Assembly: GCA_038831005.1 (NCBI GenBank)
Contig: JAWBKZ010000002.1
Span: forward strand, 124,001-188,000
Source of the DNA: Ignisphaera sp.
Lineage (GTDB): Archaea; Thermoproteota; Thermoprotei_A; Sulfolobales; Ignisphaeraceae
Reading direction: 5' to 3'
Length of the DNA stretch: 64,000 bases
The translations under genes were made by a program, and so were the position numbers. Positions 1 to 64,000 of this stretch are shown here, in pieces. Position 1 is the first letter of the stretch. Each line of letters begins with the position of its first letter. The notes beneath the pieces are model-generated. The model was not told where the DNA came from, did not search any database, and saw nothing but the letters and a program-made list of their open reading frames with translations.

Positions 1-594
1 GGCATGAGTATCGATGAGATAAGAGAGGAGATAGAGAAACTTGAATGGATTCTTGTAACAACACCGAACCTAGATCTTGAAGAAGAAAAGAAGATAGTAG
101 ATAAGATATCCCAACTTGAAAAGAGGTTGAGAGATGCATTAATGTACCAGAGAAATATGTCAAACGTGTATTCACGATATGAAGAACTTAGCGATATTCT
201 AGACAATATAAGGAAAGAGCTTAAAACTAAATCAGAAGAAGCAAACATAATCAGAGAAAGAATAGCTCAGCTCAAAGAATTAAGGAACAAGCTCAAACAA
301 GACATAACAACTCTTGTAAATGATATAGTTGAATTAAAGAAAAAGAGAGAAGAACTGCGAAACAAAATAATGGATATAAAAAAGGCTATAAACATTAAAT
401 CTGAAGAATATAGGAACTTGATTAAGGAACTAAACAGATTGAAAGAACTTAGAGAACAAAGCAAAAAAGACATTGTAATGAGCCGTAAGAGAGAGGAAAT
501 AAAGAACAAAATTGAGCGTGGAGAAAGAATTACGCTATATGAGCTCTATATAGCTTTTAGTGAAGGAGAAGAAAAGAAGACTAAAAGTAGATAA
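1..594 (+). CDS. Archaeal coiled-coil protein (COG1340-like), 5' end outside window
   Basis: This is a highly charged protein made almost entirely of long heptad-rich helices (E/K/R/L-rich from about residue 1 to 165), so it is a coiled coil. The N-terminal EKLEW..TTPNLDLEEEK stretch and the C-terminal ERGERITLYELYIAFSEG segment resemble the second half of the archaeal COG1340 coiled-coil family, whose members are usually near 290 residues. The first ATG is at position 4 and the frame is open to base 1, so I infer that the true start lies left of the window. No enzymatic motif is visible and the cellular role of the family is not established. The next gene (tfb) is convergent. Confidence 0.7.
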   Translation, partial: GMSIDEIREEIEKLEWILVTTPNLDLEEEKKIVDKISQLEKRLRDALMYQRNMSNVYSRYEELSDILDNIRKELKTKSEEANIIRERIAQLKELRNKLKQDITTLVNDIVELKKKREELRNKIMDIKKAINIKSEEYRNLIKELNRLKELREQSKKDIVMSRKREEIKNKIERGERITLYELYIAFSEGEEKKTKSR

Positions 595-644
595 CTAGTG
601 AAAAACCGTTAAGGAACTCGCAAGACACTTTATTCTCAATTAAG

Positions 645-1529
645 CTATACGTATACTGTTATAACGATTTTATCCATTATATCTCTATACCTATTCCTTA
701 TAGTCACTTCTGTTACATTAGCAGCTTTAGCTACCTCTTTCTGTGTTTTCTTTTCATCTAAGACTATGGATGATATATATACTGTTGCTGCAGCTATTCC
801 CGCTGGATCCTTTCCCTCAGTAAGTCCATAGTTCTTTAGCATTTCTATAATTTTAGAGGATAGTATGTGCACTTTTTGGCTGAGCTTTAGGTTCGAAATT
901 ACAGATGGTACAAATATTCTAGGATCAGAATACGATTTGAAGCCGTTCACTTCTGTTTTCATGTAGACTTCTGATAGAAGTTTCCAGTACTTATCTTCAT
1001 CAATATCAAATTCTTGTAGAAGCTGTTTAGCTCTTAGAGGTAACCGATGCTTTCTTGATGCTATTACTAAAGATATAACTGCTAGAGTCTTTATATCATC
1101 TCTTTTTGGTTGAATTGAGTAGAATATCTTCTTGAGTATAATTGCTGCAGTTTCTTTAACTTGCTCAGGTATTTCTAGAAGTGCACATATATGGTTTAAA
1201 TTTGTCAGTGCTTCAACTATTTTTCTTTCATTTCTATTAACGCGGATCTTTTTGTTAAGATATCTAAGTCTTAACATTTGTGCAGTCTTTCTATAGTTAT
1301 ATATGGTGTTGCTTATTTCTTTGGTATCGATATCTGTTGTTAAACCTACATCATGAACTGCTTGAGATATAAGGCCTGTATGGGCTCTTCTTCTCCATTC
1401 ATCATGTGTAAAAGCACGCCATTCAGGTGATTGATCTATGCTATCTTCATCTATAATTTCTCCAGTATCTTCACATATTAATGCGCCTCTCTCATAATCT
1501 CTAATGACGTTATCGCATAACTGGATCAT
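645..1529 (-). CDS. tfb: Transcription initiation factor IIB (TFB) with degenerate zinc ribbon
   Basis: TFB bridges TBP/TATA DNA and RNA polymerase. The B-reader/linker signature SPEWRAF is at residues 34-40, followed by two cyclin-like repeats (about 95-185 and 195-285). The second contains the recognisable GLTEGKDPAGIAAATVYI and the HTH stretch TQKEVAKAANVTEVTIRNRY. The N-terminal ribbon is eroded: of the usual CxxC...CxxC ligands only C5 (shifted) and C19 remain, and the last ligand position is Thr22. Sulfolobus TFB1 is also degenerate here but keeps a CPPD...C arrangement. The ATG overlaps the gar1 stop by 4 nt (ATGA), so both are co-transcribed, an order also known in other Crenarchaeota. 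The first cyclin repeat is more divergent than usual. Confidence 0.93.
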   Translation of the reverse strand: MIQLCDNVIRDYERGALICEDTGEIIDEDSIDQSPEWRAFTHDEWRRRAHTGLISQAVHDVGLTTDIDTKEISNTIYNYRKTAQMLRLRYLNKKIRVNRNERKIVEALTNLNHICALLEIPEQVKETAAIILKKIFYSIQPKRDDIKTLAVISLVIASRKHRLPLRAKQLLQEFDIDEDKYWKLLSEVYMKTEVNGFKSYSDPRIFVPSVISNLKLSQKVHILSSKIIEMLKNYGLTEGKDPAGIAAATVYISSIVLDEKKTQKEVAKAANVTEVTIRNRYRDIMDKIVITVYV

Positions 1530-1813
1530 TTCCTCTTACCCTTAGTTGTGTGATGTTTCTGTTGTCTAGATCTATAGAATAGAATTGTGGAGGTTTTGAT
1601 GGATGAGAGTATCGCGTAACTTCGTGGTTTAATCACAGCATAGGCTCTATTTACAGGCCCTATTATGTCCATGATCTTACCTACATGATTACCACTTGCA
1701 TCTGTGACGATACTTCCTATATCTGGAATATCTCTACCGGCTTCAAGTTTAACCAAGATCAATTTGGATTTAGTTATTATTTCAACTGGACCTAATGAAT
1801 CAAAGGTTCTCAA
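1526..1813 (-). CDS. gar1: H/ACA RNP component Gar1
   Basis: This small beta-barrel protein (95 aa) of the H/ACA pseudouridylation particle binds the Cbf5 catalytic subunit. The family signature VGKIMDIIGPVNRAYAVIKP is present in the middle (residues about 44-63), and the basic C-terminal tail KHHTTKGKRK is typical. The start is TTG at 1813, with a GGTG Shine-Dalgarno element 4 nt upstream (AAGGTGTTACTTG); no ATG is available in the conserved N-terminal part. It is the first gene of a two-gene unit with tfb (4-nt overlap) and lies in the same direction downstream of rps8e and srp19. An H/ACA guide RNA is encoded elsewhere in this window (about 31.75 kb). Confidence 0.92.
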   Translation of the reverse strand: MRTFDSLGPVEIITKSKLILVKLEAGRDIPDIGSIVTDASGNHVGKIMDIIGPVNRAYAVIKPRSYAILSSIKTSTILFYRSRQQKHHTTKGKRK

Positions 1814-2000
1814 AGTAACACCTTATAAGACATTTAGAGTTGTTGCAGATTTAAGGTGTAAATACAGATCATATACTGTATCACTCATGAAAATTTTGGA
1901 ATTATTGGATATTATTCTGAGAATTACTTAGTCTTGAATGGCTCTATTGTGTTCATGTAAATATTACCTGCAGAGATATAACAAGATATTACCTATAATA

Positions 2001-2291
2001 TTACTTGTAGTTAGTTCTAAGCAGCTTAAGTTCTCTTGCTATATTTTTCACAATGTAATTCTTCTTGATATTTGTCTTAACGAGCACAAACCCTGTACTT
2101 CTGAACCATACTCGAGGATACTTTTTCTCGATATAACTACACTCTAACCCTAGCTTCTTGCATACTTCTAGAACTTCATCGGGTTTAGGATTATCTACAC
2201 ACATATTTGAAGGAACTCTACGTCCATACTTTCTCTTGAGCGAACAATCAAGATATGGGAGCCATATGATATGGTTCTTAACTATATCCAT
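2001..2291 (-). CDS. srp19: Signal recognition particle 19 kDa protein
   Basis: SRP19 binds helices 6 and 8 of 7S RNA and promotes SRP54 binding in protein targeting. The 96-aa length is typical of archaeal SRP19. Family features are IIWLPYLD near the N-terminus (residues 8-15), the RRVP motif (24-27), a VDNPKPDEVLEVCKKLGL helix region, and the KKYPRVWFRSTGFVLV strand. It lies 33 nt downstream of rps8e on the same strand, an arrangement consistent with a translation/targeting operon. The 7S RNA itself is not in this window. Confidence 0.92.
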   Translation of the reverse strand: MDIVKNHIIWLPYLDCSLKRKYGRRVPSNMCVDNPKPDEVLEVCKKLGLECSYIEKKYPRVWFRSTGFVLVKTNIKKNYIVKNIARELKLLRTNYK

Positions 2292-2324
2292 AAATAGATC
2301 ATCTACAGAAACCCAGATATATTT

Positions 2325-2708
2325 TTACTTCAAAAGTATTGCGTTTATTACACCATCTTGACCAGGTCTTGATATAACTTGTGCTTTACCAAGTTCTGTT
2401 TGGATTATAGCGCCTTTAACTATTATACCTCTTCTAGCGAAATCTCTATTGGATGGTGTCTCGATAACGCTAAGAATTCTGGTCCTCTTGTAGGTTTTTG
2501 ATGTGGGGTCGAACACATTAGCGTAAGCTACGTACTTCAACCTTACCTTTGTATTCCCACCTCTACATCTATCTGCAATCCTTATATCTCTAGATGAGAG
2601 AAGGGTTTCTGTCGGATAACCACCAAGTTCATACTTACGTATATCTCTATGGGGTCTTCGTTCACCTCCACTTACTTTTTTAAAATCTTTACCTTGATAT
2701 ACACCCAT
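2325..2708 (-). CDS. rps8e: 30S ribosomal protein S8e
   Basis: This is an archaeal/eukaryotic-type small-subunit protein. It begins with MGVYQGKDFKKVSGGERR, contains RIADRCRGGNTKVRLKY in the middle, and ends with GQDGVINAILLK, all characteristic of S8e. An ATG six bases further upstream (2714, adding M-Y) is also in frame; I prefer 2708 because other crenarchaeal S8e proteins start MG(F/V)YQG. It is the first gene of a minus-strand group followed by srp19. Confidence 0.95.
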   Translation of the reverse strand: MGVYQGKDFKKVSGGERRPHRDIRKYELGGYPTETLLSSRDIRIADRCRGGNTKVRLKYVAYANVFDPTSKTYKRTRILSVIETPSNRDFARRGIIVKGAIIQTELGKAQVISRPGQDGVINAILLK

Positions 2709-2820
2709 GTACATCCACCTAGATGAATCTGAAGACGTATTTGGGAATACAATGCTCTAGTAGCAAGAATAGGTTTATAAATGTAGATAGTAGTTGAAAA
2801 TAGTAGATATTTTATTCGTC

Positions 2821-2876
2821 GATATGATGAACAATGGGTCTGAATATCTGTGATGAAGCTTATGAGTGCTGAAGCT
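2821..2876 (+). ncRNA. C/D box guide sRNA candidate
   Basis: Boxes occur in the right order: C box ATGATGA at 2824-2830, D' CTGA at 2840-2843, C' GTGATGA at 2850-2856, and D CTGA at 2869-2872. The D guide (2857-2868) is exactly 12 nt, the archaeal optimum for Nop5/fibrillarin assembly; the D' guide is 9 nt. All boxes match consensus exactly. A TATA-like TTTATAAAT lies at about 2774-2782. It sits in a noncoding gap between divergent rps8e and the zinc-ribbon gene. The rRNA or tRNA target was not identified here. Confidence 0.75.
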
Positions 2877-2895
2877 CTACATCCTCTACAGCTTG

Positions 2896-2929
2896 CTTAA
2901 CAATTATGTGATCTTAACAATTATGTGAT
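2896..2929 (+). repeat. Perfect tandem duplication, 2 x 17 bp
   Basis: The 17-bp unit cttaacaattatgtgat occurs twice back to back (2896-2912 and 2913-2929) with no mismatch. It lies between the C/D sRNA and the promoter of the zinc-ribbon gene at 3030. A recent slippage duplication is the simplest explanation; a regulatory role is possible but unsupported. Confidence 0.9.
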
Positions 2930-3029
2930 TGGTTCAGTATATCTTCGGTTCACACCCCCACTGTATGTATAGAACATTACTTAGTAGAATATAAGTTTTA
3001 TAACGATTTCTGATTACGGTGATAGAATA

Positions 3030-3704
3030 ATGTTGTGTCCTTTTTGTAGCTCTACAGAATTGATATACGATTTCGATCATGGATACATTGTGTGTACGGT
3101 ATGCGGTAGTATAGCGGATACAATATTTACCGAATTCTATGAAGATTATCCAAATGAAATAAAACACGAAGTGCCCGGTTTACCGAACGTCAGAAAAGGG
3201 CTTGAGAAAAAGAGAAACAGGGTAAGAGAGATAAGAATAACGAAAATGTACATGGACGTTAAAATATACGAAAAATATGCAAAAAGAGCTAGAAAGAATG
3301 TATACGTAGATTTTGAAACAGCGATAAAGCGTGAGAAAGGGGAATTGTATTCAGGGAGGATATACCGTCACAAAGCAGACGGAAAAATTACAGAGATTCT
3401 TGATTCGGATCCGCTTGTTAAACATATACTGGATAATATAATCAATAAAGATCCTATACTTTCGTCAAGAACGCCGAGAGGTAAAATTGCTCTTGCACTA
3501 ATATTAAAACATATTATCGAAGGACATGAAATTGACTTAGATGATATATGTAGAAAAACGTCATTGAGTTCTGTACACGTGAAAAGATTAATCAATTTAT
3601 TGAAGGAGAGAATTAGTATTTCAACAATGCTTATTTCACCTACTAACGTATCTAAAAGAGAGATAATGAACATACAGGAAGGATTAGTTTATGGTGAAGT
3701 TTAG
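3030..3704 (+). CDS. TFB-like zinc-ribbon protein
   Basis: The protein (224 aa) begins with an intact TFIIB-type zinc ribbon: C3-P-F-C6 and C22-T-V-C25-G, with the spacing of TFB. It lacks the two full cyclin repeats. A basic middle region (residues 55-105) is followed by one C-terminal helical/HTH segment (about 145-200, with RTPRGKIALALILKHI and DLDDICRKTSLSSVHVKRL), resembling a single TFB cyclin/HTH. A GGTGAT Shine-Dalgarno element precedes the ATG and a TATA-like element lies near 2995-3003. By analogy with truncated crenarchaeal TFB paralogues such as Sulfolobus TFB3 it may modulate transcription initiation. That is inference; the sequence does not show that it is a TFB3 orthologue. Confidence 0.7.
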   Translation: MLCPFCSSTELIYDFDHGYIVCTVCGSIADTIFTEFYEDYPNEIKHEVPGLPNVRKGLEKKRNRVREIRITKMYMDVKIYEKYAKRARKNVYVDFETAIKREKGELYSGRIYRHKADGKITEILDSDPLVKHILDNIINKDPILSSRTPRGKIALALILKHIIEGHEIDLDDICRKTSLSSVHVKRLINLLKERISISTMLISPTNVSKREIMNIQEGLVYGEV

Positions 3705-4005
3705 TAAGGATAGCTTAGTGTGTCTACAACTCTTTCTATATTAAAGGTTTCCACATAAATCTTAAAGAGATACTCTACAATCTCTGCATATTCAGATAAT
3801 TAGCTAGATACTGCATTGAAGATCAGTAACAAAAATTATGGCTAGTTTAAGGAAGCGTAGAGATACCCATGTTTGTGTGATGGTATATTATGTGGAGAGG
3901 TTTGTGTCAAGATACTTTTGTGTAGTTAAAAGATGAGGAGCTAGACCCATCTAGATATATAAGTATATACCTTTATACCTTTTCTATTGCCTCTGGTGTA
4001 GAGAT
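3705..4005. other. Intergenic region with promoter for ChrA-like gene
   Basis: There is no open frame of note. The right end carries TATA-like runs (atatataagtatata and tttatacc, about 3955-3980) placed to drive the ChrA-like gene at 4006. I see no guide-RNA boxes with correct spacing. Confidence 0.45.
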
Positions 4006-4563
4006 ATGGGTATGGAATTAATCGAGCTATTTCTAACATTCTTGAAAATAGGTTTCGTCATGTTTGGCGGTGGCTACGCTATGATACCTATACTTAGATA
4101 CGAAGTTGTTGTAAGACATCAATGGATTTCTGAGCAAGAGCTCATAGACATAATAGCTGTAGCTGAATCCACTCCTGGACCTATAGCAGTAAATTCTGCT
4201 ACATATGTGGGGTATAAGGTTGGTGGCTTCTTAGGCGCTTTTTTAGCAACTATAGCTATCGTTTTACCTGCTTTCATGGTTATGCTAGCTATTGCTGTAG
4301 TCATCATGAAATTCTATAATAATTATCTCGTTAAAGGCATTCTTAACGGTATTAGAGGTGCTGTACTGGGGCTCATTCTATCAGCCGTGTTAATGGTTGT
4401 GAAGGGTATTGTTAAAGGCGCAGCTATAGGCAATAGTTTGGCAACTTTCTTTATAGCTATAGCTGTATTCATATGCGTAACATTCTTAGACATAGATCCA
4501 GTTATACTTATAGGTGCTTCAGCACTAATAGGACTTGTTCTTGCTCTCCTTAAAGTATGGTAG
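4006..4563 (+). CDS. Chromate transporter family protein (single ChrA domain)
   Basis: This 185-aa membrane protein has about five to six hydrophobic segments. The ChrA family signature is clear: FLKIGFVMFGGGYAMIP near residues 12-28, the IDIIAVAESTPGPIAVNSAT loop (46-65) and GFLGAFLATIAIVLPAF. Short ChrA proteins usually act in pairs encoded side by side or fused into a 400-aa protein; only one half is present here, so it may form homodimers or pair with a distant gene. The family exports chromate in bacteria, but many archaeal members have unknown anion substrates. It is monocistronic, with its own TATA box. Confidence 0.85.
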   Translation: MGMELIELFLTFLKIGFVMFGGGYAMIPILRYEVVVRHQWISEQELIDIIAVAESTPGPIAVNSATYVGYKVGGFLGAFLATIAIVLPAFMVMLAIAVVIMKFYNNYLVKGILNGIRGAVLGLILSAVLMVVKGIVKGAAIGNSLATFFIAIAVFICVTFLDIDPVILIGASALIGLVLALLKVW

Positions 4564-4671
4564 AACACATTATACTGTTTAAACATTGATGTACCAACTC
4601 CAGATGTCTATGTTTAGTCACATACTATAGATATATTACTTTAGCTAATAACGGTAGCTGGGGAAATCATA

Positions 4672-5571
4672 GTGTCTGTCGCAATAGTTAAGAACAACGA
4701 TAGCTACAGAGGTGTGCTTTCTGCTCTAAATCTTATAGCTAATGAAATCGATAAAACTTTAGATAACAGAAAAAATATTTTAGTGAAACCAAACTTTGTA
4801 TCTATCTTCAATCCGCTAAGTACTACACCTAGAGAAACTGTTGAAGCAATCATAGACTTTATCTACAACAGATACAATGTATCTGAGATAGTTATAGCTG
4901 AATCGCCCGCCATAGGATCTTTTAACCAGGCTATTGAGTTTCTAGGTTATAAGGAGCTGGCTAAAAGGTATACATCTATTGAGTTTTTAGATCTTGATGA
5001 CTATGAGCAAGAGATCATAACGCTTGAAGACGAATATCATAATCTATTTGAGGTTTCAGTATCTAAGATACTTATGGATAATCGATTCTTCAAAATCTCA
5101 GCCTGTAGAGCTAAAACACACGATACAGTTATAGTAACGTTGAGTATAAAGAACGTGGTCATGGGATCAATTAAGCGTGGATATAAATCAAGAATGCATA
5201 GAGGCTACTTCTCGATAAACTACAACATAGCGAAGCTAGCAACGAGGCTAATGCCAGATTTAGGTATAGTAGATGGTGTTGTGGCTATGGAGGGTGACGG
5301 ACCTGTTAATGGTGAAAAGAAGTGCTGGGGGGTAGTATTTGCATCAACTAATCCGGTTAATCTAGATGTTGCTACTACCTATGCTATGGGGTTCAATCCT
5401 AGTGATGTTGGTTACCTCTTCTTTTTATCCAGATGGGGTTACGGTGAAGTAGATATAAAGCGTATAAAGATCTTGGGAGAAAACATAGATACCATTAGAT
5501 CTCCCTTTAAACCACATAGATCATACAAAGAACAACTCATATGGAAAGCGTATAAAGATCTCAAGTTCTAG
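4672..5571 (+). CDS. DUF362 domain-containing protein
   Basis: The protein (299 aa) shows the DUF362 layout: an N-terminal ILVKPNFVS strand (about 37-45), an IVIAESP motif (about 78-84), the KTHDTVIVTLSIKNVVMGSI stretch (about 151-170) and a VDGVVAMEGDGPVNG loop (about 203-217). Many family members are fused to ferredoxin domains; this one has no Cys cluster. The biochemical role of DUF362 is unsettled. The start is GTG at 4672. It is followed 65 nt later by an RpiB-like isomerase in the same direction. Confidence 0.75.
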   Translation: MSVAIVKNNDSYRGVLSALNLIANEIDKTLDNRKNILVKPNFVSIFNPLSTTPRETVEAIIDFIYNRYNVSEIVIAESPAIGSFNQAIEFLGYKELAKRYTSIEFLDLDDYEQEIITLEDEYHNLFEVSVSKILMDNRFFKISACRAKTHDTVIVTLSIKNVVMGSIKRGYKSRMHRGYFSINYNIAKLATRLMPDLGIVDGVVAMEGDGPVNGEKKCWGVVFASTNPVNLDVATTYAMGFNPSDVGYLFFLSRWGYGEVDIKRIKILGENIDTIRSPFKPHRSYKEQLIWKAYKDLKF

Positions 5572-5636
5572 ATAAGTTTTAATCTAGCTTTATAATGTTT
5601 AGCTGTGTAAAGATATATTTTTCTTGGGTCAAGAAC

Positions 5637-6098
5637 ATGATTTCCTTCAACAAAAAAGTGGCCATAGGTTCAGACGATCTATATCCTATTGCGGACTTTG
5701 TAGTTGAATATCTGAGGAGCAAGGGGTTTGAGATTACGCCTATCGGATCTATTAAGACACGTAAACCAGAGCCCTGGCCTTTAGTGGGTTACGAAGTTGG
5801 TAAACTTGTTGCTTCTGGTGAAGTTTCTTGGGGTATCGTTATATGTTATACAGGTACTGGTGTATCGATAGCTGCTAATAAGGTTAAAGGTGTAAGAGCT
5901 GCTCTATGTGGAGATCCTGAGACAGCTAGAGGTGCAAGACTATGGAATGATGCTAACGTTCTAGCGTTAAGCGGTAGACTAACAACGAGCTATCTAGCTA
6001 AAGAGATACTTGATGCTTGGTTATCTGTAGAAAAACCTGATGAAAGTGAGCTCAAGAATATAGAGATGCTGATGAAGATGGATATAGAAAGGATGTAG
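5637..6098 (+). CDS. rpiB: RpiB/LacAB-family sugar-phosphate isomerase
   Basis: This is a likely aldose-ketose isomerase of the RpiB/LacAB type (ribose-5-phosphate isomerase B). Visible motifs are KKVAIGSDD at the N-terminus, the active-site CYTGTGVSIAANKVKGVRAA loop with the catalytic-type Cys, and the ARGARLWNDANVLALSGR stretch. The frame is open from 5595, but the added residues contain no family feature and a TATA-like sequence (ctttataat) sits at about 5588-5596, so I choose the ATG at 5637, giving about 153 aa, close to the family norm. The exact sugar phosphate is not certain from sequence. Confidence 0.85.
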   Translation: MISFNKKVAIGSDDLYPIADFVVEYLRSKGFEITPIGSIKTRKPEPWPLVGYEVGKLVASGEVSWGIVICYTGTGVSIAANKVKGVRAALCGDPETARGARLWNDANVLALSGRLTTSYLAKEILDAWLSVEKPDESELKNIEMLMKMDIERM

Positions 6099-6103
6099 AA
6101 GAT

Positions 6104-6805
6104 ATGTTGAATCGCTATCTATACATCGATAAGAATACCTTAGTAAAGAAACTAACACCTAGAGCTATATACACATGGATTCCAGTCCAGATAATTAGGT
6201 TTAGAGAATGTAGACCTAAAGAGCTATACATAGTTGATTGTTTCTTTCGGTCACAAGTAGACAATCCCTACATATCGTTAATTCTCTTAAGAAAACTACC
6301 TAAGAAGATAAGGATAGTAGATCAAGCGCCACTAGATGTTAAGAAGATAGTTTGCGAATGTAAAGATGTTATCATTGATTTAACCAATATTGTTAGAGAT
6401 ATAGTTGCAAAAAACTATAGCAAGCTATACAATATGTTGGATTTCATATCCGAGTATAGAGACATAGAGGTGACTACCAGGTTTTTCTTAAGGAGTAGAA
6501 AGTATGTGATAAAAGCAGAGCAGATTAAAAAAATGGATAGGAAATTAGCTGTACGTGTCACAGAAAGCCTAATGGATAGGGTGTGTCTCTACGATAAGAA
6601 GGAGAATAGAGATCTATATACACCTATAGATATAGAATACGCTTATGCCCTTATATACATAGACCCGGTTATAGGTACTTCGGGATTAGCTGTAGAAAAC
6701 AAGCTTATCGAGATAAAAACCTATATGAAATTAGTTAAGAAGCTCTCTCTAGAAAACCAATTTTCTCTAGAATCTTTAACACCTTCCTCAGATACGTATC
6801 ATTGA
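6104..6805 (+). CDS. Uncharacterised protein
   Basis: This 233-aa soluble protein does not match a family I recognise. It has alternating beta/alpha character, three Cys in the first half (residues 36, 46 and 84, plus 86) and a basic middle. It starts 5 nt after the rpiB-like stop, so the two are probably co-transcribed. Its last 71 nt overlap the 3' end of the convergent IMPase gene (tail to tail); the overlap encodes a Ser/Thr-rich tail that may be dispensable. Codon use looks like that of its neighbours. Confidence 0.65.
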   Translation: MLNRYLYIDKNTLVKKLTPRAIYTWIPVQIIRFRECRPKELYIVDCFFRSQVDNPYISLILLRKLPKKIRIVDQAPLDVKKIVCECKDVIIDLTNIVRDIVAKNYSKLYNMLDFISEYRDIEVTTRFFLRSRKYVIKAEQIKKMDRKLAVRVTESLMDRVCLYDKKENRDLYTPIDIEYAYALIYIDPVIGTSGLAVENKLIEIKTYMKLVKKLSLENQFSLESLTPSSDTYH

Positions 6806-7574
6806 AACCCACTATACAGTCGATCTTAACAGTAGTATCAAGAGGAAGCTCTAGTGGGTCTCTATAGCCAGGTATATATGCTTTAGCTCCTAGAGCTAGA
6901 GCTATCCTTAATGCTGCAACTACATCAATATTCCTAAGCTTATGTCCCCTTATATCGATAAAGACCTCGGCGTTACCTAATGCTACGCTAACTATATCTA
7001 GTGCAGCACTTCCTAAAATCCTCAAAACTTTGAATCCTTCGCAATTCTTTATATACAGTTCTAGAGCTTTAAAAGATTCATAGGAATCGAAATAACCTAA
7101 AACTATATTCTTTGGATCCCTTCTTCTCTTAATATCTGTACCTATCGCCTTAACAATACCTTCTCTATATATGTAGATCCTATTTCTAGATATTTCCGCT
7201 AATAATGCAAAAAATACATCACCTAACTTAGGAGAATCTTTTTTGCCGTTAGCTATAGCTATCGATATAGCTGACCAAGGTATATCGGCCTCGTAATTCC
7301 TACTACCATCGACAGGATCTATCATTGCAATTAGTTTTCTTTCACCATATGATTGAATGCCCCTTTCTTCACCAACTATGACTATATCTCTGAGTTCATC
7401 TTTAAGACAAGAAACTAGTGCTTCTTCTATCCTTATATCGAACTCTTTTGAGAGATCACCCCAAGGATTGACTCCTACAACTCTATCAGATGGTTCTTCT
7501 AAAACCAGTATAGATTTTGCTTTATTTACACACGAGATAACACTATATTCAATTCTATCTATATTCAAACACAT
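6735..7574 (-). CDS. suhB: Inositol monophosphatase / archaeal FBPase family phosphatase
   Basis: This Mg-dependent sugar/inositol phosphatase has the family metal-binding motifs: GEERG (about 69-73), IDPVDGSRNYE (86-96, the DPxDGxxN signature) and a C-terminal GSAALDIVSVALG...RNIDVVAA segment. Archaeal members often hydrolyse both inositol-1-phosphate and fructose-1,6-bisphosphate, so the substrate is open. The start is an ATG directly after an in-frame GTG (7577); either overlaps the stop of the upstream HAD gene, so they are translationally coupled. The 3' end overlaps the hypothetical gene on the plus strand. Confidence 0.88.
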   Translation of the reverse strand: MCLNIDRIEYSVISCVNKAKSILVLEEPSDRVVGVNPWGDLSKEFDIRIEEALVSCLKDELRDIVIVGEERGIQSYGERKLIAMIDPVDGSRNYEADIPWSAISIAIANGKKDSPKLGDVFFALLAEISRNRIYIYREGIVKAIGTDIKRRRDPKNIVLGYFDSYESFKALELYIKNCEGFKVLRILGSAALDIVSVALGNAEVFIDIRGHKLRNIDVVAALRIALALGAKAYIPGYRDPLELPLDTTVKIDCIVGFNDTYLRKVLKILEKIGFLERAS

Positions 7575-8302
7575 CACCCCAACCTCTGTAGAGCTTCCAT
7601 AACATTTTCTAAACTATTGGCCAAGAATAGACCCAGCTCAACAATCACGCTTCTCTCCTTTCTAGATCTATCTACATACATAGCCTTCATACCTGCAGAT
7701 AATGCTCCCCCAACATCTTCAGCTACACTATCACCTACATGGATAACCTTAGACACATCTACACCAATCCTTCTACAGAATTCAAAAAATATCCTTCTAT
7801 CGGGTTTAAATACACCAACTTCATCAGAATACACTTGAGTTTTAAAGTATTTGTCTAACCCTAGCACTTTAAGTACTCTTCTTGTATACATGCTTTCCCA
7901 AAGCACGTTATTTCCTATAACACCCATCATAATATCTATCGCTTTAAGCGAATTCAATGTAGGTATAACGTCGCTATATAAAATCTTAGAAACTTCTGAA
8001 GACATGTATGGAGCCTCAATTATAGAAGAGAATGCTAAATCTATAGCCTCAACCAACTGGTCATAATCTATATCCAATGCTTTAGCGAGTAGATTTCTTG
8101 ATGAGATAACGAACTTATGTACCTCTATTGTGTTATTGTTGAGTCTAGATTTCTTTACTTTTATGTATTTATCGTAGATTATTCTCTCTATAGTTAACGG
8201 GTCTTTACTAATAATCTCTGCTATGATTTCCGCTAACTTTCTGTAGACAGCCTCTATATTCAATAAAGTATTCCATACATCAAAACTTACAGCCATCAGC
8301 AT
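7574..8302 (-). CDS. HAD-superfamily hydrolase
   Basis: This is a class I HAD phosphatase (242 aa). Motif I is FDVWNTLL (about residues 6-13), the first Asp being the nucleophile; the usual second Asp is replaced by N, a variant also known in haloacid-dehalogenase-like members. Motif II is VIGNN, motif III includes the Lys of FKPDRRIF, and motif IV is VIHVGDSVAEDVGGA. A helical cap lies between motifs I and II. It forms an operon with the following IMPase (stop and start overlap), suggesting a shared phosphate-ester pathway. The substrate is unknown. Confidence 0.85.
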   Translation of the reverse strand: MLMAVSFDVWNTLLNIEAVYRKLAEIIAEIISKDPLTIERIIYDKYIKVKKSRLNNNTIEVHKFVISSRNLLAKALDIDYDQLVEAIDLAFSSIIEAPYMSSEVSKILYSDVIPTLNSLKAIDIMMGVIGNNVLWESMYTRRVLKVLGLDKYFKTQVYSDEVGVFKPDRRIFFEFCRRIGVDVSKVIHVGDSVAEDVGGALSAGMKAMYVDRSRKERSVIVELGLFLANSLENVMEALQRLG

Positions 8303-8338
8303 TTTACATCACTCAAATAATTCAACTAGCCTCTAACC

Positions 8339-8941
8339 TTAATCTCGGTAACAAACTTTTAGCACATCTATAAGGTTTTTTCTAGAGACCATATCTATCA
8401 GGAATTTCTTCCAATCATCAATAACCCTTCTATAGACATCAAGCTTCCTCCTGAATCCAGGCAGAAGTGCATCAGGATAGCTGAATATCGACAACCTATT
8501 GTAAAGTTCTTCAGCTAACTCCAAAAGCCTGAAGGCTTCATCGAATCTGTTTTTTCTTATACTCTCTAAAGAACATCTCTTAAGTTCACCTATGGTATCA
8601 GCTAATCCCAAGAGAAAGGGAATAGGATGCACATTCAGTTCCTCTATCGACAAGAACCTTGCTCGAGTAACCATATTATACAGCTGGACGGCTTCTACAT
8701 ATTCAGCCACTATAGAGTAAAAAACATTTGAATACACAAGCTCTGGATAACTCTTTATCTGTTCATAAACTTCATTAAATAATTTAGAGACTTTATATAC
8801 ATCTTCTTCAACGTTTCTTCCAAGAACTATACCCGAGGTTATGGATCTACACAAATTCAGTATATCTCTCCCCTTCTTTACCAAAAATTCTCTCACATTC
8901 TCCAAACCATCTAGATAATTCTTCACGTAAGATGTATCCAT
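8339..8941 (-). CDS. Translin family protein
   Basis: This all-helical 200-aa protein has the translin/TRAX pattern: ITSGIVLGRN (about 34-43), the acidic EYVEAVQLY helix (about 80-88) carrying residues that bind metal in TRAX-type RNases, HPIPFLLGLADTIGELKR (about 105-122) and a C-terminal GFRRKLDVYRRVIDD. Archaeal translins form octameric shells and act on RNA, including tRNA precursors in studied examples. It sits 36 nt upstream of the HAD/IMPase operon on the same strand and may share its transcript. Confidence 0.82.
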   Translation of the reverse strand: MDTSYVKNYLDGLENVREFLVKKGRDILNLCRSITSGIVLGRNVEEDVYKVSKLFNEVYEQIKSYPELVYSNVFYSIVAEYVEAVQLYNMVTRARFLSIEELNVHPIPFLLGLADTIGELKRCSLESIRKNRFDEAFRLLELAEELYNRLSIFSYPDALLPGFRRKLDVYRRVIDDWKKFLIDMVSRKNLIDVLKVCYRD

Positions 8942-9312
8942 TATCTATCCCTAAGGCACATCCTTATAGATATCACAAATATTCTAGGTTTAGAACTTTA
9001 TCTACTCCAATAACTATATCAACGAATTGTATAGATGACCACTATAAGACAATTAACATTCATTATATAAATGTGTAGAGATAGCCGTGAAGCAACTAGA
9101 AATATTGTCAGCTCTAGTATAGCATGAATTGATAATTATAGGTATGAATAAGGTTGTGCATCATGATGCATTAGGTAGTCTGTAAGCAGGTATCCAGATA
9201 TATTCTTGATATGATGCTTCAACATATATTGTAGTATAAGGTGTATGCTGTGACCGTTATGAAACGTATTTTACTAGGCAGATGGAATATATGCTGCATT
9301 GCTTCTTGGCAT
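8942..9312. other. Intergenic region, nothing definite
   Basis: This is a 371-nt AT-rich gap between the translin start and the 3' end of the aldo/keto reductase. Scattered ATGATGC sequences (9161 and 9212 regions) look like C boxes, but no CTGA follows at guide distance on either strand. I see no credible gene. Confidence 0.5.
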
Positions 9313-10275
9313 TCAATATTCTTGATAGAATACGGAATACTCTATATCAATTGCTTCACTAGCTAACTTTATTTTTAACCAATCATCGTATTTCATTCTC
9401 CATCCAATCGAACCAATGAGATCTACCACTTGTTGAGGATCTTTTGCACCGGGTATAGGCACTACCACACTACTTGATGTGATTAGCCAATTCAATGTTA
9501 TCTGAACAGGTGTCTTATTGTATCGTTGACCTACTTCTCTTAACACTTGAACCACTTTCCACACTCTTTCAAAATTCCTTGGATGAAATATAGCTTCTCT
9601 AGATCTCACATCTTTAAAGCTAGGCAGATTTTCTGGCGTGTATTTTCCTGTTAAAGCTCCTTTAGCTATAGGACTCCAAGCTTGAACCGTTATATTATTC
9701 TTTTCAGCGTAAGGTATTATCTCTTCTTCAACCCATCTCTCAATTATATTGTATCTCACTTGAATTATATGTATATCGTATTTGGATAGATTATTTCTAA
9801 AACTCTCAACAAGTTCTATAGGAAAGTTGCTTAAGCCTAGATACCTAATCCTTCCAAGATCAATAAGTTTTTCTAGAGCTCTCGCATATACTCTTGTTGG
9901 AATGTTAATCCAGCATGGAGGCCAATGAACCAATAACCCATCTACATATTCGAAACCTAGGTTCTTCAATGATTTATCGACAGATTTAAATATATCTGTA
10001 GGACTCAGATATTCGCCAGGTATCTTCGTAGTTATTATTACTTCGTCTCTTTTAACTCCTAACTCCTTTAACGCCTTACCTAAAATATTCTCGCTCAAAC
10101 CTTGACCATAGACCATAGCCGTATCAAAGAAGTTTATGCCAAATTCTATTGCTTTAGCTATAACAGCTTTAGCTTTATTGTATTCTATAACACCCCAAGC
10201 TTCGCTAAATTGCCATGCACCTAGACCTATACGCGAGATTTTCTCATTAGTTCTACCTAGTGTTGTGTACTCCAT
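9313..10275 (-). CDS. Aldo/keto reductase
   Basis: This is an NAD(P)H-dependent oxidoreductase with a TIM-barrel fold (320 aa, typical length). It starts with MEYTTLGRTNEKISRIGLG, has the active-site Asp and Tyr in FFDTAMVYGQGLSE (about 49-62), a catalytic-region LVHWPP (His) and the cofactor-binding GALTGKYTPENLP and VVVPIPGAKDPQQV segments. Closest by pattern to the AKR11/YajO-like group. The substrate cannot be predicted. It is transcribed alone, 77 nt downstream of the pilus ATPase. Confidence 0.9.
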   Translation of the reverse strand: MEYTTLGRTNEKISRIGLGAWQFSEAWGVIEYNKAKAVIAKAIEFGINFFDTAMVYGQGLSENILGKALKELGVKRDEVIITTKIPGEYLSPTDIFKSVDKSLKNLGFEYVDGLLVHWPPCWINIPTRVYARALEKLIDLGRIRYLGLSNFPIELVESFRNNLSKYDIHIIQVRYNIIERWVEEEIIPYAEKNNITVQAWSPIAKGALTGKYTPENLPSFKDVRSREAIFHPRNFERVWKVVQVLREVGQRYNKTPVQITLNWLITSSSVVVPIPGAKDPQQVVDLIGSIGWRMKYDDWLKIKLASEAIDIEYSVFYQEY

Positions 10276-10352
10276 GTAGACACCCTTAAAAAATGCTTGC
10301 AGCTAAGGATCTATATTAGCTTTATGTATATGACAACAAAACACCATTTTGT

Positions 10353-11891
10353 CTAGACATATCTTTTCTCATCACCATCTACTAACTCTATAATCTTGTA
10401 GGACGATCCCAACATATCTATTGCTTCTCTATAAACATCTTCGGGTGTCCTTCTATACTTTCTAACAAGTGTATGTAGAGATACTATGTCGAGATTCAGT
10501 TTAGCTGCATACTCTAGTACTGTTGCTCTCATGATTAAATCTTTCACAATGTCTTCGTATCTCAAAACCTGTAGATTAGCTATAGAATCTAGTGTTTTGC
10601 TATTCTTGATGTCTATTTTCCATACATTGTTATATCTGTCCCATAGAGCTACAGACTTTATGATAATGGTATCTGTTGATGGATTGTAGTCTTCAACCTC
10701 ATGCACATACGTGACTTTTCGGACAACATTTTTGTGTAGAACAAATCTCTGGATCTGTATAAACAGTCTTGTAGATGCTACAAGAGCTTTAGGTACACTC
10801 ATAGGTGGTGCTACAAGCCTCCTTATTAGAGATTCGACATTTTCTGCATGAATTGTTGTGAGTCCACCATGACCTGTTGAAACAGCTTGGAAAAAGCTAT
10901 ACGCCTCCCTAGACCTTATCTCACCAAGAATGAGAATATCTGGTCTCTGTCTCATAGCTGATTCCACTTGAGCCTGGAGAGTAACGCTCTGGACATACGT
11001 ATCGCTACTAAGTCTAGTTACCATAGATACCCAGTTATCGTGGAATGGAAGTCTTATTTCGTGTGTATCTTCGGCTGTAACTATCTTTAGTTCTGGAGGT
11101 AAAAGCATTGCAACAGCATTCATGAGCGTTGTCTTACCGGAACCCGTAGGCCCATAAAATATCATTCCCTGTTTATTTTCAGCAGCAATCCATAACAATG
11201 CTGCTACCCCAGGCGATAGTGTTCCATTGTTTATAAGCTCAAGAATTGTGTAAGGTGTTTCCCTAAATTTCCTAATGGTAAAACTATGTCCACTCATAGA
11301 GACTACATCGAGAACTACATGTATTCTATATCCCTCGGGATTAAGAATACCTTCAACAATTGGTTGTGCTACGCTAGCCTCTTTTCCAGCTCTATACGTC
11401 AATCTTCTAATAACTCTCTCAAGTTCTTCTCTTGATAACACCTTATTTGTTTCTAGCCACTCATATTTATTGTGAAAAACATAGATGGGTTTGTCGTGAC
11501 CATCACATGTTACATCCTCTATATTGGGATCCCTAATGAGTGGGTCTACCTCTCCGTAGCCTATGAGGTCTCTCAAAACATAATATACAATTGAAGAGAT
11601 AATATTATCACTACATTTTTTCAAGAACTTTTTACAAAGCTTCTGAACAAGATCTTTGACAAAATCATATCCATCATCAAAAGATGTGAACGACGAAATC
11701 TTCTTAATGATCTCAACATCATTGGTTATGAACCTATACACTCTTTCCCTAAACTTCTTGCTCACATCATCAAGTAGAGGCTCTTTAACTATGTATAGAA
11801 GTTTGCCATCGCTGAGCTCTACAATTGATACAGTTACGATATCACCGTAACCGATACTGTATTCCGCAATACTCTTACCAAACTCTGGCAC
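10353..11891 (-). CDS. Type II/IV secretion-type ATPase for archaeal pilus assembly
   Basis: This 512-aa VirB11/PilT/FlaI-superfamily ATPase powers pilin extrusion at the membrane. The N-terminal domain (1-170) is followed by IEDVTCDGHDKPIYV, Walker A GPTGSGKTTL (about 245-254), the Asp box/Walker B region LILGEIRSREAYSFFQA (about 318-334) and the His box GHGGLTTIHAEN (about 338-349). It lies 79 nt downstream of a pilin-like gene on the same strand. The TadC/FlaJ membrane platform normally needed next to such an ATPase is not encoded in the window. Confidence 0.9.
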   Translation of the reverse strand: MPEFGKSIAEYSIGYGDIVTVSIVELSDGKLLYIVKEPLLDDVSKKFRERVYRFITNDVEIIKKISSFTSFDDGYDFVKDLVQKLCKKFLKKCSDNIISSIVYYVLRDLIGYGEVDPLIRDPNIEDVTCDGHDKPIYVFHNKYEWLETNKVLSREELERVIRRLTYRAGKEASVAQPIVEGILNPEGYRIHVVLDVVSMSGHSFTIRKFRETPYTILELINNGTLSPGVAALLWIAAENKQGMIFYGPTGSGKTTLMNAVAMLLPPELKIVTAEDTHEIRLPFHDNWVSMVTRLSSDTYVQSVTLQAQVESAMRQRPDILILGEIRSREAYSFFQAVSTGHGGLTTIHAENVESLIRRLVAPPMSVPKALVASTRLFIQIQRFVLHKNVVRKVTYVHEVEDYNPSTDTIIIKSVALWDRYNNVWKIDIKNSKTLDSIANLQVLRYEDIVKDLIMRATVLEYAAKLNLDIVSLHTLVRKYRRTPEDVYREAIDMLGSSYKIIELVDGDEKRYV

Positions 11892-11970
11892 ATTAACTTC
11901 CCCATCAATAGGTACACTAAAGATAATTAATAAAGTTTACAATACATATAGAAAAAATTTTGTGAATGTC

Positions 11971-12462
11971 TCATGCTTGTATACTCCATACGAATGAGCT
12001 TCTAGTCTCAAACCCTGATGCCGTCACAATGCTAACGAAATATATATACCCATAATCGTATCCCTTATCTGATACATCACCCATATCCCACTCTATTCTA
12101 GCTATACTATTAGGTTCAACCACTCTATTTGTGTCATCACAAATATCATCATTAAATTTACATGCAACTACATTTGTAGTTGCATCGACTAGATTCCCAT
12201 TTACTTCAAATATCAATAACTGAAGTACTTCTGCAGGTGTATTCCCCATATTGTGTACATAGACTACCAACTTTGCTTCGTTAATAGTTCCTTCAAGTCT
12301 TACTCCTGCTATTCTAAGTCTATCCATGTTCGTAACAGAAGACGTTGGCGGTGATATTATACCCGAGACCCAAGACCATAAAAGGAGTGCTGCAGCTACA
12401 GTTATGATTACAAGTATTACTGTTGCAACTACTGGAGACACAGCTCTAGTTGTATACTTCAT
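11971..12462 (-). CDS. Archaeal type IV pilin-like protein (class III signal peptide)
   Basis: This 163-aa protein has a short basic N-terminus (MKYTTRA) followed by VSPVVATVILVIITVAAALLL, the archaeal pilin N-terminal domain with a class III signal peptide; prepilin peptidase would cleave before the hydrophobic helix. The remainder (about 40-163) is a Ser/Thr/Asn-rich beta domain of about 120 residues. A GAGGTG ribosome-binding site lies 7 nt before the ATG. It is the first gene of a unit with the pilus ATPase. It could be a pilin or another type IV-pilin-like surface subunit. Confidence 0.85.
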   Translation of the reverse strand: MKYTTRAVSPVVATVILVIITVAAALLLWSWVSGIISPPTSSVTNMDRLRIAGVRLEGTINEAKLVVYVHNMGNTPAEVLQLLIFEVNGNLVDATTNVVACKFNDDICDDTNRVVEPNSIARIEWDMGDVSDKGYDYGYIYFVSIVTASGFETRSSFVWSIQA

Positions 12463-12823
12463 ATTTATTGCACCTCGTCCATCAATTCATTTGATTCATG
12501 AGATATTTCTCTACCTATTTAGAGCGACTGCTAAACGAAATAGAGCCTGCAATTACTTCTCGATATCAGTAGACCAAGAGTTATTTGAATGTATGGTATC
12601 TCTACACAGAAATAATCTATGTTTAACTCTTCAATTACTCAATCTCTCGATCGATGGAGCTCAATTCATCTCTAAGTCCTACAGATAGTTCATACTCTTA
12701 TTTCTCTAGTCTAGGAGGATGCGTACTGAACCTAGTTAGGAATTTGTTATTATTACAATCATGTATATTTTGCAGTTTTTTATATAATTTATGTATAAAT
12801 CTACATGATTGTGTATAGAAGAG
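12463..12823. other. Divergent intergenic region between pilin and purine operons
   Basis: This gap of about 360 nt holds the start regions of two divergent units. Reading frames in it (one of 120 codons overlaps the pilin gene on the opposite strand) have no protein-like composition. No C/D boxes with correct spacing were found. Confidence 0.4.
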
Positions 12824-12860
12824 TTTATATATTAATTATGCGAATTAGTCAAAGTGAGGT
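12824..12860 (+). promoter_or_regulatory. Promoter and ribosome-binding site of the purine operon
   Basis: A TATA box TTTATATATT at 12824-12833 predicts a transcript start near 12850-12857. A GAGGT Shine-Dalgarno element at 12856-12860 lies just before the purC start, so the leader is very short. No operator or riboswitch-sized leader fits between them. Confidence 0.6.
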
Positions 12861-12866
12861 ATAATG

Positions 12867-13592
12867 ATGTCGGTCTATGAAGGTAAAAGTAAACGTGTTT
12901 ATGTAAAAGATGATTATATAGTAGTAATCGAATTCAAGGATGATGTAACTGCTATGGATGGTGCTGTGAAAGCTATAGCTAAAGATAAAGGTGTGATGAA
13001 TGCTGCTGTATCTGCTTATTTGTTTAATTATCTAGAGTCTCGCGGCATAAAAACACATTTCATAGACTATGATGGATATAGATGTATTATTGCAAAGAAG
13101 CTTGGGATAATCCCCGTAGAAGTTATTGTTAGAAATTACGCCTATGGATCGTTATTAAAGCGCATTCCTTTATACAAACCTCTGCAGAAGCTTGACCCTC
13201 CTTTACTGGAGTTTCACTTTAAGGATGACTCTATTCACGATCCCCTCATACTTCCTGAAGATATTATATATACGAATCTGCTTAAGAAAAATGAACTAGA
13301 TACTGTCATAGAGGTGTCGCTTAAAGCTAATGATGTACTTAGAGAGCTATTTACGTCCAAGAATCTTGTGCTCGTGGATATAAAGTTTGAGTTCGGTAAA
13401 GATAAGAATGGAAATATTCTACTAGCTGACGAAATATCTGGAGATACGCTTAGGGTTCTCGACGAAAATAGAAATCATTTAGATAAAGAGATCTTCCGAA
13501 AGACTAAGGATGTGGAATTATTGATAAAGGCATATAGAGAGCTATGTAATAGGCTTGGTATCGAGATGAAGAGCATTGCTGCATATGGTTGA
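12867..13592 (+). CDS. purC: SAICAR synthase (phosphoribosylaminoimidazole-succinocarboxamide synthase)
   Basis: PurC joins CAIR and aspartate with ATP to give SAICAR in de novo IMP synthesis. It begins SVYEGKSKRVY (family EGKTK-like motif) and shows the EVIVRNYAYGSLLKR segment, DPPLLEFHFKDD, and LVDIKFEFGKD..ILLADEISGDTLR. The length (241 aa) is standard. Two ATGs are adjacent (12864 and 12867); the second gives 6-nt spacing to GAGGT, so it is preferred. It is the first gene of an eight-gene purine operon. Confidence 0.95.
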   Translation: MSVYEGKSKRVYVKDDYIVVIEFKDDVTAMDGAVKAIAKDKGVMNAAVSAYLFNYLESRGIKTHFIDYDGYRCIIAKKLGIIPVEVIVRNYAYGSLLKRIPLYKPLQKLDPPLLEFHFKDDSIHDPLILPEDIIYTNLLKKNELDTVIEVSLKANDVLRELFTSKNLVLVDIKFEFGKDKNGNILLADEISGDTLRVLDENRNHLDKEIFRKTKDVELLIKAYRELCNRLGIEMKSIAAYG

Positions 13593-13830
13593 GGTTGTTA
13601 TAACTAACAAGAGGACTGTAAGAGATCCCGAAGGAGAAACAATACACAAGCACCTCATCCTGAGAAAGGGCTTCAATTCCGTTAAAAATGTTAGAGCTGG
13701 AAGATACTTGCTATTTGCAGTTGAGTCTGAAACTCCTGAGAAAGCTTTGGAGATTGTTAAAGAGATATGTGAAAAACTTAGGATCTACAATCCAGTTGTG
13801 CATGATATAGAGGTTAGGCTTCGTGGTTAA
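13585..13830 (+). CDS. purS: FGAM synthase subunit PurS
   Basis: PurS is the small bridging subunit that holds PurQ and PurL together in the FGAM synthase complex. It begins MVEVVITNKRTVRDPEGETI, followed by the typical VKNVRAGRYLLF segment, and has 81 aa, the normal size. An ATG 9 nt upstream exists, but 13585 matches the family start. The start overlaps the purC stop by 8 nt, as the purQ start overlaps the purS stop, which points to translational coupling. Confidence 0.93.
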   Translation: MVEVVITNKRTVRDPEGETIHKHLILRKGFNSVKNVRAGRYLLFAVESETPEKALEIVKEICEKLRIYNPVVHDIEVRLRG

Positions 13831-14512
13831 AGTAGCTATAATGAAGTTTCCTGGAACCAACTGTGATGAAGATGTCCATCATGTGTTGAAGAATGTCATT
13901 GGACTTGACTCAGAGATAGTATGGTATAAAGAATATGTAACAAATAGATATGATGCTGTTGTGGTTCCGGGAGGTTTTAGCTATGGTGATTGGCTTAGGG
14001 CGGGTGCTATAGCTGCTAGAAATGTTGTTATGGAGAGAGTAGCTGAAGATGTTTCTAGAGGTGTTCCTGTTCTAGGTATATGTAATGGTTTTCAGATACT
14101 AGTTGAGGCAGGTATGTTGCCTGGAGCACTCATACTGAACTCTAGTGGTAGATTCGTGTGCCGATGGATCAGACTTGTTGTAGAGAATGCCAGAGGACCT
14201 TGGCTCTCGCTTGCTAGAGATCGCATAATGCTTGACATGCCTATAGCTCATGCCGAAGGTAGATACTACATAGATGAAGAGACCTATAGAAGAATCGCTA
14301 ATGTTTCATCCATAATTAGGTATGCACAAGGCTGGAACCCCAATGGTAGTCTATACGATATTGCCGGTATAGCTGATGAAAAAGGACTGGTTCTAGGGCT
14401 AATGCCTCATCCGGAAAGAGCTTCAGAACCGGAACTCGTTCCAAGAGGGTTTTCTCCGGGAGGTAGAATCATATTTGATAGCCTTGCTTATTCGCTAAAG
14501 AAAGGGTGGTGA
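13823..14512 (+). CDS. purQ: FGAM synthase glutaminase subunit PurQ
   Basis: PurQ releases ammonia from glutamine for FGAM synthesis. It is a class I glutamine amidotransferase: the nucleophile Cys lies in VLGICNGFQ (about 85-93), the His/Glu pair in MPHPERASEP near the C-terminus, and VVPGGFSYGDWLRAG is a family hallmark. It has 229 aa. The start is GTG at 13823, overlapping purS by 8 nt; purL starts 2 nt after its stop. Confidence 0.95.
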   Translation: MVKVAIMKFPGTNCDEDVHHVLKNVIGLDSEIVWYKEYVTNRYDAVVVPGGFSYGDWLRAGAIAARNVVMERVAEDVSRGVPVLGICNGFQILVEAGMLPGALILNSSGRFVCRWIRLVVENARGPWLSLARDRIMLDMPIAHAEGRYYIDEETYRRIANVSSIIRYAQGWNPNGSLYDIAGIADEKGLVLGLMPHPERASEPELVPRGFSPGGRIIFDSLAYSLKKGW

Positions 14513-14513
14513 T

Positions 14514-16697
14514 ATGCCTTTAACAGATAGCGAGATAGAAGAGATAAGAAGTATACTCAATAGAGAGCCAACGGTAGAAGAGTTAGCTATGTTTGAAGCA
14601 CAATGGAGTGAACACTGTTCTTATAAGAGTAGCAGACTTCTTCTAAAGCTTCTACCTACGACAGGAAAACACGTTATAGTAGGTCCCGGTAAAGATGCTC
14701 CTGCTGTAGAACTTTTCCCCGGTATAGCTGTTGTTTTTAAGATTGAGAGCCATAACCATCCATCAGCTATAGATCCTTACGATGGTGCGGCAACAGGTAT
14801 AGGTGGTATAGTTAGGGATATTCTTACTCTAGGTGCTAAACCAATAGCTCTTCTAGATCTTCTCTACATGGGTGATCCCAAGGATCCTCATGCTAATTGG
14901 TTGATAAGGGGTATAGTTAAGGGTATAAGCGATTACGGCAATAGAATAGGTGTACCAACAGTTGCTGGCGATACATGGTTCGATTACGCCTTCGACATAC
15001 AGCCTCTAGTAAATGTTGTATGTGTGGGTATAGCTCCGATAGATAGGCTAGTTCTCAGAGGTCCTAGAGCTAATGACTATATAGTCATAATTGGTAATGC
15101 TACCGGTAGAGATGGTTTACTCGGTAGTAGTTTTGCTTCTAAACCATTAAGTGGTGAAGATGAGATTAGCGCTGTTCAGGTAGGAGACCCGTTGATGGAG
15201 AAGCTACTTATAGATGTTATCCAGATCTTAGTTGATAGAAAGCTTGTTAACTATATAAAGGATCTTGGTGGAGGAGGTCTAACGACAGCTATAAGCGAAA
15301 CTGTTGCTGATTATAATCTTGGCGCCGAAATATATTTAGATAGGCTTCATACAAGACAAGAATTGACACCTCTAGAGCTTCTGGTATCAGAAAGCCAAGA
15401 ACGTATGCTACTTGCTGTAGATCCTAACAATTTCCCTAAGGTTGTAGAAATACTTGAGAATTACGATGTCATGTTTAGCCTGATAGGGCGTTTCGATGAA
15501 AGTGGTAGGATAAGGGCATACTTCAAGGGAAAACTCGTAGCAGATGTTCCCTCAAAAGAGCTTGCAAGACCTAGAGCTATTAGAAGATCCTCTAAACCTC
15601 CTACAGAAGCGCTAAAGGGGTTTACTCCTGTAGTAGATGTACCGCAGATAGAATCTATAGAGAAAGTCATCATAGCTGTACTATCTTCACCCAATATAGC
15701 GTCCAAGAAGTGGATATATGAACAGTATGATTATGAGGTTGGTGCTAGAACGGTTATAAAGCCTGGATGGGGTGATGCTGCTGTCCTAAGACTATTGGAT
15801 GGTAGTGGAAGAGGACTCGCTATAAAGGGTGACGCTAATCCTAGATACACATTCTTAGACCCATTTAATGGTTCTGCCAATAGTGTGGCTGAGTGTTTTA
15901 GAAACCTTGTTGCTGTAGGTTCGAAACCCATAGCAATAGTTGATGAACTTAATGCTGGAAATCCTGAAAAACCAGAGCATTTCTGGTATTTTGAAGAAAT
16001 GTTGAAAGGAATAGCGTGGATTACAGAGGAGCTAGCGTTACCTGTTGTAGGTGGTAAAGTTAGTTTCTATAACGAGGATATGTATGGGAGACAGATAAAG
16101 CCTACATCCACTATAGTTGGTGTTGGAAAGGTAGATGATGTAACAGCTACGAAAACATTTGATTTTAAGTCTAGCAACTCCGTAATAATAGTTGTCGGTA
16201 TCACATATCCTGAACTTGGTGGTACAGAGTATCTCTATAGGGTTCATGGACTAGAGGTAGGCGAAATACCTAGACCGAGACCTGAGTTAGAGATTAGGAA
16301 TGCTGGGTTCATATTAGCAGCGATAAGGAGATCTCTTGTTAGTGCTGTACATGATATAGGGTTGGGAGGGCTTATAACAACAGTAATAGAGATGGCTATA
16401 GCAGGCAGTACAGGATTCAGCATAGATGTGTCTAAGGTTTTGTGTAGAGGTTGCTACAGACTTGACGAAATACTGTTCTCAGAAACACAGGCTAGGTATA
16501 TAGTAGAGGTGGATAGAGATAAGTTGGAGGCATTTCTAAGTCTCGCTAATGAATATAACGTCTATGCAAGTGTTGTTGGACATACATCCAATAAATCAAC
16601 ATGCATCATCAGAAATGGTGATAAAGAAGTCTCTGTCTTTGAGCTCGAGTTTCTTAAGAATATCTATGAAGAGGCTCTCAATAAAGAGCTTGAGTGA
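14514..16697 (+). CDS. purL: FGAM synthase large subunit PurL (small-type)
   Basis: PurL converts FGAR to FGAM with ATP and ammonia delivered from PurQ. The 727-aa length is that of the small PurL that needs PurQ and PurS. Motifs are MFEAQWSEHCSYKSS near residue 30, KIESHNHPSAIDPYDGAATG (about 77-96), the KDLGGGGLTTAISE loop (about 250) and a second AIRS-like half with GDANPRYTF and AVHDIGLGGL. All PurL partners are adjacent, in a fixed order. Confidence 0.96.
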   Translation: MPLTDSEIEEIRSILNREPTVEELAMFEAQWSEHCSYKSSRLLLKLLPTTGKHVIVGPGKDAPAVELFPGIAVVFKIESHNHPSAIDPYDGAATGIGGIVRDILTLGAKPIALLDLLYMGDPKDPHANWLIRGIVKGISDYGNRIGVPTVAGDTWFDYAFDIQPLVNVVCVGIAPIDRLVLRGPRANDYIVIIGNATGRDGLLGSSFASKPLSGEDEISAVQVGDPLMEKLLIDVIQILVDRKLVNYIKDLGGGGLTTAISETVADYNLGAEIYLDRLHTRQELTPLELLVSESQERMLLAVDPNNFPKVVEILENYDVMFSLIGRFDESGRIRAYFKGKLVADVPSKELARPRAIRRSSKPPTEALKGFTPVVDVPQIESIEKVIIAVLSSPNIASKKWIYEQYDYEVGARTVIKPGWGDAAVLRLLDGSGRGLAIKGDANPRYTFLDPFNGSANSVAECFRNLVAVGSKPIAIVDELNAGNPEKPEHFWYFEEMLKGIAWITEELALPVVGGKVSFYNEDMYGRQIKPTSTIVGVGKVDDVTATKTFDFKSSNSVIIVVGITYPELGGTEYLYRVHGLEVGEIPRPRPELEIRNAGFILAAIRRSLVSAVHDIGLGGLITTVIEMAIAGSTGFSIDVSKVLCRGCYRLDEILFSETQARYIVEVDRDKLEAFLSLANEYNVYASVVGHTSNKSTCIIRNGDKEVSVFELEFLKNIYEEALNKELE

Positions 16698-16702
16698 TAC
16701 AT

Positions 16703-18088
16703 GTGTGCGGTATAGCTGGTTATGCCTCAAGTAAACCAGCAAGTTTAGCAACATCAATAGCTCTATCTATATTGATAGAGCTTCAGCATAGGGGACAGGA
16801 ATCCGTGGGACTAGCTACAGTATCGCTAGATGGCTATATAGATGTTCGTAGCGGTAGAGGAACAGTTGTTGAGGCTTTACTAAATGGACTCACTGTTGAT
16901 ATGGGTAACAGGAATATTTTTGGTGCTATAGCCCACACAAGATATTCCACCTCTGGAGGATACATGGATAGTGTTTCTCAACCTATAGTTATAGGCAATG
17001 ATGACTATAGGTTTGTTCTAGCGGTTAACGGCACCATAGCTAACTACAAAATACTGGCGAAAACGTTTGGAATGGAGGGCAACTATAATGATGCTCAAGT
17101 CCTTGCCAACGTCTTATACAGGCTTGCACTAGAACACGATAAGGATGTTATTGAAGCCTTAAAGAGTTTCTCTAAAATAGCTATAGGGGGGTATAGTATT
17201 GTTATATTGACCTCTGAGCCCAGACTTGTAATAGCTAGAGATCCCTATGGTTTTAGACCTCTAGCCTATTCATATAATGGTGAAGAAATTGCTGTAGCTT
17301 CTGAAACTGCTGCACTCGATGTAGTTGGATACAATAACTGGATTGAAGTTGGGGCTGGAGAGATAATATCTTTTGATGGAAAATCGTTAGAACGAACACA
17401 CAGCATTACTGCCACCTTTTCTCCATGTGCATTCGAGTACGTGTATATCTCTAGACTCGATTCCGTATTCAATAACGTTAACATCTATACAGCTAGAGTT
17501 CGAATGGGCTATGAACTATCTAAAATGATGCCTGTAGAAGCAGATATAGTTGTTCCCGTACCAGATAGTGGACGTGGAGCAGCTATTGGCTACAGTAGAG
17601 GTAGTGGTATACCTCTTGAAGAGGGGCTTGTTATAAATAGGTATCTTGGTCGCGGATTCATATTGCCTCCAGGGCTTAGAGATGTTGTTGCTAAACTTAA
17701 GTATGGATTCATAAAGACAGCTATTCAGGAAAAGAAGGTTATACTTGTTGACGATTCTATAGTTAGAGGAACAACTATGGCGGCCATAGCGAGTAGGTTG
17801 AGGAAATATGGTGCTAAGGAAGTTCATATCAGGATATCTAGTCCTCCCTTTAGGTATCCATGTTTCATGGGAATAGATGTTGCCTCTAGAAGTGAGCTTC
17901 TAGCTTGGAGAAAAATGGATTTAGCAGATATAGCTTCATCTCTTAATGCGGATACTGTTGCCTATAACACAGTTGAAAATATCGTGAAATCTATAGGTAT
18001 AAATACGCTGTGTCTAGCCTGTTTTACCGGGACATACCCATTTAAAGGTTTAGGTGTTGAAGATCTTGAAGAAATGTTCTCTAGGTGA
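16703..18088 (+). CDS. purF: Amidophosphoribosyltransferase PurF
   Basis: PurF makes phosphoribosylamine from PRPP and glutamine, the first committed purine step. A GTG at 16703 yields M-C-GIAGY, placing the nucleophile Cys directly after the initiator Met as the Ntn hydrolase mechanism requires; a GTG at 16694 would add three residues and require propeptide removal. The glutaminase domain (1-230) has ELQHRGQESVG; the PRTase domain has ILVDDSIVRGTT. Four Cys at the positions of the Fe-S ligands are kept (PCAFEYVY, RYPCFMG, CLACFTG), so a [4Fe-4S] cluster is likely. Confidence 0.94.
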   Translation: MCGIAGYASSKPASLATSIALSILIELQHRGQESVGLATVSLDGYIDVRSGRGTVVEALLNGLTVDMGNRNIFGAIAHTRYSTSGGYMDSVSQPIVIGNDDYRFVLAVNGTIANYKILAKTFGMEGNYNDAQVLANVLYRLALEHDKDVIEALKSFSKIAIGGYSIVILTSEPRLVIARDPYGFRPLAYSYNGEEIAVASETAALDVVGYNNWIEVGAGEIISFDGKSLERTHSITATFSPCAFEYVYISRLDSVFNNVNIYTARVRMGYELSKMMPVEADIVVPVPDSGRGAAIGYSRGSGIPLEEGLVINRYLGRGFILPPGLRDVVAKLKYGFIKTAIQEKKVILVDDSIVRGTTMAAIASRLRKYGAKEVHIRISSPPFRYPCFMGIDVASRSELLAWRKMDLADIASSLNADTVAYNTVENIVKSIGINTLCLACFTGTYPFKGLGVEDLEEMFSR

Positions 18089-18094
18089 TACTCA

Positions 18095-19354
18095 GTGACA
18101 GGGCTGTTAGCAATATATGCTTTTGATGACTTGTGGAACTTGGGTCCCTACATAAGGTATGGATTGATGTCGCTACAGCATAGAGGTGCTGAAAACTATG
18201 TTGTATGTATTTCAGAAGGTGATGTAAAATGCTATACTGCGAACAACATAGACAATGTTAGTGAGCATGTTGCTACAAACAAGGTTATAGCTGCAACGTA
18301 TAGTAATAGAGATGAAGCTCTATACATCCATAAGGAAGACGGCCTAGATATTGCTGTTTTAGCTGATATACCTAATGCAGTTCTAGAAGAAGTAGCCAAA
18401 GAGCTTAGTAGAGCCTTAAAGAAAGATGGTACAGTTAAAGGTGTCACAAGAGCCTTAGAAAATTTTGGAGCAAAAGAGTACATACCTTCATTTATCGCTA
18501 TAACAAATCGAGGAGATATAATTGTTTGGCGAAGTGTAAGTGGATTAACACCTCTTGTCCTCGGAGGATACGGCTTCGATATGGCTATAGTATCCTCAGA
18601 AACAACAGCTATAGATATTCTCGGGGCTGATACAAGAAGATTCCTACTACCTGGTGAAGGTCTATTGATATCCAGATACCTTTTAACAAAATTCAATACA
18701 GCTTCAGCCATAAACCCAAGACTGTGTCTCTTCGAGATACTCTATCTGGCTAGACACGATGCTATAGTAGACAATGTATCTGTGTATAGTTTTAGAAAGA
18801 GCTTGGGCAAAGAACTGGGAGAGCGATTCAATAGAGATGTAGATGTTGTTGTAGGTGTACCTGAAACCGCTATACCTTACGCTATAGGCTTTTCTCAAAC
18901 AATAAATAAACCTTTTGAGTTAGCCTTTATTGCTACAGGAGGTAGGGTAAGGTCTATGCTTAGATTCGATCCTAGGGAAAAACTTATAGCAATTCATTTG
19001 AAAATGAATCCCATCAGACACAGTCTTGAAGGTAAAAGAGTTGCTATAGTGGATGATAGCATGGTTACGGGTTCAACAATAAAAACGATATCCCAGATAC
19101 TTAGATACAGAGTTGGTGTAGACGAAGTACATCTACTTATAGCTAGCCCTCCATTAATAAGTACCTGTCCCTACAACATCATGAAGCTAGATATGGAGAG
19201 TCTTCTAGCAGCTAATCTATCTAAGGAGATGGCACTAAAATATCTCGAAGTTGATTCACTTAGCTGGTTACAGCCAGAAGTAATTGATTCTGTTGCTAAA
19301 ATGTATAGACTGAAGTTGTGTGGAAAGTGCTTTGGTCGTGAGTTTTTTGGGTGA
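18095..19354 (+). CDS. PurF paralogue lacking the glutaminase nucleophile
   Basis: This 419-aa protein is collinear with PurF and follows it by 6 nt, so a tandem duplication is likely. Its N-terminus reads M-T-GLLAIYAF: Thr replaces the catalytic Cys. LMSLQHRGAENYV corresponds to the ELQHRGQES motif. The PRPP loop is retained but altered (AIVDDSMVTGSTI, with T for R), and the four Fe-S cysteine positions are recognisable (LCLFEILY, STCPYN, LCGKCF). It probably cannot use glutamine. Possible roles are an ammonia-dependent PRPP amidotransferase, or a structural or allosteric partner of PurF. The start is GTG at 18095. Confidence 0.85.
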   Translation: MTGLLAIYAFDDLWNLGPYIRYGLMSLQHRGAENYVVCISEGDVKCYTANNIDNVSEHVATNKVIAATYSNRDEALYIHKEDGLDIAVLADIPNAVLEEVAKELSRALKKDGTVKGVTRALENFGAKEYIPSFIAITNRGDIIVWRSVSGLTPLVLGGYGFDMAIVSSETTAIDILGADTRRFLLPGEGLLISRYLLTKFNTASAINPRLCLFEILYLARHDAIVDNVSVYSFRKSLGKELGERFNRDVDVVVGVPETAIPYAIGFSQTINKPFELAFIATGGRVRSMLRFDPREKLIAIHLKMNPIRHSLEGKRVAIVDDSMVTGSTIKTISQILRYRVGVDEVHLLIASPPLISTCPYNIMKLDMESLLAANLSKEMALKYLEVDSLSWLQPEVIDSVAKMYRLKLCGKCFGREFFG

Positions 19355-19358
19355 GTTT

Positions 19359-20852
19359 ATGAAAGTTCTGGTAGTAGGGTCGGGAGGAAGAGAACATGCA
19401 TTAACACTTCTGATATCTAGAAGTATGCTGAATCCGAAGATCTATATAGTTATGGATTATAGGAATCCAGGTCTAGAGAGAATTTCGGAGAAATCTGGAG
19501 GAAGATGGTTTATAGCTACAACAACTAGCCCTAAAGAAGTTGGCAAAACTGCTGAAGAAGTTTCACCAGATCTAGTTATCATAGGTCCTGAGGAACCGCA
19601 ATTCAGTGGGGTCTCTACATACTTGAGGGAGAAGGGGTTCATAGTATTTGGAGCAGATGCTAAATGCGCAGAAATAGAGAAGAGTAAGGTTTTTGCAAGA
19701 ACATTGATGTGGAAATACGAAATACCTGGGAGACTCTACTTTAAAGCATTCAGAAGTATTGATGAAGCAAAGAAGTTCATAGAGTTTGCTGGAGATGTTG
19801 TGATAAAGCCCGCTCGACAAGCAGGTGGAAAAGGTGTTAAGGTTCTTAAAGATACTCAAGCCTATCTCTCAAAAGATAAGGTCAATATAAAGAAGAACTA
19901 TATAGATAAACTCTACTCCGAGATGGAGAGCTACGGAGATATAGACTACAAGATACTTGTTGAACAAAGAGTTGAAGGAGTAGAATACACAGCCCAGGTT
20001 ATAACTGATGGAAGTAGCTTCGTGTTCCTACCCATAATACAAGACCATCCCCATGCATACGAATTTGACACAGGTCCAGAAACAGGTGGTATGGGAAGTA
20101 TATCGGGACCCGGATGGATACCACCATTTCTGGATCAGGAAGAATTTGAGAGAACCAAAGACATTGTTGCAAAAGTGCTGTATAGTTTAAGTGTTGAGAT
20201 TGGTATCAATTATATGGGTGCTTTTGCGGGACAAATGATGCTCACTGGTGTATGGGGTCCAACAGTTATAGAGTTCTATAGCAGGTTTGGTGATCCAGAA
20301 GCATCTAATCTTGTACCTATTGTAGTAAGTGATTTCCTAGATCTTCTAGATAGAGCTGCTAGACAGAAATTGGCTTCAGCTAAGCTTGAGATAGATGAAG
20401 AGAAAGTTGTTGTAGTAAAAGCTGTAGCACCCGTAGGCTATCCAGATAACAAGAGGATAGCTATTGATCACCCCATAAAGGTTGATGAGGATAGAATCAA
20501 GGATATAGGATGTGAAGTGCTTTATGCTAGTGTTAGTATAGGTCCTGATGGAAATCTATACACAAGAGGGTCTAGAGCTGTAGAGATAGTGTGTTATGGA
20601 TCGAGTTACGAAGAAGCCTATAGTTTGTCTGAAAAAGCTGTGACGTATGTTGAGAGTCTTGATGGTTGGTCTCTATTCCATAGAGGTGATATAGGTTCGC
20701 CATGGCTTGTTAGAGAGAGAATAAAACTTGCTGAAAAAATAAGGAGGATATATAGTGATAGAGCTCGAAGAGGGGTACTGGGTGAGATGTATGTATGGAT
20801 ACCAGGTGAAGGAATTTATTCGAATCCTCTCTTATCTCCTGTAAGGTGGTAG
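19359..20852 (+). CDS. purD: Phosphoribosylamine-glycine ligase PurD
   Basis: PurD is a GAR synthetase that ligates glycine to phosphoribosylamine with ATP. The ATP-grasp enzyme begins MKVLVVGSGGREHAL (ATG at 19359, 5 nt after the previous stop); an upstream in-frame extension into the PurF-like gene lacks conserved residues. The grasp domain shows VVIKPARQAGGKGVKVL and GGMGSISGPGW, and the metal region VIEFYSRFGDPEA. At 497 aa it is longer than the bacterial norm (about 430), with extra sequence inside the ATP-grasp region. Confidence 0.95.
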   Translation: MKVLVVGSGGREHALTLLISRSMLNPKIYIVMDYRNPGLERISEKSGGRWFIATTTSPKEVGKTAEEVSPDLVIIGPEEPQFSGVSTYLREKGFIVFGADAKCAEIEKSKVFARTLMWKYEIPGRLYFKAFRSIDEAKKFIEFAGDVVIKPARQAGGKGVKVLKDTQAYLSKDKVNIKKNYIDKLYSEMESYGDIDYKILVEQRVEGVEYTAQVITDGSSFVFLPIIQDHPHAYEFDTGPETGGMGSISGPGWIPPFLDQEEFERTKDIVAKVLYSLSVEIGINYMGAFAGQMMLTGVWGPTVIEFYSRFGDPEASNLVPIVVSDFLDLLDRAARQKLASAKLEIDEEKVVVVKAVAPVGYPDNKRIAIDHPIKVDEDRIKDIGCEVLYASVSIGPDGNLYTRGSRAVEIVCYGSSYEEAYSLSEKAVTYVESLDGWSLFHRGDIGSPWLVRERIKLAEKIRRIYSDRARRGVLGEMYVWIPGEGIYSNPLLSPVRW

Positions 20853-20854
20853 GT

Positions 20855-22072
20855 ATGGAGAAGAGAAACTATCTATCAACACCTATGTTTGGTGAATCGA
20901 TAAAGATCATGTTGCTTGGTTCTGGAGAACTCGGTAAAGAGGTAGCTATAGAGGCTCAGAGACTAGGTGTAGAAATTGTAGCTGTAGATAGATATGATTG
21001 GGCTCCAGCAATGCATGTAGCACATAGACGCTATGTGATAGACATGCTTAATTCTAATGCCGTTAAGGCTGTTGTGAAGAGAGAGAAACCAGACGTAATT
21101 GTGCCTGAGATCGAGGCCATAGCTACAGATGCATTGATAGAACTTGAGGAAGAAGGATACTTCGTAGTTCCTAATGCTACAGCCGTAAAGATAGCTATGA
21201 ATAGAATTGAACTGAGGAAATATGCGGCAGAAAAACTGGGGCTACCAACAACTAAATACGCATTGGCTACTAACGAAGATGAAGCTGTAGAGGCCTGTGA
21301 CAAAATTGGTTACCCGTGTCTGATAAAGCCTGAAATGAGTAGCAGTGGCCATGGACATGCCAAGGTATTCGAACCTTCTCCTAAAGCTGTTAGAGATGCT
21401 TATAACTACGCTATAGCTCATGCAAGAGGTAGAAGTGGACGTGTAATAGTTGAAGAATATGTAGATCTCAAAACAGAATTCACTATATTAAGCTATAGGT
21501 ATTTAGATGAAGATGGCTCTATAGTAACAGATACATGTGAACCTGTTGAACATTGGAGATACGGTCACTACCACTATATAGAGTCATGGCAACCCTCATC
21601 TAAACCTCTAGAAATACTGAACAAAGCTAAAGAAATAGGTATAGCTGTTGCTAAGGGTCTCGGCGGTTTAGGGATATTTGGTGTAGAAGTATTCCTAACA
21701 AAAGACGGTAGAATTCTGTTTAGCGAAGTTGCTCCAAGACCTCATGATACAGGTATGGTCACCATGGCTAGTCAGGAATTGAGCGAATTCGCAATACATG
21801 TTAGAGCCATATTGGGCTTACCTATACCTAGACCAAGAATAGTGACACCAGCTGCAAGTCTAGCTATATACACAGATAAAGACAATATATGGGCACCAAA
21901 ATTCTACGGCATTTATGAAGCATTAAAGATACCTGGAGTAGACATAAGGACCTTCGGTAAACCGGCAACGTATAGAGAAAGAAGAATGGCTGTAATATTA
22001 GCTAAAGGTCTTACTGTAGAAGAAGCTCTTGAGAAAGCACGTAAAGCTCTTACCCACATAAGAATAGAATAA
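20855..22072 (+). CDS. purT: Formate-dependent GAR transformylase PurT
   Basis: PurT formylates GAR using formate and ATP, so no folate is needed, in line with archaeal C1 chemistry. The family N-terminus is seen as IKIMLLGSGELGKEVAIEAQRLG; the ATP-grasp part includes LIKPEMSSSGHGHAK, EEYVDLKTEFTIL and FSEVAPRPHDTGMVT. The preferred start is ATG 20855, 2 nt after the purD stop (GTG 20846 is also in frame). It is the last gene of the operon; purM, purE/K, purB and purH/P/O are not in the window. Confidence 0.95.
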   Translation: MEKRNYLSTPMFGESIKIMLLGSGELGKEVAIEAQRLGVEIVAVDRYDWAPAMHVAHRRYVIDMLNSNAVKAVVKREKPDVIVPEIEAIATDALIELEEEGYFVVPNATAVKIAMNRIELRKYAAEKLGLPTTKYALATNEDEAVEACDKIGYPCLIKPEMSSSGHGHAKVFEPSPKAVRDAYNYAIAHARGRSGRVIVEEYVDLKTEFTILSYRYLDEDGSIVTDTCEPVEHWRYGHYHYIESWQPSSKPLEILNKAKEIGIAVAKGLGGLGIFGVEVFLTKDGRILFSEVAPRPHDTGMVTMASQELSEFAIHVRAILGLPIPRPRIVTPAASLAIYTDKDNIWAPKFYGIYEALKIPGVDIRTFGKPATYRERRMAVILAKGLTVEEALEKARKALTHIRIE

Positions 22073-22094
22073 TTGTGATAGTTATAAATATATT

Positions 22095-22140
22095 TCTATA
22101 CATTTGATGAGATATATCTGTATCTCATCAAATGTATAGA
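22095..22140. terminator. Perfect 20-bp inverted repeat after the purine operon
   Basis: The arms 22095-22114 and 22121-22140 are exact reverse complements (20 bp) around the 6-nt loop tatctg. It starts 22 nt after the purT stop and lies between convergent transcription units (purT and the Rossmann protein). It would form a strong RNA hairpin in either direction. Archaeal termination mostly relies on U-tracts and FttA, so a long hairpin is unusual; it may stabilise 3' ends or block readthrough, or be a protein-binding palindrome. Confidence 0.6.
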
Positions 22141-22275
22141 GTCTTAGAATAATAGAGCTCAGTATATCTATCTAAAATGAAATGTGAATGATGTGGCTCA
22201 TGTTAGCTCTATTTCTTCTACAATTCTAAAGGATTAAAATATCTTAACATTATCTACAATCAATATACTTGAAAC

Positions 22276-23019
22276 TTATTTGCTTAATTCGTAGGTTTTA
22301 TTTCTGGGTATTACTTCAAATATGTTAGCTACACCATGGCATGAACATGCAGTTGCTATAGCAATTAGATTATAGCGATCTATATATTTATCTAAATCCT
22401 TTAAGAAGCTATATAATTCTAAACCGCTATAGCCTCCAATTCCCTCTACAATAAATTGTGATTCAAGTACTATGCTTAAATTAGTTATATGCCTCAAAAC
22501 ATATTTCAGAATCTCTTTGAGTGGAGCTATTTTAGTTTTACCTGTAATGGGGCATACAGGAGGTTCTATGCAATCAGGTTTACATAGTTTGTTAAACGGC
22601 ATATAACTCATTACAACTATCCCATTTAGAGAATCGACTTTTACATCAACCTCATAATCTCTAATCATATCAACAACTCTAGCTATAGATTTAGATGGAT
22701 ATACACTACATGCTTTAGCAATTAGATACCTCTCTACAACTTTTCCAGCCAAATGTATTGGAACAGTAGGTATTATAATTGAAGGAATTATATTTAGCAT
22801 CAACAATCTGAGAAGAACCTCTACCACATCAGCTATCAGCAAGACCTTTCTACATCTTTTTCCTTTTCTCATTAGTTTATCTAGACTTTGTAGCGTACAA
22901 TCAACGTATCTGTTAGCTGGACATTTGCTATTGATATCCACGACAAGAATTTCATCTTTATTATCTATTGATAGTAGAGCTTTTGTTCCATAGAATCCGC
23001 CTCCAGCTATAAGTATCAT
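22276..23019 (-). CDS. Uncharacterised Rossmann-like protein with conserved-looking Cys clusters
   Basis: The N-terminus MILIAGGGFYGTKAL and the following strand ILVVDIN indicate a Rossmann-type dinucleotide-binding fold (247 aa). The second half contains a Cys group C-K-P-D-C-I-E-P-P-V-C-P (about residues 165-176) and a C-terminal ATACSCHGVANIFEV segment, suggesting bound metal or an Fe-S centre. I do not recognise a named family. It lies 40 nt downstream of egsA on the same strand and may be co-transcribed with it; a link to lipid or redox metabolism is only a guess. Confidence 0.65.
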   Translation of the reverse strand: MILIAGGGFYGTKALLSIDNKDEILVVDINSKCPANRYVDCTLQSLDKLMRKGKRCRKVLLIADVVEVLLRLLMLNIIPSIIIPTVPIHLAGKVVERYLIAKACSVYPSKSIARVVDMIRDYEVDVKVDSLNGIVVMSYMPFNKLCKPDCIEPPVCPITGKTKIAPLKEILKYVLRHITNLSIVLESQFIVEGIGGYSGLELYSFLKDLDKYIDRYNLIAIATACSCHGVANIFEVIPRNKTYELSK

Positions 23020-23059
23020 TTGCTTTTACCAAACGATCTACCGATTACATATCATCTTG

Positions 23060-24136
23060 TTATTCTTCAGCTATTCCTGTTACCTTAACTATCTTTTCTG
23101 CTGCTTCTTTTGAAATACCTTTCTCTCCAAGAATTGTGTATCTTTCAGGTCTAATAGTGTGTGCTATCGATAAAGCTTCAACGATTTTATCTAAACTAAC
23201 CCCTATTTCTCTAGCTGTTGTAGGTGCACCTATTTTCCTTAGTACAGATCTTATCTTTTTCCAGTTTCTGCCATGTAGGTATAACGATATTATGGTGCCA
23301 ATACCGACTTCTTCGCCATGTAGAGCTGGATAGTTAGCGACTATATCTATTGCATGTGCTATCATATGTTCAGAACCACTCGCAGGTCTAGTAGAGCCTG
23401 CTATAGCCATAGCTATACCGCTACTTATGAGAGCCTCTACAAGTATTCTTATTGCTTCTAATGTAAATGTCTTCTCTTCAAATAACTCGCTATTCTTTAA
23501 TATATGTTTTGCTGAAAGGAGGGCTAATGAAGCTGCATAATCTCCATAGTATTCTCCCCTAAGTTTATGAGCTAACCTCCAATCAAGTACTGAAGAAAAT
23601 TTCCCCAGAAGATCACAACAACCAGCTATAATGTTTCTCCTAGGAGCTCTGGATATGATTTCTACATCAGCTAGCACAAGAACTGGTGTAGCAGCCTTGA
23701 TTGATGTTGGTCTACCCATATCACGTATTGAGGCAAAAGGTGATGCAATACCGTCATGCGATGGTGATGTAGGTACACTAATAAAGTACTTATCAGTAGT
23801 TGCAGCAGTATACTTAGCTACATCAAGTGCTTTCCCGCCTCCAACACCAACAATAGTATTGGCACCAACTTCTCTAAGCATAGCAATGGTTTTCTCAACC
23901 TCTTCTTTAGACGATTTAGCGACATACATATTCCAACAATCAATACCTTTATCTTCAAGAGACTCAGCAACAATTTTAGCGTAACTTAAGGTTGATGTAG
24001 TTCCCGAAACGATTAGAGCATGTGAACCCAGCTGCATCTCTTTGACTATCACACCAATGTTATCGATAATCCTTGTACCCACTATTACTCTCTTAGGTAG
24101 ATCAATTCTATGTTCATTATGCATATAAGTGCACAC
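23060..24136 (-). CDS. egsA: sn-glycerol-1-phosphate dehydrogenase
   Basis: This enzyme reduces dihydroxyacetone phosphate to sn-glycerol-1-phosphate, the backbone of archaeal membrane lipids. It is a zinc enzyme of the iron-alcohol/glycerol dehydrogenase fold: NAD(P)-binding GVGGGKALDVAKY (about 97-109), SVPTSPSHDGIASP, the metal-ligand region SGSEHMIAHAID and the ALHGEEVGIG His. It has 358 aa. GTG 24136 and ATG 24124 are both possible starts; the family N-terminus (HRIDLPKRVIVG) is preserved with either. It is divergent from psmB across an 82-nt promoter region. Confidence 0.94.
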   Translation of the reverse strand: MCTYMHNEHRIDLPKRVIVGTRIIDNIGVIVKEMQLGSHALIVSGTTSTLSYAKIVAESLEDKGIDCWNMYVAKSSKEEVEKTIAMLREVGANTIVGVGGGKALDVAKYTAATTDKYFISVPTSPSHDGIASPFASIRDMGRPTSIKAATPVLVLADVEIISRAPRRNIIAGCCDLLGKFSSVLDWRLAHKLRGEYYGDYAASLALLSAKHILKNSELFEEKTFTLEAIRILVEALISSGIAMAIAGSTRPASGSEHMIAHAIDIVANYPALHGEEVGIGTIISLYLHGRNWKKIRSVLRKIGAPTTAREIGVSLDKIVEALSIAHTIRPERYTILGEKGISKEAAEKIVKVTGIAEE

Positions 24137-24218
24137 ATCCTAATTATTTCATAGAGACTTATTAAGCTTGCATGCAAAAAGAGTGGGTGAATAGTATCTT
24201 CTGATGAGGAGCTAAATC
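24137..24218. promoter_or_regulatory. Divergent promoter region egsA / psmB
   Basis: This 82-nt spacer contains a central AT-rich acttattaagctt (about 24158-24170) that can serve as TATA-like sequence for either strand. A GAGGAG Shine-Dalgarno element lies about 8 nt before the psmB ATG. No repeats or operators are evident. Confidence 0.4.
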
Positions 24219-24902
24219 ATGTATGAAACAGGGGTTTCATTTCCAGAAAACATATTGAGGAAACTTGAAAATGTATACAAAGGTACAACTACTATAGGAA
24301 TGAGAGTTAGAGAGTTCGTGGTATTAGCTGCAGATAAGAAAGCTACAGCAGGACTGTACGTAGCTCACAAAAATGTAAAAAAGATAGCAAAGATATCAAA
24401 CAATTGTGCTCTAACAATAGCGGGTCTCGTAGCTGATGCACAAACACTTGCAGACTACTTAAGAGTAGAATCTCACTACTACCAGGTCGTAAATAGAAGA
24501 CCAATGAGTATACGCAGTATGGCATCATTATTAGGACTTTTGCTAAATGAATATAAGTATTTCCCATTCATAGTACAACTTTTACTCGGAGGCTACGACT
24601 ATTACGAAGGACCGAGACTTTTCGCAATAGAGCTCTATGGTGATGTTACTGAAGAAAAATACGCTGCTACAGGTTCAGGTTCACCACTAGCTATAAGCAT
24701 AATAGAGTCTAACTATACAGAAGATCTAGATCTAGACGACTCAATAAAGCTAGCTGTCAAAGCGGTAGCAGCGGCTTCATCTAGAGATGTATTTAGTGGT
24801 GGTGTGGGAATTGATGTTGTCATTATAGGAAAGAATATGTACAGAGAACACACTTTCCAGGGAGAGGAGATCAAAAACATCGTTGGTAGAATATACTCAT
24901 GA
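24219..24902 (+). CDS. psmB: Proteasome beta subunit (catalytically active)
   Basis: This is a catalytic ring subunit of the 20S proteasome. A 22-residue propeptide ends in KG and precedes Thr23, the mature Thr1 (KG|TTTIGMRV). Counting from it, Asp17 (AADKKATAG) and Lys33 (NVKK) are both present, so the Ntn active site is complete. GSGSPLAISI and VAAASSRDVFSGG follow as in other beta subunits. It has 227 aa. The stop overlaps the fttA start by 4 nt (ATGA), a proteasome/termination-factor pairing. Confidence 0.95.
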   Translation: MYETGVSFPENILRKLENVYKGTTTIGMRVREFVVLAADKKATAGLYVAHKNVKKIAKISNNCALTIAGLVADAQTLADYLRVESHYYQVVNRRPMSIRSMASLLGLLLNEYKYFPFIVQLLLGGYDYYEGPRLFAIELYGDVTEEKYAATGSGSPLAISIIESNYTEDLDLDDSIKLAVKAVAAASSRDVFSGGVGIDVVIIGKNMYREHTFQGEEIKNIVGRIYS

Positions 24903-26830
24903 GTTTCAACATAGATCTAGCCTATATAAGGTCTGTTATACTAAAGACAATACCACCTTCAGCACAAGTAACAAGACTAGAGTTTGAAGGACCAGAAATA
25001 GCTATCTATGTTAAGAATCCAGAGTTCTTAATGGAGCAAAGCGGTATAATATCTCAGATAGCGAAATCCGTAAAGAAGAGGATTGTTGTTAGAACAGATC
25101 CATCGATAAGAAAGAATGTAAATGAAGTAAAAGAGTACATAAGCAGCATTGCGCCAACTGAAGCCGAAATAGAGGATGTAGAGTTTGACCATGTTTTAGG
25201 AGAAGTTGTGATAAAGGCTAAGAAACCACATCTACTGGACGACAAACTCAATCAAATACTTGTTTACACAGGATGGAGACCTAGAACCATACGTGCCACA
25301 CCAATAAGATCTGGAATACTCGAAGAAGTTATGAGAGGATACTTAGCGCAAAGCGAATATAGATTAAGATTTCTTAGAGATCTTGGAGAATCAATACATA
25401 GAGACGTTATCCTAGCCAAGAATGGGAACAACTACGTGAGAATGACGTTTCTTGGAGCTGCTCAAGAAGTAGGTAGATCAGCTATATTATTAGAGACAGC
25501 TGAAACAACACTACTGCTTGATTTTGGTATGAATCCTGGCAAAGGATTATCACCCAATAGCTTTCCAAGAATAGATCTGCTAAAGATAGATCCACAAGAT
25601 ATAGATGTCGTAATTGTTAGTCATGCGCATCTGGATCACGCTGGCTTCGTTCCCTACCTCTTTAAGTACGGATTTAGAGGAGCCATATATACTACTGAAG
25701 CTACTAGAGATTTAATGGTACTTTTGCTTAAGGATTATCTTGAAATAACAGAAAGAGAAGGTACAGAGCCACCTTTTACACTCAAAGACGTTGAAAAGAT
25801 GTTGCTGCATACTGTTGCGCTAAAGTATGAAGTTGTTACTGATATTGCTCCAGATATCAGATTAACTCTCTATAATGCTGGACATATACTTGGTTCAGCT
25901 ATAGCCCACCTACACATAGGTAATGGATTCTACAATATAGTGTATACAGGGGACTTCAAATTCGGTAAGACTAGACTACTTGAAAGAGCTGACTATAAGT
26001 TTCCAAGAGTTGATTCAGTAATAATGGAAAGTACCTACGGTACGACTGAGCAGCCTAAGAGAGATGAAGCTGAGGAAACGCTTCTAAAAATAATCATCGA
26101 CACATATCAGAGAAGAGGAAAGATACTGATACCTACTCTCAGTATAGGAAGAGCTCAAGAGATAATGGTGATACTTGCTGATGCTATGAGACAAAACAAA
26201 ATACCGCCAATGCCGGTATATATAGAAGGTATGGTTCATGAAGCTACAGCTATACATACAGCTTATCCAGATCTATTGTCAAGGGATTTGAGCAAAAGAT
26301 TAAAAGATGGTGAAAATCCATTCGAATATGAAACTTTCGTAAGAATTGAAGGACGGGAACCAAGAACAGAAATTGTTGAAAGCTCTGAACCAGCAATAAT
26401 TATCTCGACCTCTGGAATGCTTACAGGTGGACCTGCTGTTGAGTACTTTAAGTTGATGGCCTCTAATCCAAATAACTCCATAATCTTTGTTAGCTATCAA
26501 GTAGAAGGTACATTAGGAAGGAGGGTCAAAGATGGTGCTAAGGAGGTTGCATTCGTTAATGATAGAGGTAAGGTAGAGATAATTAGGGTAAAGATGCAGG
26601 TACATGCTGTTGAAGGTTTCTCAGGTCATTCAGATAGACGACAATTATTAGAATATCTAAGGCATGTAGAGCCAAAACCGACAATGGTGTTCCTAGTTCA
26701 TGGCGAGAAAAACGTGGTGCAGGAATTTGCAAACGATATAATTAGGTACAAGAAGAAGATGTATCTAGAGAATATAGATGTAAGGATACCAAACATATTG
26801 GACTCCTACACATTAGCGTACAATCTATAA
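24899..26830 (+). CDS. fttA: Transcription termination factor FttA / aCPSF1 (beta-CASP ribonuclease)
   Basis: This is the archaeal CPSF73-like factor that cleaves nascent RNA at U-rich sites and terminates transcription. Domains: two N-terminal KH modules (about 1-150), a metallo-beta-lactamase core with the SHAHLDHAG (HxHxDH) motif near residue 240, a beta-CASP insert, and C-terminal ligands in GFSGHSDRRQL and FLVHGEK. It has 643 aa, as in the family. It starts inside the psmB stop codon, so translation is coupled. Confidence 0.95.
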   Translation: MSFNIDLAYIRSVILKTIPPSAQVTRLEFEGPEIAIYVKNPEFLMEQSGIISQIAKSVKKRIVVRTDPSIRKNVNEVKEYISSIAPTEAEIEDVEFDHVLGEVVIKAKKPHLLDDKLNQILVYTGWRPRTIRATPIRSGILEEVMRGYLAQSEYRLRFLRDLGESIHRDVILAKNGNNYVRMTFLGAAQEVGRSAILLETAETTLLLDFGMNPGKGLSPNSFPRIDLLKIDPQDIDVVIVSHAHLDHAGFVPYLFKYGFRGAIYTTEATRDLMVLLLKDYLEITEREGTEPPFTLKDVEKMLLHTVALKYEVVTDIAPDIRLTLYNAGHILGSAIAHLHIGNGFYNIVYTGDFKFGKTRLLERADYKFPRVDSVIMESTYGTTEQPKRDEAEETLLKIIIDTYQRRGKILIPTLSIGRAQEIMVILADAMRQNKIPPMPVYIEGMVHEATAIHTAYPDLLSRDLSKRLKDGENPFEYETFVRIEGREPRTEIVESSEPAIIISTSGMLTGGPAVEYFKLMASNPNNSIIFVSYQVEGTLGRRVKDGAKEVAFVNDRGKVEIIRVKMQVHAVEGFSGHSDRRQLLEYLRHVEPKPTMVFLVHGEKNVVQEFANDIIRYKKKMYLENIDVRIPNILDSYTLAYNL

Positions 26831-26873
26831 CAATCTATAGCTGGATTATATAGACTTCAATTACTTTCTATCA

Positions 26874-27566
26874 TTATACGTATTCATACTGTTGTACACA
26901 CCATTCGCTACATATCTTGGATTTTATCGTAGAAGATGAATACTCTCCAATTTTTTTAGGAATTCTAACAACAACTATATCTTCTATACCTCTACTCTTT
27001 AGCTCATTGATTATATAGTCTGGTTGTGGTTGATCGTATCCTAAGGCGATAACGGAGGGTTTCACATTAATTATTGAATCAAAAATATCTTTATCTGATC
27101 CTATGAAGGCTCTATACACATACTTAACGGCTTCAACTAATTTAACTCTTTCATCTTCGCTAAATATTGGATTAAATCCTTTGAATCTCTTATAATTACT
27201 ATCTCTTGATACAACAACTACCAGTTTGTTTCCTAAACCTGAAGCCCATTTAAGAAACTCTATATGACCTGGATGAAGGATATCGAAAGAACCTGCTGCA
27301 AATACTACTACATCTTCAGATCTACTCCACTTCCATTCGATAGCTCGCATCATTCTTAACGCATCCAGAAGCCCTTCAGCATAAGATATCGTGACTAATC
27401 CTGTGATACAATCACCTTTCTCGAGATAGTATTGAGAGTCCTTCATATAGTCTACGGCTAGAGATACCACTTTTGAAGCCGATGAATCTAATATCTTTAG
27501 CGTCTTCATGCTATTCTTAAAGTTTGCTAAATATTTAGCAAGACGTTCACAGGGGAGGCTCTCCAT
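26874..27566 (-). CDS. ribL: DUF357-nucleotidyltransferase fusion, probable FAD synthase (RibL-type)
   Basis: The N-terminal helical part (residues about 1-90 from this start) resembles DUF357; the C-terminal part is a cytidylyltransferase-fold enzyme with AAGSFDILHPGHIEFL (HxGH), VVVVSRDSNYKRFKGF, and EYSSSTIKSK, the ISSTxIR-like motif. Archaeal relatives (RibL) adenylylate FMN to FAD. I chose ATG 27566 because GGAG lies 8 nt upstream; the open frame extends 32 codons further but without conserved sequence. Which nucleotide is transferred is inferred only. Confidence 0.82.
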   Translation of the reverse strand: MESLPCERLAKYLANFKNSMKTLKILDSSASKVVSLAVDYMKDSQYYLEKGDCITGLVTISYAEGLLDALRMMRAIEWKWSRSEDVVVFAAGSFDILHPGHIEFLKWASGLGNKLVVVVSRDSNYKRFKGFNPIFSEDERVKLVEAVKYVYRAFIGSDKDIFDSIINVKPSVIALGYDQPQPDYIINELKSRGIEDIVVVRIPKKIGEYSSSTIKSKICSEWCVQQYEYV

Positions 27567-27677
27567 AGAGCATCTCCATTGATGTAGTAAGATAACGTCT
27601 TCGTATATGTACAGTATGGTTAAAGCATTCGAGTTAAAAATACTTGATATCACACCATGCAATAGGTAGATACTCTT

Positions 27678-28400
27678 CTATCCAGCTTTTGTGTATTTCT
27701 CTATATAGACTACAGTACTATAATTGCTCATGTATTTATATACTTCTTCGGCTATCAATGCTTTAACAAGCTGTAGCTCTCTATCAAGATATATCTCTCT
27801 TGGAAGCTCGATATATATGGTCATTTTCTCTGGCTCTATCTTTATATCGAATCTATCTAATGGTATACGCTTATACCTTCTATGTAATAGCCATCGAACT
27901 TTTTCAGCTTCATCTTGAATGATTTTAACCACCTTGTATTTGCATAGAAGAGTTTTACTTGCAAGTGGATGATTAAAGTCCACCATGACTCTACCCCCGG
28001 TTATTGCTTTTACTATACCGATTTGGCCGTCTATTTCAACTGTTTTTCCGACTTCTGGAACAATATTCCTTTTGAGCATGACATTTATATTCATTATCTT
28101 GACCTTCGATGGATCCCTAATTCCATAAGCTTTTTCGGGGGGAATCTCTAGTTCATATTCATTGTCTGCTTCAGCTACATTCTCTACATGTTCTTCAAGA
28201 CCCTGTATGATTCTGTTTTCGCCAACAATAATTAATAATGGTTCATAGATTTTATCGGGCTCGTGTTTTCCTTCTTTTTTAGCTACCTCCTCTAAAGTTG
28301 TATCTATCAATTCGTTTGTATCTTTTATCCTAATGATATAGTCTATTAATACGAAGCTATTTTTGGGTATAGGCATAACTTGGTCTCCTGATATAGTCAT
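27678..28400 (-). CDS. FKBP-type peptidyl-prolyl isomerase with SlyD-like insert
   Basis: This is a folding helper with cis-trans prolyl isomerase activity. The FKBP core is seen in NSFVLIDYIIRIKDTNELID, the GLEEHVENV segment and the flap/insert region ending VMVDFNHPLASKTL, typical of archaeal long FKBPs with an IF (insert-in-flap) domain. A C-terminal extension of about 80 residues (from about 160) is shared by archaeal long forms. It has 240 aa. The nucleotidyltransferase gene lies downstream in the same direction. Confidence 0.88.
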   Translation of the reverse strand: MTISGDQVMPIPKNSFVLIDYIIRIKDTNELIDTTLEEVAKKEGKHEPDKIYEPLLIIVGENRIIQGLEEHVENVAEADNEYELEIPPEKAYGIRDPSKVKIMNINVMLKRNIVPEVGKTVEIDGQIGIVKAITGGRVMVDFNHPLASKTLLCKYKVVKIIQDEAEKVRWLLHRRYKRIPLDRFDIKIEPEKMTIYIELPREIYLDRELQLVKALIAEEVYKYMSNYSTVVYIEKYTKAG

Positions 28401-28755
28401 CTGAACTAGGAGAAAATAAAAAGCTATGCTTTAACATTATGCAAGCATTTCTAACTATATTATGATGGTTATTTATTACGTTAATCCTTGTGACCACTAC
28501 TAGGAAACTTTATCATAAGATGCAGTATATCTATATTGAGCTAGATAACACCTGGTAATCATCGAGATCTCAGACTCTCAATACCGCTTTTTCTGTTCCA
28601 CAGTTATGTAGAGAAAATTTTTAATACATGTATAGCAGTCTAAGGCACATTGTTTAAACTTATATAGACTTTTTACTTCAGGAGGTATTGTGATGTAGCT
28701 GGAGCAAATGTTATGAGATTTATAGCGAATACAATAGTATTTATATGGTGAGATC
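28401..28755. other. Divergent intergenic region, possible leader
   Basis: This 355-nt gap separates FKBP and the CYTH gene. A TATA-like acttatatag lies near 28658, and GGAGGTATT is followed by GTG ATG TAG (about 28680-28695), that is, a strong Shine-Dalgarno with only a two-codon frame. It may be a leader of the CYTH-nadM-rtcA unit. No guide RNA with correct boxes was found. Confidence 0.35.
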
Positions 28756-29331
28756 TTGAAAGAGTTCGAGATCAAGGTCCCTGTTGATGATTTGGAGTAC
28801 GTTGAAAAGAACTTGAGGAAATTGGGCGCAATCTTTATTGGATTCTATGAGGAACACGACTACTATGTCGATATGAGGCCTTGTATAGACCTTATGCTAG
28901 TTGATAGTGCTTTGCGTATACGTTTGTCTAAAGATCTCGTTAAGGGAGGCATAACTTCTGAACTAACTTTTAAAGGACCTAAAGAAAGGCATGAATTTGC
29001 CAAAATTAGGAAGGAAGTAACAGTTACCATAGATAGCGGCAAAAAGATGTTGGATATATTTAAGTCTTTGGGATTTAATGTAACTGCAGTAGTTCTAAAG
29101 AGGAGAAAGATCTTTAGGTACAATAACTATAGAATATATCTAGATGACGTAGAATCTCTTGGAAAATTTGTGGAAATAGAATTTGTTTCTGAAAACGAGA
29201 ATGTTTCTGGAGTTGAAGAAGTGTTTACTGATTTAGTCAATATTCTTGATCTACCTAAGATATTCATTTCTAAATCATATCTAGAGCTCTTACTCGAGAA
29301 AAATTTACAGATATCTACATCAAAATCATGA
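28756..29331 (+). CDS. CYTH-domain protein (CyaB/ThTPase-like)
   Basis: This is a triphosphate-tunnel enzyme. The family ExExK motif is the very N-terminus (KEFEIKV). Further basic and acidic tunnel residues follow: RIRLSKD, SELTFKGPKE, RRKIFRY and IYLDDVESLGKFVEIEF. It has 191 aa. Members hydrolyse inorganic triphosphate or thiamine triphosphate, or cyclise ATP; the activity here is not predictable. The start is TTG with GGTGA 4 nt upstream; the ATG just before it (28745) is out of frame and closes after four codons. It is followed by nadM after 15 nt. Confidence 0.85.
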   Translation: MKEFEIKVPVDDLEYVEKNLRKLGAIFIGFYEEHDYYVDMRPCIDLMLVDSALRIRLSKDLVKGGITSELTFKGPKERHEFAKIRKEVTVTIDSGKKMLDIFKSLGFNVTAVVLKRRKIFRYNNYRIYLDDVESLGKFVEIEFVSENENVSGVEEVFTDLVNILDLPKIFISKSYLELLLEKNLQISTSKS

Positions 29332-29346
29332 TAAGGTGATATAGGG

Positions 29347-29868
29347 ATGGTTGTTAGAGGTCTCTATCCCGGTAGATTTCAGCCTCCTCATTGGGGACAT
29401 ATAGAGGTTGCTAAATGGGCACTAAACAGAGTTGACGAGCTGATAATAGTTGTAGGTTCTGCTCAAGAGAGTCATACGTTAGCTAATCCATTTACTGCGG
29501 GAGAAAGGATCCTTATGATACGTGAAGGATTAAGATATGTGGGTATCGATATGGATAGAATATTTATTATACCTATAGCAGATATATATATGAATTCTGT
29601 ATGGGTTGAATATGTGGTTATGTTTGTTCCTCCATTCAAATATGCTGTAGCTAGAAATCCACTTGTTGTAAGGCTTTTCAAGGAGGCTGGATATGAGGTA
29701 CTGGTACCCCCTCCATACAATAGAGAATTGTATAGCTCTACAAGAATAAGGAGGTTGATGCTACAGAATAGCGATGAATGGAAAAAGCTTGTACCACCCT
29801 CAGTAGCATACGTAATAGAGTCTATAAATGGTGTTGAAAGATTAAAAGAAATTTCAGGTAGAGATTAA
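29347..29868 (+). CDS. nadM: Nicotinamide-nucleotide adenylyltransferase (NadM)
   Basis: NadM makes NAD from NMN and ATP. It is an archaeal-type NMNAT with [15 protein letters not shown] (HxGH at about 16-19), [15 protein letters not shown] and SSTRIRRLM (ISSTxIR motif) at about 128-136. Its 173 aa is the family size. The stop codon overlaps the start of rtcA by one base (TAATG), so these two are co-translated. Confidence 0.95.
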
Positions 29869-30920
29869 TGATAACTATTGACGGTAGTATAGGCGAAGGT
29901 GGGGGACAGATACTTAGATATTCACTAGCTCTTGCATCAGTAATAGGAAAACCTGTAAGGATTATAAACATTAGAGTCAAGAGGAAAAATCCCGGTCTTC
30001 AGCCACAACATCTAACTAGTGTAAGGGCCGTATCTATGATGACTGACGCTGAAGTAGAGGGAGCATATAGAGACTCTACGGAGCTTATATTTAAGCCAAA
30101 ATCGCTTAAAGGAGGAAGCTATGTATTTGACGTAGGTACTGCAGGTAGTGTTACACTTGTTCTTCAATCAATTTTACCCATTCTTCCATTACTTGACTCA
30201 GAGACCCATATAGAGATTAGAGGAGGAACAGACGTACCTATGAGTCCACCGATAGATTATGTAAAGTACATCTTGTTACCTCTACTCAAGCTATTCGGAT
30301 GCGAAATAGATGTAACTTTAGTTAGGAGAGGCCACTATCCTAAAGGAGGTGGTATAGTTAAGATAATTTCTAGGCCTGTGCGTTCTTTAAAACCTATAGA
30401 CTTAATTGAAAGAGGAAAAATTTTTAGAATAGGTGGTAGATCTCATTGTGTGAGATTACCTAGTCATGTAGCTGAAAGACAGGCAAAAGCTGCTGAAGAA
30501 TTTCTCGAGAATAAGGGTATAGATGTTCCCATGAACATAGAGTTAGAACATTATGAGCCTAATAAAGATCCTCATTTAGGTCCTGGAAGCGGTATTGTTC
30601 TCTATGCCGTATTTGAAAAGAGTGTTCTAGGTAGTGATTCTCTTGGTGCTAAAGGAAAACCTGCTGAAGCTGTTGGAAAAGAAGCTGCTGAGAAACTATA
30701 TGAAGAAATTAGAAGTAATGCAACTGTTGATAAACATGCAGGAGATATGATTTTACCTCTAGCCGTATTAGCTAAAGGTACTACACGATATATAGTATCC
30801 AGACTGACATCACATATTTTGACAGCGATTGACATTATAAAGCTCGTGCTGGACATTAATGTATCTGTGAGGCCCTACGGAAATAACTATCTACTGGAGA
30901 TCCCAGGAATCCAGATATAG
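29868..30920 (+). CDS. rtcA: RNA 3'-terminal phosphate cyclase
   Basis: RtcA converts RNA 3'-phosphates to 2',3'-cyclic phosphates through a covalent His-AMP intermediate. It begins ITIDGSIGEGGGQILRYSLALA, contains RRGHYPKGGG, and has the nucleophile His in KHAGDMILPLAVLA (about 302-315). It has 350 aa. It is coupled to nadM upstream. The RtcB ligase that often works in the same RNA repair context is not in the window. Confidence 0.95.
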   Translation: MITIDGSIGEGGGQILRYSLALASVIGKPVRIINIRVKRKNPGLQPQHLTSVRAVSMMTDAEVEGAYRDSTELIFKPKSLKGGSYVFDVGTAGSVTLVLQSILPILPLLDSETHIEIRGGTDVPMSPPIDYVKYILLPLLKLFGCEIDVTLVRRGHYPKGGGIVKIISRPVRSLKPIDLIERGKIFRIGGRSHCVRLPSHVAERQAKAAEEFLENKGIDVPMNIELEHYEPNKDPHLGPGSGIVLYAVFEKSVLGSDSLGAKGKPAEAVGKEAAEKLYEEIRSNATVDKHAGDMILPLAVLAKGTTRYIVSRLTSHILTAIDIIKLVLDINVSVRPYGNNYLLEIPGIQI

Positions 30921-31015
30921 AGCATGAGTAAATATTGTTTATCTCTAGTGTCTAGATGTTTAATATCATCTTTATGTATTTTATACTATACTGATGTTTT
31001 TGGTATCTTACACAC

Positions 31016-31201
31016 CTATCTTACACGCACTCTATTATACTTCTTATTTTGCCAACTATATCTCCTCATACGACTTGATCTACCGAATCCACATGCAGCA
31101 CAATAACCTTTGGCTACATTATACGCATTTCTACCACATCTCCTACACTTAATATGTGTTACGTTCTTACTCCTTTTACCCATCGATGGTGTTCCTTTCA
31201 T
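31016..31201 (-). CDS. rpl37e: 50S ribosomal protein L37e
   Basis: This short (61 aa) basic zinc-binding ribosomal protein has the four-Cys motif C19-R-R-C22 and C34-A-A-C37-G with the typical [14 protein letters not shown] block and RRYSWQNKK tail. It starts [16 protein letters not shown], as crenarchaeal L37e does. It lies 11 nt downstream of the LSm gene, the standard archaeal LSm-L37e pair. Confidence 0.95.
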
Positions 31202-31212
31202 AAGCTACACCT

Positions 31213-31452
31213 CTATATCGGTGATATCACAACTACATTTTCGCCTCTTATAAGAACTGTTCCGAGACGTCTCCAGCTCCCTTCTTCCACCTCTTCTTCA
31301 GCATCATCAAGTACTATATTTAGATGAAGATCGTAGCTCTTGAGCCTTCCTCGAATCGTTTTTCCTCCACGCAACTTTATCAGTACAGTTTGTCCCAATG
31401 ATTCAGCTAATATTTTGTGTGCTGTATCGCCTGGTGTGATCTGGTTGCTCAG
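31213..31452 (-). CDS. LSm/Sm-like archaeal RNA-binding protein, probable CTG start
   Basis: This Sm-fold protein forms heptameric rings on U-rich RNA. The Sm1 motif is VLIKLRGGKTIRGRLKSYDLHLNIVL in pieces around residues 24-50, and the Sm2 motif is VLIRGENVVVIS at the end. An ORF scan starts at TTG 31398 (61 aa), but the frame upstream still encodes TPGDTAHKILAES, matching the N-terminal helix of archaeal LSm proteins. Between that helix and an in-frame TAA (31467-31465) there is no ATG, GTG or TTG; CTG at 31452 with GGTG about 9 nt before it is the best start. It is co-transcribed with rpl37e. Confidence 0.85.
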   Translation of the reverse strand: MSNQITPGDTAHKILAESLGQTVLIKLRGGKTIRGRLKSYDLHLNIVLDDAEEEVEEGSWRRLGTVLIRGENVVVISPI

Positions 31453-31554
31453 CTTGCGACACCTTTATGTTTAGTGAAAAAGCTAGGGAAATATAAACTT
31501 AACCCAATAAGTTATAAAACGCAAAGCCTATAAGTCCCACATCATAGTAGTAAT

Positions 31555-31679
31555 TGGGGCCGTTAAACAGCGGGGTAGGGCAGCCTGGTAGCCCGCGGGG
31601 CTCATATGACTTAACTCTGAGAAACCCCGAGGTCGGTGGTTCAAATCCACCCCCCGCTACCAGTTAGAGAACGGCCCCA
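31555..31679. repeat. 10-bp inverted repeat flanking the initiator tRNA
   Basis: TGGGGCCGTT (31555-31564) is perfectly complementary to AACGGCCCCA (31670-31679). The repeats lie 4 nt before the tRNA 5' end and 7 nt after its encoded CCA. In the precursor RNA they would extend the acceptor stem across an asymmetric internal loop, possibly a processing or termination structure. Confidence 0.7.
31569..31662 (+). tRNA. Initiator tRNA-Met (CAT) with 17-nt intron
   Basis: The acceptor AGCGGGG pairs with CCCCGCT, giving the A1-U72 pair of archaeal initiators; the discriminator is A and CCA is encoded (31660-31662). The anticodon stem is CGGGG/CCCCG with the three G-C pairs of initiator tRNAs, and the anticodon CAT is at 31603-31605. 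A 17-nt intron (31607-31623) sits between positions 37 and 38, the standard archaeal site. The T arm GGTGGTTCAAATCCACC is intact. A TATA-like gttataaaac lies near 31511-31520. Confidence 0.95.
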
Positions 31680-31712
31680 TCAACTCTACTTCCATCAACT
31701 TCTATAATATTA

Positions 31713-31720
31713 TTTATAAG
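31713..31720 (+). promoter_or_regulatory. TATA box for the H/ACA RNA
   Basis: TTTATAAG at 31713-31720 is preceded by an AT-rich stretch. Transcription expected about 26 nt downstream would start at about 31742, two bases before the first stem base of the H/ACA RNA. It therefore fits an independent promoter for that RNA. Confidence 0.6.
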
Positions 31721-31743
31721 CTGAGATGTGAAAAATGATTTCA

Positions 31744-31818
31744 GCCCCGCTACCTCACATCTCTCTAAGATCCCTTAAGGGATATGAAGATGAAGAGAGA
31801 TCGGTTATGCGGGGCACA
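31744..31818 (+). ncRNA. H/ACA box guide RNA (single hairpin)
   Basis: Lower stem GCCCCGC (31744-31750) pairs with GCGGGGC (31809-31815), followed at once by ACA (31816-31818). The pseudouridylation pocket strands are tacctcaca (31751-31759) and tcggttat (31801-31808). The upper stem TCTCTCT (31760-31766) pairs with AGAGAGA (31794-31800), then a GA-rich internal loop (possible L7Ae K-turn) and an apical stem ATCCC/GGGAT with loop TTAA. The distance from the upper stem to ACA is 15 nt, within the archaeal 14-16 rule. Predicted target: ATAACCGA-UN-TGTGAGGTA in rRNA or tRNA; not verified. Confidence 0.8.
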
Positions 31819-31826
31819 ACACAGAT

Positions 31827-32051
31827 TTAACGTACTTTGTTCGTAACATGTTCTAAAAACTCTTCTAAACTCATCTCCTCTATATGTCTGGATAGATCTA
31901 CTAGGTACACTTTACCATCGCTCTTTCTCATGAGACGTACAACATCACGTTCCTTTAGTCTATAGATGTCTATTTGTTTGAATCCTAGCTTCTCTAGAGA
32001 TTCCTTATACCTAGTGCTCTTAGTACCCATATATTCCACCCTATTTGACAT
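31827..32051 (-). CDS. Small uncharacterised crenarchaeal protein
   Basis: This is a 74-aa protein with an amphipathic, charged composition. The first half (YKESLEKLGFKQIDIYRL) and second half (GKVYLVDLSRHIEEMSLEEFLEHV) read like a compact alpha/beta fold. I do not recognise a family. Its 5' end lies 13 nt from the tRNA-His 3' end on the same strand, so it could be expressed from the tRNA transcript. The ORF avoids the flanking RNA genes, which supports it as a real gene. Confidence 0.6.
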   Translation of the reverse strand: MSNRVEYMGTKSTRYKESLEKLGFKQIDIYRLKERDVVRLMRKSDGKVYLVDLSRHIEEMSLEEFLEHVTNKVR

Positions 32052-32064
32052 GATGAGTGTATAG

Positions 32065-32165
32065 GGCCGCGGCCGGGATTTGAACCCGGGACCTCGGGAT
32101 CTCTGTGCCTTCCTTTTCTTAGAGCTCCACAGTCCCGCGCTCTACCAGGCTGAGCTACCGCGGCC
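32065..32165 (-). tRNA. tRNA-His (GTG) with 26-nt intron
   Basis: The acceptor GCCGCGG (from 32164) pairs with CCGCGGC. An encoded extra G at 32165 (G-1) faces C73 (32065), the identity pair of tRNA-His. The anticodon GTG occupies 32130-32128 in the loop CTGTGG/A, with stem CGGGA/TCCCG. A 26-nt intron (32126-32101) lies between 37 and 38. CCA is not encoded. The T arm CCCGGGTTCAAATCCCGG is intact. Confidence 0.95.
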
Positions 32166-32243
32166 ACCAGCTATAGATTTCATTGCTAGTTTGTTTTTCT
32201 CCTCACAGCTTAAAATATTTTATTATAAATCTGTATTTGGGAT

Positions 32244-32774
32244 CTATAAATCAATTATATTGAATTTCATAGTATCTATGTCTATTATTGCTACTGATTG
32301 TCGTCCTGTTATATAACCGCATACTTCTCCAGGATTTAGAACTAGTACAGAGTCTTTGGATAGCACATCGACTTCATGGGTATGACCATATAGAACTATA
32401 TCGTAATGACCTGTTGAAGCTAGTGAGTAAATGATGTTCTTTGTGTGTTCTTTTGATCCATATCCATGAACGAGAAGTATCTGTTTATTTCCTATAGATG
32501 TAGCAAACATGAATTGTTTAAGTATAGCTCCACCTTTTATTGCCATCTCCTTTAACTGAATAATATCACCATCGTTATTTCCTAAGATAGTCAATATTTT
32601 TGTGGGAAACTCTAGGATCTTAGCAAATGCGAAAGGAGATATTATGTCTCCAAGATGTATTAGTACATCTACATCTTCTTTCCTGAAGATAGTGAGAGCC
32701 TTCTCTATTGCTACAATGTTGTCATGACTATCGCTCATAATACCTATGAGCATAGTAGTAGACAGATAGCTCAC
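32244..32774 (-). CDS. YfcE/MJ0936-type metallophosphoesterase
   Basis: This calcineurin-like phosphodiesterase has 176 aa. Metal-binding motifs are GIMSDSHDN (DxH), HLGDIISP (GD), ILGNNDGD (GNND), VHGYG (H) and YGHTHEVDV (GHTH). The family hydrolyses phosphodiesters, with broad activity in vitro. The frame begins with GTG 32774; ATG 32753 gives a start nearer the family norm (MLIGIMSDSH). The surface-fibre locus lies upstream in the same direction. Confidence 0.9.
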   Translation of the reverse strand: MSYLSTTMLIGIMSDSHDNIVAIEKALTIFRKEDVDVLIHLGDIISPFAFAKILEFPTKILTILGNNDGDIIQLKEMAIKGGAILKQFMFATSIGNKQILLVHGYGSKEHTKNIIYSLASTGHYDIVLYGHTHEVDVLSKDSVLVLNPGEVCGYITGRQSVAIIDIDTMKFNIIDL

Positions 32775-32777
32775 TAT

Positions 32778-32921
32778 TTAAAAGTTTACACGATCATCTG
32801 GAAGCTCAATAGCATCGTGGACACAAATAACATTCTTTAGATCACATTCTCTAATCTTTTCTAAATATTTCTGACCTATTTGTGGCACATTAGTAAAGAA
32901 TTTTTGGTATAGGGTGCTCAA
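32778..32921 (-). CDS. Possible 47-aa protein at the end of the surface-fibre operon
   Basis: A TTG at 32921 overlaps the stop of the large surface-protein gene (TTGA). The frame codes for a 47-residue peptide with protein-like composition (for example DLKNVICVHDAIELPDDRV) and ends 4 nt before the phosphoesterase frame. There is no clear Shine-Dalgarno element, so translational coupling would be needed. No family is recognised; it may also be a chance frame. Confidence 0.35.
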   Translation of the reverse strand: MSTLYQKFFTNVPQIGQKYLEKIRECDLKNVICVHDAIELPDDRVNF

Positions 32922-34981
32922 GATAATAATTGGAGTGTTAACGGATAATAGGTACAAATACCCATATTGTTCGGTTCTGTACATACCTCTAATTTGAATT
33001 GTAGTGTAGCTGTTTGACCACCTGTCGTGAAATATCCTGAGAGAATTAGATAGTTAGCTCCACCTATGTTTAACTGAGCCTGATTTGTAGAAGAATATAT
33101 AGGTACTCCATTACGTATCGATATGTTCGTAGTCCTTGTGGTACTCTCGATCCATAGGTCTAGATTTAGTGTGGTAGGTGTTGAAACATGAACTAACAGG
33201 AGTCTGGTGTATAGAGCCTGATTGACAGAAATCCTGAGGAAACGAACTGTTGTAGTGAATGTGGATGAACTTGATATATAAACATTCACGTTCGCGCTAC
33301 TTCTATTGCTACCTAGATACACAGTCATAGGTTGTATCGATAGAGCGTAGGTATCCCCGCCTAGAATAGACTCTATCGATGGAACAGAATAGACTCCACA
33401 GACATATGCATCAGGATATCTGATCACTATTCTTCCATCTACACCAGTACCGACAACAATATCTCTCGCTACTCCGAGGTTAAACGTCGTGGATGTTCTA
33501 GTATAGTTTACTAGGCTATCAAGGTTATCCCATACTTCGACAACCATATTGCTATAGAAGTTCGTGAACAATATACCTCTAGGATCAACAGTTGATAATA
33601 TGAAGTCATCGAATCTGAACCATAGAGTTGTGGTCGCATCTATTGTAACACCTGCGTATGCTGGCCTAAACCTAGTAGTGCCTGTATCCCGAACAGTTAA
33701 AGTAGCTACCAAAATGCCGTTGTCATCGTATATCCAGAGCATAAAGTCTATCGATACACCGGTATCCACGTAGTAGAGAACAAGCGTATACCATCTCGTA
33801 GCAGAGTAGCTAGAGATTGTAGTAGATCCTAGAAATCTCCATGCACCGTCCCATTTCCAGACATATGCATTATATCCGTAAACCGATATCTCGTAGAGCC
33901 TATTTCTATCAATATTGATCAATCCTATGCCTTTGTAACCATCTATAGTCTCAGCTCTAGACCTAACAGAGATCCAGAGAGATGAATAATCATCTATCCT
34001 TGTGTTCCAGTAGTACTGTGAAGTTCTTCCTCCAACTCCCGTATTATTGTCTCTTCCCCTCAGAGCATTCCCCTTAAAACCTCCATTTACCGACAAATCC
34101 CAGATTCCTCCATAGCTGATCCATCCAGGTGTAGGGTATGTCTCGAAATCCGTGTACGTTATTGCTCCTCTAGTAGTTCTCACTAGGATTCTACATGTAT
34201 ATGTGTATGGTGGTTGCTCTAGAGTTGCTGGCGGTTTTTGTGGAGCTATGGATAGGGTTAGAGGATAGTATGTGAATGCTGATGCTATAGTTATGTTGGA
34301 GAACATGAAAACTGCTATATACTGTGTAAACTGTTTAAAGTTTATCTGCTTCTTCATAGCTAATACATCTCTATTGTGAAGCTTGGTTAGAACTAGAGCT
34401 GTAGCAGTAGCTGATGTCACTATAGCAAATCCTAGTATAATCGGTATAGCTGGAGTGTTTGTAATTATTTTGTTGAGTATTGTTGATTCTAGCCTAACTC
34501 CTGTATATATAATTGTTCCAGCACTTGTTCTAGCTACAATTTCGTCTCCAATCAGCTGACTGAATCTAGATACATCAAATTCAACTACTCTATAGAGATA
34601 TCCTGAGAAAAGTCCATAGAGAGCTCCTAGAGCTGCAGAAACACCATATACTAGACCTGATGATATATGTGGCTTATGGTTCATCAAAATGATTGAGATA
34701 GCTGAAGTAATCAGTAGAGCTATAGTGAGTATAAGGAATGTTAAGGAGACGTGTCTTACGTAATCTGTATGTGGCATAGATATGAGCTGTTTGTTGTAGG
34801 TGTAGTAGATTCTGTAGTCTAGAAGAGAGTAATATCCCTCAATATATCCTCTAAAGAGCCAGAGAGGTGTAGCCACTATAAGCACATAGACTAGCGATAC
34901 AAATAAACATGCTGTAGCAGATGCAGTTGTAAGGATCTTTACTCTTTTAGTTATCTTATCTTCATTGGTAGACCAAGCCAT
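32918..34981 (-). CDS. Large membrane-anchored surface protein with fibre-type donor-strand motif
   Basis: This 687-aa protein has several N-terminal membrane segments (about 22-44, 79-100, 107-127, 179-199), then a signal-like segment at about 219-236 ending IASAF, followed by TYYPLTLSIAPQKPP. The outside part (about 250-687) contains a LamG/jelly-roll-like beta region (FETYPTPGW...IYDDNGIL, about 280-450) and a further Thr/Ser-rich beta domain. The C-terminus ends in TYYPLTLQLLS, repeating the 237-243 motif. The post-signal segment matches the small fibre subunit (YYPLDITVVPQQP). The gene overlaps the signal peptidase gene by 31 nt, with GGTGA before the ATG. The anchor, base or tip role is inferred. 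Confidence 0.8.
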   Translation of the reverse strand: MAWSTNEDKITKRVKILTTASATACLFVSLVYVLIVATPLWLFRGYIEGYYSLLDYRIYYTYNKQLISMPHTDYVRHVSLTFLILTIALLITSAISIILMNHKPHISSGLVYGVSAALGALYGLFSGYLYRVVEFDVSRFSQLIGDEIVARTSAGTIIYTGVRLESTILNKIITNTPAIPIILGFAIVTSATATALVLTKLHNRDVLAMKKQINFKQFTQYIAVFMFSNITIASAFTYYPLTLSIAPQKPPATLEQPPYTYTCRILVRTTRGAITYTDFETYPTPGWISYGGIWDLSVNGGFKGNALRGRDNNTGVGGRTSQYYWNTRIDDYSSLWISVRSRAETIDGYKGIGLINIDRNRLYEISVYGYNAYVWKWDGAWRFLGSTTISSYSATRWYTLVLYYVDTGVSIDFMLWIYDDNGILVATLTVRDTGTTRFRPAYAGVTIDATTTLWFRFDDFILSTVDPRGILFTNFYSNMVVEVWDNLDSLVNYTRTSTTFNLGVARDIVVGTGVDGRIVIRYPDAYVCGVYSVPSIESILGGDTYALSIQPMTVYLGSNRSSANVNVYISSSSTFTTTVRFLRISVNQALYTRLLLVHVSTPTTLNLDLWIESTTRTTNISIRNGVPIYSSTNQAQLNIGGANYLILSGYFTTGGQTATLQFKLEVCTEPNNMGICTYYPLTLQLLS

Positions 34982-36063
34982 TTCACTTCACCTTGATTTA
35001 ACCAGTAAACATAGACATAAGCTATTTCAGCATATTTGGGAGGCTCAATAACGATTTGAGAAAATCCATCAATAACATAGCTTCTGTTAATCCATAACCA
35101 ACTATTGTTATCTAGATACCTAATGGATATATTAATGGTTATCGGAAAACAGTTAAGGTTTCTCGCAATTAGGATCCCATTTACAAAACTTATCTGAGGA
35201 TCTAGACCCCCTATCAAGATTGGATATTCTCCACTAAGTCTTCCAACTCTATTGAGTAACGCCTCAATCTTGATTACCAGAGGCTCTCTATACTCAAAAG
35301 CTTTCCTAAGCAAATCTTCACCAGGTTTAACAACTATTTCTCTAGGATTAAAATCAACAATATCTACTTTAGTAGAGTTAACCTCTACTTCTGTAAGAAT
35401 CATTGGTATAGCATTGATGTATCTAATGCTTAGTGTACAGCTATCTAACTGAAAATAAACACCTGCTAACCTGACTAGCGAAGGTTTAACTGGTTCAGCA
35501 TTGATTGGTCTAGGTATAGTTGAGTATACAGATAGAACAGTAGCAAAGATAACAATAAAGAGTATCGCATACGAGTAGCCTAGTACAAGTGTCTTCAAGA
35601 TATCGCGAACAAGATAAGCTACAGCAACTGCAAGTAGAGGGATCCAGATCTCTCTAGCCATCACAAACACAACCTTTCCTATAATCTTCTCGATCTCTAT
35701 AGGCGGATCTAGAGAATCAACGTTATCCCCTTTAGTTATGATCAACAATCTATCTCCATTAACTGTATCAAGCACCATAAAGTCTACAACTCTATGAGCA
35801 ATACAATGGTTTGGTGTCAAACAATAGATAACAATATCTCCGAGAGTGAATGATTCTCTAAAATAGATAACAATATCTCCACGTCTAAGAGCAGGCTCCA
35901 TACTATCAGAAATAACTACAGAAACACCGAACAGGCTTTGGTAACCAAATCTAGAGAGAAACGTAGATACAACTAGAACTATGAGTATAGCTAGTAATAC
36001 GTATGGTACATAGATGGAAGAGTTTGAGAAAAAACGTTTTATGCTCAAACCTACTCTATTCAT
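34951..36063 (-). CDS. Signal peptidase I, SEC11/SipW type, with C-terminal extracytoplasmic domain
   Basis: A TM helix (about 17-36) precedes ISDSMEPALRRGDIV with the nucleophile Ser54; IAHRV supplies His90 in place of the bacterial Lys (ER/SipW-type dyad), and TKGDNVDSLD the Asp113 region. Two further hydrophobic segments (about 140-180) lead to an extra domain of about 190 residues (180-370) of beta character, not found in minimal archaeal signal peptidases. It sits 13 nt after the fibre-subunit gene and overlaps the large surface protein gene by 31 nt, so it is probably dedicated to processing these two proteins. Confidence 0.88.
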   Translation of the reverse strand: MNRVGLSIKRFFSNSSIYVPYVLLAILIVLVVSTFLSRFGYQSLFGVSVVISDSMEPALRRGDIVIYFRESFTLGDIVIYCLTPNHCIAHRVVDFMVLDTVNGDRLLIITKGDNVDSLDPPIEIEKIIGKVVFVMAREIWIPLLAVAVAYLVRDILKTLVLGYSYAILFIVIFATVLSVYSTIPRPINAEPVKPSLVRLAGVYFQLDSCTLSIRYINAIPMILTEVEVNSTKVDIVDFNPREIVVKPGEDLLRKAFEYREPLVIKIEALLNRVGRLSGEYPILIGGLDPQISFVNGILIARNLNCFPITINISIRYLDNNSWLWINRSYVIDGFSQIVIEPPKYAEIAYVYVYWLNQGEVKWLGLPMKIR

Positions 36064-36076
36064 CTATAGATCACTG

Positions 36077-36658
36077 CTATCTTCCGCTATTTGGGTTTAT
36101 TGGCGGTGCTTCTCCAGATGATGGCGTATACACTAATCTAGCTGAAGCACTGTAGCTTCTACCCGTTATAGATGTTCCTTCAGGAATATATACATAGAGA
36201 TCTATCTGCCAGCTACCGCCAATCGGGAGCTGACCTATGTATTGTGCTGTGTTGAGTGTTGGTGTAGTTATGTCGAGTTCCTTCACTATAGTTGCTCCAC
36301 TATACACAAACATCTTTACTCTATTACCAACTGGTAAGCTATTGTCATAGGTATAGAAGATCACGTAGATGTGCATAGCGTCGTTATCGTTATTCACAAT
36401 TCCTAGGATATCTTTGTAGTACGTCTCTTGATATGTTGGATGTATCTCTATTGATGCTGATGCACCGCTAGTTCCTATGTTCACTATTATCGTGTTGCCA
36501 CCTATATCTGGTTTTCCTGCATTACTACCAGTTACAAATCTGACTTCTGGTTGCTGAGGTACAACAGTTATGTCTAGAGGATAGTAGGCAAATAGGCTAG
36601 CTGTCACAATTGATACAGCTAATATCAATAGTATTCCTGTTAATGCTTTTCTAAACAT
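36077..36658 (-). CDS. Secreted TasA/AbpA-like fibre subunit (putative)
   Basis: This 193-aa protein has a class I signal peptide (basic MFRK, hydrophobic 7-20, TASLFA cleavage region), giving a mature N-terminus YYPLDITVVPQQPEVRF. The remainder is predicted beta sandwich with no cysteine, Gly/Thr/Ser/Tyr-rich, ending in a Pro/Asn-rich tail. Size, signal-peptidase neighbour and the free N-terminal strand are like bacterial TasA/camelysin and archaeal bundling-pilus subunits (AbpA), which polymerise by donor-strand complementation; sequence homology is not proven here. The RBS AGGTGATG lies before the ATG. It is the first gene of a three-gene operon. Confidence 0.72.
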   Translation of the reverse strand: MFRKALTGILLILAVSIVTASLFAYYPLDITVVPQQPEVRFVTGSNAGKPDIGGNTIIVNIGTSGASASIEIHPTYQETYYKDILGIVNNDNDAMHIYVIFYTYDNSLPVGNRVKMFVYSGATIVKELDITTPTLNTAQYIGQLPIGGSWQIDLYVYIPEGTSITGRSYSASARLVYTPSSGEAPPINPNSGR

Positions 36659-37023
36659 TTTACATCACCTTTTAAACTTATGGGATACCTATATACAAAT
36701 CTATGTATAAGCAGTTTTTGAAACAATTTAAGTTTTGTGATTTAGACACTCATCTATAGCTGAAAAGCTCTGTTTCAAGATTTAAGGTGTGTATACATAT
36801 GTGTTGTACATGTTGTTAAGTAAATTGTGATTTTGTTGATTACCAGTTTAAGAACTATAGAGATGTAGCTACCCTAAAATCCATCACATATCCATATGCT
36901 AGCCACTACAAACCTTAGCATCATCTAGCATTATCGTGTTAAGATCGGTTTTATATATAGGTCAAGATATCTATAGATATATAGATATTATAATACTTAA
37001 TATCCGTAGATGAATCGAGATAC
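36659..37023. other. Long AT-rich intergenic region upstream of the fibre operon
   Basis: This stretch contains the promoter area of the fibre operon on the minus strand and TATA-like runs on the plus strand (ttttatatatag near 36950-36961; attataata near 36987-36995) leading into the C/D RNA candidate at 37029. I find no reading frame of note in either direction. Confidence 0.4.
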
Positions 37024-37028
37024 TGAGG

Positions 37029-37078
37029 ATGATGAGCCCGTAGTGAACGGAGTTAATGAAGATGGAGATTTCGACTGA
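37029..37078 (+). ncRNA. C/D box guide sRNA candidate
   Basis: C box ATGATGA is at 37029-37035, a D'-like CGGA at 37048-37051, a C'-like ATGAAGA (one mismatch) at 37056-37062, and D box CTGA at 37075-37078. Both guides are exactly 12 nt (37036-37047 and 37063-37074). The internal boxes are imperfect, which is common in archaea. A TATA-like attataata lies about 30 nt before the expected 5' end. The target is unknown; the D guide is complementary to TCGAAATCTCCA, which resembles a tRNA T-arm. Confidence 0.6.
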
Positions 37079-37288
37079 TAATCGCTAGATACAGAAAAGC
37101 TATTTGTGGTCTACTTCTTCACAAATTTGAATGTGAATGAAGAGGCGGGGTGGATTTGTTAGTGAATAGACAATGGTACAGCAATTTATATGAAATTCAA
37201 ATTATATGCACATATGTAATGACGGTATTCCTAAAATACGGCCAATCCACAACTACCTTCTGGATCCACAGGATCTGAGGTCAAAGTT

Positions 37289-37594
37289 ATGCACAGTCTT
37301 GAGGATATGCCTCTACTTGATGCTTCGGTAGGCTATAGAGATTATGCTGAATTAATTTCAGTATTAAGTGCTAGTAGCAAGATCCGTAACCTAATGAAGA
37401 AGGGCTACAGTATCAAGAATGTAAAGATTCTCTATGGCGTAGAGTTATCTGTGGATATGGAGCTCAAACCTATGTATGCTGTAGTAGCTCTTGTTAGAGA
37501 AGGTCACAACATTATTTATTTCCTTATAGATATCATGAAGAAGAGGATAGTAAAGGTAGCAGATATTAGAAGAGAACAGAAAATAAGCAATTAG
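37289..37594 (+). CDS. Small uncharacterised protein
   Basis: This 101-aa protein has mixed alpha/beta character: helical RDYAELISVLSASSKIRNLM, then two strands (NVKILYGVELSVDMEL, YAVVALVREGHNIIYFLID) and a basic end. No family is recognised and it has no cysteines, signal peptide or membrane segments. The ATG at 37289 has no perfect Shine-Dalgarno element, though GAGGTC lies 8 nt upstream. It is convergent with the HD-domain gene. Confidence 0.55.
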   Translation: MHSLEDMPLLDASVGYRDYAELISVLSASSKIRNLMKKGYSIKNVKILYGVELSVDMELKPMYAVVALVREGHNIIYFLIDIMKKRIVKVADIRREQKISN

Positions 37595-37659
37595 ATCAAC
37601 TACACTAACCTGTATATCCTCTAGAAACACATAGAAACACACAGCATCATGGTTCCCTG

Positions 37660-38379
37660 CTACATGGTGTTTGACGATGATTGCGTACAAATGTTTACCA
37701 TAATTTCTGAGAGAATATCTCTATCTCTATATAGTCTAGCCATAATTTTTACACCAAACCTTTTGATCATCTCATCCAGTACAGCATAAGGTTTACAGCT
37801 ACTATTCTCGAAATACTTGAGCATCATCAGAATATTGTTTTGATGATATTCACCAAATCTAGCATCTATAGAGTCTGCCAAATGCACTATAAATCCTTCA
37901 TATGTTTTTATAGGTACAATACCATGTACTTCAGATACAACTCTTATCAACTCATCGTCAGCACCTCTAGAGGCAAGTTCAGCTACAATTGCGTAGTCAT
38001 GGCTCAAGTACCAATCTTCTCTTGCTTTATAGCCACCTTCTTTCACGTCTTTAGTGTACTGATAATATTTGTATATGTCGTGGAGCAATGCTGAAGCTAT
38101 AACTAAATCTCTATCTATACTTATGCTATAGACTTCTTCAAAAATACTGCAGAGCATCAAGGCAATCTTTATGACACTATACGTGTGTATAATTAGACCT
38201 CCGGTAAACATATGGTGTTTTCTAGGTGCTGCAGGAGATTCTTCGATGCTAATCAATGGTTTTACTGATGAGAAACTTAGTATAGGATTAGTAAGTATGT
38301 CAATAACAATTCTCCTGATTTTCTCGTTCTTTATATCTTCAGCAATCTTGAGTAGATCACGTAAATGTATGTTGCCCAT
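37660..38379 (-). CDS. HD-domain phosphohydrolase
   Basis: This metal-dependent phosphohydrolase (239 aa) has HHMFTGGLIIHTYS (about 53-66) with the first His ligands, ALLHDIYKYY (HD, about 97-106), an SEVHGI segment and HLADSID (about 167-173, final Asp). The pattern resembles HD domains of YhaM-type 3'-exoribonucleases, but the OB-fold is absent. A hairpin CATAAC-cta-CTTC/GAAG-GTTATG lies just 5' of the gene (38386-38413). The substrate is undetermined. Confidence 0.85.
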   Translation of the reverse strand: MGNIHLRDLLKIAEDIKNEKIRRIVIDILTNPILSFSSVKPLISIEESPAAPRKHHMFTGGLIIHTYSVIKIALMLCSIFEEVYSISIDRDLVIASALLHDIYKYYQYTKDVKEGGYKAREDWYLSHDYAIVAELASRGADDELIRVVSEVHGIVPIKTYEGFIVHLADSIDARFGEYHQNNILMMLKYFENSSCKPYAVLDEMIKRFGVKIMARLYRDRDILSEIMVNICTQSSSNTM

Positions 38380-38543
38380 AACTCTATAACCTACTTCAGC
38401 CGAAGGTTATGTACTGAACTTAATGCCATTTCCGATAATATTTAAAACTTTTGGTATTGACATGAACAAATAAGAGTATCTAGAGAAATCATGATTAATG
38501 GATTAATGGTTTTATTTATATCTGTGGAGCAGAATCGTATGTG

Positions 38544-39773
38544 CTAACTAGATGACTCAAATAGGTAGTATTTCTGAGGGTTAGTCAATCCGAAAGCAAT
38601 AGAAGCCTTACTATCATCTACATACGATCTCAATAAACTATACATTTTTTTAATTATCGATGCCTCTATTCTTACATATCTATCTATATAGTCTAGCGGT
38701 ATGGGTACAGAGTTATGGGATGTGTTATAGACAATATGATTCAATACTTTATCAAGCAAATTCTTGGGGTATACATCAAGTCTAATAGCTTGTGGATATA
38801 GTGCATCATTAGCTTGGCGATAAAATACTACAGATGTATTATCCATATAGTTGCAGAGCTCGGTAACAAGTTCTTCATTGCTTTTGCTACATTCATCTAG
38901 TTTTTCTAGTATCTTCTCTACCTTCTTAGCCACGTATCTAGGAGAGGATCTATATAGGTAGGATAGATATTCTTTAAGAGTATTGAGGTAACTATCTAGA
39001 ACTAGATACTCTCTAGGCTCTAGTGTATAGCTCATTAAGAATTTGTCGTTTGTTTTTCTGAGAATATCTTCGATATCTGTTAGCCCGAGCTTTGCGATAC
39101 GGGGTAGAAGAAATCTACTTGAAACTCTTTTCACAACACCTACAACAGGTATACCTAATTCTCTTGCTTTTCTTAGAAACTTTATGAGAATAGCTGAAGC
39201 TATAGAAGCTAGCTTAGTTCCCGAGGTTAGGGTTCTAGCTCTAGCTGTATCAACTACTTCTATAGGGCTAAAGAACTCTGGTATTGTTGAAAAGTATAGA
39301 GAGCCATCGAGTATAACCATATCGATATCTCTTCCAATTTTCTTGAGAGCTGTACTGAATTCCATAATCTTTGCCTCTAGCTCTACATCTATATCGAATC
39401 TAGCTTCATCATCTCCATAGCTTCTCCTTAAAGCAACTGATGAAATTCCGTAAGGACCTATACCCATGGGTGTTGCTACTACGTAACCGGCTATAATTAT
39501 AGCCATTCTCCCTATGATTAGATCTATAGAAGGTCTAGACCATGTGCTATCGACAGCTAGTATCGATACAAAATCTTCACATGGTTCTCCAACCCTCATT
39601 ATATCGAGCTGGTTTCTTAGCTTATCTCGAAACACTATGAGCGGCTCTACATAACGCTTAACAATATCTTCTCCAGCTCTCTTGACTATACTGGTTATTA
39701 CTGTTAAGAGCTCTAGATTCTCTTCACCTGATTCAATATCGTCAGATGTGATTGGGTAATCTTTAGGATACAT
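38544..39773 (-). CDS. nurA: NurA-domain nuclease
   Basis: NurA is a 5'-3' nuclease that works with HerA on DNA ends in archaeal recombination. The NurA domain has active-site regions ILAVDSTWSRPS (Asp, about 71-82) and VILDGSLYF (about 157-165), and a C-terminal RLDVYPKNLLDKV and FGLTNPQKYYLFE segment. It has 409 aa. It overlaps the upstream herA gene by 11 nt, so the partners are co-translated. Mre11 and Rad50, often encoded with this pair, are not nearby. Confidence 0.85.
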   Translation of the reverse strand: MYPKDYPITSDDIESGEENLELLTVITSIVKRAGEDIVKRYVEPLIVFRDKLRNQLDIMRVGEPCEDFVSILAVDSTWSRPSIDLIIGRMAIIIAGYVVATPMGIGPYGISSVALRRSYGDDEARFDIDVELEAKIMEFSTALKKIGRDIDMVILDGSLYFSTIPEFFSPIEVVDTARARTLTSGTKLASIASAILIKFLRKARELGIPVVGVVKRVSSRFLLPRIAKLGLTDIEDILRKTNDKFLMSYTLEPREYLVLDSYLNTLKEYLSYLYRSSPRYVAKKVEKILEKLDECSKSNEELVTELCNYMDNTSVVFYRQANDALYPQAIRLDVYPKNLLDKVLNHIVYNTSHNSVPIPLDYIDRYVRIEASIIKKMYSLLRSYVDDSKASIAFGLTNPQKYYLFESSS

Positions 39774-41331
39774 CTTTAACCCTTACAAGTATGGGTCTTC
39801 TTAACGGATTTCCGAGACCTGTGAAAAAGAATTCTCTACTTGCTAGCGTAGGAAGTGTGTATTCGATGTACTGTACATTTTCTAACCAGTTCTTGAGTTC
39901 TGCATAATCTCCAGATGATTGTAGTCTTGAGAAGAATACTGTATTTATGTTTCCACGTATCTCTGGAGCCAAGTCTATAACTCTTTGTGAAGAAAGTATG
40001 AGACCAAATCCCCATTTTCTTCCTTCTCTAGCCACTCTAGCTATCATCCCTTTAGCTGGTTCACATCCATAGGTACAACAGTAATTGTGGGCTTCATCTA
40101 TTACAGCAATTATCTCGTTATCTCTATGGAGCTTGTCACTAACAATTCTATCCCATATGTATTTCATAAACTGATACACAATATTCTTTTTCGCTATATA
40201 CTCCATCTCTGAAGATAGATCAACTATAACTACTTTTTTCCTAGATGAGAAAAGTCTAGATACAATTTCTTCTACATCAATAGTCCTATTATTTAGATAT
40301 GTCTCGAAGAACTTCTTACCAACTCTAGTAGTAAGCAGCAATCTTATTTTCTCTATTGTGTATTCCTTGCCCCCCATAGACCTTATATAACTATACAGGC
40401 TCTCTAGATACTCGCTAAAACTCCATGTGAATCGACCTTCTCTTGATAAATGTTTGTATATTGATATCAATGTCTCTAAATCGTATCTAGAGGTATGTGA
40501 GGATATGTAGTTCTGTCCTCTGCTATTCTCTTGAATAGTCACCTTATTTTGCTTCTCCACTACTCTCCTTATGTACTCGACAATAGAACCATAGATATAA
40601 TCTCCATGATACTCAGATATCCCTAAATCCTCAAGTAGTATTTGTGCTACAACATCTGGATCCAGTATCACTTTAGATACATCTACAACCTCTATATAGT
40701 TGATGCTCCATCTCGATTTATCTACATAGTCGATACCTGTATGATCGAATACAATAACACTGTAGTTGGTTACCTTAATGATCTCTTCGATAATTCCTTT
40801 AACAAGTCTCGATTTACCTGTACCCGTAGCTCCTAAAACAGCTATATGATATCTTAAAGAACTAGGGTTGAGGTGTATTACCATAGATGAAAACTTGTGT
40901 ACTCCTACTAGTAGACCATTTTCGATCTTGAGTATGCTACGAAGTGCTTCACCATCAATAACTGCGTAAACATAGCTACCTGGGCGAGGTATAGATAGAT
41001 TTTGCTCAATACCCCTACACGTGATCTCCCCTATTATCTCTAGATAGCTCATCATCATTGGCGCAGAATACATGTGGGTCTTCTCTGGTTCAAAAGATGA
41101 TGGTAGAGTTGAAGCATCGAGAGCTAGATCTTTCTTTACTGAACTCTTGAAGATCCCTAGATACCTCTTAGCTTCAGTAACATCATCAATTATTCCTAGC
41201 ATTTCATCGCGAACAAAATCTATAGAGTCTCTAGATATCCTTATTGGAACTAGCGAGGCTCTAGAGCCTGATACAACGGTACCGATTAATCTGCAGAAAT
41301 CCTTGGGCCACCAATTCATACATTTTTCCAC
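39763..41331 (-). CDS. herA: HerA-family hexameric DNA translocase
   Basis: This FtsK/HerA-superfamily ATPase (522 aa) has an N-terminal HAS-like barrel (1-110), Walker A VLGATGTGKSRLV (about 167-179), Walker B IIAVIDEAHNYCC (about 412-424) and a C-terminal arginine-finger region RGNINTVFFSRLQSSG. It pumps DNA and activates NurA. The DEAH-type Walker B and the adjacent nurA gene support the assignment over other DUF87 ATPases. An insert with charged residues occurs at about 240-330. Confidence 0.87.
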   Translation of the reverse strand: MEKCMNWWPKDFCRLIGTVVSGSRASLVPIRISRDSIDFVRDEMLGIIDDVTEAKRYLGIFKSSVKKDLALDASTLPSSFEPEKTHMYSAPMMMSYLEIIGEITCRGIEQNLSIPRPGSYVYAVIDGEALRSILKIENGLLVGVHKFSSMVIHLNPSSLRYHIAVLGATGTGKSRLVKGIIEEIIKVTNYSVIVFDHTGIDYVDKSRWSINYIEVVDVSKVILDPDVVAQILLEDLGISEYHGDYIYGSIVEYIRRVVEKQNKVTIQENSRGQNYISSHTSRYDLETLISIYKHLSREGRFTWSFSEYLESLYSYIRSMGGKEYTIEKIRLLLTTRVGKKFFETYLNNRTIDVEEIVSRLFSSRKKVVIVDLSSEMEYIAKKNIVYQFMKYIWDRIVSDKLHRDNEIIAVIDEAHNYCCTYGCEPAKGMIARVAREGRKWGFGLILSSQRVIDLAPEIRGNINTVFFSRLQSSGDYAELKNWLENVQYIEYTLPTLASREFFFTGLGNPLRRPILVRVKDVS

Positions 41332-41900
41332 ATTGCCACCTGAGATCTAATGTAGGGTTTGTGGACGATATAAATACAGAGAGTTTGACGAAACTATTAA
41401 ATAGATAGAAGTTCTCGGATAAGAAGTCCTAGGCACAGTAATGCTGTAAACTAGAGTGATTTAGGATAGATGTATCGGTGTAGAGAAATAAGTTCTCTAT
41501 GGTATGAAACAATATTTGTGGCAAAAAAGAATAATTATGAGTTGATGAAGATACCTAAATAGATTTGTGAGGAATTTGACATACAGTAAATGAGGATTAG
41601 TCCATTAAATTAGAGATTATGTAGAGAAACATTAGTATCTAGCTGTAATACTGGTTCATGGATGTATATATCAAGCCTCGTGCTTAACATCATTTGAATA
41701 CCGAAGTATTAACCATATTTATACTCTGCCTCTATATGGGTATGGCATATGTATGTATGTAGAAGATGTAGAAGAACATTCAGAAGTAGAAGAGCATACA
41801 TAATGCATTTGATTATGGGTATAGAGGGAGGCTCTGGTATTAGTAAGAGGAAAAAGAAGTAGATCTACTGAAACAATTTCTATTAACTGAAACACCTAGA
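41332..41900. other. Gene-free region upstream of the paaK locus
   Basis: About 570 nt contain only tiny frames (16-19 codons at about 41750-41870). A TTGATGA sequence near 41543 has no CTGA at guide distance. A TATA-like atatttatactc lies near 41717-41728. I see no repeat or mobile-element remnant. Confidence 0.4.
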
Positions 41901-41903
41901 TTG

Positions 41904-41954
41904 TCAGTGATCGAGGGCTACATCATGGACTCAGGCAAACCCCGTCTTCATCAT
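41904..41954 (-). ncRNA. C/D box guide sRNA candidate
   Basis: Read on the minus strand: C box ATGATGA (41954-41948), 13-nt guide (41947-41935), D' CTGA (41934-41931), 4-nt spacer, C' ATGATGT (one mismatch, 41926-41920), 12-nt guide AGCCCTCGATCA (41919-41908), D CTGA (41907-41904). The geometry is textbook. The complementary targets would be GCAAACCCCGTCT and TGATCGAGGGCT, both rRNA-like in composition but unverified. It lies in a large gene-free region. Confidence 0.78.
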
Positions 41955-42057
41955 TAAAGGATCTGCCAAACCTATACTCTCATTAAGGTTATGTTTAGCA
42001 AAATTTTTAAGTCGTAGCTATACTGTGGTTTGAATCAGAGGTGGTTTTGTTGAGCCA

Positions 42058-42174
42058 ATGGAGATAAACCGTACAGATATAGATACATATGTAGCAACAT
42101 ATGTGTTCTTGATAGGGTCTCTATTCGGTAAAGTGGATGTAATTAATGTTCCTATAGGTGATTCTGATGCCTGA
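42058..42174 (+). CDS. Possible 38-aa leader peptide before paaK
   Basis: The frame starts ATG 42058 and ends 42174, overlapping the paaK start by 8 nt. A GAGGTGG purine-rich site lies 12 nt before it. The peptide has a hydrophobic centre (TYVATYVFLIGSLFG). It may be a short membrane peptide, a leader, or chance. Confidence 0.25.
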   Translation: MEINRTDIDTYVATYVFLIGSLFGKVDVINVPIGDSDA

Positions 42175-43474
42175 CAGCTGGATCTGGAATCCTTCAGCAG
42201 AATGTATGAATAGAAGTGATTTAGTTGAGCTTCAGCTAAAGAGATTAAAGATGCAGGTTCATCGTCTATTCAGTACAGCTGGATACTATCGTAGAAAGAT
42301 GAAGGAGTTGGGTGTTTCTCCAGATGATATAAAATCTCTCGACGATTTAAAGAAACTACCATTTACAACAAAAGACGATCTAAGAGAGCTACAACCTTTT
42401 GACCACATGGTTGTACCTCTAGAAGAGGTTGTAGAAGTTCATGGAACTTCTGGAACAACTGGTGAACCAGTATTTATGTATTATACAGCTCGCGATATAG
42501 AGAACTGGAGTGAAATAATGGCTAGGTCTCTAGCTTCAGCAGGTTTAACCAAAAAAGATATACTACAGATAACACCAAGCTTTAGCCTCTTCACAGGAGG
42601 TTTTGGATTCTTCTACGGAGCTAGAAAGATAGGTGCATTCATAGTTCCAACAGGTCCCGGATTTTCACGCAGACAAATATATGTTATGATGAAGCTCGGA
42701 ACAACAATGATCGCAGGTGTAGCTAATTATGCTCTTAGGCTTGCTGAAGTTGCATATGAAATGGGTATAGATCCTGCAAAAGACACAAAAGTAAGAAAAG
42801 GTGTTTTTGGTGCAGAAATGTGGAGTGATAGTCTTAGGAAAAAGATAGAGAAGATATGGGATATGGAGACATTCGATATATATGGTATGGCTGAGCTCTA
42901 TGGACCTGGTACAGCCATTGATTGTCAATATCATTTAGGTCTTCATGTGTGGGAGGATCATTACTTGGTTGAGGTTATTGATCCTAAAACGGGTGAGCCT
43001 TTAGAACCGGAAGAAAAAGGAGAACTAGTGGTAACAACATTAACTAAAGATGCAGTACCATTGATAAGGTATAGAACAAGAGATATAACAAGAATACTAG
43101 ACACAAAATCATGCAGCTGCGGAAGAACACACATAAAAATAGATAGAATACAGGGAAGAACAGACGACATGTTCATAATAAACGGAGTAAACATATGGCC
43201 ATCAGCAATAGAGGCTGTGCTATTTAAGTATCCCTTCATAGGTAATGAATATCAGATAATTGTTAAGAAGTCTAATGGCGGCGATAAATTGTTGATAAAG
43301 GTTGAGTCTATTAGAAATCTTACAGAGCAAGAAAAAGAGGTGTTAGGTAAAAAGCTTCAGTACGAAATTAAGGAAACAGTACTAGTTACACCAGATATTG
43401 AGATTGTAGATCCAAACACCTTACCCAGAAGTGAGGGTAAGGCTAAAAGACTCTACATAATTGAAGAAAGCTAG
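42167..43474 (+). CDS. paaK: Phenylacetate-CoA ligase family protein (copy 1)
   Basis: This AMP-forming arylacetate-CoA ligase converts phenylacetate or related acids plus ATP and CoA to the thioester. Motifs are VEVHGTSGTTGEPVF (P-loop), YGMAELYGPG, RYRTRDITRIL and a C-terminal RIQGRTDDMFIINGVNIWPS. The ATG at 42167 has GGTG 6 nt upstream, so it is preferred to GTG 42158. Three blocks are identical at nucleotide level to the second copy (42284-42388, 42725-42801, 42937-43214), while the rest has diverged. It is convergent with iorB. Confidence 0.92.
   Translation: MPDSWIWNPSAECMNRSDLVELQLKRLKMQVHRLFSTAGYYRRKMKELGVSPDDIKSLDDLKKLPFTTKDDLRELQPFDHMVVPLEEVVEVHGTSGTTGEPVFMYYTARDIENWSEIMARSLASAGLTKKDILQITPSFSLFTGGFGFFYGARKIGAFIVPTGPGFSRRQIYVMMKLGTTMIAGVANYALRLAEVAYEMGIDPAKDTKVRKGVFGAEMWSDSLRKKIEKIWDMETFDIYGMAELYGPGTAIDCQYHLGLHVWEDHYLVEVIDPKTGEPLEPEEKGELVVTTLTKDAVPLIRYRTRDITRILDTKSCSCGRTHIKIDRIQGRTDDMFIINGVNIWPSAIEAVLFKYPFIGNEYQIIVKKSNGGDKLLIKVESIRNLTEQEKEVLGKKLQYEIKETVLVTPDIEIVDPNTLPRSEGKAKRLYIIEES
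42284..43214 (+). repeat. paaK copy 1 blocks identical to paaK copy 2
   Basis: Blocks 42284-42388 (105 nt), 42725-42801 (77 nt) and 42937-43214 (278 nt) match, base for base, the reverse complement of 47056-47160, the corresponding central block (about 46.64-46.72 kb) and 46230-46507. Synonymous positions are identical inside the blocks and divergent between them, indicating gene conversion. The pair forms inverted repeats around iorBA. Confidence 0.9.
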
Positions 43475-43508
43475 TATTAGAAATGCATTACAACTATTTG
43501 TATGATAG

Positions 43509-44120
43509 CTACAGAGATATACAGTTGCTTACATAATTTTTTCTATCGAGTTTCTCTAGAGCTTGTCTATATCCTGCAGTTAAGGCAAATCTATTTGTTT
43601 TACCCAAGATATGCTCAACAACATCTTCAACAATCTCTATTGGTATTATGCTTGATATCTCTTGAAAAGCTAAAAGTGCTCCAAGCATGATCATGTTAAT
43701 TGTTCTTGTATCACCTATCTCCTTAACTATATCTTGCATATCTATAGTTAAGATATTTATTGGTGATTTAGAGAGAACATCTATTACCTGTTTTTTTGTA
43801 GGTATATTCTCTATACCTGGTGGAGGTAGATATAGATCGCTTAAGATCATCCAGCCACATTTCTTGAGATAACGAATAGCTCTAAGAGCCTCAATCATTT
43901 CGAGAACAACAACGTAATCTGCTGATGCTAGAGGTATGAGTGGAGCCTCTATATCACCTATCCTAACAAAAACCTCTACCGATCCTCCTCTCTGTGCCAT
44001 TCCGTGGGTTTCAGTAGTCTTAATGTTTACACCTAGCTTAGTACATGCATTACCTAGAACGACACCCATAGTTATTATTCCTTGTCCACCTACTCCAGAT
44101 AATACGATATCTATCTTCAT
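43509..44120 (-). CDS. iorB: Indolepyruvate ferredoxin oxidoreductase, beta subunit
   Basis: IorB is the gamma-domain-type subunit of an arylpyruvate:ferredoxin oxidoreductase that makes aryl-acetyl-CoA from aromatic 2-oxo acids. It begins IDIVLSGVGGQGIITMG, with ETHGMAQRGGSVEVFVRIG (family signature) at about 37-55. It has 203 aa. Its ATG overlaps the iorA stop by 4 nt (ATGA). Its 3' end converges on paaK copy 1, 34 nt away. Confidence 0.93.
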   Translation of the reverse strand: MKIDIVLSGVGGQGIITMGVVLGNACTKLGVNIKTTETHGMAQRGGSVEVFVRIGDIEAPLIPLASADYVVVLEMIEALRAIRYLKKCGWMILSDLYLPPPGIENIPTKKQVIDVLSKSPINILTIDMQDIVKEIGDTRTINMIMLGALLAFQEISSIIPIEIVEDVVEHILGKTNRFALTAGYRQALEKLDRKNYVSNCISL

Positions 44121-45970
44121 TCCTTATTCACCATAGCTTTAACAGGACATATCTGTGCACATACGCCACATCCACGACATAGAGATTCGACTATATATGG
44201 TTTAGCATCTCCTACAACAATAGCTGGACAAGCAAGTGATTTTACACACAATAGACATCCAATGCATTTATTTGAGTCTATAGTATAGCGACTCTTTATG
44301 AGACCTAACCGTAGTGCAAGTAATGAACAGATTCTTCTTGAAACTAGTAAAGCTATACCTCCATCCATGACAATTCTAAGACCTTTCACTAGAGTTTCTA
44401 TAGCTTTGGTTATATCATATGGATCGAATACATTAACATAGTCTACACCAGTAGCTTTAGCTATTTCCTCTATACCGATTTTTCTTCCCTGAAGACCTCT
44501 AGCAGTTATACCTGTACCTGGATGAGGTTGGAAACCGGTCATAGCTGTTGTCTCGTTATCTAGAACTAATATAAGCATTGGGGATCTATTGTAAACAGCA
44601 TTTATCATAGGTGCTATACCTGCGTGAAAGAATGTAGAGTCTCCAAGTATTGCTACAACAGGTCTATCTCTAACAGTATGGGAAAACCCATTAGCTAGAC
44701 CTATACTTCCACCCATATTTATTATTGTGTCTTGCATTCTGTATGGAGGTGCTATTCCTAGGCTATAGCATCCTATGTCTCCAGTATAGATGGGGTCTAC
44801 ACCAAGTTTTCTAGAGGCAAGTTTTAAAGCATAGAATGTAGCTCTATGAGGACAACCAGGACAGAGTACTGGAGGTCTAGGCGGGATCTCAATGTGTATC
44901 TCGATGGGTTTCGGTGGACTCCACTCGATACCGCATAGCTTAGCTATAGCTTGAGCAACTCTATCTATTGTTAACTCACCTATCCTACCGATTAGATCTT
45001 CTCCGTGAATCTCTACATGGATATCCATATCGAACAATATGTTCTTTAACTGCATCTCAACTATAGGATCTGTCTCTTCTACCACTAGAATCTTCTCAAC
45101 ACCTTCAACAGCTTTTGCGACCAGTTTATTTGGTAGAGGTACAGGTGTTGAGATCTTTAGTATCCTTGCCTCTACTTTAAGAAGCTTCAATGCATCTCTT
45201 GAGTAAGCATAACCTACACCAGAAGCAACAACAAGAAGTTTTCCATCACCTTCAACTCTATTGTATTGAATATCAGCTAACACCTCGGCAAGCTCTCTCC
45301 ATTTCCTAACCAACTCTACCTTCATCTTTCTTGCATGGGCTGGTATTACAGCCCATCTCTCTGGTTCTCGTGGAAATAATCCTGAAACTCGAGGAGTTCT
45401 TAGAGAACCAAGTTTTACTGGAGCTCTAGCGTGGCTAACTCTAGTTACAGATCTAAGAATAAATGGATGAAGAAATTTTTCCGAAAGCTCTAGACCTAGA
45501 TACGTAAGCTCTTTAGCTTCTTGAGGATTAGAAGGCTCTAGAACAGGTATGTATGCATGAAGACCATACCATCTATTGTCTTGCTCATTTTGACTACTAT
45601 GCATGTAAGGATCATCAGCTGAAACTATCAGAAAACCAGCTTTAACCCCAGTATATGCGCTAGACATAAGAGGATCAGAAGCTACATTAAGACCTACATG
45701 TTTCATAGCTGTTAAACTTGGGACACCACTCATGGCGGCAGCATATGCTAATTCAAAAGCCGTTTTCTCATTTGTGCTCCACTCAACATAGATACCCAAC
45801 TCATTAGCTACTTCAGCAAGAGTACCTATAATTTCACTTGATGGTGTACCTGGATATGCTGCAGCTACACCTATACCATACTCTATAGCACCTCTAGCTA
45901 TAGCCTCATTACCTAAAAGAAAAACAGTAGTGCTAGACTCACCTAAAATCCTATGGACATGTTTAACCAT
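44117..45970 (-). CDS. iorA: Indolepyruvate ferredoxin oxidoreductase, alpha subunit
   Basis: This is the large TPP-containing subunit. The N-terminal pyrimidine-binding domain starts LLGNEAIARGAIEYGIGVAAAYPGTPSSEI; the TPP/Mg domain has CPGCPHRATFYALK and GDIGCYSLGIAPPY. The C-terminus has two 4Fe-4S ferredoxin motifs (CIGCLLCVKSLACP and CRGCGVCAQICP, about 574-612). An ATG at 45970 lies directly after TTG 45973; either overlaps the paaK2 stop. It belongs to the operon paaK2-iorA-iorB for aromatic amino acid catabolism. Confidence 0.95.
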   Translation of the reverse strand: MVKHVHRILGESSTTVFLLGNEAIARGAIEYGIGVAAAYPGTPSSEIIGTLAEVANELGIYVEWSTNEKTAFELAYAAAMSGVPSLTAMKHVGLNVASDPLMSSAYTGVKAGFLIVSADDPYMHSSQNEQDNRWYGLHAYIPVLEPSNPQEAKELTYLGLELSEKFLHPFILRSVTRVSHARAPVKLGSLRTPRVSGLFPREPERWAVIPAHARKMKVELVRKWRELAEVLADIQYNRVEGDGKLLVVASGVGYAYSRDALKLLKVEARILKISTPVPLPNKLVAKAVEGVEKILVVEETDPIVEMQLKNILFDMDIHVEIHGEDLIGRIGELTIDRVAQAIAKLCGIEWSPPKPIEIHIEIPPRPPVLCPGCPHRATFYALKLASRKLGVDPIYTGDIGCYSLGIAPPYRMQDTIINMGGSIGLANGFSHTVRDRPVVAILGDSTFFHAGIAPMINAVYNRSPMLILVLDNETTAMTGFQPHPGTGITARGLQGRKIGIEEIAKATGVDYVNVFDPYDITKAIETLVKGLRIVMDGGIALLVSRRICSLLALRLGLIKSRYTIDSNKCIGCLLCVKSLACPAIVVGDAKPYIVESLCRGCGVCAQICPVKAMVNKE

Positions 45971-47274
45971 CAAATAGACCTCTTATCTATAACAACCTTG
46001 GGCTTTCCATCAAATCTAGGTAGAGAACTAGGCTCAACAATCCTAACTATAGGTGTAACTATTATTGTTTCCCTCAAATCTCTCTGAAGCTTTTTCTCTA
46101 AAGCCTCTCTCTCGCTATCGCTCAACTTCTTTATAGCTTCTACAATCACAGTCATTTTATCTAGAGCATCTTCTCTCTCAAGAACTATTTGATAAAATGG
46201 TGCAACCATTGGCTCCCTCAAGATAACTTCCTCTATTGCTGATGGCCATATGTTTACTCCGTTTATTATGAACATGTCGTCTGTTCTTCCCTGTATTCTA
46301 TCTATTTTTATGTGTGTTCTTCCGCAGCTGCATGATTTTGTGTCTAGTATTCTTGTTATATCTCTTGTTCTATACCTTATCAATGGTACTGCATCTTTAG
46401 TTAATGTTGTTACCACTAGTTCTCCTTTTTCTTCCGGTTCTAAAGGCTCACCCGTTTTAGGATCAATAACCTCAACCAAGTAATGATCCTCCCACACATG
46501 AAGACCTGATTTAAATAAGCATTCACATGCAACTCCAGGTCCATAGAGTTCACTCATACCATACATATCATAGGCATTCATTTCCCAAACCTTCTCTATT
46601 CTTGCCCTCATTTCTTCACTCCAAGGAGCTGCACCAAACATTCCTTTTCTTACTTTTGTGTCTTTTGCAGGATCTATACCCATTTCATATGCAACTTCAG
46701 CAAGCCTAAGAGCATAATTTGGTACGGAAGTGAGCATGGTTACCCCTAGATCCTTTATCATCATTATTTGGCGTTGTGAATAACCTACACCTGCTGGTAT
46801 GGCTGTGGCGCCAATCTTTATAGCGCCGTAGTGAAAACCTAGTCCTCCAGTAAACATGTGGTAGTTGTATGCTATAAACACAATATCGTGTTTCGTTACA
46901 TTTATAGCCATTAAGCTTCTAGCCATTAATTCACTCCAATTCTCTAAATCTTTTCTTGTGTAGAATGAGAGTGTAGGCTTGCCTGTCGTTCCACTACTTC
47001 CATGAACTTCAACAACTTCAGATAAGTCGACTACCAATGTACCGTAAGGATAGTTCTCTCTTAGATCGTCTTTTGTTGTAAATGGTAGTTTCTTTAAATC
47101 GTCGAGAGATTTTATATCATCTGGAGAAACACCCAACTCCTTCATCTTTCTACGATAGTAGTAACTTCCTTCATATACTCTAACTAGCTGGTTCTTCAAT
47201 CTCTTTAGCTGTAGTTCTTTTAGATCACTACGCTGGATACATTCTAGACTAGGACTCAACATAGGGATATCCAT
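45970..47274 (-). CDS. paaK: Phenylacetate-CoA ligase family protein (copy 2)
   Basis: This is the second arylacetate-CoA ligase (434 aa), first gene of the iorAB operon. Motifs are VEVHGSSGTTGKPTL, YGMSELYGPGVACE and the shared C-terminal GRTDDMFIINGVNIWPS. It probably activates the arylacetates that can result from the Ior reaction, or works with IorAB in an energy-conserving acid/CoA cycle. It differs from copy 1 in the substrate-pocket segments (for example YNYHMFTGGLGFHYGA versus SFSLFTGGFGFFYGA), so specificity may have split while the CoA/ATP parts were homogenised. Confidence 0.92.
   Translation of the reverse strand: MDIPMLSPSLECIQRSDLKELQLKRLKNQLVRVYEGSYYYRRKMKELGVSPDDIKSLDDLKKLPFTTKDDLRENYPYGTLVVDLSEVVEVHGSSGTTGKPTLSFYTRKDLENWSELMARSLMAINVTKHDIVFIAYNYHMFTGGLGFHYGAIKIGATAIPAGVGYSQRQIMMIKDLGVTMLTSVPNYALRLAEVAYEMGIDPAKDTKVRKGMFGAAPWSEEMRARIEKVWEMNAYDMYGMSELYGPGVACECLFKSGLHVWEDHYLVEVIDPKTGEPLEPEEKGELVVTTLTKDAVPLIRYRTRDITRILDTKSCSCGRTHIKIDRIQGRTDDMFIINGVNIWPSAIEEVILREPMVAPFYQIVLEREDALDKMTVIVEAIKKLSDSEREALEKKLQRDLRETIIVTPIVRIVEPSSLPRFDGKPKVVIDKRSI
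46230..47160 (-). repeat. paaK copy 2 blocks identical to paaK copy 1
   Basis: 46230-46507 (278 nt) and 47056-47160 (105 nt) are perfect reverse complements of parts of paaK copy 1, together with a 77-nt block between them. The pair of genes is in inverted orientation with about 3 kb between the nearest identical blocks (iorBA lies inside). Confidence 0.9.
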
Positions 47275-47600
47275 ATAGAATCACCCTTTAAGAGAAGAGA
47301 TCTATATAGAATTCAGCAAATGTGGTACACATGTGGTGAAACTTTCTAGAGGGGGTTTCAATCTTTTTCTTCAACACAACCTGTATTGATCTATTTTCGT
47401 GCAATTCATTTATATTTGTTTTTGTTCGAACAATAATTAACACCAAAAACTTACGTTACGTTTAAAGGGGTTTAAAAGGTTTATTTCTGTAAACACTTGT
47501 TGATTAAAAATACTATACCACAAGTAATCTGCATAAGATCAAGAAATCAATATATTCAGCAATACAAATACTGTAGAACTCTAGAGGTGTAGATCTTCAG
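47275..47600. other. Intergenic region between paaK2-iorAB and the KaiC-like gene
   Basis: This 326-nt gap holds the promoter of the paaK2 operon (minus strand). A single gggtttcaatctttttc near 47353 looks like half of an archaeal CRISPR repeat but is not repeated. Nothing else is recognisable. Confidence 0.4.
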
Positions 47601-49106
47601 CTATGAGGTTTCATCCATAATGCATAAATGTTTAGATATTTCCTCTAAACATTCATTTACTTCATTGTTATCAAGTACAAAAGACCTCATTCCTCTCCTC
47701 CATATGTAGAGTCTATAGTTTTGTTTGTTCTCTGTAGGAATAAACTTCATAACTATATCGGATAGTACCGAAAATATGTTGCTTAATTCATCGTTGATTT
47801 TAGATGCAATTCTAACAACAATTTTATGTTTTTGTTTAAGTATATTTACCTGATTGTATAGAGATGAGATATAAACTGGATCACGATACTCAATAATAGC
47901 CGGTATCTCTACAGAATGAAATACAATAACATCGGCCGTAGCTTCATTTATTAGGCTATACTCTTTAGCGAGACCTTCTGAAATACTATAGGCGTAAGGA
48001 TTCATGCTCTTGAGAATAACGTTCTTTTGTAAGATAGTCCTCACTTTATCTACATCACTACAAAATCTTTTAAAAACCCTTAGCAGTAGTTCAGTCATTG
48101 TTTCAGGAGAGTAGAGGTAGCTTATGATCAGAGTTTTTAGTTTGTTTCTAAAAGCAATTCCAAGTATGAGAGGTGCTGCTTCTACAGCTCTTAGATCTGC
48201 TGGATACTCAATATATATGCTGTGTCCCATATGTATATGGTCTAGAACTTCTTTAAGTGATCTACATGGAGGCTCAAGTTCTACTCCCGGTCTACCTACT
48301 TCAGAAAGTATGGGAGGTACAAATACCTTTATGCCCTTGTCTGTCAATATTGTATAAGGTATTTCTGCTAAAGTTACGGGTACTCCTCTAGCTTTTCTAA
48401 TCTCTATGTATCTAGTGAGTAAGCCTCGCTCAATCCTATGCTTAAGAATTAGAACAACATCTGCCACAAACTCTATAGAGCCAATCTCAACTCTTTCTAT
48501 ATCCATAGGAAGTTCGGCAACAAGGATAGCGATACCCTTTATTATATCAGGAATAGCATAGAAATAGTTCTGTAACCATGCTCTTCTATCAGGAGACTCC
48601 ACAACCTGAAGCAAAGTATTTATAGAGTCTATTACAACAATTTTTGGATTCCAACTAGATATAGCTCTATTAATAGATTCTACAGCTTCTTCAACATTCT
48701 TCATAATAGGTATTCTAATAAATACATATAGACCTTTCTTCTCAAGTTCATAGAAATCTATGCCAAGATTCTTCATAACCCTGTAGAGCTTTTCCCTAGT
48801 CTCTTGAAAAGATACATACAGACATCTGTGGCCTCTTAATGCATTTGAGTAGCATATTGTTGATGCAAGTGTTGTTTTACCTGAACCAGGATGACCAGCA
48901 ACAACAACCATAGATCCAGGATAAAGTAGCTCTGGAAGAAGTTTATTGAGTTCGTCGATACCTATTGAAAAGTGCATATCGCTTAACCTTTTAGCTCTAA
49001 AAGAGTAAATTAGTGATATTAGACCATTTAAATCTATATCATGGTAAATAGGTACAATACTAGAAAAGCAATAATCATCAATACTCAACATAAATCTGTA
49101 ACACAT
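47601..49106 (-). CDS. KaiC/RadA-like ATPase with degenerate second domain
   Basis: This 501-aa RecA-superfamily protein has an N-terminal KaiC domain with Walker A VVAGHPGSGKTTLAST (about 65-80), IVVIDSINTLL (Walker B, about 151-161) and VAELPMDIERV. The second half (about 285-480) keeps a RecA-like strand order but lacks a P-loop, so it is probably a non-catalytic KaiC-like domain. Archaeal KaiC-like proteins act in signalling or as regulators of motility or kinases; no partner gene is adjacent. The start may be GTG/ATG at 49106 or the ATG five codons later. Confidence 0.78.
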   Translation of the reverse strand: MCYRFMLSIDDYCFSSIVPIYHDIDLNGLISLIYSFRAKRLSDMHFSIGIDELNKLLPELLYPGSMVVVAGHPGSGKTTLASTICYSNALRGHRCLYVSFQETREKLYRVMKNLGIDFYELEKKGLYVFIRIPIMKNVEEAVESINRAISSWNPKIVVIDSINTLLQVVESPDRRAWLQNYFYAIPDIIKGIAILVAELPMDIERVEIGSIEFVADVVLILKHRIERGLLTRYIEIRKARGVPVTLAEIPYTILTDKGIKVFVPPILSEVGRPGVELEPPCRSLKEVLDHIHMGHSIYIEYPADLRAVEAAPLILGIAFRNKLKTLIISYLYSPETMTELLLRVFKRFCSDVDKVRTILQKNVILKSMNPYAYSISEGLAKEYSLINEATADVIVFHSVEIPAIIEYRDPVYISSLYNQVNILKQKHKIVVRIASKINDELSNIFSVLSDIVMKFIPTENKQNYRLYIWRRGMRSFVLDNNEVNECLEEISKHLCIMDETS

Positions 49107-49305
49107 ATTGTTTTTAATCTAGTGCGTAAAACTTATTGATAGTCTGTTTCTGTATAGACAAGATAGATGATCTGTATCGGTGGAACTGAAGAGACTCTCT
49201 AATAGCTAAAGTGAAAGCAGCTACAATACGCAATTGATTTATAGTCACCTAATATATCTGGATAAAAAGTATTCATATTAAAACAGATCTACTTTATTAG
49301 ACTGT

Positions 49306-49383
49306 TTAGCTACCTTTTTGTTTTCTACTACATCCTCTTCTACTCTTTTTTGTTTCCTCCTTCTTTTCTACATCTCTACTCAT
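49306..49383 (-). CDS. Possible 25-aa highly basic peptide
   Basis: This short frame (ATG 49383, stop 49306) encodes a Lys/Arg/Glu-rich peptide beginning MSRDVEKKEETKKSRRG. GGTGGTG lies 7 nt upstream and a TATA-like gtttatatag about 45 nt upstream on the same strand, both properly spaced. No homologue is known to me; very short basic peptides do occur in Crenarchaeota. Confidence 0.35.
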   Translation of the reverse strand: MSRDVEKKEETKKSRRGCSRKQKGS

Positions 49384-49563
49384 GTTTATGCACCACCAAG
49401 ATAGTGATTAATGTGCTAAACTATATAAACTAAGAGGGTTAATTAGAGTTAGTCAGTTTATGAAAAATGTTTGCAGTAGCCTATATATAGCTGTAGTAAC
49501 AATCTGGTTTAGTGTGCTACATAACCATCAATACATCAATAGGTATGCTACTGGTGTATAGTA
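49384..49563. other. Intergenic, divergent starts
   Basis: The region is AT-rich. It contains the TATA-like element of the small peptide on the minus strand and the leader of the ABC transporter on the plus strand (GGTG 7 nt before TTG 49564). The rest of the gap (49107-49305) shows no gene; TAGATGATC...CTGA near 49165 fails C-box consensus. Confidence 0.4.
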
Positions 49564-50550
49564 TTGACTAAAGCTATAGAGGTTAGAGACATTATCAAGA
49601 GGTATAGAGTTAAAAAGAGGCTAGGGATTCTCAAGTCTATCACAGAATTCATTGATGCTTTAAAGGGGGTGAGCTTTAGTGTAGACTATGGCGAGGTTGT
49701 GGGTCTTCTAGGACCTAACGGAGCTGGTAAAACAACAACAATAAAAATATTATCGACACTTCTTCTTCCAGATGATGGTGAAGCTTATGTGGCTGGCTAT
49801 AATGTTGTTGAAGAGCAGAACGAGGTTAGAAAGAGAATAGGCATAATGTTGTCGGTTGAGAAAGGATTCTATGGTAAATTGACTGGACGAGAGAATCTAG
49901 AATACTTTGCGGCACTTTATGGGCTAGATGGTAAGAGATCTAGAGAAAGAATAGATTATTTGCTGAAGCTTCTAGAGCTCGACAAACTTGGAGGCGATTA
50001 TAAGCTCTTTGAAGAGTTTAGTTTAGGAATGAAGGCTAGATTAAGTTTAGCTAGAGCTCTTCTAAGTGATGCACCTATACTTCTTCTTGATGAACCTACA
50101 CTAGGGCTAGATCCACCTAGTGCACGAAAGATAAGAGAGCTCGTTAAAGATTTGGCTCATAGAGAAAACAAAGCTATTCTGTATACTACTCACAATATGT
50201 TTGAAGCTGAACTCGTATGTGATAAGATTCTCTTAATAAACAAGGGAAGAATAGTAGCTGATGGTACACCACAAGAGCTTAAGTCTCGTATACCAAAGCT
50301 TAAGGTAATTACATTGGATATCAGGGGAAAAGGATCCATAGATAAAGTTCTAAAGGATTTAGAGGAAAAGTACGAGTTTAAGGAAGAGAATGGTATCTAT
50401 GAAGTTAGAATTCATGTTCATAGACCTGAAGAAGTATTTAACGAAACTGTTAGAAAGTTCATAAATAATGGTTTCGAGATTCTATCTGCTAGAATAGAAG
50501 AACCGACACTTGAAGATGTGTTTATATACTTTAGCGAGGGATCTAGTTGA
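49564..50550 (+). CDS. ABC-2 type transporter ATPase
   Basis: This is the nucleotide-binding subunit of an exporter (328 aa). Walker A is LLGPNGAGKTTTIKIL (about 48-63), the signature is EEFSLGMKARLSLARAL, and Walker B LLLDEPTLGLDPPSA, with a His switch in LYTTHN. A C-terminal extension (about 235-328) of the DrrA type follows. The start is TTG with GGTG 7 nt before. Its stop overlaps the first permease start (TTGA), so three genes form an operon. The exported substrate is unknown. Confidence 0.93.
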   Translation: MTKAIEVRDIIKRYRVKKRLGILKSITEFIDALKGVSFSVDYGEVVGLLGPNGAGKTTTIKILSTLLLPDDGEAYVAGYNVVEEQNEVRKRIGIMLSVEKGFYGKLTGRENLEYFAALYGLDGKRSRERIDYLLKLLELDKLGGDYKLFEEFSLGMKARLSLARALLSDAPILLLDEPTLGLDPPSARKIRELVKDLAHRENKAILYTTHNMFEAELVCDKILLINKGRIVADGTPQELKSRIPKLKVITLDIRGKGSIDKVLKDLEEKYEFKEENGIYEVRIHVHRPEEVFNETVRKFINNGFEILSARIEEPTLEDVFIYFSEGSS

Positions 50551-51350
50551 GTTTCATAGTGCTGCTTAAAGCTGAATATATGCTTGTCTACAGCGAGGTT
50601 ATGAGAAGGAAATCAGCGTTAATGGCTATTATAATCTATCCATACCTTTTTGCAGGACTAACACTATTTGTAGGATTTTCTGCAGGATCTCCACAATCTT
50701 TTGTAGAAAGAGTTGGTATAGATCCCATAGTATTTATGGTTACTGCAAGCTACATGATAATGGCTATAACAACTGGTGTAGATGATATACTTTGGAGACC
50801 TTTGAGTGATTCGTGGATAGGTACGCTAGTGTATATCATTGCATCTCCTGTGAATAAGTTGAAGTTATTTATGGCTATGCCTATACCCAGGCTAACTCTT
50901 CTCCTTATGATGGGTTTCACAAGCATACTTCCTATATATGTAGCTTTCTATGGTCTATACGGAGTATCTCTAACAATAGTTGTTGTTGCTCTTTCAGCTA
51001 TTGGTGCTCTAGTTATGACGCCCTTAGGTATAGCTATCTCTGGATTAATGCATGTAGCTAGTGAGAGCTGGAGAATCCTCAGCATAGTTAGACCCTTGCT
51101 ATTTGTGTTTCTAGGTGCATACTATCCAAGAATGTTTATGCCTTTAGTACTTCGATTAATAAGCTATTCTATACCGTCTTCATATACAGTTGAATTAGTA
51201 CAGAGACTACTCATCGGTATAGCTAGCATAGATATTGTTGTTCTCCTTGGACTCTCTATAGCTCTTGCAGCGATATATGTACCTCTAGGTAGGAAGAGCA
51301 TAAACTATTGGGAGAAAAAGAAGGTGAGAGAAGGTGTTAAAGCTCATTAA
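50547..51350 (+). CDS. ABC-2 type permease (1)
   Basis: This is a membrane subunit with about six TM segments (267 aa), typical of ABC-2 permeases: a short cytoplasmic start, a first TM at about 24-42, and a long conserved GVDDILWRPLSDSWIGTLVYIIASP loop before TM3. The start is TTG overlapping the ATPase stop; its last 17 nt overlap the second permease gene. It presumably pairs with it as a heterodimer. Confidence 0.88.
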   Translation: MSFIVLLKAEYMLVYSEVMRRKSALMAIIIYPYLFAGLTLFVGFSAGSPQSFVERVGIDPIVFMVTASYMIMAITTGVDDILWRPLSDSWIGTLVYIIASPVNKLKLFMAMPIPRLTLLLMMGFTSILPIYVAFYGLYGVSLTIVVVALSAIGALVMTPLGIAISGLMHVASESWRILSIVRPLLFVFLGAYYPRMFMPLVLRLISYSIPSSYTVELVQRLLIGIASIDIVVLLGLSIALAAIYVPLGRKSINYWEKKKVREGVKAH

Positions 51351-52143
51351 GAGAGTCTACATGGTTTTCAAAGCCTATGCTGTTTCAGATCTACTGAGAA
51401 GCAAAGGATTTGTGTTTGGTCTCGTCAGTATGTCCATATGGTTTATGCTGTTCATTTCACCAATAATTCTATTCATTGATTCCAGCTTCAATCCTAGGGT
51501 AGCCTCAGCCTACAGTTTTACAGCTATACTGATATTCTTATTCTATAGTGTAGCCACATGGGATTGGGCAGCAGAAATAAGGTGGATGATAAATGATGGA
51601 AGACTCGAATACTATATAGCTAGCGGAAGCGGATTTCTGTGTCACTACTTAGGGATAATGCCTATATCGTTTATATGGATAGCTATGGCTATGTCCATAA
51701 ACTATCTACTACTAACAGTTGTATGGGGACCTCCAGAACTACAGATATCCGATTTAAGACTGTTTATCTATGGATTCATACTACTTACAACAAACCTGGT
51801 ATCTTATGCATTAGTACTTGGAGGAACAATGTTATCAAGTGGAGTAACAGGATTCGTAATGGAGATCATAGGCTTTATAACACCGATAGCTACTGGTGGA
51901 CTCACACCGCTAATCAATTTACCGAAACCTATACAGACATTTGCATTAATGACACCATTTAGTTATCCAGCCGAAATTATAAGGTATATTCTTCTTAAGT
52001 CACCAACAATAATGAGTATACATGAACTATGCATTAGAGGAACGCTATACTCTTTAACATTTCTAGCTGTATCCATAATCTACTTTAGATACCAATTGAA
52101 AAAGATCATGCGTGAAGGCGTAAGGGTTACAACATTATGGTAG
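51334..52143 (+). CDS. ABC-2 type permease (2)
   Basis: This is the second membrane subunit (269 aa) with about six TM helices, beginning LKLIKRVYMVFKAYAVSDLLRSKG, with the DWAAEIRWMINDGRLEYYIASG loop matching the position of the equivalent loop in permease 1. The start is GTG 51334, overlapping permease 1 by 17 nt. The gene is last in the operon. The two permeases are distant paralogues. Confidence 0.88.
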   Translation: MLKLIKRVYMVFKAYAVSDLLRSKGFVFGLVSMSIWFMLFISPIILFIDSSFNPRVASAYSFTAILIFLFYSVATWDWAAEIRWMINDGRLEYYIASGSGFLCHYLGIMPISFIWIAMAMSINYLLLTVVWGPPELQISDLRLFIYGFILLTTNLVSYALVLGGTMLSSGVTGFVMEIIGFITPIATGGLTPLINLPKPIQTFALMTPFSYPAEIIRYILLKSPTIMSIHELCIRGTLYSLTFLAVSIIYFRYQLKKIMREGVRVTTLW

Positions 52144-52429
52144 TCCATAGTGATTCATTATCTCAATATAGAGAAATTCTGAATAGAGCGATATACTCTG
52201 TGAATCTTTCTTCAAATAGTATACAGATTTCTTTATATATAGATGAGGTCTCTAGCTGTTAGAATCTAGACAAAATTGTAGGTGTATTGATTATAGGAGC
52301 TATAGAGAGAATTTCTCTATGAGAAGAGTATTTAATGTTCTTATCTAGACTAACTTAATATTTATCATTGTAATATAAAGTATTTGTTTAAGATAGGTTA
52401 TTAAACATATAAGTTGGGGTAATGATGTG

Positions 52430-52834
52430 ATGAAGCTTGTTATAGATAGAAAGTTGCTAGAAAATATAGTAAAGCAGTGTATAGCTTATCCATTTGAGAA
52501 AGTGTTTATAGGTATAGGGAAAGTAGAGGAAGGTGTATATAGTGTTGAGTATGTAAATGAGTGCAGAAATATAGCTCTAGAACCATTATCAAGATTTGTA
52601 GCTGATCCGCAATGTATTCTCGACACATATCGTCTAGCTGAAGAAAGAGGTAAAGAGATAACAACATTAATACATAGTCATCCAGCTCCACCTAAACCAA
52701 GTTCCGAAGATAGAAAAGGTATGTGGTTGTGGAGGATTCCATGGATTATAATCAATAGTTATAGTGGAGAGTATAAAGCATGGATAATCCACAACGAATC
52801 TCTAGAAGAAGTCTATATAGAGTTTATACAATGA
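52430..52834 (+). CDS. JAMM/MPN metallopeptidase
   Basis: This small (134-aa) JAMM-fold protein has the zinc site HSHPAPPKPSSED (HxHx(7)SxxD) at about 83-95 and an upstream acidic residue in the FEKVFIGIG strand. Archaeal JAMM enzymes cleave ubiquitin-like SAMP proteins from conjugates or process them. No SAMP-like gene or E1 is next to it. GTG 52427 directly precedes the ATG chosen here. Monocistronic. Confidence 0.87.
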   Translation: MKLVIDRKLLENIVKQCIAYPFEKVFIGIGKVEEGVYSVEYVNECRNIALEPLSRFVADPQCILDTYRLAEERGKEITTLIHSHPAPPKPSSEDRKGMWLWRIPWIIINSYSGEYKAWIIHNESLEEVYIEFIQ

Positions 52835-52995
52835 CTATACCCTGTAGTAGATAATCAGTAGAGCTTCTCAGACTATGATTAAGAGCATAGATGGTAGTGA
52901 TATACAGTAGACAGTTATTCAAAAGCTTGTCGAGAATATGGTTAAACTCAAGAATTATTAGTCTTAAACCTGAAGCAGTAAATTGGGAATCGATA

Positions 52996-54423
52996 TTAGA
53001 TTAATGTTGTAGCTATTAAGAAGTATGTTGATACAGTAGCAATATCTCCTATGCTCGTTACTACCGGTGCTGAAGCTGTTGCAGGATCTATCTTCATTTT
53101 AGCTAGTATTATCGGCAGTAACGATCCAACAATATCAGCTACATAACAAGATACTGCTAAAGCTATTGACACAACAGACGCTATTCTTAGTGAATACATC
53201 AAGTTCATTGTACTAATGCATGGTATTGCGAAACCTATCACAAATGCTAAAGGTGCTAAAAATATGAGCATAAATGTTGTTGTTACAAATTCTTTGAATA
53301 TAACTTTAGCTATATCGCTTCTAGATAATCTAATCTCTCCTGTAACAAGACTCCTCAAAATTAATGCTGTTGCTTGTGAACCTATGTTACCTGAATTATC
53401 TGCCAACATAGGCATGAAGGCTGCAAGTACAGCTACTTTCTGGATAACGTTCTCGAATGTGGCAACTATTCCTCCTGTCACCATATTTATAAGGTATAGA
53501 TATATCAACATAGGTATTCTTCGGATAGCTAATCTGAATGGATGTAAAGCTATATAGCTACCACGTATAGTCTCTATAAAACCTCCGTACTTCAGAAGAT
53601 CTTCTGAATATTCGCTAACCATTACATCGAGAAGATCATCTAGAGATACTATGCCTAGGAATCGTCCATCGAGATCTACAACTGGGACTTCTACAAGATC
53701 GTAGGCAATGGCTATTCTGGCGGCTTCTTCTCTATCGCTGAAGGGATCTATATGTATTTGTACTTTCTCTACACATTTACTTAGCTTTATATCTCTAGGT
53801 CTTGTTAAAAGCATCTTTACATCAATGTATCCAACAAGTTTTTTATCTCTATCAACAACATATATATGGTTATGTTTATCGTAGAGACCAAGCTTCATCT
53901 TACTTATATATAGATCTATGGCTTCGCCAACAGTCATATATTCTTCAAAAACAGGTACCTGAGTAGTCATTATACCTCCAACACTTTCAGGTGGAAACTT
54001 CATAACCTTTGCAACTTCTGATGAAAGTCCGCTTGGTAGAACCTTTAGTAGCTCAGTCCTCATTTTAGATGGAAGTTTAAAGAGAACATCAGCAATTTCA
54101 TCTACAGGTAGTTTAGCTAAAATCTTAGCTATATCGTCAATACCTTTAACAGAAGCAATTTCATACATAATCTCATCGGGTAGACGGGCTAAAACTTCAA
54201 CCAGATTATCAAGTTCTGTAGCTGTAAACAGCTTCATTCTCTCATCGCTATCAAGTCTTAAAACAATATCCATAGCTTTAGGAGGATCAAGAGAATCAAA
54301 TAGTTTGGCAGCTTCTTCAAGTTTACCTTCCTCAATAAATCTCGAGATAGTGTCTACTATTTCTCCTATGTTGTTAGACATTACTTTAGCCATTTTATCG
54401 CCTTTAGAGTAAAGATTATCCAT
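52996..54423 (-). CDS. mgtE: MgtE-type magnesium transporter
   Basis: This Mg2+ channel/transporter has 475 aa. The N domain (about 20-150) contains repeated MgtE_N helices (LPDEIMYEIASVKGID, LPVDEIADVLFKLP), a CBS pair (about 155-280, with GGIMTTQVPVFEEYMTV and GRFLGIVSLDDLLDV) and five TM helices from about 305 including GIVATFENVIQKVAVLAAFMP and ADNSGNIGSQATALILR, the pore signature. The CBS pair would sense Mg2+. Monocistronic, minus strand. Confidence 0.93.
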   Translation of the reverse strand: MDNLYSKGDKMAKVMSNNIGEIVDTISRFIEEGKLEEAAKLFDSLDPPKAMDIVLRLDSDERMKLFTATELDNLVEVLARLPDEIMYEIASVKGIDDIAKILAKLPVDEIADVLFKLPSKMRTELLKVLPSGLSSEVAKVMKFPPESVGGIMTTQVPVFEEYMTVGEAIDLYISKMKLGLYDKHNHIYVVDRDKKLVGYIDVKMLLTRPRDIKLSKCVEKVQIHIDPFSDREEAARIAIAYDLVEVPVVDLDGRFLGIVSLDDLLDVMVSEYSEDLLKYGGFIETIRGSYIALHPFRLAIRRIPMLIYLYLINMVTGGIVATFENVIQKVAVLAAFMPMLADNSGNIGSQATALILRSLVTGEIRLSRSDIAKVIFKEFVTTTFMLIFLAPLAFVIGFAIPCISTMNLMYSLRIASVVSIALAVSCYVADIVGSLLPIILAKMKIDPATASAPVVTSIGDIATVSTYFLIATTLI

Positions 54424-54670
54424 AATATTAAGTTTTATAGTTTCGTAAGTATTTATGGGTTGATTTATTGATTGATATGCTTATCCATTATCAAGTTGAG
54501 TTCTCTACCTAAATATCATGAACATTAAGTGTCAGAAAAAGATCTACCTATAGATCTATTGATGTAGTACGGTAAATTTTTAGAGAAATCACTATATTTG
54601 AACATTGCTAAAATGATACTCAATGGATATAATATATGGCTAGATTAATGAATAGACTTCTATAGATTGT

Positions 54671-55516
54671 TTACTTCTTTATAATATAGTCCTCAAGCTT
54701 CTTATATGAATCCCTATATTCGTTATCTTCTTCAAAACCATGTCTACATTCCACTCCTATGTCTCTACACAGTTTAGACACTTTGACGTAGAATTCACGC
54801 CACTGATATCTGGAGCTTGTAATGGCGATATCACGCCACTGATGATCAATCCACATAAATCTCTTGATCCTAAGCTTATCCACATAAACTATGCTTCTGG
54901 TCTCTCTAGCTATCTTCAAAACGTGCTGAATTTTATCGAAATTGTCGTTATATCCAGGTATTACAGGTCCATAGAATATCCATGTCTTGAGACCAGAACT
55001 AGAGAGTTTCTTTAAAGCATTTATACGTGCTGAAGGAGGTGATGAATATGGTTCAAACAGATTCATAGGTGATGTATCTTCTACAGAAGTAATAGTTATA
55101 CCTATGTCTATCAAGTTTCTGTATCTTAGAAATAGATCTAGATCCCTCAAGATTTGCGAACTCTTGGTCTGAATACTTACCTTAAATCCATGACTAACTA
55201 GAATCTCTATAGCCTTTCTAGTGAGTCTATATAGAGCTTCAACAGGTTGATAAGGGTCTGTTATAGTTCCAATACCTATAGTTCCTTTCTTGACTTTCTT
55301 AATCTCCTTCATTAAAACCTCAATTATGTTCTTCTTTACAGCTACAGTACTACCCCAGTTATCAATAACTTCACGAAGATTTGTATACATTTTTGCATAA
55401 CAGTAGAGACAGCCATGGCTACAACCTATATAGGGATTCAATGCATAATCTATATCAGGTAGCCCTGAATTCGATAAAGCTCTCTCTACAGTAATCTCTA
55501 GCACCTTTATTCTCAT
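54671..55516 (-). CDS. Radical SAM protein, SplB-like (COG1533)
   Basis: The [4Fe-4S] radical SAM motif CxxxCxxC is C32-SHG-C36-LY-C39, followed by YAKMYTNL and the GTITDPYQPVEALYRLTRKA block typical of the SplB/Rv2578c-related archaeal group. It has 281 aa. Some relatives repair UV photoproducts, but this subgroup is not proven to do so. It stands alone in the minus direction. Confidence 0.88.
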   Translation of the reverse strand: MRIKVLEITVERALSNSGLPDIDYALNPYIGCSHGCLYCYAKMYTNLREVIDNWGSTVAVKKNIIEVLMKEIKKVKKGTIGIGTITDPYQPVEALYRLTRKAIEILVSHGFKVSIQTKSSQILRDLDLFLRYRNLIDIGITITSVEDTSPMNLFEPYSSPPSARINALKKLSSSGLKTWIFYGPVIPGYNDNFDKIQHVLKIARETRSIVYVDKLRIKRFMWIDHQWRDIAITSSRYQWREFYVKVSKLCRDIGVECRHGFEEDNEYRDSYKKLEDYIIKK

Positions 55517-55709
55517 ACATCTACCACTTTAACTTGCCCTATATTTAACCAAGTAATAAGCTTCAAACATAGATATATCAACCAGGTTTACGAGAACACA
55601 ATGATCATAGGTAAATAATTCACAATATTAATGCTGAATCAAATCTTATAAACAGGTATCTCTAGGTGAACTAACTAGATAGTACACAAAAGGTATAAAG
55701 GTTATTGCC

Positions 55710-55925
55710 GTGGATTTTCATGTATGTATGAAACATGTATGTCTAGAGCTCTCAGAAGATCTAGGTCTATTGACTATAAGTAGATACGAAGAAAACCATA
55801 CTGAAGTTTTCAGAGTGAAGCTAGATGATGTAGATGAAGCTATAGAGATTTTAGAAGAGATAGCTGAACTTGCAAATACTGTTGTTCAGTATCTTAAAGA
55901 ACTTAAGCTAGTAAAAGGCTTCTAG
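55710..55925 (+). CDS. Small uncharacterised protein
   Basis: This 71-aa acidic protein has a strand pair (LGLLTISRYEENHTEVFRVKL) followed by a long helix (DVDEAIEILEEIAELANTVVQYLKEL). The frame starts GTG 55710; ATG 55728 is the alternative. A TATA-like ggtataaagg at about 55688-55697 places the transcript start near the coding start, so the mRNA may be leaderless. No family recognised. Confidence 0.55.
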   Translation: MDFHVCMKHVCLELSEDLGLLTISRYEENHTEVFRVKLDDVDEAIEILEEIAELANTVVQYLKELKLVKGF

Positions 55926-56004
55926 CACTATTCATTAAAACAAACCTTTAAACCTGTTTAATAATTAAATAATAAGTAGTAAGGATGTACAACTGTGATT
56001 ATAT

Positions 56005-56880
56005 ATGGCTTCTAGTGATATTCTCTATAAAGTTTGTAGAGATGAATATGAAGCATACACTCTATATAGAGCGTTAATGAAATCTAGGTGGGGTAAGAAG
56101 TATAGAAACATCTTAGAGAAGGCAGCTGAAGATGAGCTTCACCACTATAGGTTTTGGACAAGCGTTGTAGGAAAATGTACAACAAATTTCACCAAGATCA
56201 AAGTGCTTCTATACACAATTATGCTATATCTTTTCGGTTTAACGGTTACACTAAAGGCTATAGAATCTAGAGAGACAGATGCATCAAGGATCTATAGAGA
56301 ATTATCTGAATCCAGACCTGATTTAAAGGATAGTTTAAGCAAGATTATAGATGATGAGGAAAGACATGAAGCAGAATTTGCTTCAAGTATAGATGAAGGT
56401 AGGGTTAGGTATCTAGGCTCTATAACTTTGGGTATTTCTGATGCACTTATAGAATTAACAGGTATATACACGGGTTCTTTAGGAGCTTTTGAAAACACTA
56501 TTAGTGCAGGTCTAACGGGATTTCTAGCTGGTGTAGCAGCATCTATATCTATGGGTATCGCTTCTTATTCTCAAGCTAAACATGAAGCTTATAAGAATCC
56601 CAAGCTATCTGCTTTATATACATCTATTGCATACTTGATTGTTGTTATCCTTCTAGCTTTACCGTACTTTGTTATAAAGTCAATGATTTTTGCATTCATG
56701 GCTATGGTGATTATAGCTATAGTTGTTGTAGCCTATATGACGTTCTATACAACTGTACTACATAATAGAAACTATTTAAGAGAATTCATAGAGACCGCAA
56801 CTATGATCTTAGGCGTATCGCTACTACTCTATATATTAGGCTCGATATTAGGTAAATTAATAGGGATAGAAATTAAGTAA
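56005..56880 (+). CDS. Ferritin-like / VIT1-CCC1 fusion, iron or manganese transporter
   Basis: The N-terminal ferritin-like helices (1-65 and 80-130) carry diiron-type acidic/His residues: CRDEYEAY, AAEDELHHYRF and DDEERHEAEF. The C-terminal part is VIT1/CCC1 with SITLGISDALIELTGIYTG, SMGIASYSQAKHE and three terminal TM segments. It has 291 aa. Such fusions (MbfA-like) export iron from the cytoplasm; the ferritin-like domain may sense or deliver the ion. Confidence 0.88.
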   Translation: MASSDILYKVCRDEYEAYTLYRALMKSRWGKKYRNILEKAAEDELHHYRFWTSVVGKCTTNFTKIKVLLYTIMLYLFGLTVTLKAIESRETDASRIYRELSESRPDLKDSLSKIIDDEERHEAEFASSIDEGRVRYLGSITLGISDALIELTGIYTGSLGAFENTISAGLTGFLAGVAASISMGIASYSQAKHEAYKNPKLSALYTSIAYLIVVILLALPYFVIKSMIFAFMAMVIIAIVVVAYMTFYTTVLHNRNYLREFIETATMILGVSLLLYILGSILGKLIGIEIK

Positions 56881-56891
56881 ACAGGATATAG

Positions 56892-56940
56892 GTGATGTGC
56901 TCAGGCGGCACTGAACTGTGATGTAATCAGTCTTGGCTGA
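56892..56940 (+). ncRNA. C/D box guide sRNA candidate
   Basis: C box GTGATGT (56892-56898), 12-nt guide gctcaggcggca, D' CTGA (56911-56914), 3-nt spacer, C' GTGATGT (56918-56924), 12-nt guide aatcagtcttgg, D CTGA (56937-56940). Both C and C' carry the same single deviation (last base T). Spacing is ideal on both halves. It fills the gap between the VIT1 stop and the next start (56946), so it could be processed from their mRNA. Targets would contain TGCCGCCTGAGC and CCAAGACTGATT. Confidence 0.8.
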
Positions 56941-56945
56941 TCAAA

Positions 56946-57479
56946 TTGAAGAGAAGAACACACAATATCTTTAGCTTCGCTATAGCTCTATGGATATCCA
57001 CATACCTACATATAATAGACAGTCTAATCTACGCTATATCTATATCACTATTTTTTGCTATAGCTTTGAATTGGCTTATAGATAGTCTAGCAGGACACAA
57101 GGGTATGAGGAGGACACCATATACACATTCACCAATTGGTGTCTTAATGCTTTCTCTACTCTTGGTAGCGTCTATGGCTATAGTCTTACGTACTATTGGA
57201 GCAAATATGTCGTTACATGAGTTTCTAGACCTCTTGCTCTTAGCATATATTGTTGGTGCATCCCATCTATTTCTAGATATGCTTACAGCAGATGGCGTGT
57301 ACCTTATATGGCCATTTGGCAACACTAAGATCTCGCTTCTAAAGGCTAGATACGACAATAGGTTGCTCAACAACTTCGTACAGTTCTTATCAATAGTAAT
57401 CATAGTTCTATTAATTCTCAAGCTATCTGGTTATAATATATTCAGTTATTTAAAGTTTTTAACCTTGATATATGGATAA
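56946..57479 (+). CDS. DUF1286-family membrane protein
   Basis: This 177-aa protein has about four TM helices with polar motifs at the membrane: KRRTHNIFS, GHKGMRRTPYTHSP and GASHLFLDMLTADGVYLIWPF, a His/Asp pattern like the YdjM membrane-bound metal-dependent hydrolase group. The start is TTG 56946; nothing better exists because the sRNA boxes end 5 nt before. No Shine-Dalgarno element is evident. The function is unproven. Confidence 0.75.
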   Translation: MKRRTHNIFSFAIALWISTYLHIIDSLIYAISISLFFAIALNWLIDSLAGHKGMRRTPYTHSPIGVLMLSLLLVASMAIVLRTIGANMSLHEFLDLLLLAYIVGASHLFLDMLTADGVYLIWPFGNTKISLLKARYDNRLLNNFVQFLSIVIIVLLILKLSGYNIFSYLKFLTLIYG

Positions 57480-57537
57480 AATTCTAAGAACAGATAAATC
57501 CAACTCTATTACTAGATCCGGCTCATGAATAGCCATA

Positions 57538-58044
57538 ATGTGGGGACTAAGGATGAAGCTTCGCTATTCACGTATAGTTAAAATGGCTATGGTTGCAGCA
57601 ATATATGCCGCTCTAACAATGGGTTTAGCGCCTATAAGTTATGGACCTATACAAGTTAGGATTGCTGATGCTCTACTGCCTCTACCATATCTAGAATTCT
57701 TTGGATTATCTTCTGCTATAGGACTTTCATTAGGTTGTGCTCTTGCTAATATGCTTTCTCCTTACGCTATATACGATATAGCTATAGGTTCGATAGCAAA
57801 TCTATTTGCTGGTACAGTTGCATGGTTTATAGGTAAAATCTATAGGAGAAGCCTATATGGTGTAATCCTTGCGTCACTTGCTCAAACAGCTATAGTGACA
57901 TTTATGGTTGGATACTTGTTGCTACATCTACTGTTTAATGTAGAGCTAAGTATAGCTATTTTAGGGGTTTTTAGCGGTAGCATAATCAGTATATCTATCT
58001 TGGGTACAATGCTAGTTATGTTTCTAATGAGAAGAGTGGCTTAG
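57538..58044 (+). CDS. queT: QueT-family S component of an ECF transporter
   Basis: This 168-aa membrane protein has about five TM segments. AAIYAALTMGLAPISYGPIQVR and ADALLPLPYLEF (about 20-50) match the QueT family, predicted to import a queuosine/archaeosine precursor (preQ0/preQ1-type base). It is followed by an ECF ATPase (2 nt) and T component, so all three parts of the transporter are together. ATG 57553 (MKLRYSR) is an alternative start. Confidence 0.85.
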   Translation: MWGLRMKLRYSRIVKMAMVAAIYAALTMGLAPISYGPIQVRIADALLPLPYLEFFGLSSAIGLSLGCALANMLSPYAIYDIAIGSIANLFAGTVAWFIGKIYRRSLYGVILASLAQTAIVTFMVGYLLLHLLFNVELSIAILGVFSGSIISISILGTMLVMFLMRRVA

Positions 58045-58045
58045 A

Positions 58046-58747
58046 TTGATAGAGGTACGGAATATTGTAGTTGAATTTAGTGGAAAAACTATACTAAAGA
58101 ATATATCGCTAGATATCAGTAAAGGACTTCACTTATTGCTAGGGAGAAATGGTTCAGGAAAAACAACGTTACTAAAGACCATTAGCGCTCTTGTTAAGCC
58201 TACACAAGGTTTTGTGAAAGTTTATGGAAAAGATATACATAAGCTTTCTAGAAAGGAGATAGCAAAACTTGTTGGTTATGTTTGGCAAAATCCTTATGCA
58301 GGATTTGTAGAAGCTTCTGTAGAAGATGAAATTAGATTCAGTTCTAGAGTGCTTGGGGTTGATCTAAATATGGATATAGTTGAGATGCTTGTACCTAGAC
58401 ATATCATTGATAGAGATCCTTTTACACTTAGTGGTGGTGAAGCAAAAAGAGTATCTATAGCAAGTGTATTAGCTATTGATCAACTGGTATGGCTTCTCGA
58501 TGAACCTTTCGATTATCTTGATAGTGAAGGTGTAGAAGCTGTTGTTAATGTTGTTAAATATGGTTTAGAGAGGGGAAAAACTATTGTTATTGCTTCAACT
58601 AATACAGGATTCATAGAGTTAATCAAGCCTGATAGTGTGATTATAATAGATAGTGGTATTATTGTCTATAGAGGTGTATTGAAGAATTTATCAGAAGATA
58701 TGTTAAAGAGGTTCGGGATACCGTCTAAGGGGATGTTGTGTGGCTGA
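58046..58747 (+). CDS. ecfA: ECF transporter ATPase
   Basis: This nucleotide-binding subunit has 233 aa. Walker A is LLGRNGSGKTTLLK (about 31-44), the Q-loop VWQNPYAGF, the signature LSGGEAKRVSIA, and Walker B WLLDEPFDYLDS. Only one ATPase gene is present, so it probably acts as a homodimer. The start is TTG, immediately after the queT stop; its last 8 nt overlap ecfT. Confidence 0.9.
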   Translation: MIEVRNIVVEFSGKTILKNISLDISKGLHLLLGRNGSGKTTLLKTISALVKPTQGFVKVYGKDIHKLSRKEIAKLVGYVWQNPYAGFVEASVEDEIRFSSRVLGVDLNMDIVEMLVPRHIIDRDPFTLSGGEAKRVSIASVLAIDQLVWLLDEPFDYLDSEGVEAVVNVVKYGLERGKTIVIASTNTGFIELIKPDSVIIIDSGIIVYRGVLKNLSEDMLKRFGIPSKGMLCG

Positions 58748-59318
58748 ACTTGTTGAAGAAGTTCTAGAGATTCAGTATGGTAGAACATTTCTTCATAGCT
58801 ATAGAGCTATATATCTAAAGACAGTCTTGGTTTTAATGACATTGGTCTCTAGAGCTCTAGGGCTTTACGTAATGATCATTGTACTGATCTTCAATACAAT
58901 CATGCTTGTTTATGTAGGAGCTTTACGTCTGTATCTACGTGTATTATTGTTGTGGTTAATGCTCTCGAGCATAATTATAGCTATAGACTACTTGTTTGCA
59001 TCACTATCTCTCATAGTTTTTTTAAATCTTTTATATGGTTTTACGAGTTTTACATCTCTAGCTTTATTTTTTATTACAACACCTCCTCAGCATATAAGGA
59101 AGGTTGTAGGATTCAATGTGTTATCGCTTTCCTATCTCTTCTTGAGGTTAGCCTTAAGAGATGTGGTAGATATTGTTGATGCTCTAAGAGCTAGAGGATG
59201 GAGTGTTAGAGGTAATCCTTTAAAGCATATATATGCACTTAGAGCTGTAGGCAATTCTCTCATAACGAAGATCAATTACTCTATAGATAGCATTAGAGCT
59301 AGAGGTTTAGAAGAGTAA
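58740..59318 (+). CDS. ecfT: ECF transporter T component
   Basis: This 192-aa membrane subunit couples the ATPase to the S component. Four to five TM segments occupy about 22-115, and the C-terminal coupling helices carry two Ala-Arg-Gly motifs, RARGWSV (about 158-164) and SIRARGLEE at the end, as in EcfT/CbiQ. It is shorter than typical (about 250). The start is GTG 58740 (8-nt overlap). The MFS gene is convergent. Confidence 0.82.
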   Translation: MAELVEEVLEIQYGRTFLHSYRAIYLKTVLVLMTLVSRALGLYVMIIVLIFNTIMLVYVGALRLYLRVLLLWLMLSSIIIAIDYLFASLSLIVFLNLLYGFTSFTSLALFFITTPPQHIRKVVGFNVLSLSYLFLRLALRDVVDIVDALRARGWSVRGNPLKHIYALRAVGNSLITKINYSIDSIRARGLEE

Positions 59319-59327
59319 TCTGAGTAG

Positions 59328-60485
59328 TTATTGAAGATAGTGTTTGATAAAGTATATTAGTGATAGAAATGATGAGACAGGATAAAGTATGCACAATACT
59401 TGTGGCCCTAAGAAATCGTATAGAGCGCCACCAATAATATTCCCTATAGCCCAAGCCGTGCCCCACACAAATCCAAGCCAACCAAACCCTAATGCTCTCT
59501 CATTTACTGATGACGCTATATCAGCTACAGCTGCTCTCAAGACAGATTCATAACTACAGAGAACTATACCATATAGAGCTGAGGCTATAACTAACAATAT
59601 TATGTTTCTAGATATGAGAATTAGTGGTGCTATGAACATTGAGGCCAAGGGTATCAATACGAGTATAGATACACCGTATCTATCGTATGCTATACCTAGA
59701 GGTAGTGCAACAAGAGCGTCAACGATCATCGCTATTGCGTAGAGAGCAGGTATATAGCCTTCGGGTACAACATGTGTGTACTTCAGATGGTATGAAGCTA
59801 TGCCCCAGTGAATTAATCCGAAGCTTAATAGTGCTGTAAAAATCATATATGTTTTGAGGGATCTATTGTTAGCTATATCGAGAGATCTGATTGAACCGTT
59901 TTTCGCAAAACCTATATTTGGGTATAGAAAGGAAGAAATAGTAATCAGAATTACAGCTATTAGAGCAATAGGTAGAAGAGATACATATGCATAGGAGTAT
60001 CCTTTTCCATAGGTTAATGCATAACTAACCATAAGGGGTCCAAGAAGAGCTCCCACTTGATCTAGAAGTTCATGGATACCAAATCCCTTTCCTCTACCTA
60101 TTGCTTTATCTGTTATATCAGCTATTAGTACATCTCTTGCGGGAGATCTAAGACCTTTACCAATCCTCTCTATAAGGTAGAGTAGTAATGCTATGTACCA
60201 GTTACTAACGAAAGCTAAGAAAGGTATGGCTACAACTAGTGCATAACCAAGAATTATTATAGACCACAAAAGCTTACTACTTCTTCTCATAGATACGACA
60301 AGACTTGCGGGAAGTCTGAGAGCGTAGCCTAGGAATTCGCCTAGGGCAAGAAGACCTGCAGCTATAGCGGGTGCTCTGAGATGCTCGAGAAATTGTCCAG
60401 AGATAGACCTACCACCCTCATAAGCTACATCTGCTGTTAGAGAAACTAAGGATAAGAGTATAAACACTATAATCAATCTATCCAT
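59328..60485 (-). CDS. MFS transporter
   Basis: This 385-aa protein has about 12 TM helices. The family loop between TM2 and TM3 is GYALRLPASLVVSMRRSSKL, and LIERIGKGLRSPARDVLIAD (about 103-122) is characteristic of a prokaryotic MFS subgroup. The substrate cannot be predicted. Its 3' end faces ecfT with a 9-nt gap. Confidence 0.85.
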   Translation of the reverse strand: MDRLIIVFILLSLVSLTADVAYEGGRSISGQFLEHLRAPAIAAGLLALGEFLGYALRLPASLVVSMRRSSKLLWSIIILGYALVVAIPFLAFVSNWYIALLLYLIERIGKGLRSPARDVLIADITDKAIGRGKGFGIHELLDQVGALLGPLMVSYALTYGKGYSYAYVSLLPIALIAVILITISSFLYPNIGFAKNGSIRSLDIANNRSLKTYMIFTALLSFGLIHWGIASYHLKYTHVVPEGYIPALYAIAMIVDALVALPLGIAYDRYGVSILVLIPLASMFIAPLILISRNIILLVIASALYGIVLCSYESVLRAAVADIASSVNERALGFGWLGFVWGTAWAIGNIIGGALYDFLGPQVLCILYPVSSFLSLIYFIKHYLQ

Positions 60486-60606
60486 TTTAAACCCATATCA
60501 TGTATTACTGTTTCTATTTCCAGAATATTGAGTCTGTCACATATTTAAGCCTTTATAGTAAGGTGAGTAATCAGTGAGTAGTATCCTAAGATAGGTGTTT
60601 CCGTAG

Positions 60607-61602
60607 TTGGTATCTGTTAGATGTCGATATTGTGATAGACCAGCTGTCACAATAGTTAGATATGCGAAACTCAACCTATGTACTGAGCATTTTAGTGAAT
60701 TCATTGAATCGAGAGTCGAAGAGACTGTTAAGAGGCACAGAATGATTAAGAAAGGAGATAGGGTTGTTCTAGCTGTTTCAGGTGGAAAAGATAGTGTTGG
60801 TTTGATGTATATCATGAATTCATTGTCAAAGAGAATAGGGTTTAGCTATACGGTACTGCATATAGATCTAGGTATATATGAATATTCTAGAAGATCGAGA
60901 GAAGTTGTAGAAAAGCATTGTAGAGAGCTCGATATAGATTGCATAGTCATAGATCTAGGTATAGATCTTGGATTCACGTTGCCTCAATTTGTATCGAAGC
61001 TTAGAACAAAGAGAGTGTGCTCGTTGTGTGGTATAGTCAAGAGATACATTATGAACGCTGTAGCTCTAGAAACTAAGGCAGATTCTATAGCAACAGCACA
61101 TCATGCTGATGATATTTTGGTGTACCTGTTTAAGAACTTTATTTTACAGGACTACAATCTCCTTAAGAAACTTGTTCCTGTAAGTGTTGGTGTTGAAGAA
61201 ACTGTTGCTACAAAGATAAGACCTATGTACGAGATATACGAGAGAGATATAGCATTATATACTATATTGAAAGGTTTAGAGTTTGTAGATCTTGAATGTC
61301 CATTTAAGAACTTAAAAGGGTTTGAGGAATCTATAAAGAAGTTTATAGATGAGATCGAGAATAGGGCACCAGGTACAAAGATATCTATGCTTAGGAAGTA
61401 TGCAAAAACATTTTCACTAGATCGTCAGGAAAAGCCTATAGATTTAGGTAGATGCTCTATCTGTGGATTAATTTCTCAGAAAGATGTATGTACCTTCTGT
61501 AAATTAACAGAAAAAGCTTTTAGACAAGCAAAAGGATCCTTAGTTAAAGAAATAACTAGATCTAGATGTACTACATATTGTGTGAAACCTCATTTGAATT
61601 GA
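60607..61602 (+). CDS. TtuA/Ncs6-family tRNA thiolation protein
   Basis: This PP-loop ATPase thiolates tRNA uridine (position 54 or 34). Zinc finger 1 is C6-RY-C9 ... C24-TEH27; the PP-loop is AVSGGKDSVGL (about 57-67). A catalytic-type CSLCGIVKR (about 138-146), TAHHADD, and a C-terminal zinc finger CSICG...CTFC follow. It has 331 aa. The start is TTG 60607. It is followed 15 nt later by deoC. Together with QueT and the sRNAs this area is rich in RNA-modification functions. Confidence 0.9.
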   Translation: MVSVRCRYCDRPAVTIVRYAKLNLCTEHFSEFIESRVEETVKRHRMIKKGDRVVLAVSGGKDSVGLMYIMNSLSKRIGFSYTVLHIDLGIYEYSRRSREVVEKHCRELDIDCIVIDLGIDLGFTLPQFVSKLRTKRVCSLCGIVKRYIMNAVALETKADSIATAHHADDILVYLFKNFILQDYNLLKKLVPVSVGVEETVATKIRPMYEIYERDIALYTILKGLEFVDLECPFKNLKGFEESIKKFIDEIENRAPGTKISMLRKYAKTFSLDRQEKPIDLGRCSICGLISQKDVCTFCKLTEKAFRQAKGSLVKEITRSRCTTYCVKPHLN

Positions 61603-61617
61603 TATGGGGTAGAGGTA

Positions 61618-62328
61618 ATGTATATAGAATCGTTTGTAAATAGGTTAAGTGTTGAAGACATGGCAAAGTTTATCGACAATACTTTGCTTAAACCTGAAGC
61701 AACGTTAGAAGAAATTGTAAAGAGTATTGAAGAAACGAGAAACTATGGATTCAATTGCATCGTTCTTTCACCCTATCACGCTCTTCAAGTTCTGTCTAAT
61801 GGGTTGTCAAGAGATGTCGATATATGTAGTGTTGTTGGGTTTCCAATGGGCTTTACATCAACAAAAACTAAGGTTATGGAGGCAGAAGAGCTACTCTCTC
61901 GTGGTGTTAAAGAAATAGATATGGTTATGAATATCCAGGCATTCAAAAGTAGCAGATATGATGAAGTGTTGAAAGATATGGTAGCTGTTGTCGATGTAGC
62001 TAAAAGGTATGGAGCTATAGCCAAAGTCATTATAGAATCTCCTATACTAAGTTACACAGAGAAGATGAAGGCTGTTGAACTAGTTATTGAATCTGGAGCT
62101 CATTTCGTGAAAACATCAACAGGAATATTATCAAAGACTAATCTACATGACGTATACACAATAGTTAAATTGGCTAGGGGTAGGATCAAGGTAAAAGCTT
62201 CTGGAGGGTTCAGAAACGCTGTTGATGTACTTATGGCTCTAGCTATAGGTGCTAATAGAATTGGTACTTCATCAGCTGTACAGATAATTGAAGAGTTCAA
62301 GGTACTAAAAGAGACTAGGGCAATATAG
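61618..62328 (+). CDS. deoC: Deoxyribose-phosphate aldolase
   Basis: This class I aldolase cleaves 2-deoxyribose-5-phosphate to glyceraldehyde-3-phosphate and acetaldehyde. It begins with MAKFIDNTLLKPEAT, has KEIDMVMNIQAF (catalytic Asp), the Schiff-base Lys in HFVKTSTGI (about 161-169) and IKVKASGGFRNAVDVL (second Lys). It has 236 aa. It is transcribed with the TtuA-like gene; a nucleoside salvage or degradation role is expected. Confidence 0.95.
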   Translation: MYIESFVNRLSVEDMAKFIDNTLLKPEATLEEIVKSIEETRNYGFNCIVLSPYHALQVLSNGLSRDVDICSVVGFPMGFTSTKTKVMEAEELLSRGVKEIDMVMNIQAFKSSRYDEVLKDMVAVVDVAKRYGAIAKVIIESPILSYTEKMKAVELVIESGAHFVKTSTGILSKTNLHDVYTIVKLARGRIKVKASGGFRNAVDVLMALAIGANRIGTSSAVQIIEEFKVLKETRAI

Positions 62329-62373
62329 CTATAGACGTAAAATTTATCTGCCAGAAAAGTTACGATATGTATG

Positions 62374-62415
62374 GCTTTACAACTGAGCCGAAAGACGGCT
62401 CTGGATGAGTAAAGC
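62374..62415 (+). ncRNA. Structured RNA or hairpin candidate after deoC
   Basis: A two-step hairpin is seen: GCTTTAC (62374-62380) pairs with GTAAAGC (62409-62415), an asymmetric internal loop aact/tggatga follows, then GAGCCG (62385-62390) pairs with CGGCTC (62396-62401) around aaaga. A further short helix CGTAA/TTACG (62336-62340 with 62360-62364) lies just upstream. There is no ACA box or C/D box arrangement. It may be a 3' processing structure of the deoC mRNA or a small RNA. Confidence 0.35.
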
Positions 62416-62819
62416 AGGGACGTATTCACCGCTACATTCATTACTTCACAATAAATGTTTTCCTTAATCAAGAGAATAGATTCATGTCTAGTACGAATTC
62501 AGGAATAACATGATAGGATAAAAGTTATAATGATGGAGATGCAAAGGTATGTATATTGTTGAAGACTAGGGAATTTGTCTAACAATATGGATAGAATTAT
62601 TAAGAGATGATCCTAGGAAGAATGAGAAAACATCTTTAGCGATTATGAGTTTATTTTTGAATAATTAATTAAATGTTTACTATATGTAGCTACATCAAGA
62701 GATAACGAGAGTAGGTGAAAATCCTCACCCATATGTGATCTTTAACATTCAGTATAATGAGAGAAAAATACATATACCTCAGCTATCACTATATCTTCTG
62801 CTCGTAAGGCTCGAGATTT
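62416..62819. other. Intergenic region
   Basis: No gene is visible in about 400 nt. ATGATGG near 62531 lacks a CTGA at guide distance. TATA-like sequences occur before the 62820 gene. No repeats were noticed. Confidence 0.4.
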
Positions 62820-63137
62820 ATGTCAGATAATATCGGTAGATATGATGATTTTCTTCCAGAAGATTTGGTTAAGGAGGTTAAAGAGTATGAAGAGAGATTT
62901 AGTAAGAAGTCTAGAGGTAAAGGTAGAGCTAGATTTCCAAGTAATGAAGATATAGTTGATGCTATAATCAATGTTACAGGTAGCATCCTAACTAGATACA
63001 ACATAAATGATCTCTATATAAACGTTATAGACTATCTAAAGAGTCAAGGATTTGATACTTCTGCTCTTACTGAATCTAGAGTTGAAAGACTCGTAAGCTC
63101 ATTGCTCAAAAAAGGAGTGTTGTCTAAGAAACTATAG
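62820..63137 (+). CDS. Small uncharacterised crenarchaeal protein
   Basis: This 105-aa protein has an acidic N-terminal part, a basic patch SKKSRGKGRARFP (about 28-40) and a C-terminal helix-turn-helix-like region (IYLKSQ-type segment ...DTSALTESRVERLVSSLLKKGVLSKKL, in pieces). This could be a small DNA- or RNA-binding protein. No family recognised. ATG 62820 has no strong Shine-Dalgarno element. Confidence 0.55.
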   Translation: MSDNIGRYDDFLPEDLVKEVKEYEERFSKKSRGKGRARFPSNEDIVDAIINVTGSILTRYNINDLYINVIDYLKSQGFDTSALTESRVERLVSSLLKKGVLSKKL

Positions 63138-63177
63138 AGATATTTTATTCAATACAAAGCTGATACATTAGCTAAAG

Positions 63178-64000
63178 CTAGTTGATGTATTGTGGCATGG
63201 TTTGTGCTACTAGATGTATTGTGTATAAAAGTTTTGATTTAGCTTCAAGATATCTTTTGATATATGATGCAATATTTTGAGGAATATTCTTTATATTTTC
63301 ACCTCTTTCTTTAATGAAATCCATATAGATCTTCTGAAGCTTAGCTACATCTATACTCTCTAGGTCTATCTCCATACCCTCGATCACCAGCTCTGAAGCT
63401 ACTGTAGTAAGTGATACGGGATTGATCCCTATCTTCAGTAATTCTTCTCTTAAGCTATATCCATAATCATTAATAGTTCTAGCCAATCTCTTTAGACCTA
63501 TAGCTTCAAGTTCTTTAACTGCTACATCTTTATCATAGACTATTAGCTTCATATCGTTATACATAACTAGATCCTCAACTTCTACCTCAAAATCTCTAAG
63601 AGATTTGGGAGGTGGTGTGAAAGGATACATTACGTAGAGATCTACAACAGTTTTAGTGGATTCTCCATCATATACACTAAGACCTACTATAGCTCTACGT
63701 ATAGCTTCATCTTCATCGATTATCTGACCAATACCGTCGAGAGTAACGATCTTGAGAGCTCTACTAGGCTTAGGTATGATTATCTTTTTGTTCCTGAATA
63801 TAGCTGCAACTCTTTCCCTTAGCAGTATATAGTCTATAATCCTGATAGCTATATCCCTAACGGTATTAAGATCTATACCTATGGATAGAAGATCAGCATA
63901 AGCTATATCATCTAACTGTAACAACAGGATCAGATCTATATCCTCTGGACTATATGTCTCTATATCTTTTCGAATTCTGCTCCAATCTAGGCTATCTATA
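63178..64000 (-). CDS. Uncharacterised protein, 5' end outside window
   Basis: The frame is open from its stop at 63178 to the right edge (first in-window TTG at 63924, but the upstream codons still read as protein: SLDWSRIRKDIETYSPED). So the gene is cut and at least 274 aa long. The visible part is acidic, alpha/beta, without Cys motifs or TM segments. No family recognised. It is convergent with the small gene at 62820, 40 nt away. Confidence 0.6.
   Translation of the reverse strand, partial: IDSLDWSRIRKDIETYSPEDIDLILLLQLDDIAYADLLSIGIDLNTVRDIAIRIIDYILLRERVAAIFRNKKIIIPKPSRALKIVTLDGIGQIIDEDEAIRRAIVGLSVYDGESTKTVVDLYVMYPFTPPPKSLRDFEVEVEDLVMYNDMKLIVYDKDVAVKELEAIGLKRLARTINDYGYSLREELLKIGINPVSLTTVASELVIEGMEIDLESIDVAKLQKIYMDFIKERGENIKNIPQNIASYIKRYLEAKSKLLYTIHLVAQTMPQYIN

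Follow-up and report, generated by a model that had tools for sequence, protein, structure and literature searches.

Why does the purine operon of an Ignisphaera species keep, immediately behind an intact gene for glutamine PRPP amidotransferase, a second PurF-like gene whose product lacks the glutaminase nucleophile? We addressed this question from a window of 64,000 nucleotides, by which we mean the whole stretch of DNA analysed. NCBIfam annotation gave the cluster order purC-S-Q-L-F-F'-D-T, placing the paralogue (purF') between the intact purF and purD, with the following features:

12864 to 16697, plus strand: purC, purS, purQ and purL, in the same cluster as purF'
16703 to 18088, plus strand: purF, intact glutamine PRPP amidotransferase with an M-C-G start
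18086 to 18088, plus strand: in-frame TGA, the stop of purF, which sets the purF' start and bars an upstream Cys
18095 to 19354, plus strand: purF', PurF paralogue without the glutaminase nucleophile, 419 aa, GTG start, M-T-G-L-L
18098 to 18100, plus strand: Thr codon in place of the glutaminase Cys (alignment column 2)
19359 to 20852, plus strand: purD (GAR synthetase), with 4 nt between the purF' stop and the purD start
20846 to 22072, plus strand: purT (formate-dependent GAR transformylase), in the same cluster

An earlier note on this DNA had described a paralogue that begins M-T-G instead of M-C-G and directly follows intact purF in the purine operon; both statements hold, with the open reading frame found exactly at 18095-19354 and purF ending at 18088. 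An alternative start that would give PurF' an N-terminal Cys, the possibility raised in the same note, is ruled out by the in-frame TGA at 18086-18088, which leaves just Tyr-Ser ahead of the GTG, so that no other start can supply the residue. For purF itself, the GTG at 16703 (M-C-G) is better placed than a start at 16694. Past the pur cluster, a 247-aa open reading frame lies on the opposite strand (window 22276-23019, minus strand) and gave no NCBIfam match at E 1e-10.

To place the window protein among its relatives, we extracted 80 PurF' and 85 PurF sequences from loci across the phylum, assigning each to one or the other by profile score and not by presence of the Cys. Two fragments (L124, L126), a partial PurF (L017), shorter duplicates, and GlmS-like and other proteins with a PurF'-profile score below 100 were set aside before counting. 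Cys occupied the nucleophile position in all 85 PurF and in none of the 80 PurF', which instead carried Ala (n = 38), Ser (n = 13), Thr (n = 10), Gly (n = 6), Pro (n = 6), Met (n = 3), Val (n = 2), Leu (n = 1) or Ile (n = 1). The Thr of the window protein, whose conservation in orthologues the earlier note had proposed to check, is therefore a minority state with Ala the commonest, and orthologues bearing Cys, for which it had also allowed, were not found among the 80 PurF'. Apparent upstream cysteines in L020, L115 and L138, each within a 'CG' dipeptide, were read-through of the preceding sequence and did not align with the start.

The loss of the glutaminase half in PurF' is much wider than the Cys alone. 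The glutaminase columns align to B. subtilis and Arabidopsis PurF, and we take them to be E. coli Cys1, Arg73, Asn101, Gly102 and Asp127, with the roles that these residues have there. All five were present in each of the 85 PurF, whilst 33 PurF' retained none, 29 retained one and 18 retained two. Besides the Cys, the window PurF' has lost the Arg, Tyr, Asn, Gly and Asp of the glutamine site, with Tyr, Asp, Ile and a gap standing at the Arg, Asn-Gly and Asp columns. These counts support the claim, made at first from the missing Cys, that PurF' cannot hydrolyse glutamine.

Despite this loss, PurF' is a PurF homologue far beyond chance, given a phmmer E-value of 3.6e-46 to B. subtilis PurF (1ao0), with the best stretch spanning residues 132-413. 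Identity to the neighbouring PurF was 29% across 317 alignment columns. Against the NCBIfam equivalog for purF (TIGR01134), PurF' scored 157.2 bits, under the 350-bit cut-off, compared with 350.5 for the neighbouring PurF; it carries Thr in place of the N-terminal Cys and lacks the glutamine-binding Arg, Asn-Gly and Asp, but has the phosphoribosyltransferase (PRTase) domain with its PRPP loop, PPi loop and Tyr258 equivalent. A structure model built from four sequences only (mean pLDDT 61.9, pTM 0.67) retrieved PurF structures first in a fold search (1gph, E 5.5e-23, TM 0.46), which supports a shared PurF fold. Because the alignment behind the model is thin, and TM-scores to PurF folds are low (0.37-0.47) despite the clear E-value, the model was used for the overall fold alone.

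The half of the protein that persists is the one that handles PRPP, together with the Fe-S cysteines, which are placed as follows:

18725 to 18727, plus strand: codon of the Fe-S ligand Cys211 (Cys in 77/80 PurF')
18743 to 18745, plus strand: Tyr217, equivalent of E. coli Tyr258 and Arabidopsis Tyr329, a PRPP pyrophosphate contact (Tyr in 79/80)
19052 to 19078, plus strand: PRPP loop, D320-T328 (DDSMVTGST)
19166 to 19168, plus strand: codon of the Fe-S ligand Cys358 (80/80 PurF')
19319 to 19330, plus strand: Fe-S ligands Cys409 and Cys412 (CGKC; 80/80 each)

All four Fe-S cysteine positions are thus kept, as the earlier note had read them; its count of one substitution in the PRPP loop needs correcting to three relative to the neighbouring PurF (VDDSIVRGTT to VDDSMVTGST). 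We scored eight PRPP-site positions (the Tyr258 equivalent, the PPi-loop Pro, the flexible-loop Arg, Asp-Asp-Ser, Gly and Thr), allowing D/E, S/T and T/S/N at three of them, and found all eight kept in 85/85 PurF and 79/80 PurF', the exception (L063) missing two. The flexible-loop Lys was present in every PurF' but in only 61 of the 85 PurF. In a study of the Arabidopsis enzyme, whose residue numbers we matched to PurF' by alignment, activity was crippled when the corresponding Tyr, either Asp or the Ser was mutated, and the counterpart of the Tyr touches pyrophosphate in E. coli PurF (PMC7056826).

Mean pairwise identities, computed over the 42 loci carrying both purF and purF', distinguish the two halves further. 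The N-domain (PurF 0.377, PurF' 0.309) and above all the glutamine-binding loop (0.595 and 0.267) are less conserved in PurF', whereas values for the PRTase part (0.462 and 0.478), the PPi loop (0.608 and 0.700) and the flexible loop (0.369 and 0.496) are higher in PurF', with the PRPP loop at 0.706 in PurF and 0.670 in PurF'. Judged by these alignments, constraint on the PRTase site is at least as tight in PurF' as in PurF. Some positions have nonetheless changed in a group-specific manner. The PRPP-loop Arg, invariant in the 85 PurF, is kept in 23 of the 80 PurF' and replaced by Thr in 43 (the window protein among them) and Ser in 11; the Phe at the flexible-loop entrance, found in 85/85 PurF, is Ala or Met in 78/80 PurF'; Tyr is replaced by Trp at column 421 in 53/80; and a G-x-x-G-F-D motif at residues 157-162 is conserved at 97-100% in PurF' and does not occur in PurF.

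The pattern is best, if tentatively, explained by PurF' being a glutaminase-dead phosphoribosyltransferase that would combine PRPP with ammonia into phosphoribosylamine (PRA) close to PurD. PurF' has lost the glutaminase half-reaction and kept the PRPP site, and would use ammonia that is either free or produced by the neighbouring intact PurF. Among the three roles offered in the earlier note (an ammonia-dependent enzyme, a heteromeric partner and a nucleotide sensor), the first fits best because the eight PRPP-site positions are almost universally kept and PurF' exceeds PurF in conservation of the PPi and flexible loops. Catalysis by PurF', ammonia as its nucleophile, the source of that ammonia and any protein contacts are all inferred. 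Ammonia remains a substrate for E. coli PurF whose Cys has been replaced by Ala or Ser, as stated by Brown et al. (PMC3261824). The frequent replacement of the PRPP-loop Arg and the flexible-loop Phe would speak against PRA synthesis, and a non-catalytic PRPP-sensing subunit would keep PRPP-binding residues as well.

Such a subunit is the most serious alternative, and we consider it nearly as likely as PRA synthesis. PurF' might be the non-catalytic member of a PurF/PurF' hetero-oligomer. With PRPP or a nucleotide bound in its PRPP site, it would tune how active or stable PurF is, or how PurF couples to PurD, with no turnover of its own. Characterised bacterial PurF enzymes are described as homotetramers in the Arabidopsis paper (PMC7056826), so that a paralogue could join the tetramer. 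The mostly replaced PRPP-loop Arg is in keeping with a non-catalytic role, as are the constant pairing of the two genes in well-assembled genomes of the window's order and the position of purF' behind purF described below. Harder to reconcile with it is that the two loops needed for binding and turning over PRPP, the PPi loop and the flexible loop, are better conserved in PurF' than in PurF.

A division of labour in which PurF lacks a PRTase site wherever PurF' exists was also considered and found no support, the PRTase residues of PurF being kept about equally with or without PurF'. The flexible-loop Lys is missing from PurF in some PurF'-bearing families and also in 8 of 22 genomes without PurF'. 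Since PurF in PurF'-bearing genomes keeps its PRTase site, PurF' is no replacement for a lost function. Within individual families, the Cys-bearing PurF of L111-L113 (family f34) and of L114-L123 (f25) has lost the flexible-loop Lys throughout, and the f25 proteins also show Arg to His, Asp to Ala or Gly and Thr to Asn at three other conserved columns. Similar PRTase changes occur in PurF of some genomes without PurF'.

Phylogenetic analysis placed PurF', probably an old paralogue of the amidotransferase, in a single group. A maximum-likelihood tree built from the PRTase part put all 80 PurF' on one side of a branch with SH-aLRT 100, and with two outgroup sequences added PurF' and PurF appeared as sister groups (SH-aLRT 100 and 89). 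When the set was thinned to 61 rows, the 34 PurF rows no longer formed a single group, and an AU test did not reject the arrangement joining PurF' with the PurF of the window's order (p 0.077). A decaying duplicate without function would account for the poorly conserved N-terminal domain and for the single in-frame stop in a few PurF' matches, but one old group across all 80 sampled loci, with a PRTase part conserved as in PurF, renders this very improbable.

We searched 229 genomes of the window's class with the PurF' profile at E 1e-20; the genomes listed were all of the window's order, and 131 non-matching genomes lay outside the listing of the class. PurF-like matches occurred in 78 genomes of the order, 73 with two, one with three and four with one, and the window's own genome (G000) holds one PurF and one PurF'. 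The four single-match genomes (G150, G153, G154 and G190) are 56-77% complete and contain PurF only, whilst every one of the 53 good-quality genomes of the order with a match (at least 90% complete, at most 5% contamination) carries two. Across the phylum sample, 262 of 398 genomes matched the PurF' profile, comprising families with two matches and families with one, and no PurF' was detected in the 22 one-match genomes examined with the purF model. Outside the order, G413 and G550 (95% and 92% complete) have one PurF and no PurF' though family relatives possess it, possibly reflecting losses or assembly gaps. PurF' without PurF, as it appeared in G422, G437 and G546, was discarded as a finding when extra PurF-like fragments, broken or at contig edges, turned up in these genomes. 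The PurF' matches of G086, G189, G194, G285 and G339 each contain one in-frame stop, which may reflect frameshift, assembly error or decay.

Gene neighbourhoods tie purF' both to purF and to purD. Directly upstream on the same strand lies purF in 54 of the 80 loci, and in four more purF is adjacent on the opposite strand. The purD gene adjoins purF' on the same strand in 68 of the 80 (62 downstream, 6 upstream). Nine loci have purC instead of purF upstream, and purD follows in all nine, often overlapping the purF' stop, with the purF of such genomes ~6-7 kb away; that purD still follows in these loci is a point against a simple partner of PurF. For comparison, purD comes directly after purF in 12 of the 22 control genomes, which have no PurF', so the purD linkage may be inherited gene order, and as a functional sign it is no more than suggestive. 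In L115 (G265) and L120 (G319), purF and purF' face each other on opposite strands, whilst in other members of the family they are several kb apart.

Two further roles are less probable. PurF' could be a phosphoribosyltransferase with another amine or base acceptor, acting outside or beside the PRA step. The acceptor-side changes at the flexible-loop Phe and column 421, together with the PurF'-specific G-x-x-G-F-D motif, would suit such a role, and some known purine enzymes are missing from crenarchaea according to Brown et al. (PMC3261824). Nevertheless, PurF' strictly accompanies purF and the purine cluster, and Pfam and NCBIfam scans found no further domain in it, making a different acceptor improbable. 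A nucleotide sensor or operon regulator appears slightly more improbable still. B. subtilis PurR is a regulator with a phosphoribosyltransferase fold, and a PurR structure was among the fold matches (rank 45, E 3.8e-3); against this, the Pfam and NCBIfam scans found no DNA-binding domain in PurF'. At the equivalent of B. subtilis R307, which we take to belong to the allosteric site, 70 of the 85 PurF and none of the 80 PurF' have a basic residue, which leaves the nucleotide sensing offered in the earlier note weakened, though not discarded.

Returning to ammonia-dependent PRA synthesis, the unstable PRA would be made close to PurD, its consumer, and PurF, PurF' and PurD may form one assembly. 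We regard the full three-protein unit, in which PurF frees ammonia, PurF' uses ammonia to supply the PRA in part or in full, and PurD receives it, as rather unlikely when taken as a whole; purD does remain next to purF' at loci where purF lies elsewhere. If true, such a unit would represent an ammonia-using PRA synthase and a means of coping with a highly unstable intermediate in hot cells. Purine synthesis is committed at the step that PurF catalyses, and throughout an archaeal group a second copy is retained that is unable to use glutamine. Were PurF' to prove an ammonia-dependent PRA synthase, or a partner that PurF cannot do without, purine synthesis in these organisms would begin differently from the textbook account, and one could test how hyperthermophiles handle so labile an intermediate.

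The gene belongs to a kind already known. According to Brown et al. 2011 (Biol Direct 6:63; PMC3261824), who named PurF' as the second PurF-like protein of crenarchaea, each purine-making crenarchaeon studied has one, without the N-terminal Cys and encoded near purF and other pur genes; the same paper puts forward a role as ammonia-dependent PRPP aminotransferase, and states that the purF duplications had no established biochemical or regulatory explanation as of 2011. The ammonia-dependent idea for PurF' is therefore theirs. A 2009 paper labels SSO0632 of S. solfataricus 'purF-1' (PMC2739297). Our literature search, with most subscription journals outside its reach, found no later experiments on PurF' function.

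Since the PurF' group was published in 2011, the window gene is filed as PurF', and it matches the described features: its protein has no N-terminal Cys, it falls in the separate cluster (SH-aLRT 100) with one of each protein in its genome (G000), and it lies close to purF and the purine genes. Judged by description, nothing sets it apart from the crenarchaeal PurF' of Brown et al. 2011. Canonical PurF (TIGR01134; B. subtilis 1ao0/1gph, E. coli 1ecb, Arabidopsis 6lbp) is the best sequence and fold match, sharing the PRPP site and, as placed in B. subtilis, the Fe-S cysteines, but PurF' differs in lacking the nucleophile and the glutamine site and in scoring below the family cut-off. Mlab_0150 of Methanocorpusculum labreanum is likewise an archaeal PurF duplicate without the Cys (Ser there), yet it is described as a relatively recent duplicate of that organism's own purF, outside the crenarchaeal group (PMC3261824). 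Beyond Brown et al. 2011, the present analysis adds wider sampling, the loss of the other glutaminase residues, the retention of the PRPP site and the link to purD.

Follow-up and report, generated by a model that had tools for sequence, protein, structure and literature searches.

A candidate operon for an archaeal thread-type fibre in Ignisphaera sp., with a putative self-completed cap protein and its own signal peptidase

Among the described filaments that depend on donated strands, the threads of Sulfolobus acidocaldarius are those that the locus analysed here resembles most closely. In the structure of the thread formed by Saci_0406 (PDB 7PNB), a strand of one subunit completes the next, the Asp at position 1 of the mature subunit has been reported to form an isopeptide bond, and Saci_0405 has been proposed to be a strand donor with a complete fold of its own, that is, a putative cap (PMC9715654). 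The papers on threads found no chaperone or usher and called the function of the neighbouring genes elusive (PMC9715654, PMC11607397). In the tapA-sipW-tasA operon of Bacillus subtilis, overlapping genes encode the fibre subunit TasA, the dedicated signal peptidase SipW and TapA, a strand donor with a complete own fold that serves as the starter for TasA (PMC10151520). The donor-strand principle is also found in the archaeal bundling pili of Pyrobaculum calidifontis (AbpA, PDB 7UEG) and in chaperone-usher pili (Caf1M-type).

Here we analyse a 64-kb window (the whole stretch of DNA under study) from Ignisphaera sp., in which three genes lie in one direction on the minus strand, as do all features below, which are given in window positions: SM (36077..36658), SP (34951..36063) and TIP (32918..34981). 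A check of the open reading frames recovered the genes exactly where the original prediction had them, with lengths of 193, 370 and 687 aa, a 13-nt gap between SM and SP and a 31-nt overlap between SP and TIP. Its shared YYPL motif is likewise present behind the export segments of SM (YYPLDITVVPQQP, residues 25-37) and TIP (YYPLTLSIAPQKP, residues 238-250). The flanking genes, which encode a YfcE-type phosphodiesterase, an HD-domain protein, NurA and HerA, are unrelated; the host genome is about 1.7 Mb. We consider it likely that the three genes serve to produce and assemble a fibre of the archaeal thread type from a donor-strand subunit (SM), with a cap or initiator (TIP) and a peptidase of its own (SP).

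With the single SM sequence, a PDB search and Pfam and NCBIfam scans gave no useful match, in databases (Pfam and PDB) that cover archaeal surface proteins thinly. A profile of 21 SM homologues matched one PDB entry at E<=10, the Saci_0406 thread (7pnb, E=9.2e-5), and the alignment runs over the full length, with profile positions 3-186 of 186 on positions 3-199 of the chain. Membership of TasA/camelysin or AbpA, with which the subunit had originally been compared, is rejected: neither the family models nor the SM profile against the PDB gave a sequence match of SM to TasA/camelysin or AbpA, and the only PDB match of the profile is the thread subunit. The AlphaFold2 model of the SM monomer (pLDDT 89) is the beta sandwich that had been expected, and its resemblance to AbpA is real (7ueg, second in Foldseek, E=4.6e-5), but it lies closer to the thread (7pnb, first, E=4.6e-8, TM about 0.6); a tube entry, 9bab ('Hyper2 tube'), comes fifth and is weaker.

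By alignment and model, SM falls into three parts. The hydrophobic N-terminus (residues 1-20, 36599..36658) is a predicted signal peptide, probably cut after A20, which is invariant across the 21 homologues. The putative donor strand follows (residues 21-40, SLFAYYPLDITVVPQQPEVR, 36539..36598), as indicated by the homologue alignment, the strand profile and the monomer model, in which residues 16-38 belong to no strand. The head, a beta sandwich with the conserved core HPTYxxTYYKxxxxxxNxD, occupies residues 41-180 (36119..36538). The tyrosine-rich strand behind the signal peptide is another trait shared with Saci_0406, and YY of the thread YYY motif is present in the SM homologues. Unlike the S. 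acidocaldarius subunit, SM lacks the isopeptide Asp at mature position 1, where the window protein has Ser and the homologues have Ser, Ala, Thr, Gly or Asn, and window SM carries no N-glycosylation sequon. The Asp and YYY are features of the Sulfolobaceae thread members described to date. We therefore regard SM as a divergent, homologous branch of the Saci_0406 thread family and make no claim that its chemistry is the same.

The TIP protein turned out to be more complex than expected: its second copy of the motif, at the C-terminus, and its composition as a fusion of a 4-TM protein with a secreted protein had both been missed. Residues 1-205 (34367..34981) are equivalent to a free-standing gene of about 200 aa, and the two parts form one open reading frame in the window and in six or seven relatives and are two genes elsewhere. 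The 4-TM part matches 4-TM proteins of another family (E=4.7e-8) and shows no detectable homology to the multi-TM gene of Sulfolobaceae. A fifth hydrophobic segment (residues 217-233, 34283..34333) would serve as an internal signal; an ordinary signal peptide stands at this place in unfused relatives. Directly behind it lies the N-terminal putative donor strand (residues 234-253, SAFTYYPLTLSIAPQKPPAT, 34223..34282), which scored 37.3 bits at residue 234 against a profile of SM strands from other loci, the best of 100 shuffles reaching 9.4. In the same kind of scoring, 20 of 31 SM-TIP pairs exceeded their own shuffles, and a profile-profile comparison of SM with TIP aligned the N-terminal stretch (E=6e-9, probability 96). 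Co-evolution of the SM and TIP strands within loci was considered and rejected: the raw within-locus excess has p=5e-5, and a regression on SM divergence predicts 5.5 of 13 positions, with 5.4 observed, such that the excess does not go beyond phylogeny.

When scanned with a profile of the nine-residue core of the SM strand, most TIPs have one of their top two places directly behind the export segment and the other at the C-terminus or close to it; in the window protein, these are TYYPLTLSI (237-245) and TYYPLTLQL (677-685). The second copy forms the very end of the protein (residues 677-687, TYYPLTLQLLS, 32921..32953), and the turn into this last strand is flanked by C667 and C676, which are invariant among fused TIPs. 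The domain in front of it (about residues 540-676, 32954..33364) is recognisably SM-like: with the last strand removed, the C-terminal domain aligns with the SM head in hhalign at E=9.1e-10 (probability 96.5), and no such homology was found in the TIP middle domain, the SP extra domain or the controls Saci_0407, Saci_0405 and Saci_0404. The middle domain itself (about residues 260-530, 33392..34204) varies between loci and resembles no Pfam or PDB entry in sequence, in databases sparse for archaeal surface proteins; scans of TIP as a whole against Pfam and NCBIfam were without useful match.

With two copies of the strand motif and a divergent SM head as its C-terminal domain, TIP looks like a self-completed cap or initiator, with a pilin-like domain completed in cis, which would donate a strand and need not receive one. 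The functional analogy to Saci_0405 does not extend to sequence: TIP has no detectable homology to Saci_0405 or Saci_0404, and it differs from the thread cap in being self-completed by a strand copy. A different role, tentatively conceivable and in our judgement the less probable one, is that of a permanent anchor, with TIP left uncleaved at the base of the fibre and held in the membrane by its 4-TM part. In the window lineage four TM helices do precede the ectodomain in one protein, and a membrane stem could persist in the form of the fifth hydrophobic segment. However, A233, just ahead of the strand, is invariant among the fused relatives, and the equivalent place in unfused relatives is taken by an ordinary signal peptide. 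Since this cleavage context is kept, we prefer a cap to a permanent anchor. The original choice between 'anchor or tip' is thereby refined in favour of the tip-like alternative, with the ectodomain a secreted protein that in most relatives has a gene of its own, apart from the 4-TM protein.

SP matches the archaeal signal peptidase model TIGR02228 at 60.1 bits, above the cut-off of 51.85, and its closest relative in the PDB is human SEC11C (E=9e-14). The peptidase part (about residues 17-130, 35674..36015) contains the catalytic Ser54 (35902-35904), His90 (35794-35796) and Asp113 (35725-35727), in columns that are invariant or nearly so among 32 homologues. Judged by these matches, SP is an archaeal Sec11-type (ER-type) type I signal peptidase. 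Of the original label 'SEC11/SipW-type', the first half is borne out by the family model and the Ser-His-Asp set, and the second is not, the Bacillus SipW model (NF046067) scoring 44.8 bits, far under its cut-off of 190. A 174-aa frame of the peptidase family, separate from SP, lies elsewhere in the genome of the window species.

These scores bear on the idea that the locus is a genuine TasA/camelysin-SipW system of the archaeal bundling pilus type, which we regard as improbable. It could draw on the three-part composition, which is that of tapA-sipW-tasA (PMC10151520), on the sub-threshold SipW match and on AbpA as the second fold match of SM; the parallel with B. subtilis includes the overlapping genes and a starter with a complete own fold. 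Against it stand the SipW score itself, the thread subunit as the sole PDB match of the SM profile, the missing family match to TasA/camelysin by sequence and an AbpX-like protein that, in another genome, adjoins a differently built peptidase. The locus further differs from tapA-sipW-tasA in its thread-family subunit, the two-domain, putatively extracytoplasmic extension of SP and the 4-TM component, and from the P. calidifontis pili in that the SM profile does not match AbpA by sequence.

The extension of SP is the extra domain of about 190 residues that had been noted before (residues 181-370, 34954..35523). It is modelled as two tandem beta domains of the Ig/FnIII type (pLDDT 93.7) and is expected to be extracytoplasmic. 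Foldseek returns many Ig/FnIII tandems, and cytokine-receptor-type and other proteins score above the Caf1M chaperones, which appear at ranks 47-48 with E=2e-3, a weak match that is non-specific among generic tandems of this kind. A chaperone identity is thus not demonstrated by the fold search; the likeness to chaperone-usher pili extends to the donor-strand principle and a two-Ig-domain architecture, other tandems match SP better, and the Ignisphaera system has neither outer membrane nor usher. Homologues of the extra domain that lack the peptidase (L110/L111/L112, E=9.6e-12) adjoin SM in family f3. Given that one lineage encodes the domain without the peptidase, the domain is a separable component, possibly a chaperone-like one. 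Its match to Saci_0407, a protein of the S. acidocaldarius thread cluster, is weak (E=1e-3, probability 21), and a relationship to that protein is only suggestive. A tentative proposal, which we rate as rather doubtful, is that SP is a peptidase-chaperone fusion that would cut the pre-subunit and hold the incomplete head with its own two Ig-like domains until strand exchange. If so, processing and polymerisation would be coupled within one protein, and the homologues without a peptidase would represent just the chaperone and be a candidate assembly factor for the Sulfolobus thread cluster.

The SM locus is widespread through the order: SM was found in 73 of 214 genomes in the search of the order and in 59 of 398 in that of the phylum. 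At the loci examined, SM and a secreted TIP are usually accompanied by an extended signal peptidase (about 350-390 aa) and a 4-TM protein encoded by a gene of its own (about 200 aa). The expected linkage of subunit and peptidase holds in one direction. All 29 extended peptidases checked, located away from contig ends at loci many of which were reached via the peptidase and some via SM, lie no more than 6.5 kb from an SM gene; by contrast, among the 21 loci selected through SM and away from contig edges, an extended peptidase is present within this distance in 10 and absent in 11. Sulfolobaceae and several other lineages have SM loci without the extended peptidase, and since such loci are many, they must manage with a general signal peptidase. 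The S. acidocaldarius thread cluster resembles the Ignisphaera locus in layout, with a cap-like neighbour gene and 1-TM and multi-TM neighbours, and differs in that the Ignisphaera operon has a dedicated peptidase.

In the peptidase tree, the fusion state of 4-TM protein and TIP requires two changes. The tree therefore does not support a fusion that arose only once; it suggests either two fusions or one fusion and one split. The window SP clusters with sequences from other families, away from its own genus, and this grouping suggests transfer of the locus.

How might these parts work together? Sec would export SM, which would stay tethered to the membrane until SP cuts after A20, since nothing separates the donor strand from the signal peptide. 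Once released by this cut, the strand would complete the fold of the next SM, as homology to Saci_0406 suggests, and assembly would begin. An alanine precedes the predicted cut in both SM and TIP, so that TIP would expose the same strand behind the same kind of site, and its own last strand would fill its SM-like C-terminal domain. As a strand donor that does not itself depend on a donated strand, TIP would occupy a single position per fibre as cap or initiator, much like TapA for TasA, with its variable middle domain displayed at the cap end. The 4-TM protein and the Ig-like domains of SP may be membrane-side parts for assembly or holding, and these roles are the least certain. The earlier proposal of a donor-strand fibre that has a processing enzyme of its own is well supported by the homology and the fold match of SM to Saci_0406; the fibre of Ignisphaera sp. 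is a prediction from genes, profiles and monomer models, and we infer polymerisation and the function of the SM/SP/TIP set on the same grounds. An adhesin, an S-layer-associated assembly or some other surface complex that does not polymerise has little probability: the fibre is predicted from sequence, and the TIP middle domain matches no known family, yet SM is homologous in sequence and fold to a filament subunit and has a free N-terminal strand that is copied in TIP.

The observations added here are the spread of the locus over the order, the 4-TM/TIP fusion, the doubled strand of TIP and the separable two-Ig-like extra domain of SP. They extend the thread past the few Crenarchaea in which it has been reported and point to a recurrent four-part set in a hyperthermophile order, namely a subunit, a putative self-completed cap, a peptidase with two Ig domains and a 4-TM protein, in which the fusions hint at the parts that act together. 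The machinery that assembles archaeal threads would thereby acquire concrete, testable candidate proteins.

Both ends of TIP, the secreted putative cap or initiator that is fused to a four-TM part in the 687-aa protein, are conserved across loci whose middle parts diverge strongly in length and sequence (e.g. L043, L046, L049, L052 and L056), as would be expected of an exchangeable displayed domain. In G009, a genome placed in the same genus, the locus has the unfused form (loci L023 and L056). The species name of Ignisphaera aggregans refers to cell aggregation. In the close relative G004, the gene for the secreted putative fibre subunit is broken into two frames, with a stop (L040:8827-9138), and the genes for the signal peptidase and TIP are still open.

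In the Sulfolobus acidocaldarius genome, the two ORFs at the Saci_0407/0408 position (L105:7152-7983) match the two halves of a single intact 276-aa gene of the sister species (L104:7071-7901), so that a split versus an intact gene may be the source of the reported 'fusion' of Saci_0407/0408 in some species.

Elsewhere in the order, a 406-430-aa multi-TM signal peptidase adjoins paired secreted proteins of 190-230 aa with the mature start MWSETL (L060:8207-9601 and 6808-8028; L057:824-3415). One of these paired proteins matches AbpX (9sj2, E=9.6e-7), which indicates that the order also holds a TasA/Abp-like fibre with a peptidase of different build.
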